This document shows positions 1-36,457 of a stretch of DNA of 36,457 nucleotides, piece after piece. The position numbers and the translations under genes are program-made. Location: contig DVHB01000075.1 of assembly GCA_018712405.1 (NCBI GenBank), positions 1 to 36,457 on the forward strand, written 5' to 3'. Source of the stretch: Candidatus Coproplasma stercoripullorum. Lineage in GTDB: Bacteria > Bacillota > Clostridia > Christensenellales > Borkfalkiaceae. Each line of letters opens with the position of its first letter. The first letter of the stretch is position 1. The notes beneath the pieces are model-generated. The model was not told the origin of the DNA and searched no databases. It was given only the letters and a program-made list of their open reading frames with translations.

Positions 1-71
1 CATGGCGCCGCCCGCCGGACCTTCAGACTGAACCGTTACGGCAGGTTTAGCCTTTTTATTACATTTTTCTG

Positions 72-515
72 TCAGTTGAGCTTGTCCTCGCCGCTCACCG
101 AGAAGGCATACACATCTCTGTCCTCGGGGAATATGGGGCCGCTTATCACGGGAAGATTCAGGGGCGCCACATATGCCGAAGCCGTAAGATTGGTCACCGC
201 CGCGCGGAGATAAGGGAACAGAAGCTTGGTGCCCTCTATCACGAATTCTCTCTCCTGATCGCTGCCCGCGGCAACGTCCTCCACCTCGAAGGTGCCGACC
301 AATGTAACGTGTATGTCAAAGGGCTTGGGCTCGGCCTCGGTGCTCTCCACCTTTAAAGAAAGCGCGATGAAATTGAGCTTATCGTTGTCCTTTACCTTTC
401 TCACCTGGCGGGAAAACTGCGGCTTGATGTCTAAACGGGCGTTGGGCTCAAGCCTCACCCTGTTCATCTTGAAAGAAAGCTCCTCGGCGCCTACGCCTCT
501 GAAATTGATTTTCAT
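72..515 (-). CDS. SecB-like (protein-export chaperone SecB family) protein
   Basis: 147 aa ORF; C-terminal 'LFPYLRAAVTNLTASAYVAPLNLPVI' resembles the SecB family signature; RBS-like AGGAGA upstream of ATG on - strand. Confidence 0.6.
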   Translation of the reverse strand: MKINFRGVGAEELSFKMNRVRLEPNARLDIKPQFSRQVRKVKDNDKLNFIALSLKVESTEAEPKPFDIHVTLVGTFEVEDVAAGSDQEREFVIEGTKLLFPYLRAAVTNLTASAYVAPLNLPVISGPIFPEDRDVYAFSVSGEDKLN

Positions 516-715
516 GGTAAATATCTCCTCAGATCACTTAAATTTTTGGGATCGGAACATCGTTGCGCCGACCAATTATATTTTAAACCAAAACGCGGCC
601 AAACCAAACAGATTTAAGGCACAAATTTAAAATTTTGAACATTTTTGCAAAAATTAACGCGCGCGACGCCGCCCCGCGCTTGCAAAGAAGCCGCATTTTA
701 TAATATAATAGGTGC

Positions 716-2515
716 GTGAGACCTGTAAATATGGGCAGTTTGAGAGAGCTGCTGTTAAAATGTGAAAAACCTTCCCGCTATACAGGCGGCGAATACGGCG
801 CACCCGAACCCGTGTGGGGCGCGGGAAAATTCAATTTCTGCATGTGCTTTCCCGACCTGTATGAAGTGGGCATGAGCAACCTGGGCATAAAGATAGTTGC
901 CAAATCGTTTGAAGAACGAGGCATGTGCGCCGACTTCTGCTTTGCGCCCGCGCGCGACTTCGGCAGGGGTCTGAAAGAGCTGGGCGTGCCGCTATATTCG
1001 CTTGCGCTCAAAGCGCCGCTTAAAGACTTCGACATGGTGGGATTTTCGCTGCAATACGAACTGAGTTATACGAACGTTTTATACATGCTCGACCTTGCCG
1101 GCATTCCGCTCACGCGCGAAGAGCGCAGGGGCAGGAACTATCCCCTCATCGTTGCGGGCGGGCCGTGCACGGCCAACCCCGAGCCGCTTGCAGACTTCTT
1201 CGACATATTCTTCATAGGCGACGGCGAGAGCGTGGACGCAGCCGTGGCCGAACTATACGTCGAGTGCGGCGGCGCTACGGAGGAATTTTTTGAGCGGGCG
1301 GCAGAGCTCGACGGCGTATATGTGCCCGCGCTGAGCGCGCCGCAATACCGCGCAGACGGGACGATTTCAGGCTTTTGCGGCCCGAAGGTGCGCCGCGCGC
1401 TTGCGGACGACCTTGACGGCGCCGTATTCCCGGATAAAATAGCCGTGCCCAACTGCGAAAGCGTGCACGACAGAGCCGTTCTGGAAGTGATGCGGGGCTG
1501 CTACCGAGGCTGCAGGTTCTGCCAGGCGGGCTTTTTGTACAGGCCGGTGCGCAAGCGCTCGGTGGCCACTCTGACAAAACAGGCTTGCTCGCTGATAAAG
1601 GCCACGGGATATGGCGAAGTGAGCTTAAATTCGCTCTCCACGGGCGACTACGGAAAACTCTCCGAACTTTTAAAGAGCCTTAAAGGCACGCTGCCGCCCG
1701 AAATCACGCTCGCGCTGCCCTCACTGAGGGTGGACAGCTTCGACGGCGAGTTTGCGCAGGATTCGCGCAAGACATCCTTAACTTTCGCACCCGAGGCGGG
1801 AACGCAGCGATTGAGGGACGTTATAAACAAGGACATAACCGAAGAGGAGATACTGCGGGCGGCGGAGAGCGCATTCAACGCGGGATATTCGGCAGTAAAA
1901 CTATATTTTATGATAGGCTTGCCCACCGAGACCGACGAGGACCTGCAGGGCATATGCAACATATGCGAAAAAGTGCGCGCCATATATTCCAAAGCAAAGC
2001 GGCCCAAGGCGCTGAGAATATCCGTTTCGGCGGCGACGTTCGTGCCCAAGCCCTTTACTCCCTTCCAATGGGAACGTCAGATAGACGAGGACGAAGTCAG
2101 ACATAAGCAGGACTACCTCATAAAGCACCTGCCGCGCGGCGTGAAATTCAGCTGGAGCGCCTACTACCCCTCTCTTTTAGAGGCCGTGCTTGCGCGCGGC
2201 GACAGGAGCCTGGGGCACGTCGTGCGCGCGGCGTATAAAAACGGATGCACGTTTGACGGCTGGGACAACCTTTTCAATGAAGACGGATGGCGGAAAGCCT
2301 TCTATGATTGCGGCATATATGCGGGTAAATTTGTACGCGAACGCGCAGAGAGCGAAATTTTGCCCTGGGACTTTGCGGATATGATGATAGACAAAAAATT
2401 TCTGCTTGCAGAGCGCGGGCGGGCATACGCGGGCAAAGTCACCGGCAGCTGCATGAACGGATGCCACGCCTGCGGAATGCAGAAGAACTGCCCCGCGGCG
2501 AGGGGTGAGATATGA
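716..2515 (+). CDS. B12-binding-like/radical SAM protein, TIGR03960 family
   Basis: 599 aa; radical SAM CxxxCxxC motif 'GCYRGCRFCQAG'; N-terminal 'DLYEVGMSNLGIKI'; GTG start at 716 or ATG at 731. Confidence 0.85.
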   Translation: MRPVNMGSLRELLLKCEKPSRYTGGEYGAPEPVWGAGKFNFCMCFPDLYEVGMSNLGIKIVAKSFEERGMCADFCFAPARDFGRGLKELGVPLYSLALKAPLKDFDMVGFSLQYELSYTNVLYMLDLAGIPLTREERRGRNYPLIVAGGPCTANPEPLADFFDIFFIGDGESVDAAVAELYVECGGATEEFFERAAELDGVYVPALSAPQYRADGTISGFCGPKVRRALADDLDGAVFPDKIAVPNCESVHDRAVLEVMRGCYRGCRFCQAGFLYRPVRKRSVATLTKQACSLIKATGYGEVSLNSLSTGDYGKLSELLKSLKGTLPPEITLALPSLRVDSFDGEFAQDSRKTSLTFAPEAGTQRLRDVINKDITEEEILRAAESAFNAGYSAVKLYFMIGLPTETDEDLQGICNICEKVRAIYSKAKRPKALRISVSAATFVPKPFTPFQWERQIDEDEVRHKQDYLIKHLPRGVKFSWSAYYPSLLEAVLARGDRSLGHVVRAAYKNGCTFDGWDNLFNEDGWRKAFYDCGIYAGKFVRERAESEILPWDFADMMIDKKFLLAERGRAYAGKVTGSCMNGCHACGMQKNCPAARGEI

Positions 2516-3102
2516 TAGCTTTTAAATACACAAAGACGGACGGCGCGGAATATATCTCCCACCTCGACTTGCTGCGGCACATCGACCGGACTTTGAGGCG
2601 CGCGGGGATCGAAGTAGAATACAGCCAGGGCTTCCATAAACACCCCAGAATTTTTATGGGCAACCCGCTTGCTTTGGGCGTGCGCTCGAATAGCGAATAC
2701 TGCGCGGCGGATACGCATTTTTGCGGAGATTTCAAAGATCTATTCAACGCCAATTCCCCCAGGGGCGTAAAGTGCCTGGCGGCGGAATTTACAGATAAAA
2801 ATCCGAACTTTGCCGGGAGCATAAAGTCCTGCCGATATGAGGCTGAGGGGATCGCCCCCTTCGACGCGCAGGAACTTATGAAGGAAGAGAGCATTGTTAT
2901 AACCGACCTGAGAGGGCGCGCTGTGGACATCCGCCCGAGGATATGCTCGGTCGAATGGCAAAACAGCAAGCTTGTATTTACCCTGCGCTGCGGCGAAAAC
3001 AACCTTAGGCCCGACCTCTTTTGCGACTTTTTAAGCACAAGATACGGCGGCAGGGCGACAGATATTTTAAAAACAGAAAGCTTCGGAGAGGGAATATTTT
3101 AA
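2512..3102 (+). CDS. TIGR03936 / DUF2344 family protein
   Basis: 'YISHLDLLRHIDRTLRRAGIEVEYSQGFHKHPRI' typical of DUF2344; ATGA overlap with upstream radical SAM gene. Confidence 0.85.
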   Translation: MIAFKYTKTDGAEYISHLDLLRHIDRTLRRAGIEVEYSQGFHKHPRIFMGNPLALGVRSNSEYCAADTHFCGDFKDLFNANSPRGVKCLAAEFTDKNPNFAGSIKSCRYEAEGIAPFDAQELMKEESIVITDLRGRAVDIRPRICSVEWQNSKLVFTLRCGENNLRPDLFCDFLSTRYGGRATDILKTESFGEGIF

Positions 3103-3213
3103 TTTAAATATCCCGTTTAAAATCAATTAATTTTAATTAATTTTAATTTAATTAATTGCAAATTAATTTTAATATTTTTTAATTTAATTTTGGTGCGCGG
3201 GCAAACGCGCATA

Positions 3214-4692
3214 ATGAATATATATATGACAAAAAAAGTAATTTATTTTGATAAACTCTGCGACTTTTCGGTGACAGCCGTAACGGAGAACGGAAAACTT
3301 ACAGACTGCCGCTTCAACGCGGAGGACGGTTCCCCGGCCGTTGGCGACATATACCGCGGCAGGGTGGTGAACGTCCTGGAGGGAATGCAGGCGGCATTCG
3401 TCGACTGCGGACTGGAGCGCAACTGCTACCTTTCGGAGGACGACCTTGCGTACGGAACTGAAGGCGGCGTGAGCGCGCTGAAAGCCGGCGACGAAATAAT
3501 GGTGCAGATAACCAAAATCCCGAGCGGCAAGAAGGGCGCAAAGGTGACGCAGAGGATCTCCATAGTCGGAAAAACGCTGATATACCTGCCCGATACCGAT
3601 TTTGTGGGAATATCGCACAGAATAGAGGACGACGAACTGCGCGAGAGCCTGATATTTGCGGCAAAAAATACAAAGAAAAAGAACGAGGGACTGGTAATAC
3701 GCAACTCCGCGCCTTTCTGCAAATACGACCAGATCTCCGACGAACTTAAATTTTTACGCAAAATATACGAGCGCACGGCGGAGGCATACAAGAGCGCAAA
3801 GGCACCCTCGCTCGTGTTTTCCGACTTCAGCATGCCTGTCCGCGTGATGCGCGACTTTACCGAGCACGACGTTTCAAAGATAGTTACAGGCAGCGCCGAA
3901 CAGTACGACGAGATAGCCGACCTTTTGAAGATAATGCCGGGCGGAAAGAAGATAAAACTCGAGCTGTATTCCGGCATGCGCGGCATGCTGGACGAGGCGG
4001 GCATAATAGATCAGATAATCGAAACATGCTCGCCGCGCGTCGAACTGGGGAACGGCGCCTACCTTGTGATAGAGCGCACCGAGGCGCTCACCTCGATAGA
4101 CGTGAACACCGGCGGCTTTATCGGCGACGACAGCCTGGAGTATACCGTGTACCAGACCAACCTCGCCGCCGCGCGCGAGATCGCGCGGCAGATAAAGTTG
4201 CGGGGCATCGGCGGGCTGTTCGTCGTGGATTTTATCGACATGGCCGAACCTGCGCACAGAAAGGCGCTGTGCGACGAGCTGGAGAAGGCGCTTAAAACGG
4301 ACAGGGTGCCATATAAAGTGCTGGCTATGTCAGACTTCGGCCTGGTGGAATTTACGCGCAAACGCTCGGGCGCGGAACTCAGTTTGTTCGTGCTTAAGCC
4401 CTGCCCCGTATGCGGGCGCGGAGAAGACTTTTCCGACGATTTTTACGCCGTACTCGTCCAATCCGAGGCGCTTAAGGCTCTGAGCGATGGAGCCGAAACC
4501 GTGTGCATAGAGCTGCGGCCCGAAGCCGCCGCGGCGCTGGCAAAAAAAGTGGGTTTAGGCGACAGCATACGCGCAAAATTCCCCTCGGCAGAAGTCTGCC
4601 TCATCCCTGACGACTCAAAAAAGAGCCGCGAGATCGGCTGCCGAAGGGAAAAGAGGGGATATATCCCCAAGGAAAAGGCAATAAAAATTTAG
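3214..4692 (+). CDS. rng: Ribonuclease E/G family protein
   Basis: S1-like N-terminus 'GDIYRGRVVNVLEGMQAAFVDCGLERNCYL', 'SIDVNTGGFIG', 'GGLFVVDFIDM', zinc-link 'CPVCGRG'; ORF extends to 3190 but ATG at 3214 preferred. Confidence 0.92.
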   Translation: MNIYMTKKVIYFDKLCDFSVTAVTENGKLTDCRFNAEDGSPAVGDIYRGRVVNVLEGMQAAFVDCGLERNCYLSEDDLAYGTEGGVSALKAGDEIMVQITKIPSGKKGAKVTQRISIVGKTLIYLPDTDFVGISHRIEDDELRESLIFAAKNTKKKNEGLVIRNSAPFCKYDQISDELKFLRKIYERTAEAYKSAKAPSLVFSDFSMPVRVMRDFTEHDVSKIVTGSAEQYDEIADLLKIMPGGKKIKLELYSGMRGMLDEAGIIDQIIETCSPRVELGNGAYLVIERTEALTSIDVNTGGFIGDDSLEYTVYQTNLAAAREIARQIKLRGIGGLFVVDFIDMAEPAHRKALCDELEKALKTDRVPYKVLAMSDFGLVEFTRKRSGAELSLFVLKPCPVCGRGEDFSDDFYAVLVQSEALKALSDGAETVCIELRPEAAAALAKKVGLGDSIRAKFPSAEVCLIPDDSKKSREIGCRREKRGYIPKEKAIKI

Positions 4693-4734
4693 AACGCGCG
4701 GCGCACCGAAACTGCACCGGACGTATAAAAAAGA

Positions 4735-4766
4735 GCGTGGTGCAAATTTGCGCCACGCCTTTTTCG
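4735..4766 (+). terminator. Intrinsic terminator of rng operon
   Basis: GCGTGGTGCAAA/TTTGCGCCACGC 12-bp stem followed by CTTTTTCG. Confidence 0.8.
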
Positions 4767-4824
4767 TATCGCCGAAAAATTAAAATACGCCGTACACGGC
4801 AAAAAAGAGCGGTGCATGCAGAAC

Positions 4825-5460
4825 TCACTCTTCGTTTAAAACGGTCACCGCGAGCGCAAGTATCCGCTTAAGCGCTCTGCGGCTGAGAATATCCCCCCCC
4901 TGCACGCGCACGCCGCGGCTGTCTATCACATATGTACTGCCGTCTGCGCTGCCGTCGACAATTTTATCGCCGAGGCCGCGCACAACGCTTATCACAGTTT
5001 CATCGGGGTTGTCGGTGACGGGGTTTATGGTATTTATCACACCGGCATATTCGGCCTGAACCATCTCCTGAATGACGACTGCTATGCGTATATCCGCTGC
5101 GGAAAGGCCGCGCGCCGCACGGTAAGCCAGGGCCTTTGGCGTGAACGCGCTGGCATGCACGTCATTTATGCGCCGCAAAATATCAGCCTTTTTTACGTTT
5201 AGATAAGATTCGTGCACGCCGGCGAAGCTGTCGGCGGAGGAGTCTTCGTCGACGGCGGAGGAGCGCACGGCGTAAAGCTTTTTGTCTGAAAACAGACGGT
5301 CGATTTCGGCTGCCAGACGGACGTCGTCGCGGTTTGCGCCTATAAAATAACTTGAAGGGCACACATACAGCGCGGGCGTATTTTTTATGCCCATGGAGAG
5401 CAGGTGATAGGCCTTGCCGCCTATTTCGGCGACCGGCGCGACAGTGTTTATAAGTATCAT
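4825..5460 (-). CDS. Stand-alone PEP/pyruvate-binding (PPDK/PEP synthase N-terminal, ATP-grasp-like) domain protein
   Basis: 211 aa; 'GGKAYHLLSMGI', 'YAVRSSAVDEDSSADSFAGVHESYLNV'; no swiveling phosphohistidine or PEP-utilizing C-terminal domains. Confidence 0.7.
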   Translation of the reverse strand: MILINTVAPVAEIGGKAYHLLSMGIKNTPALYVCPSSYFIGANRDDVRLAAEIDRLFSDKKLYAVRSSAVDEDSSADSFAGVHESYLNVKKADILRRINDVHASAFTPKALAYRAARGLSAADIRIAVVIQEMVQAEYAGVINTINPVTDNPDETVISVVRGLGDKIVDGSADGSTYVIDSRGVRVQGGDILSRRALKRILALAVTVLNEE

Positions 5461-5587
5461 AAATAATCCCCAGCAGGCTGCCGCCCCTGCAACGGGCTCC
5501 CGGGGCCTGCGAAAACATTATATCACCCGCCGCCGCATATTGCAATACACATATAGCAACGTCACTGTACCGCGGTGCCGGCGCGAA

Positions 5588-5623
5588 GGGGGCAGCCGCG
5601 AAAATTTTTCCGCGGCTGCCCCC
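5588..5623. terminator. Strong inverted repeat downstream of 145-aa gene
   Basis: GGGGGCAGCCGCG AAAATTTTTC CGCGGCTGCCCCC. Confidence 0.5.
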
Positions 5624-5677
5624 TGTAATTGCGGCATATATGCCGTCCGATTTTACCTTTGAAAGCAAAACCGCCCG

Positions 5678-6115
5678 TCAGAGATATTTTTTGAGCTTGC
5701 GCTCGAATCCCTCTTCGAGAGCGATCAGGCTCGTCAGCAATTCCTTTATCTCCATATCCATATCGCCGGCATCGGTGAGCGTGGTCTTTAAACTTGTTAT
5801 TCCCGTCACCGTGCCTTTTATCATCATCTGCGCAATGTGCTGGGCAGAATTGTCGGCGACGGTATTCATCTTTATCGCCGACCACATCATGGCCTTTTTT
5901 ACCGGATTCGGCTCCTTTATCTCTATATTGAACTTTTTGGCGAGCTGTGCCGCCCTGCCCGAGATGTGTTCATACTCCTCGTGCTCGCGCTTGATCTCTT
6001 CTTTTATGCCCTCATCGTCTATCTGCGGGAGAATATCCGATATAGACTGCAGCGCAAGCTGAGCGTTGCGGTAAATTTCGGCGAGCACTTCGCTGTCGCA
6101 TTTGGTTTTTTCCAT
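5678..6115 (-). CDS. Hypothetical all-helical protein
   Basis: 145 aa ORF, AGGAGGA-type RBS just upstream (cctccttttta on + strand). Confidence 0.7.
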   Translation of the reverse strand: MEKTKCDSEVLAEIYRNAQLALQSISDILPQIDDEGIKEEIKREHEEYEHISGRAAQLAKKFNIEIKEPNPVKKAMMWSAIKMNTVADNSAQHIAQMMIKGTVTGITSLKTTLTDAGDMDMEIKELLTSLIALEEGFERKLKKYL

Positions 6116-6170
6116 ACATCCTCCTTTTTACTGAGTATGTGCAGACGACGCAAAATAATTTACGCATGCA

Positions 6171-6210
6171 AAAATAGCGCGCCGCGGCTATGCCGCGGCG
6201 CGCTATTTTT
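6171..6210. terminator. Bidirectional terminator-like hairpin
   Basis: AAAATAGCGCGCCGCGGC TAT GCCGCGGCGCGCTATTTTT. Confidence 0.7.
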
Positions 6211-6268
6211 GCCATATATAGGGGGCAATTGCACTTTGATGAATGTGACGGCCGCATACGCCGTCCTG

Positions 6269-6931
6269 TTACGCCCACTCGAAATTTTCCTTTCCGGCAC
6301 CGGCCTCGAAATGGTATTTCGCTATGCCGAGGTCTATCTTTGTATAAAACCCGTTCCCCGCTTCGGCATGCACGGTGCGGCCGTCTAAACTAAATCTGAA
6401 CTGCTGCTGGTTCATGGCCGTGGGCGCAAGCAGAGCCGCCTCCACCCCCTTTGCGAACCATCCGGGCGCGTTCTGCGCCCCGCCTGTCTGCGCGGCGGAC
6501 TTGCTGTTATGGGCGACGCCTTCAGTCGAGCCATAGCCTATTGCCAGCACGCACACCAGCTTTTCGCCCGTCCCGACAGTGAAGGCCGACTTCACCTTTT
6601 TATATGTGAGCGCCACCCAGCAGGTGTTGAGGCCGAGCGTCTGCGCATAAAGCGCCAGCCTTTCGCCGAAATAACCGACGCGCTCCTGAAGATCGGGAGC
6701 TTTTTTGCCGACGAGCGCCACATAGTTTTTTACGCCAGAAAACTTGCCGTAATGCGCCATGAGTCCGCCGAACGCCCGCTCTTCGTCGGTGACGAGCTGA
6801 AAGTTCAGCCCTCCCTCCGCATTGCAACTTTTTATTTCGGCCTGCAGCTTTTCACGCAGGTCGGCGGCTATCGGCTTATCGAGATAGCTGCGCACCGAGT
6901 GCCTTTTTTGCATTGCTTCGATGATATCCAT
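6269..6931 (-). CDS. Nitroreductase family protein
   Basis: 'MDIIEAMQKRHSVRSYLDKPI', 'LNTCWVALTYKK', 'ALLAPTAMNQQQFRFSLDG'; RBS AAGGAG 9 nt before ATG at 6931 (ORF track start 7057 is too far upstream). Confidence 0.85.
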   Translation of the reverse strand: MDIIEAMQKRHSVRSYLDKPIAADLREKLQAEIKSCNAEGGLNFQLVTDEERAFGGLMAHYGKFSGVKNYVALVGKKAPDLQERVGYFGERLALYAQTLGLNTCWVALTYKKVKSAFTVGTGEKLVCVLAIGYGSTEGVAHNSKSAAQTGGAQNAPGWFAKGVEAALLAPTAMNQQQFRFSLDGRTVHAEAGNGFYTKIDLGIAKYHFEAGAGKENFEWA

Positions 6932-6974
6932 GAATGAATACTCCTTATTTTTCATTAATTGCGTTTTTATCAAA

Positions 6975-6995
6975 ATAGCTAATGGTGTTAGATAT
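6975..6995. promoter_or_regulatory. Putative MarR operator upstream of nitroreductase
   Basis: ATAGCTAA-TGGTG-TTAGATAT; arms identical to the reverse complement of the site at 7449-7469. Confidence 0.6.
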
Positions 6996-7025
6996 TTTAT
7001 CGTTATAAATTCCCGCGCGCCGCGT

Positions 7026-7436
7026 TCAGCCGAACAATTTCTGAGCAGCCGCCACAAACTGAGCGGCCTCTTCAGGCGTAAGTTTCATGAGCGCGTTCTC
7101 CGTAAAAGACCATACTTCGCGTTCCCGCTCTTCAAGCGCCTGCCGCCCCTGCTCAGTCAGCTCAAGCACCACTTTGCGTCCGTCGCTCTGCGCTCTTGCG
7201 TGCCGCAGATATTTCTTACGCGCGAGCGCTCTGATGAGCGCGGCCACGCGCGCCGTAGAGACGTTCATCTTTTTCGCAAGGTCACCTGCAAGCAACGGCA
7301 ACCGGCTCTCGCGCAAAATTCTGAGCGCGACAAACTCGCCCCTGTAGCCCGATTCGAGCAGCTCGACTACCTGCTGCCCTCCTTTGCCGGAAAACGTCAT
7401 GCAGAGCGTCTTTGCCATACGGGAATAGTCGGCCAT
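7026..7436 (-). CDS. MarR family transcriptional regulator
   Basis: wHTH 'GDLAKKMNVSTARVAALIRALARKKYLRHARAQSDGRKVVLELTEQGR'; RBS GGAGGGGG before ATG at 7436. Confidence 0.88.
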   Translation of the reverse strand: MADYSRMAKTLCMTFSGKGGQQVVELLESGYRGEFVALRILRESRLPLLAGDLAKKMNVSTARVAALIRALARKKYLRHARAQSDGRKVVLELTEQGRQALEEREREVWSFTENALMKLTPEEAAQFVAAAQKLFG

Positions 7437-7448
7437 ATCCCCCTCCAA

Positions 7449-7469
7449 ATATCTAATAGTGTTAGCTAT
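7449..7469. promoter_or_regulatory. Putative MarR operator (autoregulatory)
   Basis: ATATCTAA-TAGTG-TTAGCTAT, 13 bp upstream of marR start. Confidence 0.6.
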
Positions 7470-7589
7470 ATTATAGTCCCTATCCCGCGCGCAGTCAAAC
7501 GATATGAATGCAGTTGCCGTAAAACGCCGCAAAATATTTGCGCACGCGGGCCAATTATCAAAAAATCGGCGCAATTATCCGGCAATTTG

Positions 7590-7741
7590 CTTGACTTAAA
7601 ATGAAAGCTATGATAAAGTAATACTCGAGCCGCTCGGGACGGGCTCTTTTTTAAGTGCCAAAATTTTTTAATGGCCGCCCGCGAAGCGCCTTTACCGCGC
7701 ACGTAAATTCCCGGCGAGACTGGTTTGAGGAGGCATTTTAA
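7590..7741 (+). promoter_or_regulatory. rplU 5' leader with small hairpin and T-run (candidate L21 leader/attenuator)
   Basis: TTGCTTGACT...TATGATAAAG promoter-like, then GAGCC-N10-GGCTC followed by TTTTTT at 7627-7652, about 90 nt before rplU ATG; an L21_leader family is known in Firmicutes. Confidence 0.4.
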
Positions 7742-8110
7742 ATGTACGCTATTTTTGAAAACGGCAGCAAGCAGTACAAGGTAAGCGAAGGCGACACCGT
7801 TAAGCTTGAGAAGCTGAACGCAAACGTTGGCGACACCGTTGAATTCCCCGTAGTTTTAGTTTCTGACGAAAAGGGCATTCAGGCAGGCGCCGAAGTTGAG
7901 AACGCCAAAGTTACCGCAACCGTTGTTGCCCAGGGCAAGGCCAAGAAGATAATCGTATTCAAGTACAAGGCCAAGAAGAACGAACGCAAGAAGCAGGGCC
8001 ACAGGCAGCCCTTCACCGAAGTGAAGGTTACGGCCATAGGCGGCAAGGCAAAGGCCAAAAAGGCTGCAAAATCAGAGGCAGCTCCCGCTGAGGAAGCTAA
8101 GGCAGAGTAA
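7742..8110 (+). CDS. rplU: 50S ribosomal protein L21
   Basis: '[35 protein letters not shown]', '[25 protein letters not shown]'; RBS GAGGAGG. Confidence 0.97.
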
Positions 8111-8130
8111 GCAAAAAGGAGAAAGCTGAG

Positions 8131-8403
8131 ATGTTACTTTTTAATTTATTTGCACATAAAAAAGGTACCGGCTCCTCGCACAACGGCCGCGACAGCGAGG
8201 CCAAGCGCCTGGGCGTTAAGCGCTCCGACGGGCAGTTTGTGCTTGCGGGCAACATTCTTGTAAGACAGCGCGGAACAAAGTTCCACCCCGGCAATAACGT
8301 AGGCATCGGCAAGGACGACACGCTGTTTGCGCTCATCGACGGCACCGTAAAGTTCGAGCGCGTAGGCAAGGACGGCAAGCAGGTTTCCGTTTACGCCGAG
8401 TAA
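8131..8403 (+). CDS. rpmA: 50S ribosomal protein L27 with short N-terminal extension
   Basis: '[60 protein letters not shown]'. Confidence 0.97.
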
Positions 8404-8424
8404 GGTCATAATTTGAATTTTTTT

Positions 8425-8459
8425 GGCTGCGCGGGCATTTTTGCCCGCGCAGCCTTTTT
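8425..8459 (+). terminator. Intrinsic terminator after rpmA
   Basis: GGCTGCGCGGGC ATTTTT GCCCGCGCAGCC TTTTT. Confidence 0.9.
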
Positions 8460-8552
8460 ATATGCGCAGACGGGCGGCGGGGCAGGCAATCCTTTTCTTG
8501 CTTTTTCCAAAAAAATGAGATATAATGATTTCAGCAACAGCAAGGAGATATT

Positions 8553-9047
8553 ATGGTAAGAGTTTTCCCTTTGAACGACAGGTATGCCGATAAATTTGCA
8601 AAGATGTTCAGCGACTACTACGACGAGCTGGGCTGCGACGAGGACGGCGAGCACCTTGTGCGCGAATATATACTGCCCGACCTTTTGGCGGGGCTTTTGA
8701 AAGTTGACCTCATTGAGGACGACGGGGCTTTAAGCGGCTTTTGCATATACCAGACAGACGAGCCGGGGAACGAATGGAACTTTAAGGACGGCTGGGGGGA
8801 TATCCGCGAGATATATATCGTCATGCAGAGGCGGCGCAAGGGACTGGGGAAATTTTTGCTGTACACCGCAGAAATGAAGCTGAAAGAGGCGGGCGCAAAG
8901 AATATATACGCCCTGCCCGACGACGGGGCCGTCGACTTTTTTGCCGCGTGCGGCTACGAACTTTCGGACGAGGTGTGCCAGGAATTGGAGTGCAACGTGT
9001 TTATAAAGTCCGCCCAAAACGGCTGCAAAGACTGCCGAAATAAGTAA
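8553..9047 (+). CDS. GNAT family N-acetyltransferase
   Basis: 'IREIYIVMQRRRKGLGKFLLYTAEMKLKEAGAKNIYALPDDGAVDFFAACGYE'; RBS aaggag upstream. Confidence 0.85.
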   Translation: MVRVFPLNDRYADKFAKMFSDYYDELGCDEDGEHLVREYILPDLLAGLLKVDLIEDDGALSGFCIYQTDEPGNEWNFKDGWGDIREIYIVMQRRRKGLGKFLLYTAEMKLKEAGAKNIYALPDDGAVDFFAACGYELSDEVCQELECNVFIKSAQNGCKDCRNK

Positions 9048-9100
9048 TCGGGCCGCATATATGGCCAAACTAATGAGGTTAATGCTGTTATAACAATAAG

Positions 9101-9159
9101 CCGCCCGCGCGCCCTGCCTTCCGTTAATTGGAGACGGGCGCGCGGGCGGGTTTTATTTT
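9101..9159. terminator. Terminator-like long GC stem
   Basis: CCGCCCGCGCGCCC ... GGGCGCGCGGGCGG followed by TTTTATTTT. Confidence 0.75.
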
Positions 9160-9188
9160 ACACAACATTATATAGGCTCCACTTTTTA

Positions 9189-9322
9189 AGGACGAAGCCA
9201 ACATTTCTCCAAACAATGGACACCCATTGTTTGGGTTGGGTGAGATAAGTGAGCGCAAAGTAGAAGGCACGAACGGTGACCGAGCGCGGCGGCGTTTCAC
9301 CTTACGCCGCGCGAGACGCCGT
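9189..9322 (+). repeat. Dispersed intergenic element, family 2, copy A
   Basis: AGGACGAA..CATTTC..CCAAACAATGG ACAC CCATTGTTTGG..GGTGACCGAG-CGCGGCG..CGCCGCG-CGAGACGCC; same layout as 32838-32969. Confidence 0.75.
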
Positions 9323-9415
9323 CACAGGCAAAGAATTAGACCGTGACTGAAGGGTTTACTCTCTTTCACCGCATCACAAGGCGCACATTTATTTGGAATG
9401 CAAACCCTTCCTTTA

Positions 9416-9437
9416 CCTCCCCTTAACTAAGGGGAGG
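9416..9437. repeat. CCTCCCC...GGGGAGG hairpin
   Basis: CCTCCCCTTA AC TAAGGGGAGG; analogous hairpin at 33018-33036 downstream of copy B. Confidence 0.6.
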
Positions 9438-9462
9438 CTTGACCGCTGATTACCAGCAACTA

Positions 9463-10212
9463 TTACACTTTAATAGCCTTGACCCTGATTCGTACATAGT
9501 CGATATACCACTCCCCGTCCTTATACAGCATAGGACGAAGGTCGCGCTCGGCCTCGGCAATTATTTGTTCCCTCTCCCCTTCGGGCACGGCCGAGAACGG
9601 TTCCTTTAAAAAGGTGAATATCCAGTTTTTGAGGCCGTCCTCCCCCTGCTGACGCGTGGGTCGGGGAAAGAGCGTGCAATACACGGGCACGAGGCTGTGC
9701 CGCTCTAATACGGGCGCAAATTCGCCTATCGATTTAAAGTTAAATGTACGTTTATATTCCAGACCGTGCGCTTTGAAAATATCTTCGAGGGCGGAATGCA
9801 CCGCCTCGGCACAACCCTTGCCTCCGAATTCGCACACCAGCTCGCCGCCCGCGCGCAGGTTGCGCGCAAGGTTCTCCGCGAGCGCCTCGTGGTCGTCTAT
9901 CCAGTGGAAAACGGCGTTTGAAAATATGCCGTCGACGGGTTCTTCAAGTCTGAACTGCGTGGCGTCAGCGCAGATGAACGGGATATCGGGCGCGTTGTTT
10001 TTGTCGAGTTCTATCATCTGAGTCGAAGAATCTATGCCGCAGACATCGTAGCCCGCGCCCCTGAGCTCCTTGGTGAGCACGGCGCTGCCGCAACCCACGT
10101 CGGCCACGCGCGCGCCTTTTTGCAACGTGAATAAATTGAGCAGCTCCTCGCCGTACTTATACACAAACGAAAAGTTTTTGTGATAATCCCCCGTATTCCA
10201 TTCTATGTTCAT
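9463..10212 (-). CDS. Class I SAM-dependent methyltransferase
   Basis: 'GARVADVGCGSAVLTKELRGAGYDVCGIDSSTQMIE', 'FSNAVFHWIDDHEALAENLARNLRAGGELVCEFGG'. Confidence 0.85.
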   Translation of the reverse strand: MNIEWNTGDYHKNFSFVYKYGEELLNLFTLQKGARVADVGCGSAVLTKELRGAGYDVCGIDSSTQMIELDKNNAPDIPFICADATQFRLEEPVDGIFSNAVFHWIDDHEALAENLARNLRAGGELVCEFGGKGCAEAVHSALEDIFKAHGLEYKRTFNFKSIGEFAPVLERHSLVPVYCTLFPRPTRQQGEDGLKNWIFTFLKEPFSAVPEGEREQIIAEAERDLRPMLYKDGEWYIDYVRIRVKAIKV

Positions 10213-10312
10213 GATAACGCCCTGCCGCGCAATCAAGACGCGCGGCGCAATTTTTTAGTATTATACCACATATCCCCTCAATCTGCAAACAAAAAATTTC
10301 CCGCGCGTTATA

Positions 10313-10341
10313 TAGACAAAACGGATATTTTGTGGTATTAT
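10313..10341 (+). promoter_or_regulatory. Sigma-A-type promoter directly upstream of AraC gene
   Basis: TAGACA-17 nt-TATTAT, only 6 nt before ATG at 10348. Confidence 0.6.
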
Positions 10342-10347
10342 ACAGAT

Positions 10348-11034
10348 ATGAACGATATCATTTTTGCAGGTCGAGACGAAAGACAGGTACACGAACTGCA
10401 GGCAAAAAAGCGATACTGGCACTTCATCAAGTGCGGAGGGCGCGGAGAAGTTATAATAATTCCGCCGCTTACGGCGTTTGAACGCAGGCATGCGGGCGGA
10501 ATACATATATTCATGAGCGGCACGGCGCTGCCATTCAAGGCCCCGACTGCGATAGCCGAAGAGGCGGGCGGCGGGTTTGCGCACGTGTTTGCGCAGGCTG
10601 AGAGCTATTTTGCGCGCGGGGGCGAAAAGAGCGCCGCCGTTTTAAAGGCTCTTGGCGAACTTTTGGTGAGCTACATAGTGGCGCAGGCCGAGCGGCCCGC
10701 CCATTCGCCTGTGGTTGAGTCTGTGCGCGCCGACATAGAAGCCAACGTGAGCAACCCGAGCTACGCGCTGGACGCGTTTATGCGCACGCTGCCGCTGAAC
10801 TACGACTATGTGCGTAAACTTTTCAAGAGCGAGGTGGGAGCAACGCCGCACGAATATCTGATATCCGCGCGCATGCAGCTGGCGGCGCGGCTGATACTAT
10901 CCGGCATGAGCAACCAATACAGCCGATACAGCGTTACGCAGATGGCCGAGATGTGCGGCTTTGCCGAACCGCTCTACTTTTCGCGCGTGTTCAAAAAATA
11001 TTTCGGCACGCCGCCATCCGAATACGGGAAATAA
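10348..11034 (+). CDS. AraC family transcriptional regulator
   Basis: C-terminal HTH 'YVRKLFKSEVGATPHEYLISARMQLAARLILSG', 'VTQMAEMCGFAEPLYFSRVFKKYFGTPPSEYGK'. Confidence 0.9.
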   Translation: MNDIIFAGRDERQVHELQAKKRYWHFIKCGGRGEVIIIPPLTAFERRHAGGIHIFMSGTALPFKAPTAIAEEAGGGFAHVFAQAESYFARGGEKSAAVLKALGELLVSYIVAQAERPAHSPVVESVRADIEANVSNPSYALDAFMRTLPLNYDYVRKLFKSEVGATPHEYLISARMQLAARLILSGMSNQYSRYSVTQMAEMCGFAEPLYFSRVFKKYFGTPPSEYGK

Positions 11035-11052
11035 TATCATGATTTTAAACGT

Positions 11053-11088
11053 CCGCGGGCGCAAAATTGCGCCCGCGGCCGTTTTTTT
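11053..11088 (+). terminator. Intrinsic terminator of AraC gene
   Basis: CCGCGGGCGCAA AA TTGCGCCCGCGG then CCGTTTTTTT. Confidence 0.9.
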
Positions 11089-11097
11089 GGAAGATAT

Positions 11098-12237
11098 TTA
11101 TGATTTATGCAGTTGCATGAGTTCGGTATACGCCATTACAAACGGACCGGTGCCTTTGGCGTCGTTTTCGACGACGGGTTCTGAGATATAATACTCGAAC
11201 GTGCCGTCGCGGCGGCGGTTGTTTTCGGGGCCGAGGCCTGCAACCAGGCATATTCCGCCGAGATTGAGCTTGCCGTCCTCTTCGGTGAGGTATTCGCTGC
11301 AGATGCCGTTGAACACCTCCTCGCCCACCTTTGCAAAGCGGCCGTCTATTATACCGAGGCGGGCGCCCTTCATCATGGCGTAGGATATCATGGCGCTGCC
11401 CGAAGTCTCCAGATAGTTGCCCTCGCGGCCGCCCTGGTCGACAACCTGATAGAACATGTGCTTATCTTTATCGATATACTGCTCGAGCCCCTCTATCGTC
11501 TGCCTGAATATGGCTATCAGCTCTTGTTTTAGCTCCTCATGACCGACAAAGTAGCCTATGACGTCCACAAGGCCGACGGTGTACCAGCCCACGGAGCGCA
11601 GCCAGAAGCTCTTTGAAAGGCCCGTGGCTTTATCCGCCCAGAATGCCTGCCTGGACCAATCCCAGCCGTGATAGTAAAGGCGCTTATTTTTATCGTACAT
11701 ATTGTCGTATACGCTTTTGAACTGCGCGACGATATCACCGTAGTTTTTGCAGCCGCCCAATTCGGTCTCGTAGCGGGTGTAGAACACCTGCGCCATATAC
11801 AACCCGTCCAGCCACACCTGGTTGGGGTATATCTTCTTGTGCCAGAAGTTGCCCGTACCGGTGCGGGGCTGACCCTTTATCTGTTCGTATAAAAGATCTG
11901 CCGCCTTTTTATACTTCTCCTTGCCCGTCTCGCGGTACAGATCGAAGAGTATGCGCCCCTCATTAAGGTTGTCAAGGTTATATGTATCCAGCTCGTAGCC
12001 GCGGACGGAACCGTCCTCGAACACATAGTAATCGACGAATTTATCGATAAAACCGAGATATTTTTTGTTGCCCGTCTGAAGATATATGGAATAGAGCGAC
12101 GTCATCATGCAGCCGTCGATATAGTTCCAGGCGGGCTTTTTGCCGTGCCTGATGTTCTCTATGTTCCATATGGGCGCATCGGGCGTGGTATCTTCTATAA
12201 GGCGGTCGATATATCTGTCTATAACGGAATAGTCCAT
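11098..12237 (-). CDS. GH105-type unsaturated rhamnogalacturonyl hydrolase (YteR-like)
   Basis: 'YIDGCMMTSLYSIYLQTGNKKYLGFIDKFVDYYV', 'WLDGLYMAQVFYTRYE', 'HGWDWSRQAFWADKATGLSKSFWLRSVGWYTVGLVDVI'; no signal peptide. Confidence 0.9.
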   Translation of the reverse strand: MDYSVIDRYIDRLIEDTTPDAPIWNIENIRHGKKPAWNYIDGCMMTSLYSIYLQTGNKKYLGFIDKFVDYYVFEDGSVRGYELDTYNLDNLNEGRILFDLYRETGKEKYKKAADLLYEQIKGQPRTGTGNFWHKKIYPNQVWLDGLYMAQVFYTRYETELGGCKNYGDIVAQFKSVYDNMYDKNKRLYYHGWDWSRQAFWADKATGLSKSFWLRSVGWYTVGLVDVIGYFVGHEELKQELIAIFRQTIEGLEQYIDKDKHMFYQVVDQGGREGNYLETSGSAMISYAMMKGARLGIIDGRFAKVGEEVFNGICSEYLTEEDGKLNLGGICLVAGLGPENNRRRDGTFEYYISEPVVENDAKGTGPFVMAYTELMQLHKS

Positions 12238-12328
12238 TTCATTTCCCCTTTTTTATTTATCTGCGGCCGGATACGGGCCGCCTTATTTTATATGGTATTG
12301 CGCAACCGCAGTCAAGCGGCGGACAGGC

Positions 12329-13870
12329 TTACTCTATCACGAGCTCGCCGCAGTTCTTCTCTATGATATGGTCGCCCTCCACGCCCTCGAACGTGACGTT
12401 TTTGAGCACGACCTTTTCTACGTTGTCGATATACAGCCCCTCCTTGCAATACTCGCGCACGAACTCGAGCATGGCGGGCTTGAAAGGCTTGGCGTCCTTT
12501 TTGAAACCGAAGTGCACGTTTTCGAGCACGATCTCGCCGATGGGCTGTTCCACGAGGCCGTCGAAGTAGCCGCACATGCATTCGCAGTCCTCGCAGTCGA
12601 TATCCTTGAAACGAAAACTGCCGATATAGGGCGTGCCCTCGTCCACAGGGTGCGGTTTGCGCGACCAGACGTACTCCGTATGGCCGTCGGGATCGCAGAA
12701 ATAATACATGTTCACGACGAGCGGAGTTATCACGTTCTCCATCTTTATGTTTTCAAACACTACCCCGTCGATTATTGCGTCCTTACCCCTGCCGCGGCGG
12801 GTCTTTATTCTGAGTCCCCTGTCGGTGTGTTTAAAGAGGCACTGGCTGACGGTGAGATTGGTCACCCCGCCCGACATTTCACTGCCCAGAACTATGGCGC
12901 CGTGGCCGTCCTGGAAGAGGTTGTTGCGCAGCGTGTGGCGGTTAGCCGGCGTTTTGTACGTCTTGCCCATATAAACCTTGCCCGACTTTATGGCAACGCA
13001 GTCGTCGCCGACGGAGAAAGTACAGCCGACTATGTCCACCTTATCGCAGCTCTCGGGGTCGAGGCCGTCGGTGTTGGGGCCGGTGTAGGGATTCTGCACC
13101 TTTACGTCGAAGAAACCCAGATTTTTTGAGAAGAAGGGATGCAGGTTCCATGCGGCGGAATTTTTGCAGGTAACGCCGTGGAACACCACGTTTTCGCACT
13201 TGTTCAGGAACACCAGGCGGGGACGGGCTACCTTCCTGCCCTTGGGCGTCGCCCACCAGGTGGATTTGTCGGCGTTGCCGTTTATCGCGCCCTCGCCCAC
13301 TATCTTTATGTTCCTCTGCCTGTAAGCAGATACAAACGACTGGTGGCAGTCGAAGGGATCGCCCTCCCAGCTGGCCATTATCTCTTCCGATCCGTCGTCG
13401 TTATATATGCGCGCGGGAATATAAGGATAGTCCTCCTCCCTTGTGCTGCCTAAAAGCTGCGCGCCCTTTTTAAGCTCAAGCGTTATGTCGCTCTTCAAAA
13501 CTATGGGACGGACATAATAGCTGCCCTCGGGCAAGAGCACTCTGCCGCCCCTGGGGCAGCTGTCTATCGCCATCTGCACATAATAGGTATCGTCCGACTT
13601 GCCGTCGCCTTTGGCGCCGAGCGCCCGCACATCAACGACTCCCGTCTCGGAATCGGTTTTAAAACGGAAGGCAAATTCGTCGTTTGATACCGTCACGGCG
13701 TATTCGGTGTCGGGCTGAAGATTGAAGAGGGAAAATACGTTGGTATCGGCTTCCCCTGCCTTTACGCCGTTTAAAAAAATTATGTATTTTCCGTCGGGAT
13801 GACGGAAAGGATTGGAATTATCAAATTCAAAGCATGCACTCGTCGAAGACGAGAATAACTTTTTGAACAT
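12329..13870 (-). CDS. GH28 family polygalacturonase/exo-polygalacturonase
   Basis: GH28 motifs 'NTDGLDPESC', 'VGDDCVAIKSG', 'GHGAIVLGSEMSGG', 'RGLRIKTRRG'; N-terminal beta/FN3-like domain, no signal peptide. Confidence 0.92.
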   Translation of the reverse strand: MFKKLFSSSTSACFEFDNSNPFRHPDGKYIIFLNGVKAGEADTNVFSLFNLQPDTEYAVTVSNDEFAFRFKTDSETGVVDVRALGAKGDGKSDDTYYVQMAIDSCPRGGRVLLPEGSYYVRPIVLKSDITLELKKGAQLLGSTREEDYPYIPARIYNDDGSEEIMASWEGDPFDCHQSFVSAYRQRNIKIVGEGAINGNADKSTWWATPKGRKVARPRLVFLNKCENVVFHGVTCKNSAAWNLHPFFSKNLGFFDVKVQNPYTGPNTDGLDPESCDKVDIVGCTFSVGDDCVAIKSGKVYMGKTYKTPANRHTLRNNLFQDGHGAIVLGSEMSGGVTNLTVSQCLFKHTDRGLRIKTRRGRGKDAIIDGVVFENIKMENVITPLVVNMYYFCDPDGHTEYVWSRKPHPVDEGTPYIGSFRFKDIDCEDCECMCGYFDGLVEQPIGEIVLENVHFGFKKDAKPFKPAMLEFVREYCKEGLYIDNVEKVVLKNVTFEGVEGDHIIEKNCGELVIE

Positions 13871-13958
13871 AACTTACACTCCTGACATTCAGCCCCCGCA
13901 CGCGCATTTTGCAGGCAGAGGCCATCAAAAAATTTTAAAACGCCCTTTACAATTTATC

Positions 13959-13988
13959 GGGCCGCGCCTGCGCACGCAGGCGCGGCCC
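13959..13988. terminator. GC-rich perfect hairpin between GH28 gene and upstream membrane protein gene
   Basis: GGGCCGCGCCTGC GCAC GCAGGCGCGGCCC. Confidence 0.5.
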
Positions 13989-14042
13989 CGTTCCCATGCC
14001 GTAATAATTATTCAGACGGCCGCCGTTCAGGCAGCTGAGATT

Positions 14043-14762
14043 TTATACGCTCTCCGCCGCTTTTTTTTCACGCGATTTACGTACGGCGCGCTTTACCAAA
14101 AATACGATCAGATCTTTGATGCCGATAAGCGCCATATCTACCACAAGACAGGCAAGGCCAAACCCGAGCGGTTCTACGCCGCTGAATTCGACAACCTCAA
14201 AGAGAAGGCCGAACAGCAGTCCCAGGCAGGACATGACTACGAGGTAGTACGCGAGATTTGCAAAAAAAGTCCAAACCTTTTTGAACGGGAAAGGAAACAT
14301 CATAAAATAGTTGTATTCCTTTCTGTCCGACTCCATCATGCGGAATATCGGATTGACAAAGCAGTCGACTACCACTCCCGTCACAAGGCCGCATACAACA
14401 AACAGGTCGAGCGAGTTGGTTATATATGTTCCCAAACCCATCAGTACAAAGTAGCACACAAGCCCGAAGAACCAGAATTTGATCAGAAGAGCCTTCAGCC
14501 AGAACGGCAGCCAACGCGAAAATTTATCGCGTTTATATGGGTCAAACTCTGCACTTTTCTTTTTTTTGGTCTTTGCCGCGCCCTCTTCAGGCTTTTCGGC
14601 AGTGACTTCGGCAATATTTGTGCTGGGAAGAGGCGCGTCCTCGGGCGTTTCGCCCTTGAGCGCAGCCACCAGCTCGTCCATTTCCTTTGTTTTAAGATCG
14701 TAAAAATTTTCTATGGTAGTCTCTTTGGGAGGCTGCTTATATTTTTTATTTTTACTCGACAT
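14043..14762 (-). CDS. Uncharacterised multi-TM membrane protein with charged N-terminal tail
   Basis: 239 aa; several hydrophobic segments (WLPFWLKALLIKFWFFGLVCYFVLMGLGTYI ... LYYLVVMSCLGLLFGLLF). Confidence 0.75.
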   Translation of the reverse strand: MSSKNKKYKQPPKETTIENFYDLKTKEMDELVAALKGETPEDAPLPSTNIAEVTAEKPEEGAAKTKKKKSAEFDPYKRDKFSRWLPFWLKALLIKFWFFGLVCYFVLMGLGTYITNSLDLFVVCGLVTGVVVDCFVNPIFRMMESDRKEYNYFMMFPFPFKKVWTFFANLAYYLVVMSCLGLLFGLLFEVVEFSGVEPLGFGLACLVVDMALIGIKDLIVFLVKRAVRKSREKKAAESV

Positions 14763-14887
14763 CTGAACTTTAATGCGGAAATATTCCGCGCCGCTGAAAG
14801 CGGCCGCAGGCCGGATGCAAAACGGACCTGCAAAACCTCCATATTTTCTTTAAGTGACTGCAAAATTTATCTGCAGAATTGTTTTGA

Positions 14888-14916
14888 ATATCGCCCTGCC
14901 CGAGGCAGGGCGATAT
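14888..14916. terminator. Intergenic hairpin
   Basis: ATATCGCCCTGCC CGA GGCAGGGCGATAT. Confidence 0.45.
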
Positions 14917-14992
14917 GTCTCTTTCAAAAATAACCGACAAAAATTTGCCGGTTATTGTTTGATATTATATACCGCACAACCGTGCAGCCGAA

Positions 14993-15592
14993 TTATTCTT
15001 CCACATTTTCCAGATCGATGCCGCCCTTTATTTCGGTCGACTCTACAACCTTTCTCGTATTTATCTTCATGAGGCCCATCTTATAGAGCGGCATCGTGGC
15101 CATGAGAAGCGCCGTAATGCCGAGGAAAATAAGGTGGACTATGAGCACGTTGATCGTGGTGTCCCAATATGCGTGAACTTCGGTAGCCCCCTCTATGAGG
15201 CCCGTAAACTCGATATAGAACATAATATCCATAAACGCCATGAGCGCCATGGAGAGCACGCACAAAACGAGCGAAACAACCTTTACCTTTTTACGTTTAG
15301 GGAAGGAGTTCATGTAAAGCACGAGCGAGAGCACCGAGAACAGCGTGCAGACAAAGGTTGAAATACCCATCCAGTCGCCGCCCAGTCTGCTGTACACCGA
15401 CTGCGAAATGCTGCCGAGCGACAATATGTAGATAAGGCTGCTTACGATCAGGAAAAGGAAGGCTATATTGCTGGGGCGGCGCTTTAAGTTTACTATCTGT
15501 TTGCGGAACCACTCCTTGAGCCCTGCCTTGAAATTTGACCATGTGAACTTCTTTTTAGGTTCATCGATTACAATGTTTTCATTTTCAGACAT
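14993..15592 (-). CDS. Uncharacterised 4-TM-like membrane protein in ABC importer operon
   Basis: about 199 aa from ATG at 15592 (RBS GAGGTG); alternating hydrophobic segments. Confidence 0.75.
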   Translation of the reverse strand: MSENENIVIDEPKKKFTWSNFKAGLKEWFRKQIVNLKRRPSNIAFLFLIVSSLIYILSLGSISQSVYSRLGGDWMGISTFVCTLFSVLSLVLYMNSFPKRKKVKVVSLVLCVLSMALMAFMDIMFYIEFTGLIEGATEVHAYWDTTINVLIVHLIFLGITALLMATMPLYKMGLMKINTRKVVESTEIKGGIDLENVEE

Positions 15593-15600
15593 TTTGCACC

Positions 15601-16668
15601 TCACCTTATCGCCTTAGTAGTTTCAATATCGAAGAAGTGCATTCTGTCAGGCTCGAAACCTATAGAAATCTCATCTCCGAACTTATAGCTGCACCACTCG
15701 GCAAACTTGCAGACGACTATCTTTACGCCTCCCACTTTGCCGTGAACGAGGGTGTTCATGCCGAGGTTCTCGTTATTGTCGACTTTAAACTTAACAGAAC
15801 CGCCGCGCACAATATTTTCGGGGCGGACGCCGAGTATAACGGGCTTACCGTCGTAATCTTTGAGCCTTTCCGTCTGTTCTTCAGTGAGCGGATATTCAAA
15901 ATACTCGCACACGAACTTACCGCCCTCCACTTTTCCTTCGAACATATTCATGGGGGGAAGGCCGATGAAGGTTGCAACGAAGGTGTTAGCGGGATGTTCA
16001 TACAGTTCTATGGGCTTGCCTATCTGCTGGACGTGGCCCATCGACATACAGACTATTCTGTCGGCAAGGGTAAGCGCCTCGGTCTGATCGTGGGTAACAT
16101 AAATTATAGTGGCGTTGAGCTTTTTGTGAAGGAGCATCAGCTCCCTTCTCATGGAACCGCGGAGCTGAGCGTCGAGGTTGGACAGAGGTTCGTCAAACAG
16201 GAAAACCTTGGGATTGCGGACTATGGCGCGGCCCATGGCAACGCGCTGACGCTGACCGCCCGAGAGCTGCCTCGGCTTTTTATTCAGCTGAGCCTTTAAA
16301 TCGAGGATCTCAGCCGCCGCCATTACCTTGCGGTGGATCACCTCCCTCTTCTCCTTTCTGAGCGTAAGGGAAAAGGCCATGTTCTCGTAAATGGTCATGT
16401 GGCCGTAGAGAGCATAGTTCTGGAAAACCATCGCTATATCCCTGTCTTTGGGGGGAACGCGGGTACAGTCCTTGCCGTCTATGACAAGCTGACCCTTGGA
16501 GATATCTTCAAGTCCGGCCACCATGCGCAGCGTCGTCGACTTGCCGCAACCCGAGGGACCTACGAGCACTATGAACTCGCCGTCGTGTATGTCCATGTCG
16601 AAGTCATACACGGCCTGTACACCGCCATCGTATATTTTGTCGAGATGTCTTAAATTAACTTCAGGCAT
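15601..16668 (-). CDS. MsmX/UgpC-type carbohydrate ABC transporter ATP-binding protein
   Basis: Walker A 'GPSGCGKST', signature 'LSGGQRQRVAMGRA', Walker B 'VFLFDEPLSNLD', C-terminal TOBE-like domain; start at MPEVNLRHLDKIYDG with RBS GGGGAGG. Confidence 0.95.
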   Translation of the reverse strand: MPEVNLRHLDKIYDGGVQAVYDFDMDIHDGEFIVLVGPSGCGKSTTLRMVAGLEDISKGQLVIDGKDCTRVPPKDRDIAMVFQNYALYGHMTIYENMAFSLTLRKEKREVIHRKVMAAAEILDLKAQLNKKPRQLSGGQRQRVAMGRAIVRNPKVFLFDEPLSNLDAQLRGSMRRELMLLHKKLNATIIYVTHDQTEALTLADRIVCMSMGHVQQIGKPIELYEHPANTFVATFIGLPPMNMFEGKVEGGKFVCEYFEYPLTEEQTERLKDYDGKPVILGVRPENIVRGGSVKFKVDNNENLGMNTLVHGKVGGVKIVVCKFAEWCSYKFGDEISIGFEPDRMHFFDIETTKAIR

Positions 16669-17296
16669 TTTCAACCTCCCCGGCAGGCGTTGCTTTATTC
16701 GCGGCATCCTGTGCGTCAAGTTCCTTTAAAGCGGCGTCTATAGAGATATTTCCGTCTTCGAGGTGCTTTGTAAACACTTCGAGCTGTTTAGCGCGCACAT
16801 AGCCGACTATTGCCGAAACCACTAAGCATGCGGCGGAGAGTACGAGATATATTATGAGTATCGTGCTCACCGCTGCCTGGTCGAGCGAGGTGCCGAAATA
16901 CCAGGCGGTGATCTCGTAAGTGGATTCCGGATAGAGATACCCGCCGCCCATGGCGATATCGGTAGGATAGATGAATATACGGCCTATCTGTATGACCGCT
17001 ATTATCAAAAGAGGGATGCAGTACTTCTTATTATAGGCCTTAACGCCTTCGGACGACAGGAACGTTATAAGCAGAACCGCAAGATTGAGTACTATGCTGC
17101 CGCCGATAAGTATCGAATAATACGTACCGTTGAGCAAGCTATAAAAAAGCATGAAATACAGGCACTCGAAGACGAGGCTTAAAAGCGCGAGACCGGAAGC
17201 GAGCGTATTGCGCTTATAGCGATATACGTCTGTTTTTATGACATCATGACTGTCCATCTCCCGTTTAACTCCCAGAAGTCTGCCAATATCGAACAT
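16661..17296 (-). CDS. Uncharacterised multi-TM membrane protein in ABC importer operon
   Basis: about 211 aa from ATG at 17296 with RBS AGGAGGTGG; overlaps downstream ATPase start. Confidence 0.75.
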   Translation of the reverse strand: MFDIGRLLGVKREMDSHDVIKTDVYRYKRNTLASGLALLSLVFECLYFMLFYSLLNGTYYSILIGGSIVLNLAVLLITFLSSEGVKAYNKKYCIPLLIIAVIQIGRIFIYPTDIAMGGGYLYPESTYEITAWYFGTSLDQAAVSTILIIYLVLSAACLVVSAIVGYVRAKQLEVFTKHLEDGNISIDAALKELDAQDAANKATPAGEVENA

Positions 17297-17297
17297 A

Positions 17298-17885
17298 TCA
17301 AGCCACCTCCTTCTGAAGTCCTGCTTCGAGAAGGGCCTTTTCACCCTTCATCAGCTTTATTTTCCAAAGCAAATTATATCCCAGCGCAAGGGCGTTTAAT
17401 ATTACAAGAAAATAAACAACGTAGCCGATATAAAACATCACCTGGCTGTCGCCCGTGTGCGCAAAACGGTCAAGACTGATATTGCCGCCGTAGAATGTTT
17501 CCCAATCGACCTCTGAGATAAACATTACCTGCGTCTGGACGACGAGTATAATACCAACCACGGCAAAAACCACCATATAAAGCGCGCTTACGCCTATAGC
17601 AATATAGTTGGTTATGTAATAGTTGCGTCTCTTCTGACAGGCAAATATATACATCAATGCAACGAGGCAAAGGAATACAATTCCCAAAATCAAAATAATA
17701 TCATTGACCTGCTGACCGAAATTATACACGTTTGCCGCGTTGAAATAATCGTTCCTGTAGTCAAAAATATCACCTACGGTAGCCATGCCGCCCGTTATAA
17801 ACCCAAAGGCATAAACTATAGTTATTGCGCTCATTATTAAAGTGAGAAGACACAGGGTCTTTTGAAACCGCATCTGAGTTTTCAT
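17298..17885 (-). CDS. Uncharacterised 4-TM-like membrane protein in ABC importer operon
   Basis: 195 aa; hydrophobic segments LTLIMSAITIVYAFGFI, IILILGIVFLCLVALMYIF, IAIGVSALYMVVFAVVGIILVV, YIGYVVYFLVILNALALGYNLL. Confidence 0.78.
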   Translation of the reverse strand: MKTQMRFQKTLCLLTLIMSAITIVYAFGFITGGMATVGDIFDYRNDYFNAANVYNFGQQVNDIILILGIVFLCLVALMYIFACQKRRNYYITNYIAIGVSALYMVVFAVVGIILVVQTQVMFISEVDWETFYGGNISLDRFAHTGDSQVMFYIGYVVYFLVILNALALGYNLLWKIKLMKGEKALLEAGLQKEVA

Positions 17886-17989
17886 ATCATTTCCCCAAAT
17901 CCGTTGTTTGCCGCACGCCCGCCCGAAAGCGGGCGCACGGTGAAACGGTTATTTGCTTGCCGCCAAAGCGGACTTTGGTTTATTTGAAT

Positions 17990-20710
17990 TTATGCAGCGT
18001 AATTTGCGTCGTAATACTCGATAAGGAAGCCCCAAGCCTCGGTCATATAATCCTGGTATGTGTCATACTCGAGCCCTTCAATAACGGCAACTGCTGCAGC
18101 TGCGCTGTCGGGGAGGGTACCGCCTGCCGTGCCGAGATAAGTCGAGGTCGAAGTTTCGCCGTCGAGACCGCGGAACATTATTTCAAGAAGCCAGTTGATA
18201 TAAATGGAGCTGCCGCTGCCGAACCAAGTAGTGTTGAGCTGAGACCATTTATTCGAAATAGCCGAAGCGGTTACGGGGTCGTAAGGAAGAGCCGAAGGAA
18301 TGATCGTGTACCAGGGATTTTCGGTTATCTGCTGGTAAACGTGTTCGATAGTGCCGTTGGTGAGGCAGGCCGCAACCTTGTCTGCGCCGATTATGCCGCA
18401 GTCGGCCGTGCACTGATACTCGAAGGACTGGAGCTTGTTGCCTATGGGCAGAGCCGAGCCGATTATCGCGCGAGCATAGTTGGTGTAGCTGCGCGCATAT
18501 TTGGAGCCTATGGGAGCCTGGCCGAGCGTTATATCGTTAACCGTTCTGCCATAGTAGAGCTGAAGGTTGGCGTCCGTCATTGTAGGCTGCATCTCGCCCT
18601 TGTAGTATGTGCCGGAATAAACTTTGTTTTTGTAGATGAAGTACTGTGCGGCATATTCATCCTTCACGGTGTACTGGTCGGAGCCCTCTACCCGGTATGC
18701 AACGGTGTCGAGGCTTACGCCGGTAACTTCATCGTTGTACCAGAAGCCGTCATCGTCAGAGGTGAAGCCCGCTTCCGCCGTGCCGCTCAGATCGTTGGTG
18801 GACGACTGAGGACCGTATGACATGAGGATCTGGCCGTCGTTGGAGAACATGTAATCTATGAAGGCAAGCACTGCCGCGAGCTTTTCGGGATTGTTTGCCA
18901 CTGCTTCATAGGGAACCGCGAAGCCGGAGTTCTTGACCGAACGCCAGGACTCGGTAAAGCGCATCACCTTTCTGCCGTCGATATAGTCATAACCTTCGTC
19001 GTTGGTAGACCCGTCGTCATATTTGGATACAGGGGTAACGATGGGAGCGAAGTTGTAGTCGTCGCCGACAGCTGCAATTTCGGTGAGGCCCATTGCCGCA
19101 TAGCCGCCGTTGGCGGTCTGAGTCTGAACATAGTCCCAGATCATGAGCGCTTCGATCTCGTTAGCGGTGTAGTAGCTTATCGTGCCGTTGCCCGTTTCAG
19201 TACCGGTGTAGATGAGGCCTTCCTCTACGAGGGCGTTCATCCTGTCGAGAGCGGTGTATGTGTCTTCCTGGATACGCGCGTCCTTAATGCTGTTGTCGCT
19301 GTCGATATATGCATACTCGTAGCGGAATGTGAGGCCGCGCTCGCCGTAAAGCTCGCCGGTGAGAGACAGAAGGTCGTTGAAGCGCTGGGTGCTACCCTGA
19401 CGGCCGGAGATGGCGTATATGTCTGCCATGGCGGTCTGGGTGTCGAGCAGGCTGGTGTTGGTAACTACGCAGCGGGAGAGCGCTACGAGGAGGTCAACGT
19501 CCCATGCGGCGTTGTAGCCGTTGAACACGTCGGAGCGAACGTCGTAGAACTTGGCGCCGTCCTTAGTCTGGTAAGCTACGTCGATATAGGCGCGGAGGAT
19601 CGCAAGGAGCTGTGCGCCTGTAACTTCGCCGTCAGTCTCGTCGATGGCTGCGTTCTGCAGGTCGACTATGTTGCCGCTTTCAAGCGAGCCGGGATTTGCA
19701 ACGCCGGCTGCAGTCATTGCCTGTGCAAGCGCAGAGGAGCTGTCGGCAAGCTCATCGAGAACTGCGTCGTAATTTACGACTACGGTAGTGGTTGCCGAGG
19801 TATCTACGCCGTCGGGCACAGTGCCGTCCTCGTTGAGGTCGGCGGCGGAGACGTCGGTAGTTTCAACCCACCAGCTGCCGGTCTGTCCCATATAGGAAGT
19901 AGCCGAAGCGGAAGTTCCGTCGAGCACGTCGCCGCGTTTGCTGGCGGCCGTGCCGGTTGTGGCCTGCTTGGCCGTAGCCTGGGCGGTGAAAGTGGTGCTG
20001 TCGCCCGCCTCGGTGCCGTCGAGCAGTTTTTCGATCCACGTCATGTTGGCGATCTCGTACTTTTCGATATCGTCATTGCCGTCGAAATAGGGAGCCATAT
20101 ACATAGCGCCCGTATCGGTGCTGTTAGTGAGCGAGAGCATGATTATGGGATTATCTTCGAGGAATGCCTTATAGTTGGGCAAATAATCGAGATACATGCT
20201 TAAATCGAGGAACAGATCGGTATCGGCGTTGGCCTGAGTGTTTATCGCCGCGGTAGAACCCGTTATTACGTCATAGGTGGCAAGAACGCCGTCTGTTATT
20301 GCAGTGTTGATCTGCGCGTCGGAGCTGAGGTTTGTGAAGTTATCGGTAAAAGTAACGTCCAGTTCCTCCTGAAGCGCCGCCCATGCCGGCTTGAGCTGAC
20401 CTGCCGCATAATGGCTGCCGAAGAGGGTAAACTCGCCCGTTACCAACGCATCATTGTTCTGGTAGGTAATATAACCGTAGGGAGTCTTATTGTTGTAACC
20501 TACGTTCATGCTGAGAGCCGTGCCGCCTGCGTAGCTGAGACCGCCGTCCGCATCCGTGGAAACATCCAGCCTGGGCTGACTCTCGGTCTTGTCGGGAGGG
20601 GTGTCGGGATTGTCGGGATTGTCAGGTCCGCAGCCTGCAAAGCCGAACACCAGTGCGCCGGCCATAACGAGGCTGACAATTGCTGTTAAATACTTTTTGG
20701 TTTTACTCAT
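17990..20710 (-). CDS. Large ABC transporter substrate-binding lipoprotein
   Basis: 906 aa; lipobox 'VFGFAGC'; extracellular solute-binding features; adjacent to two binding-protein-dependent permeases. Confidence 0.85.
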   Translation of the reverse strand: MSKTKKYLTAIVSLVMAGALVFGFAGCGPDNPDNPDTPPDKTESQPRLDVSTDADGGLSYAGGTALSMNVGYNNKTPYGYITYQNNDALVTGEFTLFGSHYAAGQLKPAWAALQEELDVTFTDNFTNLSSDAQINTAITDGVLATYDVITGSTAAINTQANADTDLFLDLSMYLDYLPNYKAFLEDNPIIMLSLTNSTDTGAMYMAPYFDGNDDIEKYEIANMTWIEKLLDGTEAGDSTTFTAQATAKQATTGTAASKRGDVLDGTSASATSYMGQTGSWWVETTDVSAADLNEDGTVPDGVDTSATTTVVVNYDAVLDELADSSSALAQAMTAAGVANPGSLESGNIVDLQNAAIDETDGEVTGAQLLAILRAYIDVAYQTKDGAKFYDVRSDVFNGYNAAWDVDLLVALSRCVVTNTSLLDTQTAMADIYAISGRQGSTQRFNDLLSLTGELYGERGLTFRYEYAYIDSDNSIKDARIQEDTYTALDRMNALVEEGLIYTGTETGNGTISYYTANEIEALMIWDYVQTQTANGGYAAMGLTEIAAVGDDYNFAPIVTPVSKYDDGSTNDEGYDYIDGRKVMRFTESWRSVKNSGFAVPYEAVANNPEKLAAVLAFIDYMFSNDGQILMSYGPQSSTNDLSGTAEAGFTSDDDGFWYNDEVTGVSLDTVAYRVEGSDQYTVKDEYAAQYFIYKNKVYSGTYYKGEMQPTMTDANLQLYYGRTVNDITLGQAPIGSKYARSYTNYARAIIGSALPIGNKLQSFEYQCTADCGIIGADKVAACLTNGTIEHVYQQITENPWYTIIPSALPYDPVTASAISNKWSQLNTTWFGSGSSIYINWLLEIMFRGLDGETSTSTYLGTAGGTLPDSAAAAVAVIEGLEYDTYQDYMTEAWGFLIEYYDANYAA

Positions 20711-20819
20711 ACTTTTCTCCTTATAAAATTTAAAATTATATATAAACCCGAGTAACCATAAAGGTTTATATTCTTTTTGTCGCCCGCCCGCAAAGCAGAC
20801 GGGAACTTGTACGGCGCAA

Positions 20820-21776
20820 TTACTCCTTTACGCCGCCCATATTTACGCCCTTCGCGAAATACTTCTGGATGAAGGGGTAAATTATCAGAATAGGGATGAC
20901 CGAACATACTACTATGGCATATGCGCAGCCCTCCATGGAGAGGGTGCTGTCATAAGGCCAGGGGTTGGCCTCCACGTCGTACGGGGTAATGAACGAAGTG
21001 TAACTCTCGATGAAGTTACGCAGATAAACCTGCACGGGCCACGAATATTGCTGCTGCGTGCCCATGATTCGCATCGCCCAGAAGTAGCCGTTCCAGCGGG
21101 ATATGCCGAAGAAGAGCGCCACAGTCGCAATTGTTGCCTTGCTCATGGGCAGATATACCTTCGTCAAAACCTGCATTTCGGTGGCGCCGTCGATGCGGGC
21201 GGCCTCCTCTATCTCTGCGGGCACGCCCTCGAAGGCATTGCGCAGCAGAATTATGTTGGTGGCGTTCATACCCATGGCGATAACTACCACCCACTTCAGG
21301 TCGATGGAATACATGGGGAGCGTCGTGCTGCCTTCGCCCGCCGTGCCGAAGATGGCGGCAAAGATATTTGCCGTGTCGCGGTAGTTGGCGTAAGTTGCAA
21401 CTACGCCCGCCGAGAACCACATGGTGAACACCAGGAAGAAGTTCCAGCCCCTGCGGCCCATTATGCGCTTCTTTGAAAGGGCATATGCGCCGAGAATGGA
21501 ATAGAACAAGCTCCATATCGTGCCCAGGAATGTCATGAATATGGTGTTTGAATAGCTTATCCAGAACTGGCTGTTGGTGAACGCCCACGCGAACGCGTCT
21601 ATCGTGGGTTCAACGGGCCAGAGCACGACTTCGCCGTTTGAGTTTGCCGCCTGTGAGCTGAACGCGCTGCTTATGGCATATATAAAGGGATATACGCACA
21701 TAAGAGCGAATACTATGAGGAAGAAATAGGCCACTATTTTGAAGATCAGTTCGGATACTTCCATTTTACGTTTCAT
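20820..21776 (-). CDS. Carbohydrate ABC transporter permease (YtcP/LplC-like)
   Basis: EAA loop 'EGVPAEIEEAARIDGATEMQVLTKVYLPMSKATIATVALFFGISRWNGYFWAM'; C-terminal 'KYFAKGVNMGGVKE'. Confidence 0.93.
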   Translation of the reverse strand: MKRKMEVSELIFKIVAYFFLIVFALMCVYPFIYAISSAFSSQAANSNGEVVLWPVEPTIDAFAWAFTNSQFWISYSNTIFMTFLGTIWSLFYSILGAYALSKKRIMGRRGWNFFLVFTMWFSAGVVATYANYRDTANIFAAIFGTAGEGSTTLPMYSIDLKWVVVIAMGMNATNIILLRNAFEGVPAEIEEAARIDGATEMQVLTKVYLPMSKATIATVALFFGISRWNGYFWAMRIMGTQQQYSWPVQVYLRNFIESYTSFITPYDVEANPWPYDSTLSMEGCAYAIVVCSVIPILIIYPFIQKYFAKGVNMGGVKE

Positions 21777-21792
21777 AGAGCGCTTTTCCTCC

Positions 21793-22896
21793 TTAATACA
21801 GCGATACGTCGGTGGCCTTGCGGCTGACTATGTTGGCGCCTATAACCAGGATCATACCGAGGAGGTTGTTGGTCATTTCGCCCGCCATCGCATAGACTGA
21901 GTTTGACTGCGCATTCGCCCAGACGGAAACTACGTATGCCGTTTCATAGTTGCCCATCGGCGCCGCTTCTCCGCCGCCTGTCGTCGAGAACAGGAATATC
22001 TTTTCATACGAAACGTTGAGCAGCGAGCCTATCTTCATTATCAGCATTATCACGACGGTGGATAAGATACTGGGGATAACCACATATCTCATCTGCTGCA
22101 TCTTGCCCGCGCCGTCTATCTGCGCCGCCTCGTACGAAGTCGGCGAAACTGCGATTATCGCGGCGAAGAACACTATGCTGTCGTATCCCGCGTGTTCCCA
22201 AAGGTCGGTAACGATATATATCGCCCTGAAGTAGCGCGTGCTGTATACAAGGCCCGAACCGTTGGCTGCGTCGATATTTCCGGCTATCTGGCCCAGCGAA
22301 GAATTCTCGCCGCAGATGGCCGTAAGCAGTTGGGCGACCACGCCTTGCGCACCCGTGCTGGAGTTGGTACCGAACAGCGTTATCGCAAGAGTTGAAATAA
22401 CAACTATCGACATGAACTTGGGCAGGTATACGCACACCTGTACGATGCTTCTTACCACATTCGAGCGGATCTCGTTGAAGAAGAGCGCCAGAATTATGGG
22501 GAACGGGAAGCCGAACAGAAGGCCGTAGAACGCCAGAATGAACGTGTTGCGGAAAGACATCCAGAATTCAGTCGTGTACTGCTGTCCGCCGGTGAAATAG
22601 ACGGTGATAAAGTTCTCAAGACCATACCACGCGCCAGAGGCAGGATCGGCCGTATTTGAATAATAGTCCTTGAATACCGCCGTGAGTTCGGTCATGGGCA
22701 AATAACGCCAGAAGAAGTACACGAACAGCATCGGGACAAGCATCAAATACAGGCGCCAGTCGGTGACGAGTTTGAAGGCGATCTCCTTCCACCGCGTCTT
22801 TTCGACTTCATCCCTTACCTGTTGGTCGGGAGACATCGTATAAGCGCCTGTCTCCTCGTCTTTGGTAAGGAAATCGTCGCACTTGAGTTTGAACAT
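21793..22896 (-). CDS. Carbohydrate ABC transporter permease (LplB/YteP-like)
   Basis: 'WRLYLMLVPMLFVYFFWRYLPM', EAA loop 'SPTSYEAAQIDGAGKMQQMRYVVIPSILSTVVIMLIMKIGSLLN'; ATG at 22896 with RBS GGAGGG. Confidence 0.93.
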   Translation of the reverse strand: MFKLKCDDFLTKDEETGAYTMSPDQQVRDEVEKTRWKEIAFKLVTDWRLYLMLVPMLFVYFFWRYLPMTELTAVFKDYYSNTADPASGAWYGLENFITVYFTGGQQYTTEFWMSFRNTFILAFYGLLFGFPFPIILALFFNEIRSNVVRSIVQVCVYLPKFMSIVVISTLAITLFGTNSSTGAQGVVAQLLTAICGENSSLGQIAGNIDAANGSGLVYSTRYFRAIYIVTDLWEHAGYDSIVFFAAIIAVSPTSYEAAQIDGAGKMQQMRYVVIPSILSTVVIMLIMKIGSLLNVSYEKIFLFSTTGGGEAAPMGNYETAYVVSVWANAQSNSVYAMAGEMTNNLLGMILVIGANIVSRKATDVSLY

Positions 22897-23195
22897 AAAT
22901 CCCTCCATACTACTTAAACAGAAGATTTAAGTTAATATTTTATACCCGCAGTTCTCTCCGCCCCGCCTCGTGTCAAGCGGTTTTAACGGTTGTCCCCCAT
23001 TGCCCTCCGCCCCTTGCGGAGCGGATAAGGCGCTTTTGCCGCGAGTTACGGAAAAGCCCCGCCGTTTGCCCGGACGTGCCTTCCGCTTCGACGGCTTCTA
23101 CGCCACGGATACAGAAAAAGCTGCATTGATATCAGATTTATTTTGCGATACGCCGCGTTTTGCCGCGGAACGCCGTTTTTAAAGAGATATTTGCC

Positions 23196-23226
23196 GCCGT
23201 TTTACCGCAAGGAACGGTAAAACGGC
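23196..23226. terminator. Hairpin downstream of 237-aa membrane protein gene
   Basis: GCCGTTTTACCG CAAGGAA CGGTAAAACGGC. Confidence 0.5.
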
Positions 23227-23374
23227 ATAAGGGGCATGCCCCTGCCTGATTTCATTTTGAATTTTACGCCGTATATACTGTTTATTATATATTATGTAGG
23301 CCTTGCGGCCTGTCCGCGCTGCGTTTGTCTGACACATGCGCACTGCAGCTAATCAAAGGCACCCGGAGCGCTCA

Positions 23375-24088
23375 TTAAAACATATCCCCGCCCTTCTTAT
23401 TGAGCGACCTGAGCGCTTCCTGATCTATCTCCACGGGTTCGTCGCCGAAAGTGTCGCGCCGCATCCTCTCTTTTTTCTCTTTATCCAGCCTCACGAGATA
23501 GTCGCGCTGATTTTCGAGCATGCCGTCAAGTTTGCGCATTATGAGCAATATGACCGCGCTCATGGCGAGGGATAAAAGCTCGGATGGGCCGAAGAAGAAA
23601 CCTGCAAAGGCCGAACCTGCCGGCGTTCCGAAACATAAAGAAACTATCGTCCTGCCGAGTTCCAGCGCCGCCCAGCCGCACAGCGCATATAAAACCGAAA
23701 AGCCAGCGTTCCCCGCTATGCGTTTGTAACCCATAAACCGCACCATCAGAAACGCCAGCCCTATAAACGCATTGCCTATTCCGTATGTGAGAAAATATTG
23801 CAGGGCCGCGGCACCGTAAGCGCCGTCTGAACTGAGAATGACAAGCGCGCAATACAACACGCCGTCGAAGACGGCATAGAGCAGACCATACCAGTTCCAT
23901 CTTATCATGACGAGCAAAGATATCGGAACGGCGATCGAGAAGAAGAAGTTTGTCAGGTCTGAAGCAAACCACTCGGTGACCGCAAAGAAACTTATTATAT
24001 CGAAGACTGCAAGTATTACCGCAAATATGATCAGATCGGTGGCACGGTATCTGCCGAATGAAATTATCCTTGATCCATTTTTACTCAT
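23375..24088 (-). CDS. Uncharacterised multi-TM membrane protein (S-component-like architecture)
   Basis: 237 aa; about 6 hydrophobic segments then charged C-terminal tail. Confidence 0.7.
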   Translation of the reverse strand: MSKNGSRIISFGRYRATDLIIFAVILAVFDIISFFAVTEWFASDLTNFFFSIAVPISLLVMIRWNWYGLLYAVFDGVLYCALVILSSDGAYGAAALQYFLTYGIGNAFIGLAFLMVRFMGYKRIAGNAGFSVLYALCGWAALELGRTIVSLCFGTPAGSAFAGFFFGPSELLSLAMSAVILLIMRKLDGMLENQRDYLVRLDKEKKERMRRDTFGDEPVEIDQEALRSLNKKGGDMF

Positions 24089-24259
24089 ATTTTAATGTAA
24101 TTCACAAATCATTTTCCCTTATTGTGTTATGTTCTAACATTTAGCTTACTCATTATAACATGGCTAATTTTAAATTGCAATACCTTTTTTAATTGTTTCA
24201 CAAAAAAAATTATGCTAAAATAATTGACAAGTGGAAAATCTGCAATACAGGAGGCCGCA

Positions 24260-25222
24260 ATGACAGTAATAAATGCAACCCCGAACGACGATTTACAGCA
24301 TATTTTGGATAATCTGACCCCGCCCGCCACAATATATCTGACTGAGGGCGTGTACAGGCAGAAGATAAAAATTTCACGCTCCGATGTGAAAATTATAGGC
24401 GCCGACCGCGAAAAGACGGTGATAACGTTTGACGACTATGCCCGCAAGAAGCACGCCGACGGCATGGAATACACCACATTCCGCACATACACCGTGTGTG
24501 TAACGGGTGAAAACGTGCGGCTTGAGAACTTTACGATAGAAAATTCCAACGCCGACCCCGTAAAAGTCGGGCAGTGCGTGGCCCTTTCGGTCAACGCCAG
24601 GGCCTTTTCGGCAGTGAACATGAAGCTGGTATCCACGCAGGACACGCTGTTTATGGCGCCCTTCCCCGACGATCTGGTGGTGCGCTACGCGGGAATAACC
24701 GACGAGGGATATTACGACGGGTTCATGCCGCGCGACGAGCTGTATATGGAGGGCGGCGCGCTTCACTACTTCAAGGACTGCGAAATATGCGGGACGGTGG
24801 ACTTCATCTTCGGCTGTGCGGAGGCGTACTTCGACAGATGCCGCATAGTATCTTTGAACGACGGGAGGAGCGCGGCATACATCGCCGCGCCCGCACACTC
24901 CTTGAAACAGAAGCGCGGGTTCTGTTTTTACGACTGCGACCTTAAGGACGGCGGGGCCGCCGAAGGGAGCGTGTACCTCGCGCGGCCGTGGCGCGACTTC
25001 GGCAAGAGCGTTTTTGTAAACTGCCGCGCAAGCGGCCACATCGCGCCCGCTCTCTTCGACAGGTGGAACGACACCTACCGATATAAGACGGCGCGCTTCG
25101 GATATTTTAACTTGAGCGGCGCGCAAATTTCGCCCGTGGACTGGTGCAGACAGCTCACCGAAGCCGAGGCGGCGGAATATGCCGCGCTGTGCAGGCGCGC
25201 GGCCGAAAAGTTCGGGCTTTGA
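24260..25222 (+). CDS. CE8 pectin methylesterase
   Basis: 'TIYLTEGVYRQKIKISRSDVKIIGADREKTVITFDDYA', 'STQDTLFM', 'GTVDFIFGCAEAYFDRCRI', 'YLARPWRDFGKSVFVNC'; RBS AGGAGG before ATG at 24260; no signal peptide. Confidence 0.93.
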   Translation: MTVINATPNDDLQHILDNLTPPATIYLTEGVYRQKIKISRSDVKIIGADREKTVITFDDYARKKHADGMEYTTFRTYTVCVTGENVRLENFTIENSNADPVKVGQCVALSVNARAFSAVNMKLVSTQDTLFMAPFPDDLVVRYAGITDEGYYDGFMPRDELYMEGGALHYFKDCEICGTVDFIFGCAEAYFDRCRIVSLNDGRSAAYIAAPAHSLKQKRGFCFYDCDLKDGGAAEGSVYLARPWRDFGKSVFVNCRASGHIAPALFDRWNDTYRYKTARFGYFNLSGAQISPVDWCRQLTEAEAAEYAALCRRAAEKFGL

Positions 25223-25278
25223 ACAGCCGTCATTCCCATGCCCGTACCATATAAACTATGATAAAACATAGTAACAGC

Positions 25279-25306
25279 AAAGGACGCGCATATTTGCGCG
25301 TCCTTT
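25279..25306 (+). terminator. Intrinsic terminator after pectinesterase gene
   Basis: AAAGGACGCGC ATATTT GCGCGTCCTTT then GTTATTTT. Confidence 0.75.
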
Positions 25307-25363
25307 GTTATTTTATAGCGTATTTTGCGGTCTTACCGCCTGGGCATGCCCGTATATTACCAT

Positions 25364-25403
25364 AAAAGGCGGGGCCGCGCATGCGCGCGCGGCCCCGCCT
25401 TTT
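25364..25403. terminator. Long GC-rich hairpin between convergent genes
   Basis: AAAAGGCGGGGCCGCGC ATGCGC GCGCGGCCCCGCCTTTT. Confidence 0.7.
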
Positions 25404-25486
25404 CATATCGTAACACTTAAATCAAGATCATCAGAAATACAAATTCGACAGGCCGTATTATGCGGCGGATAAACGACGGCGAGCGG

Positions 25487-26413
25487 CTACAGCTCATCGG
25501 AATCGGGCGATATATACCCCTCGCCGTAGATCTCCTTCGCCGAGGAAACTATCATGAACGCCTCCCTGTCCTCCTCCCGCACTATATCCCTCAGACGCGG
25601 ATACACCACGGGCTTTACCACGCATAAAAGCACCTTTTTGTCGTTCCCCGAATAGGCGCCCCTGGCGTCGATAAACGTGGCGCCCGCGTCGAGCTCCTTC
25701 AAAACGCGCGAGGATATGTGGTTTGCAGGCTGTTCGGCGGAGATTATGAACACCATCTTGGCAGAGTTGCCGCCGTAGAGCACCCAGTCGAACACGACGG
25801 TGTAGACGACTATGGATATCACCGTGTAGAACAGCACCTCGAGCGTGTTTTCGCGGTAGGCGAACGCCGAGCACGCGACTATAACAAGGTCGGTGACCAT
25901 GGTTATCACACCCGTGCTTATGTGGCGGAACTTTTTGCGCAGTACCTTTATGGGTATATCCGTACCGCCCGAAGAGGAGCCGCACCTGAATATCAGCCCC
26001 ATGCCCAGCCCGTATATCGCGCCGCCCGTGACCGAATTTATGAGCATATTCTGCGTAAAGGGCAAAAGCTCCTCGCCCCACCTTTCGGGCATCCAGTTAA
26101 AGAAGATGTGCTCGGTGAGCCACATGAGCACAGAGGAGAGCGCTATCACATACAGCGTAGACAGGAAAAAATCGCGGCCGAACACCTTCCAGCCCCATAA
26201 GAGCAGGGGCACGTTCAAAATAAACGCGGTTATACCCGTGGAAAAACCGGAGACCTCGTTTACAATCAGCGCGATACCGGTAACGCCGCCGCCCGCAAGG
26301 CCGCCCGCCTGCAGGAACATTATTACGCCCACGGCGTACAGTATGCACCCGACGGTTATCAGCGCATAGCGCTTTGCATAGTCTTTTAAAACAGCTTTCT
26401 TTGCCCTATCCAT
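25487..26413 (-). CDS. YitT family (DUF2179) membrane protein
   Basis: 'GCILYAVGVIMFLQAGGLAGGGVTGIALIVNEVSGFSTGITAFILNVPLLLWGWKVFGRDF', 'GMGLIFRCGSSSGGTDI'. Confidence 0.92.
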   Translation of the reverse strand: MDRAKKAVLKDYAKRYALITVGCILYAVGVIMFLQAGGLAGGGVTGIALIVNEVSGFSTGITAFILNVPLLLWGWKVFGRDFFLSTLYVIALSSVLMWLTEHIFFNWMPERWGEELLPFTQNMLINSVTGGAIYGLGMGLIFRCGSSSGGTDIPIKVLRKKFRHISTGVITMVTDLVIVACSAFAYRENTLEVLFYTVISIVVYTVVFDWVLYGGNSAKMVFIISAEQPANHISSRVLKELDAGATFIDARGAYSGNDKKVLLCVVKPVVYPRLRDIVREEDREAFMIVSSAKEIYGEGYISPDSDEL

Positions 26414-26505
26414 ACGACTATATTTTATATCTATTTTGCCGTTTAGTCAACACCTGAAAAATTAAAAGTTGCCTTTCAGCTACGCAATGAGCGGTGGACA
26501 GGCCC

Positions 26506-26528
26506 ATTGCCCCGCACATATGCCGCAA
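26506..26528 (+). repeat. 23-bp direct repeat, unit 1
   Basis: ATTGCCCCGCACATATGCCGCAA, identical at 26594-26616. Confidence 0.85.
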
Positions 26529-26593
26529 ATATCGCATTTCCCAGAAGATCAAATGCAAAATTCAAGCAAACGTATGAAAGCATGATTTTTAAA

Positions 26594-26616
26594 ATTGCCC
26601 CGCACATATGCCGCAA
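26594..26616 (+). repeat. 23-bp direct repeat, unit 2
   Basis: ATTGCCCCGCACATATGCCGCAA, identical at 26506-26528. Confidence 0.85.
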
Positions 26617-26625
26617 CGAACGCCA

Positions 26626-26659
26626 AATGCGCCGCGCGGCTTCTGCCGCGCGGCGCATT
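26626..26659. terminator. Perfect 15-bp-stem hairpin downstream of uxaC
   Basis: AATGCGCCGCGCGGC TTCT GCCGCGCGGCGCATT. Confidence 0.65.
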
Positions 26660-26691
26660 AATTTTCACCTTATTATACCTGCCAATAATGA

Positions 26692-26807
26692 CCTCGGAGA
26701 TGCGAGCAGTACGCGGAGCTGACGGAACGCCGCGAAGGGGCTTACTAAAGCGTAAGTGACTGAACGAAACCGTAACAGCGACAATGTAATGCGACGCATA
26801 TGCGAGG
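26692..26807. repeat. Dispersed intergenic element, family 3, copy 1 (13 bp after uxaC stop)
   Basis: CCTCGGAGATGCGAGCA ... CTTAC-TAAAGC-GTAAG-TGAC ... TGCGACGCATATGCGAGG; related to 33273-33387. Confidence 0.7.
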
Positions 26808-26820
26808 GCAGGCGGAGCAC

Positions 26821-28239
26821 TTAATCAGTGAAGCCGAAATAAGAAGCGGCGTTGTTGTAGCACACATCCTCCACAATCTTTTCGAGAGTCTTTATCTCCG
26901 AAGCGGGATAGAGGCCGTTTTCGACGAGGTTGCCGAGCATGTTGCAGAGTATTCTGCGATAGAGCTCGTGGCGGGGATATGAGAGGAAGGAACGGCTGTC
27001 GGTGAGCATGCCAACAGACTGAGCAACAAGGCCGACCTGCATCAGAGTTTCAAGATTCTGCTTCATGCCGTCGATCTGATCGAGGAACCACCACGCGGTG
27101 CCGACCTGTACGCGGCCCTTCATGCCCTCCTTCTGGAAACAGCCTGCGAGCACGGTGAGCGCATAGTTGTCGCGGTTGTTGAGGCAGTATAAAATGGTCT
27201 TGGGCAGGGCGTTTTCCATATCGAGCGCGCCCAGGAGGGCGGAGAGCTTGGCCATGTACACCTCGTCGCCGATAGCGTCGAAGCCGGTGTCGGGGCCTAT
27301 CTTTTTAAGCATGGTCTTTGAGTTGTTTCTGAGAGCGCCGATGTGGTACTGCTGTACCCAGCCGTGCTTTGCATACTGCTTGCCGAGGAATACGAGGATA
27401 TAGCCCTTATACTTATCCTGCTCCTCGTCGGTGATATGCTCGCCCTTCATGCCCTTCAAGAATACGGCGTTGGCCTCTTCGTAGGTTGCGGGGGCGTAAT
27501 GCACGACATCGAGCGCGTGGTCGGATACGCGCGCGCCCATGGAATCGAAGAAGTCGACCCTTGCCTCAAGCGCGTTGCACATATCCTCGAGCGTGGAAAT
27601 GGGCTTTCCCCAGACGTCTGCAAGCTGCTTTACCCAGGGGGCGAACCACTCCAGCTCCACATTTATCGCCTTATCGGGACGGAACGCGGGGCGCACCTTT
27701 ACCTTTAAGGTCTTGTCCTCCGCCATCTTCTTGTGCCACTCGAGGCTGTCGACGGGATCGTCGGTGGTGCAAACCGTTTTAACGTTGAACTTATACATCA
27801 TCTCACGCGCGGTGAGGGTTTCCAGCTTTTTGTTGGCTTCGTTCCAGATCTTATCGGCGTTTGCGGGGCAGATTATGTCCTTTATGCCGAAATAGCGCTG
27901 CATCTCGAGATGCGACCAGGTATAGAGAGGATTGCCAACAAAATAGGGCATAGAGTCGACAAACTGCCTATATTTCTTGTAATCGTCGTCGGGACCGGAG
28001 ATGGAGTCCTCCTCGTATCCCCTTGCGCGGAGAGCGCGCCACTTATAATGGTCGCCATACCTGTCGCCGGCGCCCAGCCAAGCCTCGGCGAGGTTGCGGA
28101 ACTTCTTGTCCTCGTATATTTCCTTCGGGGGGAGATGACAGTGATAGTCGATTATGGGCATATCCTCGGCGTGTTCGTGATACAGTTTTCTCGCCGTCTC
28201 TGTCTCCAACAGAAAATCTTTATCCATAAAATCTTTCAT
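26821..28239 (-). CDS. uxaC: Glucuronate isomerase
   Basis: 'KDFLLETETARKLYHEHAEDMPIIDYHCHLPPKEIYEDKKFRNLAEAWLGAGDRYGDHYKWRALRARG', 'CTTDDPVDSLEWH', 'LTDSRSFLSYPRHEYFRR'-like C-terminus. Confidence 0.96.
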   Translation of the reverse strand: MKDFMDKDFLLETETARKLYHEHAEDMPIIDYHCHLPPKEIYEDKKFRNLAEAWLGAGDRYGDHYKWRALRARGYEEDSISGPDDDYKKYRQFVDSMPYFVGNPLYTWSHLEMQRYFGIKDIICPANADKIWNEANKKLETLTAREMMYKFNVKTVCTTDDPVDSLEWHKKMAEDKTLKVKVRPAFRPDKAINVELEWFAPWVKQLADVWGKPISTLEDMCNALEARVDFFDSMGARVSDHALDVVHYAPATYEEANAVFLKGMKGEHITDEEQDKYKGYILVFLGKQYAKHGWVQQYHIGALRNNSKTMLKKIGPDTGFDAIGDEVYMAKLSALLGALDMENALPKTILYCLNNRDNYALTVLAGCFQKEGMKGRVQVGTAWWFLDQIDGMKQNLETLMQVGLVAQSVGMLTDSRSFLSYPRHELYRRILCNMLGNLVENGLYPASEIKTLEKIVEDVCYNNAASYFGFTD

Positions 28240-28240
28240 A

Positions 28241-29713
28241 TTATAACGTTACTCCTGTTTTAAAAATAGCAAGCTCGCGGGTGTTATTGAGCTCGTTCTT
28301 TGCGGGCTTGCCGTTTACGATCTCCGCAACGAGGTCGATGAGCTTTTCAAGCTGAACGGAGAAATCGGTATCGAGCACCGCGCCCGCGTTGAAATCTATC
28401 CAGTTGGACTTTTTGGCGGCGAGTTCGTTGTTCGTCGCGATCTTGATTGTGGGCACGAAGCCGCCGAACGGCGTACCCCTGCCCGTTGTGAACAGCACGA
28501 GGTGGCAGCCCGCCGCGCCTAAATTGGTCACGGCAACCATGTCGTTGCCCGGGCCGTTCAAAAGATTGAGCCCCTTCTGCGTGATATAGCCGTCGTCGAA
28601 CACGACGTCCTGCACGGCCGTGGAGCCGGACTTCTGCGTGCAGCCCAGAGACTTATCTTCAAGCGTGGTGATGCCGCCCGCCTTATTGCCCGGCGAGGGG
28701 TTTTCATAAACGACCTGACCGTTCCTGCGGAAATAGTCCTTGAAATCGTTTATCAGCTTCACTACCTTTTCAAAGGTGGCCATATCCTTTGCCCTGTTCA
28801 TGAGCTTCTGCTCGGCGCCGAACATCTCGGGCACTTCGGTGAGCACGGTGGTGCCGCCGCACGCCACGATATAGTCGGAGAAAAGCCCCACGAGCGGGTT
28901 TGCCGTAATTCCCGAAAGGCCGTCGGAGCCGCCGCACTTCAAGCCGACTTTGAGGCAGGACATGTCCCTCTCCACCCTCTTGTCGCCCTTTATTGCGTCT
29001 GCGATCTCTTTCACGAGCGCAACGCCCGCCGCTATCTCGTCCTCCTCGTCCTGGCAGATGAGGAACTTTACGCGGCTTTCGTCCACGGGCCCGAGTCCCT
29101 CTTTAAAGGGGCCCATCTGGTTGTTTTCACAGCCGAGGCCCACAACGAGCACGCCCCCTGCATTGGGATGGCGCACCATCTTCTGCAAGATGAGCTTGGT
29201 GCGCTCGTGGTCGTCGCCCAGCTGCGAGCAGCCGTAGGGGTGCGTGAACACGAATATGCCGTCGAAGCCCTCGGTGCCGTACTTTTCCTTGAAGGTATCG
29301 GCGATGAGCTTGGCCTGGCCGTTTACGCAGCCCACGGTGGGAATTATCCACAGTTCGTTGCGTATGCCCACGTCGCCGTTTGCCCTTTGGTACACATTTA
29401 TCTTGCGGGGCACCGCCTTTTTTACGGGGCACTCCACCTTGTTGTAAGTATATTCAAGATTCTCCGAAAGGTTGGTATGCACGTTGTGCGTATGCACGTG
29501 GCAGCCCGCGGGGATATCGGCGGTGGCATAGGCTATGCTGGAGCCGTATTTTATTATCTCTTCGCCCTTCTCTATGTCGCGCAGGGCAAACTTGTGGCCC
29601 TTGGTTATGTCCTCCTTAAGGGTCACTCCCTCATGCGTCTCCCCCGCATTTAAATCGCGCAGGGCGACGGCGACATTGTCGAGCCCGTTGATTATGATAG
29701 TCGATTTAGCCAT
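28241..29713 (-). CDS. uxaA: Altronate dehydratase (SAF + catalytic domain)
   Basis: 'HVHTHNVHTNL', 'FTHPYGCSQLGDDHERTKLILQKMVRHPNAGGVLVVGLGCENNQ', 'LKCGGSDGLSGITANPLVG'. Confidence 0.95.
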   Translation of the reverse strand: MAKSTIIINGLDNVAVALRDLNAGETHEGVTLKEDITKGHKFALRDIEKGEEIIKYGSSIAYATADIPAGCHVHTHNVHTNLSENLEYTYNKVECPVKKAVPRKINVYQRANGDVGIRNELWIIPTVGCVNGQAKLIADTFKEKYGTEGFDGIFVFTHPYGCSQLGDDHERTKLILQKMVRHPNAGGVLVVGLGCENNQMGPFKEGLGPVDESRVKFLICQDEEDEIAAGVALVKEIADAIKGDKRVERDMSCLKVGLKCGGSDGLSGITANPLVGLFSDYIVACGGTTVLTEVPEMFGAEQKLMNRAKDMATFEKVVKLINDFKDYFRRNGQVVYENPSPGNKAGGITTLEDKSLGCTQKSGSTAVQDVVFDDGYITQKGLNLLNGPGNDMVAVTNLGAAGCHLVLFTTGRGTPFGGFVPTIKIATNNELAAKKSNWIDFNAGAVLDTDFSVQLEKLIDLVAEIVNGKPAKNELNNTRELAIFKTGVTL

Positions 29714-31154
29714 TTACAAACCTTTCCACGGCGTCTCTCATGCCGTTCTTATCGATATCCTCAAGGCGCGAAGCGACCTTTTCGGCGATTTCGGGGTGAA
29801 TGGTATTCATATCCATATCCCACGCCTCTTCCCAGGCGAGCACCTTCTTTGCCATGGCGAGATAGTCGCCGTCGAATTCCGCCCACAGCCTGTGCCAGAA
29901 GGCAAGGTATGAAGGGTCGTCCTTCAAGGCGATATCCTGATCGCCCCTCTTGCCCTTGTGGAATTCGATTATGGCCGCGAAGGAGAATATGAGATGCTCG
30001 GGAAGCTTACCAAATATGCGCACATAGTCCAAAAGGGTGGGCAGAAGCCTGGTTTTGAACTTTGTGGTGGAGTTGAGCGCGATCGACATGAGCTCGTGCC
30101 TGATGAAGGGGTTCTGGTAACGCTCGATAACGCTGTTTGCAAACGCCGTCATCTGATCCTGAGGCAGGTCTATCGTGGGATTTACTTCGCCAAAGATGAA
30201 GTCGCGCACATACTTGCCTATCGTGGGGTCGGCCATGGATTCGCCCACGGTGTCTATGCCGCAGAGGTACGCAACGGGTACGAGCGCCGTATGCGAACCG
30301 TTGAGAATTTTAACTTTACGCTGTTTGTAGGGCTTTATGTCGTCGGCGAAGATGACGTTGAGGCCGGTGGAGTCGGCGGGAAGCACCTTCTGCACAAAGG
30401 GCTCCTTCTTTAAGACCCACAGGTGGAAAATTTCGCCCTTTACGACGTTGTTGTCGATATATCCCGTCTCCTCCCGGATTGCGGGGATCTCCGCCTTGGG
30501 ATAGCCGGGGACTATGCGGTCGACGAGCGTGGACGTGAAGTGGTTGGCAGTCTGCATCCACTCTATGAACTTTTCATCCATGTTGTTGACCTTTGCAAGC
30601 TCGGTGAGCACCCTGTAGAGCTCGTCGCCGTTATTGTCGATGAGTTCGCAGGGAACGATGGCAAGGCCCTTATCCGCCGCGCCGCCGAATTTATCGTACC
30701 TGCGCTTTAGGAGGGCGAGGAGCTTGCCGGGGAATGACTTGGGGCATACCGTGAAGTCGGTATCTGTAGTATCGAGCGCAATGCCCGCCTCAGTCGTATT
30801 GGAAATTATTATCTGAAGATCTTCGCTCTCGCCGTAGCGGAGGAACTTTTCATAGTCGGTGAAGGGGTTTACGCAGTCGCCGATGACGTCGATTATCTCG
30901 CTCTTTTTTACCCTTTCGCCCTTGTCGATGCCTTCGAGACGCAGAGTATACAGACCGTCCTGCGCGGCGATATCCTTTACCCTGCCGAGGGGCATGGGCT
31001 GAACTACCACCACGTCGGCCGAAATCGCGCCCTTATCGTTCAAATCCTGCAGGATCCATTCAACGAATGCGCGGAGGAAATTGCCCTCTCCGAACTGCAT
31101 TATCTTGATTTTTCTCTCAGGTTTTGAGTGAATTTTTTTATTAAGCTGTTCCAT
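29706..31154 (-). CDS. uxaB: Tagaturonate reductase (mannitol dehydrogenase family)
   Basis: 'IMQFGEGNFLRAFVEWILQDLN', 'VVVVQPMPLGRV', 'IVPCELIDNNGDEL', 'KVKILNGSHTALVPVAYLCG'; overlaps uxaA. Confidence 0.95.
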   Translation of the reverse strand: MEQLNKKIHSKPERKIKIMQFGEGNFLRAFVEWILQDLNDKGAISADVVVVQPMPLGRVKDIAAQDGLYTLRLEGIDKGERVKKSEIIDVIGDCVNPFTDYEKFLRYGESEDLQIIISNTTEAGIALDTTDTDFTVCPKSFPGKLLALLKRRYDKFGGAADKGLAIVPCELIDNNGDELYRVLTELAKVNNMDEKFIEWMQTANHFTSTLVDRIVPGYPKAEIPAIREETGYIDNNVVKGEIFHLWVLKKEPFVQKVLPADSTGLNVIFADDIKPYKQRKVKILNGSHTALVPVAYLCGIDTVGESMADPTIGKYVRDFIFGEVNPTIDLPQDQMTAFANSVIERYQNPFIRHELMSIALNSTTKFKTRLLPTLLDYVRIFGKLPEHLIFSFAAIIEFHKGKRGDQDIALKDDPSYLAFWHRLWAEFDGDYLAMAKKVLAWEEAWDMDMNTIHPEIAEKVASRLEDIDKNGMRDAVERFVNG

Positions 31155-31310
31155 AAAAAATAGACACCTCGTAAAAGATTTTAAGTAGTATTTGCGTTAA
31201 AACGTCGTTTATTGCGGCATGAGCAGAGGAAGTCAGCGCGGTGGCCCGCGCGTTAAAACTTACTCTGCGGCTCATAAAAATCTACGCATTAAAAATTTCA
31301 GAAATACTCA

Positions 31311-31416
31311 TGCCGAAAAAGCGCAAGGCGGAATTTACTTTCGCCGTTAAGCGCTTTTACGACCTTTTATCTCCCTCACGGAAAAAGATTTTGCCACAGG
31401 CAAAAGATTTTTCGTG
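31311..31416 (-). repeat. Dispersed element, family 1, copy 1 (inverted relative to copy 2)
   Basis: Reverse complement aligns without gaps to 32560-32665 over 106 bp; starts CACGAAAAATCTTTTGCC-TGT-GGCAAAATCTTTTTCCGTGAG. Confidence 0.85.
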
Positions 31417-31419
31417 AAC

Positions 31420-32535
31420 TCAATGGCGAACGATATCTGACTCAACCGCCAGCTCCGTCTCCTTATCATACAGATACGCCGCCTTATAGGGCACGACGAA
31501 TGTGCACTCCGAGCCTCTTGCGGGAGTATCGTGAGGGTTGACCTTGAGTATTACATTTTTGCCGTCTATGTTGGCATATACGTTGGTTACGTCGCCGAGA
31601 AGTTCGGTGAGTTCGACCATGGCGGTGAATTTATAGCCCTCGGGCGCATCTTCGCCATCTTTTACGAGTTTTATGCCCTCGGGCCTGAACGCAAATACCA
31701 CCTCTTTTCCTTCGAGCGAGGCTACGTCTTTAACTATGGGAGCAATGTCGACAACGTTGTCCTCATCCTCCTCGGTGACCAGTTTTCCATCCTCCACTTT
31801 GCCGTTCAGGAAATTCATGGGAGGCTCGCCGATGAAGCCCGCCACAAAGAGGTTGCGGGGATAGAAATACAGTTCAAACGGGGTGCCTACCTGCTGTATG
31901 ACGCCCAGTTTCATAACTACTATCCTGTCGGACATGGTCATGGCCTCGGTCTGGTCGTGAGTAACGTAAATAGTCGTGGCGCCGATGCCGCGGTGGATCT
32001 GCTTTATCTCAGAACGCATGGTAACGCGCTGCTTTGCGTCGAGGTTGGATAAAGGCTCGTCCATGAGGAAGATATTAACCTTTCTGATGAGCGCGCGGCC
32101 TACCGCTACGCGCTGCTGCTGGCCGCCGGAGAGCTGGCGGGGGAACCTTTCGAGATAGTCGGTGAGGCCGAGAATCTTTGCGGTCGCCTGGACCTTCTCT
32201 TCGATGATATCTGCGTCGATTCCCTCGAGCATGAGGCCGAAGGCGAGATTTTCGTACACGGTGAGGTGCGGATAGAGCGCGTACGACTGGAATACCATCG
32301 CAATGCCCCTCTCTTTGGAGGTCATCTGGTTGGCGAGCTTACCGTCTATGTAAAATTCGCCCGAAGATATCTCTTCCAGTCCCGCGATCATGCGCAGCGT
32401 CGTAGACTTGCCGCAGCCGGACGAGCCGACGAGGCAGATAAATTCGCCGTCGTTTATCTCGAGGTTGAAGTCGTGCACGGCGTGGAAACCGTTCGGATAA
32501 ACTTTGTTTACGTCTTTTAAGATGAGATGTGACAT
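31420..32535 (-). CDS. MsmX/UgpC-type carbohydrate ABC transporter ATP-binding protein (second copy)
   Basis: Walker A 'GSSGCGKST', 'LSGGQQQRVAVGRALIRKVNIFLMDEPLSNLD', TOBE-like C-terminus. Confidence 0.95.
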   Translation of the reverse strand: MSHLILKDVNKVYPNGFHAVHDFNLEINDGEFICLVGSSGCGKSTTLRMIAGLEEISSGEFYIDGKLANQMTSKERGIAMVFQSYALYPHLTVYENLAFGLMLEGIDADIIEEKVQATAKILGLTDYLERFPRQLSGGQQQRVAVGRALIRKVNIFLMDEPLSNLDAKQRVTMRSEIKQIHRGIGATTIYVTHDQTEAMTMSDRIVVMKLGVIQQVGTPFELYFYPRNLFVAGFIGEPPMNFLNGKVEDGKLVTEEDEDNVVDIAPIVKDVASLEGKEVVFAFRPEGIKLVKDGEDAPEGYKFTAMVELTELLGDVTNVYANIDGKNVILKVNPHDTPARGSECTFVVPYKAAYLYDKETELAVESDIVRH

Positions 32536-32559
32536 TATTATTTTCCCCTATACACTTTT

Positions 32560-32665
32560 CACGAAAAATCTTTTGCCTACGGCAAAATCTTTTTCCGTGA
32601 GATTTTTATTTTGTCGTGGAAGTACTTAACGGCTGAAGTAAATTCAGCCTTGTACTTCCTCGGCA
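32560..32665 (+). repeat. Dispersed element, family 1, copy 2
   Basis: CACGAAAAATCTTTTGCC-TAC-GGCAAAATCTTTTTCCGTGAG...GGAAGTAC-TTAAC-GGCTGAA-GTAAA-TTCAGCC-TT-GTACTTCC-TCGGCA. Confidence 0.85.
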
Positions 32666-32685
32666 TTATTGATTTTACATTTATT

Positions 32686-32725
32686 CACGAAAAATCTTTG
32701 CCGGTGACGCAAATATTTTTCCGTG
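32686..32725 (+). repeat. Family 1 first-hairpin only, partial copy 3
   Basis: CACGAAAAATCTTTGCCGGTGACGCAAATATTTTTCCGTG, same length as the first 40 bp of copy 2. Confidence 0.7.
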
Positions 32726-32795
32726 AGATGAGGAGCCAGCTCCTCTGTCTGCGATTTTTAAAGGCTCACCTTTTATATAATCGCAGACATTCACC

Positions 32796-32821
32796 TTTGC
32801 TGAGGCTGCTGCCTCAGCAAA
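32796..32821. repeat. Perfect hairpin
   Basis: TTTGCTGAGGC TGCT GCCTCAGCAAA. Confidence 0.8.
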
Positions 32822-32837
32822 TTGGGTCTTGCAGCAC

Positions 32838-32969
32838 AGGACGAATGAGGCATTTCATAGCACAATGGACACCCATTGTGCGTGGCGAAATGAGATGAAC
32901 AAGCGCATAAGCAAAAGCGCTTGCGGTGACCGAGCCGCCATGCCATTACTTTAATGGCGGCGAGACACC
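32838..32969 (+). repeat. Dispersed intergenic element, family 2, copy B
   Basis: AGGACGAA..CATTTC..GCACAATGG ACAC CCATTGTGC..GGTGACCGAG-CCGCCAT..ATGGCGG-CGAGACACC. Confidence 0.75.
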
Positions 32970-33063
32970 CTGCTTGCAACGTAAGTATTTTGAAATATGT
33001 TCACGCAAATCGCCCTGCCTCCCATTTTAGGGGAGGTGCCGCATAGCGGCGGAGGGGTTCTCT

Positions 33064-33151
33064 GCGCAAAAATCTTTGCCGTGAGATTTATAATAAGGCC
33101 ATAACAAGGCTTAACGGCCGAACTAAATTCGCCCTTGCCTCTCTTCTGCCG
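33064..33151 (+). repeat. Family 1 partial/degenerate copy 4
   Basis: GCAAAAATCTTTGCCGTGAGATTT...AAGGCTTAACGGCCGAACTAAATTCGCCCTTGCCT...TGCCG matches the second half of copies 1 and 2. Confidence 0.6.
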
Positions 33152-33272
33152 TTTCCCTGCGGGAGACATCTGCCGCTTTCGCGACAAATTGTGTCCTGCC
33201 GCGGCGGCGCATGTCCGCCTTGCGACATTAATTTTTTAAAATAATTTTTACATTAATTCCAGCCCGGATAAC

Positions 33273-33387
33273 CCTCGGAGATGCGAGCAAGACCAGGAAA
33301 GCGAGCATTTACGACGGGGAGCGTACACTGACGTACGTGACCCGAGGAAAGCGGAGCCTGACACCGTATTGCGAAGCATATACGAGG
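33273..33387. repeat. Dispersed intergenic element, family 3, copy 2 (18 bp after kduI stop)
   Basis: CCTCGGAGATGCGAGCAA ... CGTAC-ACTGAC-GTACG-TGAC ... TTGCGAAGCATATACGAGG. Confidence 0.7.
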
Positions 33388-33405
33388 CCAAACGGATTAA
33401 GTTAC

Positions 33406-34275
33406 TTAGCGCAGGTCCTTCGTGGCGATATTATCCATATCATCATACGTCTGGTTCTCGCCGCACATGCCCCAGATAAAGGTGTAATTCATTGTGCCCA
33501 CGCCCGTGTGGATGGACCAGCTGGGGGAGATGACGGCCTGCTCGTTGTGCATGACGATGTGGCGCGTCTCCTGCGGGGTGCCCATGAGATGGAACACCGC
33601 CTCGGTTTCGGGAAGTTCGAAGTACATATAAACTTCCATGCGTCTTTCGTGCGTGTGGCTGGGAAGGGTATTCCACGCGCTGCCCACGTCGAGCTCGGTC
33701 ATGCCCATGGAGAGCTGGCAGCTTTGGCACACGCCGCCGATTATGAACTGGTTGATGGTGCGCTTGTTCATGCCCTCAACCGTGCCGAGGTGGCGCTGTA
33801 TGCAGTACGCCGTGCCCTCGGGTGCGGGAACGCCCTCTACGGGCTTGGTTATCTTTACCGTGGGGTACGACTTGTGCGCGGGGCTGGAGTTGAGATAGAA
33901 CTTGGCGGGCTTTGAAGGGTCGTCGGAGGCGAAGGTGACTTCCTTGGTGCCCATGCCGATATATATGCCCTCTTTAAAGCCGATGTTATAGACCTTGCCG
34001 TCGAGCGTGATAGTGCCCGCGCCGCCGATGTTTATAACGCCCATTTCGCGCCTTTCCAAAAAGAAGTTGGTGGCAAGCTCTTTGAACGTGCCCAAAGATA
34101 ACTTTTCTTTGACAGGCATGGCGCCGCCCGCGATTATCCTGTCCTGATGAGAGTACGTAAGTAAAATGTCGTCCTCCGCGAACAGTTTTTCGATCAGATA
34201 TTTTTCCCGAAGCTCCTTTGTATCGTAATGTTTGGAATCGTCGGGATGATTTGCATACCTTATGTCAAATTTCAT
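33406..34275 (-). CDS. kduI: 5-dehydro-4-deoxy-D-glucuronate isomerase
   Basis: '[32 protein letters not shown]', '[35 protein letters not shown]', '[19 protein letters not shown]'. Confidence 0.96.
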
Positions 34276-34329
34276 AAGACCTCCTTAAATCGGCCAACAG
34301 ATTTCTGTCAGATTTCTGCCGCAAAAGTT

Positions 34330-35169
34330 TTAAACGGCGTTCCATTTGTCGCGTATAAACTTTATGCACGGCAATATATTTTCGCCCGTGGTGCCCTCGA
34401 GCACCAGATACGCGTCTTTATCATATGCCTTTATGCGCGATAAAATGGCGTCGAAATCAAAGAGTCCCGTACCGGGCGGCACCTGCTTTACCTTGCCCTC
34501 TTCAAACACATAGTCCTTTATGTGGAACACGCGTATCTTGCCCGCAAACGCCTCTAACCCCTCGTCTAAAATCTCGAGGTAGCGCTCGTGATTGGAGGCG
34601 TCGAGATAGTTGTATATGTCGAAGATGACCTGCACGTTGGGCATATTTATGATGTCGACGGCGCGCTTTAACGTTTTCACGTCGTAGCAGCAGTGCCCCG
34701 CAGCTCCCTCCATTCCGATATTTACGCCCAACTTTTCGGCGTATTCCGCGAGGCCGCGGAAAGTCATAACCACCCTGCCGAACGCCTCGGGCGTGCGATT
34801 TAAAGGGTTATATGTCCACTTATCGTCGTTATACGAGCCCGTCTCCGAGCCGACTATGTTGCAGCCGAGGTTTTTACAATACTTTAAGTATTCTTTGAAC
34901 ACCGCCACTCCGTTTGACACCTTTTCGGGATCGGAGTGGACGGGATTGAAGTAGGCGCCGATGAGCGCGACGTCGATGCCCGCCTCTTTAAGGGCCGCCC
35001 CTATGGCAGCCGAATTTTGTTCGTTCAGCTGCCGGGGCGCATACTTGAGCTCGTCCATGAACTTATACGCAACCAGTTGGACGGCAGATATGCCGCAGTC
35101 ATTGCACTTTTTTATGGCGGGCTCCAGCCCCTTCACGCCGAGGTCGTGCGTGCGGAATGCTATCTTCAT
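34330..35169 (-). CDS. Sugar phosphate isomerase/epimerase-like TIM-barrel protein (AP endonuclease 2 superfamily)
   Basis: 'GVKGLEPAIKKCNDCGISAVQLVAYK', 'NIGMEGAAGHCCYDVKTLKRAVDIINMPNVQVIFDIYNYLDASNHER', 'RVFHIKDY'. Confidence 0.85.
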   Translation of the reverse strand: MKIAFRTHDLGVKGLEPAIKKCNDCGISAVQLVAYKFMDELKYAPRQLNEQNSAAIGAALKEAGIDVALIGAYFNPVHSDPEKVSNGVAVFKEYLKYCKNLGCNIVGSETGSYNDDKWTYNPLNRTPEAFGRVVMTFRGLAEYAEKLGVNIGMEGAAGHCCYDVKTLKRAVDIINMPNVQVIFDIYNYLDASNHERYLEILDEGLEAFAGKIRVFHIKDYVFEEGKVKQVPPGTGLFDFDAILSRIKAYDKDAYLVLEGTTGENILPCIKFIRDKWNAV

Positions 35170-36200
35170 TATCTCTGAACGCGGCCGCTGCCGTCGCCGC
35201 CGGCGAGCGCCTCAACTTCCTTGCGGGATACAAGGTTGAAGTCGCCGGGGATGGTGTGCTTGAGCGCGGAGGCTGCAACGCCGAACTCGAGGGCAGACTT
35301 GAAGTCCTTGCCGTCGAGGAAGCCGCAGATTACGCCGCCGGCAAAGCTGTCGCCGCCGCCTACGCGGTCGACTATGGGGGTTATCCTGTATTCCCTGGAG
35401 TGGTAGAACTCGCCCGTCTCGCCGTTGTAGATGCAGGCAGACCAGCCGTTATCGGAGGCGGAGTGGCTCACGCGGAGGGATGATATTGCATACTTGAAGC
35501 CGAATTTTGCGACCATCTGCTCGAATATCGACTTGTAGCCCTCGAGGTTGAGCTTGCCGGAGGTCACGTCGGTGGAAGCGGGCTTGAAGCCGAGAACGAG
35601 CTCGGCATCCTCTTCGTTGCCGATGCACACGTCAACATACTTCATGAGGCCGGTCATGACCTTCTGCGCCTTTTCGCTCGACCACAGTTTCTTGCGGAAA
35701 TTGAGGTCGACAGAGACGGTAACGCCGTGCTTTTTGGCGGCCTTTAACGCCTCTTCGGTGAGAACGGCGGCGCTGTCGGATACGGCTGGGGTTATGCCCG
35801 TAAAGTGGAACCAGTCGGCGTCCTTGAAAATATCGTCGAAGTCGAAATCGGCGGCGGTCGCCGTGGTTATCGAGGAATGGGCCCTGTCGTAAACTACCTT
35901 GGAGGGGCGCATTGCCGAGCCGCTCTCGAGGTAATAGATGCCCAGCCTCTCGCCGCAGCGGGCGATGTGCTTTGTTTCAACGCCGTACTTTCTGAGCGCG
36001 GCCACAGCGCAGTCTCCGAGCTCGTTTGCGGGGAGCGCGGTGACAAATTCGGCATTGTGGCCGTAGTTGGCGCACGATACGGCAACGTTAGCCTCGCCGC
36101 CGCCGTAGTTGATGTCGAACTCGTCGGCCTGAATGAACTTCTCATTGTTGGGGGTGGAGAGGCGAAGCATGATTTCGCCCATGGTTACAAGTTTTTTCAT
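35169..36200 (-). CDS. kdgK: PfkB-family sugar kinase, probable 2-keto-3-deoxygluconate kinase
   Basis: 'MGEIMLRLSTPNNEKFIQADEFDINYGGGEANVAVSCANYG', 'DRVGGGDSFAGGVICGFLDGKD'. Confidence 0.85.
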   Translation of the reverse strand: MKKLVTMGEIMLRLSTPNNEKFIQADEFDINYGGGEANVAVSCANYGHNAEFVTALPANELGDCAVAALRKYGVETKHIARCGERLGIYYLESGSAMRPSKVVYDRAHSSITTATAADFDFDDIFKDADWFHFTGITPAVSDSAAVLTEEALKAAKKHGVTVSVDLNFRKKLWSSEKAQKVMTGLMKYVDVCIGNEEDAELVLGFKPASTDVTSGKLNLEGYKSIFEQMVAKFGFKYAISSLRVSHSASDNGWSACIYNGETGEFYHSREYRITPIVDRVGGGDSFAGGVICGFLDGKDFKSALEFGVAASALKHTIPGDFNLVSRKEVEALAGGDGSGRVQR

Positions 36201-36379
36201 AAAAATATTTTCTCCTTAAAACTATAACTTTAAAAATATTATTTAATTGATTATCGATTTAATTTTTTTACACGTCAAAATATTTGAATTAAATTTCTAA
36301 AATAATTGACGGCGCAAGCAGGGTTTCCCTGCGCCAGCGCGACCCAATTTGTCGCGAAAGCGAGCTCACCTGAGGTGAA

Positions 36380-36422
36380 TTTGCGCAATTATGCGCTCCG
36401 TGGGCCCTTAAAATTGCGCAAA
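36380..36422. repeat. Interrupted inverted repeat upstream of kdgK
   Basis: TTTGCGCAATT ... AATTGCGCAAA, 11-bp perfect arms. Confidence 0.6.
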
Positions 36423-36457
36423 GAGGGACGAACATTGCAGTTCTACAAACAGCGGAT

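What the first reader, a model, noticed from the sequence alone, without database searches (positions are those of the whole stretch)
9189..9322. Second dispersed element family (CAATGGACACCCATTG hairpin + GGTGACCGAG-stem-CGAGAC module), copy A
Copy A (9189-9322) and copy B (32838-32969), 23 kb apart, share AGGACGAA, CATTTC, an ACAATGG-ACAC-CCATTGT hairpin, GGTGACCGAG and CGAGAC in the same order with near equal length (134/132 bp). Two stems vary while staying paired: hairpin extension CCAA/TTGG vs GC/GC, and module stem CGCGGCG/CGCCGCG vs CCGCCAT/ATGGCGG. Copy A lies between convergent genes and is followed by a CCTCCCC/GGGGAGG hairpin, as copy B is. Candidate undescribed structured RNA or non-autonomous mobile element.
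Basis: seen in the sequence. Interest (0 to 1): 0.72.

Follow-up and report, generated by a model that had tools for sequence, protein, structure and literature searches.

The report
Mobile three-hairpin DNA repeat, gut Clostridia
The two matching stretches are copies of an uncatalogued, roughly 126-base jumping repeat that folds into three hairpins, is scattered through most sequenced species of one genus of gut Clostridia, and inserts after a G with loss of a few target bases and no target duplication, moved by an unknown agent.

Summary
Copies A and B belong to a dispersed family of about 126-bp elements. There are 31 covariance-model hits in the window's own 1.7-Mb genome and hits in 75 of 94 genomes of its genus. 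The family is patchy in its taxonomic family and nearly absent beyond. Three hairpins with conserved linkers (AUGA, GGUGAC) show massive compensatory covariation (score 0.526 against 0.171 shuffled and at most 0.097 slid). P1 and P3 stand on a tandem-GA base. Mobility is shown by 32 distinct 'empty' targets, by insertion into tRNA-Arg fragments, other dispersed repeats and the element itself, and by syntenic regions that lack it. Insertion is directly after G (32/32; consensus RGG^), with no target-site duplication, 1-4 (mostly 3) target bases lost and no terminal inverted repeat. Orientation to genes is random. No Rfam, phage or plasmid match was found. IS200/Y1, IS110, IS607, TnpB and reverse-transcriptase genes do not track copy number, so the mobilising agent is unknown. 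Best reading: a non-autonomous, BOX-like parasitic element moved in trans, probably as a folded single strand. It is not a cis-regulatory RNA.

The parts
9190..9191 (+). Target-derived GG immediately 5' of copy A
   Evidence: Empty counterpart ggctccactttttaaGGGGAGctggc; NG identical in 27/32 and G in 32/32 empty targets
9192..9317 (+). Copy A, element proper (ACGAAGCC...CGAGAC)
   Evidence: R1 match 9190-9318, 127.6 bits; ends set by empty-site comparison
9193..9244 (+). Copy A hairpin P1: tandem-GA base CGAA/TGAG, stem CCAAC/GTTGG, apical hairpin CAAACAATGG-ACAC-CCATTGTTTG
   Evidence: Pairs conserved with covariation
9249..9274 (+). Copy A hairpin P2: GTGAGCGC/GCACGAAC, tandem-GA version
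   Evidence: GA/AG alternates with Watson-Crick pairs at the same two positions across copies
9275..9280 (+). Conserved linker GGTGAC
   Evidence: GGTGAC in 107/114 copies
9281..9315 (+). Copy A hairpin P3: CGAG-CGCGGCG/CGCCGCG-CGAG
   Evidence: The most variable P3 pairs form in 92-100% of copies against 41-56% shuffled
32841..32966 (+). Copy B, element proper (GG target at 32839-32840)
   Evidence: R1 match 32839-32967, 123.6 bits; absent from 27 of 28 syntenic regions by motif search
32842..32894 (+). Copy B hairpin P1 with apical GCACAATGG-ACAC-CCATTGTGC
32900..32923 (+). Copy B hairpin P2, fully Watson-Crick version CAAGCGC/GCGCTTG
32931..32964 (+). Copy B hairpin P3: CGAG-CCGCCAT/ATGGCGG-CGAG
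36426..36457 (+). Third copy, cut off by the contig end (GG at 36426-36427, element from 36428)
   Evidence: R1 18.7 bits, E 0.004, cut off 3'; sequence matches the P1 start

Best explanation
A non-autonomous mobile element of about 126 bp that carries no gene. Its + strand folds into three hairpins in series, P1 and P3 (and often P2) based on a tandem sheared G-A motif. A factor supplied in trans recognises that folded single strand, more likely DNA than RNA, and places it 3' of an RNG (mostly RGG) site. In the process 1-4 (mostly 3) bases of the target are replaced, and no target-site duplication or terminal inverted repeat is involved. Copies accumulate mainly in intergenic DNA and inside other dispersed hairpin repeats, as parasites with no evident host function. 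Shown: mobility, insertion rule, fold, distribution and lack of orientation bias. Inferred: trans mobilisation, the single-stranded intermediate and its being DNA. Unknown: the enzyme.
For: Copy number and range: 31 hits in the own genome; 75/94 genus genomes, up to the scoring limit of 36 per genome; 23 of 396 genomes of the order, 20 of them in the same family; none but the own genome among 388 of the class. Insertion: 70 copies with an empty counterpart, reduced to 32 distinct targets with G at the junction 32/32, NG identical 27/32, last base identical 22/32 and penultimate base at chance, 6/32; target consensus RGG^. Direction of change: insertion into tRNA-Arg fragments and into other copies of itself at GAG|AT|GA in two genomes; the syntenic region of copy B is 18-870 bp long in relatives and lacks the element motif in 27 of 28. 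Fold: covariation score 0.526 against 0.171 shuffled and 0.026-0.097 slid; 32 of 34 pairs show double changes; tandem GA exchanged for Watson-Crick pairs in P2. Parasitic, not cis-regulatory: 27 same, 31 opposite orientation. DNA rather than RNA: G-U 1.1% against A-C 0.9% in stems, where the tRNA control shows 3.2% and 0.
Against: No mobilising enzyme was found. Y1_Tnp is in 29/94 genomes but missing from several of the richest; IS110, RVT_1, IS607 and TnpB also fail to track the element. No copy carrying a gene was found, though only about 2.2 Mb was examined. Loss of target bases fits neither DDE transposases nor Y1 transposases (from general knowledge of those families). Some copies probably spread by amplification of the repeat they sit in (G224), so 209 copies are fewer independent events. 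The G-U argument rests on 19 against 16 cells and a control of 31 tRNAs. The pseudoknot between GGUGA and the P3 loop is not demonstrated.
Confidence: 0.8

Rival explanations
1. A functional structured RNA (cis-regulatory or small RNA) duplicated across the genome and kept by selection on the RNA.
For: Strong fold and covariation, conserved linkers AUGA and GGUGAC, strand-specific tandem GA.
Against: No orientation bias; 19 of 94 genus genomes had no hit, including nearly complete ones; absent from most syntenic loci; inserted inside itself and in tRNA fragments; G-U no commoner than A-C; no Rfam match.
Confidence: 0.1
2. A passive internal module: only the surrounding hairpin repeats move, and the three-hairpin sequence is one of several hairpin cassettes exchanged in their tips by recombination or template switching.
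For: Many copies sit inside other dispersed repeats, and identical copies in G224 share longer carrier flanks; carrier repeats show other variable hairpins at the same slot.
Against: The same element, with the same ends, occurs in many unrelated carriers, in tRNA-Arg fragments and in itself, always after G; two different insertion points exist in one carrier (accacggGG and accacggggGG).
Confidence: 0.15
3. An IS200/IS605-type ssDNA derivative (REP/REPIN or PATE) moved by a Y1 HUH transposase.
For: Hairpins near both ends, no target-site duplication, fixed short sequence 5' of the insertion, GAG at the right end resembling the target RNG; one copy outside the family lies beside an HUH replication gene.
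Against: No Y1 transposase in element-rich genomes G002, G016, G107, G006 and G014; target bases are lost, unlike IS200/IS605.
Confidence: 0.1
4. A guide-RNA relic (omega RNA or bridge RNA) of a TnpB, IscB or IS110 element.
For: Compact structured sequence with strand-specific fold and defined insertion sites.
Against: TnpB above cut-off in only 4 genomes and IS110 in 1 of 94, none of them element-rich; no HEARO or other Rfam match. IscB itself was not searched.
Confidence: 0.03

Closest known systems
BOX elements of Streptococcus pneumoniae and S. suis (PMC3049150)
   Same: Short, gene-free, dispersed, strongly folded, modular repeats with no identified transposase, nested in other repeats and judged parasitic.
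   Different: Three different hairpins with tandem-GA bases, in one lineage of gut Clostridia, rather than boxA-B-C modules. I did not compare the sequences with BOX or check the BOX insertion signature.
REP/REPIN elements with RAYT (PMC3116915)
   Same: Extragenic, hairpin-based, non-autonomous, many copies.
   Different: Three dissimilar hairpins in direct series, not a REP or inverted REP pair; the Y1 transposase is missing from element-rich genomes.
Classical MITEs
   Same: Small, non-autonomous, dispersed, foldable.
   Different: No terminal inverted repeats (both ends carry CGAG in direct orientation) and no target-site duplication; target bases are lost instead.
IS200/IS605-derived elements
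   Same: Folded strand, insertion 3' of a short fixed motif, no target-site duplication.
   Different: Target bases lost; no matching transposase in element-rich genomes.

Membership tests
Classical MITE | Terminal inverted repeats | tested here: not met
   Left end ACGAG and right end CGAGA are direct, not inverted
Classical MITE | Target-site duplication | tested here: not met
   None in 32 distinct filled/empty target comparisons; 1-4 bp lost
REP/REPIN with RAYT, or IS200/IS605 derivative | Y1 (HUH) transposase in the genome | tested here: not met
   PF01797 in 29/94; absent from several element-rich genomes that are 92-97% complete
REP/REPIN with RAYT, or IS200/IS605 derivative | Insertion without loss of target bases | tested here: not met
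   1-4 bases lost, mode 3
TnpB omega RNA element | TnpB in genomes that carry it | tested here: not met
   PF07282 above cut-off in 4 of 94, none element-rich
IS110 bridge RNA | DEDD transposase | tested here: not met
   PF01548 above cut-off in 1 of 94
Group II intron or other retroelement | Reverse transcriptase in the genome | tested here: not met
   RVT_1 absent from G000, G002, G016, G006, G107, G117
BOX element | Modular, folded, dispersed, gene-free repeat with no known transposase | tested here: met
   description in PMC3049150
BOX element | boxA/boxB/boxC sequence homology | not tested
   No BOX sequence was compared
Known RNA family (Rfam 15) | Score above the gathering threshold | tested here: not met
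Cis-regulatory RNA | Consistent orientation to a neighbouring gene | tested here: not met
   27 same, 31 opposite

The most novel reading that the evidence does not exclude
The element defines an uncharacterised transposition route in which a folded single strand with three tandem-GA hairpins is recognised by an unknown enzyme and swapped in for 1-4 (mostly 3) bases directly after an RNG site, without duplication and without any of the transposase families tested here.
Probability: 0.35. Interest if true: 0.8.

Novelty: new variant of a known kind. Interest (0 to 1): 0.6.

Why it matters
It is a common, structurally well-defined mobile element of widespread gut bacteria that is absent from Rfam and from the papers searched. 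Its insertion signature (after G, no duplication, a few bases lost, no inverted ends) fits none of the transposase classes tested, so it points to an unidentified mobilising activity. The covarying hairpins give a ready substrate list for finding the enzyme, and the patchy presence across 94 species of one genus allows a gene-content correlation test.

Tried and rejected
Rfam matches: none near threshold. Phage, plasmid and viral-contig copies: none. Autonomous version: separate left-half and right-half searches over about 2.2 Mb found no gene-sized insert between halves, only nested repeats and truncated or divergent copies. Partner enzymes: Y1, IS110, RVT_1, IS607 and TnpB do not track copy number. 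General rule that insertion is in hairpin loops: flank pairing only slightly above re-paired flanks (13.6 against 12.7), so not claimed. Pseudoknot GGUGA with the P3 loop: more complementarity than shuffled loops but no covariation, not claimed. The HUH replication gene beside the single copy in G142 was not found in any other locus held and has no close relative among viral contigs; treated as a lead only. Apparent overlaps with ORFs were mostly short spurious ORFs; rerun with longer ORFs.

Full report
OBSERVATION. Both copies are exactly where stated. The element proper runs 9192-9317 and 32841-32966, both on the + strand, each after a GG that belongs to the target. A BLASTN search with copy A in the window's own genome (G000, 1.70 Mb, 82% complete) gave many dispersed partial matches, and the apical hairpin was found six times with at most one mismatch, with none for the reversed control pattern. 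A covariance model R1 built from 12 own-genome copies gives 31 hits at E <= 0.01 in G000. The window also holds a third, truncated copy at its end (36426-36457).

DISTRIBUTION. R1 finds the element in 75 of 94 genomes of the genus, with 1 to 36 hits per genome, 36 being the number of candidates scored. In 396 genomes of the order, 23 hit. Twenty of these are in the same taxonomic family (five genera) and three lie outside it, of which G142 carries one strong copy (108 bits), which looks like horizontal transfer. In 388 genomes drawn from the class, only the own genome hit. A DNA pattern scan names carriers: Candidatus Coproplasma species and unnamed Clostridia from chicken, rabbit, sheep, goat and deer samples (taxonomy). 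Neither Rfam, nor phages or plasmids, nor viral contigs preselected by pattern contain it.

STRUCTURE. Three hairpins follow one another: P1 (with an apical hairpin of nine or more pairs in most copies, loop usually ACAC), linker AUGA, P2, linker GGUGAC, P3. On alignment A4 (112 distinct copies) 91.4% of cells are paired against 69.0% after shuffling. The covariation score is 0.526 against 0.171 for shuffled partners and 0.026-0.097 when partners are slid by 1-3 columns, and 32 of 34 pairs have changes on both sides. An alignment-free test, counting pairs from fixed anchors in 114 non-redundant copies, agrees: the most variable P3 pairs form in 92-100% against 41-56% expected. P1 and P3 stand on a CGA../..GAG tandem G-A motif. 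That motif was part of the anchoring pattern, so its 114/114 is partly by selection (52 of 166 non-redundant copies could not be anchored). The P2 result is not selected: there the same two positions are GA/AG in 68-69 copies and Watson-Crick in most of the others. Because GA pairs are favourable only on the + strand, this points to a fold of that strand. G-U pairs (19) are no commoner than A-C mismatches (16) in the stems, whereas tRNA acceptor stems from the same loci have 7 and 0. That is mild evidence for single-stranded DNA over RNA, and the numbers are small. A pseudoknot is possible but not shown. Copies reduced to P1 alone exist (L004 167-222), so the element is modular.

MOBILITY. For 209 distinct copies I joined 40-nt flanks and searched the held loci. 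Seventy have an empty counterpart. Reduced to 32 distinct targets with at least 11/12 identity on both sides, the rule is sharp: G at the insertion point 32/32, the preceding base also identical in 27/32, the last base of the right junction identical in 22/32, the base before that at chance (6/32), no duplication, and 1-4 target bases missing, mode 3. The flank logo gives RGG^ as target. Four kinds of site fix the direction of change. (i) tRNA-Arg fragments interrupted after GATAGAG-CG, with an intact tRNA-Arg directly downstream. (ii) Other copies of the element, at GAG|AT|GA, in two genomes (L137, L240). (iii) One carrier repeat entered at two points, accacggGG and accacggggGG. (iv) The syntenic region of copy B, between an ABC-transporter ATPase and kduI: it is 18-19 bp long in G082 and G099 and 870 bp in the window, and of 28 relatives examined only G088 carries the element motif there.

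NOT CIS-REGULATORY. Among 58 copies between co-directional genes, 27 lie on the genes' strand and 31 on the other. Divergent (promoter) regions hold 7 of 85 copies against an expected 17% of space. That is what tolerated parasites look like.

WHAT MOVES IT. Unknown. Y1 transposase occurs in 29/94 genomes but not in the element-rich G002, G016, G107, G006 and G014. IS110 (1/94 above cut-off), RVT_1 (31/94, missing from G000, G002, G016, G117), IS607 (none above cut-off) and TnpB (4/94) fail too. I compared these with copy number by eye and did not run a statistical association. In G224 identical copies share a longer carrier, so some multiplication is by the carrier.

COMPARISON. It works like a BOX element (PMC3049150): gene-free, folded, modular, nested in other repeats, no known transposase. 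I did not test sequence homology with BOX. It fails the defining tests of a MITE (no inverted ends, no duplication) and of IS200/IS605 or REP derivatives (no partner gene, target bases lost). Paper searches found no description, but those libraries are partial; a large catalogue of structured RNAs in human microbiomes (PMC8040213) could contain this motif in its supplement, which I could not read.

VERDICT. The mobile, non-autonomous nature is well supported. A single-stranded intermediate is likely and DNA is favoured weakly. The enzyme is open.

Noticed in passing
window 32536-33405; syntenic loci L330-L358: The intergenic region between the ABC ATPase and kduI ranges from 18 to 870 bp across the genus by accumulation of several families of dispersed hairpin repeats.
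   Followed up: partly
L088, L094, L100 (tRNA-Arg), L063 (tRNA-Val): Truncated tRNA copies lie directly upstream of an intact copy of the same tRNA gene and carry the element after the D arm; how the fragments arose is unexplained.
   Followed up: partly
window 9417-9437 and 33018-33036; many loci: A very common CCTCCC..GGGAGG hairpin repeat family, and other repeats whose hairpin tip varies while staying paired at a fixed slot (e.g. after caaattgggtc).
   Followed up: partly
L209 1150-1270, L085 6523-6643, L149 839-959, L238 4075-4195: A related 121-bp variant shares P1 but has a different second half (GGAGAGACCGAGACATGCC...), without GGTGACC.
   Followed up: no
L310 7392-8075: A HUH replication gene (PF23343, REP_ORF2-G2P) adjoins the only strong element copy found outside the taxonomic family.
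   Followed up: partly
L004 167-222: Element consisting of the P1 hairpin alone, with the same left and right ends.
   Followed up: partly
L291-L296 (G224): Seven copies with equal score lie in a larger repeated carrier unit, suggesting recent amplification of the composite.
   Followed up: partly

Follow-up and report, generated by a model that had tools for sequence, protein, structure and literature searches.

Rod-shaped structured elements abut the stop codons of housekeeping genes in gut Clostridia

The attC sites of integrons lie behind the stop codon of a gene, fold as the bottom (antisense) strand and keep their structure while their sequence varies. Rod-like inserts with variable complementary arms occur at or within rRNA in the form of intervening sequences and pre-rRNA processing stems, and repeats of the bcr and ERIC type, the latter likewise intergenic, measure about 100-150 bp. 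REP/BIME elements and GTAG/CGTC palindromes are high-copy, intergenic and mostly located downstream of genes, to which they sometimes supply the stop codon (PMC3733652), and the bcr1-bcr18 repeats are structured and found in untranslated regions and within operons (PMC3446304).

Two structured elements, here termed rod A and rod B, lie directly behind the minus-strand genes uxaC and kduI in the window, the whole stretch of 36,457 nucleotides of DNA that was analysed; the nearest named records of its uxaC gene are from Candidatus Coproplasma. Scores of the rods are those of the covariance model R1, and genes were called by a codon model that had been trained on the window. The features are:

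26628-26657, no strand assigned: hairpin rich in G+C on the distal side of rod A, probably the terminator of the uxaC operon
26660-26673, plus strand: conserved distal flank motif of rod A, AATTTTCACCTTAT (in gene orientation ATAAGGTGAAAATT)
26692-26807, plus strand: rod A, structured element directly after uxaC (126.3 bits, E 1.8e-27)
26692-26696 and 26803-26807: closing arms of rod A, CCTCG and CGAGG
26741-26760, plus strand: apical hairpin of rod A, CTTAC (26741-26745) and GTAAG (26752-26756), then TGAC
26821-28239, minus strand: uxaC, glucuronate isomerase (PF02614, E 8e-192), stop codon 13 nt from rod A
33273-33387, plus strand: rod B, structured element directly after kduI (93.5 bits, E 2.1e-19)
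33273-33277 and 33383-33387: closing arms of rod B, CCTCG and CGAGG
33322-33341, plus strand: apical hairpin of rod B, CGTAC (33322-33326) and GTACG (33333-33337), then TGAC
33406-34275, minus strand: kduI (PF04962, E 3e-22), stop codon 18 nt from rod B

Both sequences, their arms and hairpins and the spacings of 13 and 18 nt to the stop codons are thus as the original prediction had described them. A DNA search of the 1.70 Mb genome with rod A returned 21 matches including the query, that is 20 further places, with E-values down to 3e-34; with these matches and the 50 copies of the covariance model the two rods are far from a chance resemblance. Rod B has a true orthologue in genome G046 with a core identity of 0.95-0.96. 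Sequence common to the copies extends past both arms, with approximately CAACATTCTAATTACKCCGCY before and GTTATTNNGC...ATAAGGTGAAAATT after the rod in gene orientation. A G+C-rich hairpin similar to the one distal to rod A also follows uxaC in L127, a locus without a rod. A promoter for antisense RNA in the distal TTTTCACC motif was considered and rejected, as judged by eye its spacing to an ATAAC motif seemed variable and the start would fall inside the stem.

The two rods belong to a dispersed family, as had been predicted. R1, for which 34 copies from several genomes were used, recovered 50 copies in the source genome (genus Candidatus Coproplasma) and matches in 99 of 150 nearby genomes, spread over 17 of 53 genera, as well as in 31 of the 391 genomes of a class-wide sample. 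The genomes are mostly incomplete metagenome-assembled genomes, and copy numbers per genome in the wide searches are to be read as 'at least'. The window gave no match in Rfam 15 at the gathering score, a relaxed search yielded weak unrelated matches only (snoRNA sR23 and BSnc120, far under their cut-offs), and no description of the family was found in the open-licence papers searched. The family thus represents undescribed rod-shaped structured elements of gut Clostridia, about 115-130 nt in length. Rods also form tandem head-to-tail arrays of two to four members with periods of about 123-147 nt (G002:C3:157174-157673 and G046:C3:49261-49682), and in genome G120 tandem rods with a spacing of about 124 occur at many loci.

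Scans of viral collections led to four contigs that were examined, three with R1 matches and one a clear phage case, of the HK97 type, whose major head gene is followed by a rod. A viral contig of high G+C content holds another match (L399, 4840-4968), weak at 39.8 bits and with the same apical motif, which stands close to where a minus-strand gene starts and not behind a stop codon. Three further weak matches directly behind apparent tRNA 3′ ends (L376, L387 and L382, at G137:C3:115822, C12:71952 and C12:72285) may be unrelated hairpins.

On the plus strand each window copy folds into one long rod composed of the closing stem, short helices separated by small internal loops, several of which are tandem G.A, and the apical hairpin; in rod A, where this strand is antisense to uxaC, a conserved G.U pair joins positions 26740 and 26757 and the TGAC belongs to a tandem G.A loop. 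The covarying hairpin arms noted for the two window copies extend to a very strong covariation of the family, with double changes that preserve pairing at 26 of 35 pairs. Throughout four genomes the more stable fold belongs to the strand that is antisense to the gene upstream, in 122 of 125 copies with RNA parameters and in 123 of 125 with DNA parameters. Its paired columns hold 93 variable G-U cells versus 49 A-C cells, the one conserved G.U pair, kept in 121 of 125 copies, being left out of this count. On the sense strand the G.U pairs turn into A.C and the G.A loops into U.C, although this pyrimidine-rich strand still folds, with a mean of -37 kcal/mol. Because the best-folding strand is antisense to the genes, the family is not simply an mRNA 3′-UTR structure.

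The suggested preference for gene 3′ ends proved strong. Directly behind a same-direction stop codon lie 43 of the 50 copies of the source genome and, within 40 nt, 113 of about 114 primary copies of the four genomes, most of the post-stop copies at -12 to +30 nt from the stop codon; a single random intergenic insertion would land in this way with a probability of 0.089. The remaining copies are later members of tandem arrays, lie at contig ends or where no clear gene is called, or, in one case, behind a terminator. Beyond these genomes, in other families of the order and the class, the majority of the copies read conform to this post-stop, one-orientation rule. Upstream of the copies stand housekeeping genes of every kind, which encode EF-Tu, NusG, L1, SecY, RF1, GreA, five tRNA synthetases, ClpX, PcrA, PriA, RuvC, QueA, LeuA, UxaC, KduI and others; the enrichment for tRNA synthetases has a rough P of 3e-4, assuming 22 of them among 1600 genes.

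The closing arms vary from copy to copy yet remain complementary. Arms of one and the same copy pair at 0.835 of positions, versus 0.447 when arms are swapped between copies (maximum of 1000 permutations 0.51). In copies whose cores are 0.85-0.95 identical the arms are hardly more alike than in unrelated copies; with cores at 0.90-0.95 arm identity is about 0.5, as between random pairs, and G016 C1:7156 and C6:40244 combine a core identity of 0.94 with an arm identity of 0.25. Conversely, at the SecY site two species share the same stem with cores that are only 0.73 identical. Behind NadC in three species and QueA in G122 and G378 the last stretch of the coding sequence itself forms the gene-side arm, and the far arm mirrors it. 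The terminal stems are therefore uncoupled from the core. Complementary arms are known to arise by template switching (PMC8794818), and the stems may be renewed by this process or, as another route, by selection for the stem. Another palindromic repeat, AAAGGGGGGAAGGCTTGCC..., which constitutes a further dispersed family, breaks the distal arm of several copies in G016, such as G016:C1:98854 and C3:32056.

Occupancy of gene ends turns over. A copy is present at only about a dozen of 80 orthologous uxaC loci and missing from several nearest relatives, and the empty sites are too diverged for an insertion site or a target duplication to be read. Because the element is absent from most uxaC orthologues, and because nine genomes of the genus gave no match with R1, it is dispensable. 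Among 57 pairs of copies that occupy the same gene end across the four genomes, 10 have true orthologous cores (0.88-0.98 identity), and in the other 47 the cores are no more similar than those of random copies. Some same-site copies are 93-98% identical, while the 100 nt that follow mostly show no more similarity than unrelated sequences do. About half of the copies are trailed by decayed pieces on their downstream side, in series of up to four; nearly all of these extend to the distal end and have lost the gene-proximal side, that is, they are 3′ pieces. The copy adjoining the gene end is whole and the displaced older ones have mostly decayed to such relics; from this stacking, new copies appear to enter next to the stop codon and displaced ones to decay. 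G002, G046 and G000 each carry near-identical dispersed copies. Pure gene conversion between ancient sites would explain the replacement of cores, not the stacked relics, and is retained as a contributor only.

A second dispersed structured family, with the start TTCACAAAAATTGCGG...CCGCAATTTTTCGTGA followed by ...CGGCAATTCAC...GCAAATTGTGTCTTGC, directly follows the uxaC stop codon in other species (L162, L170, L172, L130, L149, L140, L145 and L163), and relics of the rod family stand behind its copy in L130 and L172. Pieces seemingly related to this second family are also found in the window near 32777-32998 and 36293-36392.

In other Clostridia, rRNA operons contain full-length homologues of the rod, oriented so that the structured strand is transcribed. 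With rRNA 5′ ends placed by Rfam models, rods stop 0-6 nt short of the start of 23S (L410, L411, L415, L419 and L424), of 5S (L411, L415, L419 and L420) and of 16S (L407); in one case (L427) the distance between rod and 5S gene is 74 nt. The transcribed spacer beside a mature 5′ end is the position of the relatives in G345, G282, G508, G267 and G495, not of the window copies. As these homologues are transcribed directly 5′ of 16S, 23S or 5S, it can be argued that the rod acts as RNA, and this placement is the strongest hint that it is an RNA structure. In L410 an insert of 140 nt of the intervening-sequence kind, with complementary ends CATCCAATA...TATTGGATG, was additionally observed at about position 1214 of the 23S gene (4104-7155); it occurs in G345 and G508, not in G267, and in G345 its sequence differs from the rod.

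With the 3′ end of its structured strand, the rod adjoins a protein gene at that gene's 3′ end, where the strand is antisense, or an rRNA at its 5′ end, where the strand is transcribed. The preferred, still tentative, reading of this geometry is that the rod may serve in RNA as a boundary or a cutting signal, by which antisense transcripts are stopped where genes end. In pre-rRNA, the rod would mark where the spacer is cut or trimmed, next to the mature 5′ end. Beside protein genes it would act on antisense transcripts entering from downstream, which would be cut or blocked exactly at the stop codon, and the antisense RNA over an important gene would thereby gain a 5′ end and be degraded, possibly by an RNase J-like 5′-3′ decay. 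Such a signal would explain strand, orientation, position, gene choice and the wholeness of the abutting copy; the greater stability of the antisense fold (122/125), the covariation (26/35), the placement (113 of about 114 against 0.089 by chance), the transcription of the rRNA rods and the housekeeping character of the genes speak for it, as do same-site cores kept at 93-98% and the 3′ relics behind about half of the copies. It has to contend with the dispensability of the element, which most uxaC orthologues lack and which gave no match in nine genomes of the genus, with the other repeat families that occupy the same place after uxaC in relatives, which fits insertion targeting, and with the rod 74 nt off its 5S gene; moreover, a function shared by rRNA and post-stop rods is an analogy, because rods of the two kinds come from different genomes. 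Movement from site to site and stem renewal would proceed by DNA-level copying and template switching, which are proposed because no dedicated enzyme was found. The complete chain, by which a mobile rod of rRNA 5′ ends was placed antisense at housekeeping stop codons, cuts or blocks antisense RNA there and has its stem rewritten from the host's last codons by template switching, is rather improbable in its entirety. An equally serious rival, and one that deserves the same guarded credence, is a selfish non-autonomous element devoid of host function, whose single-stranded antisense hairpin would be inserted at gene ends by some enzyme or by replication-coupled template switching, later insertions entering between the stop codon and older copies. 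It accounts for turnover and relics at least as well as a boundary signal, given the reuse of gene ends with unrelated cores (47 of 57 same-site pairs), the near-identical dispersed copies in G002, G046 and G000, the stacked 5′-truncated relics, the copy in a phage contig and the sporadic presence at uxaC. However, most copy-rich genomes lack a Y1 transposase and those searched have no RVT_1 or integron integrase, the diverged empty sites give no definable target duplication, a single orientation and position is unlike the outcome of insertion plus purifying selection alone, and some same-site copies are 93-98% conserved.

Readings tied to transcription of the host gene fare less well. An element of the mRNA 3′-UTR, as had originally been proposed, could stabilise the mRNA end or support (Rho-dependent) termination behind the last ribosome; its position between stop codon and terminator-like hairpin and the pyrimidine-rich sense strand, which folds too, would suit this role, but G-U pairs and tandem G.A loops are confined to the antisense strand and rRNA operons transcribe the opposite strand, so that we regard it as unlikely. 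Somewhat less plausible still is a DNA-level element, a template-strand hairpin that would absorb DNA freed behind the last ribosome and limit R-loops, or recruit a DNA-binding protein, at the ends of highly transcribed genes. At protein genes the structured strand is indeed the template strand, at the gene end, and DNA parameters give the same polarity (123/125); transcription-linked quasi-palindrome mutations, known from yeast (PMC3820800), also count in its favour, whereas rRNA operons carry the structure on the non-template strand. A coordinating element specific for hexuronate catabolism, suggested by the two window copies behind hexuronate genes, is refuted by the other copies, which stand behind housekeeping genes of every sort. 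Of the first interpretation, then, a dispersed, covarying element that prefers gene ends has stood, and the hexuronate link, the MITE-like shared ends and the mRNA 3′-UTR role have not.

If a boundary function is true, these bacteria would carry a dedicated signal that guards gene ends from antisense RNA and was reused from rRNA processing. Even if selfish, the rod would be an unusual one-orientation marker of stop codons without a known transposase, with stems that match the last codons of the host gene. The family also bears on the origin of compensatory changes in RNA stems, by template switching or by selection, and provides many natural replicates at defined sites.

Among the described classes of elements, a plain MITE, with conserved terminal inverted repeats and insertion in either orientation, was rejected: inverted repeats shared between copies had been predicted from the two window rods, but the arms differ even between near-identical cores, and copies are neither scattered nor inside genes, being essentially all behind stop codons and in a single orientation (113 of about 114). 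A REP/RAYT or IS200 element was set aside since a Y1 transposase is missing from most copy-rich genomes; PF01797 was absent from G002, G016, G006, G009, G014, G024 and G043, and was present in the copy-free G018 and as one gene in G000. Likewise, a retroelement or group II intron remnant finds no reverse transcriptase (no RVT_1 in G000, G002, G016 and G046), and an integron no IntI (no integrase over the cut-off in any of 106 genomes). Like REP/BIME elements, the rods are high-copy intergenic palindromes behind genes; those, however, are 20-40 bp long, frequently form pairs of opposing orientation and are linked to Y1 (RAYT), whereas the rods measure about 120 nt, keep one orientation and mostly occur without Y1. 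Unlike bcr1-bcr18 and ERIC repeats, they strictly abut stop codons in one orientation, with antisense polarity and a host-specific terminal stem. With attC sites they share a folded bottom strand directly after the stop codon and a structure that is kept, but no integrase, cassette arrays or paired R boxes accompany the copies read. In contrast to rRNA intervening sequences, the rods do not fall within the mature rRNA but immediately 5′ of it, and in Coproplasma they stand at protein genes.
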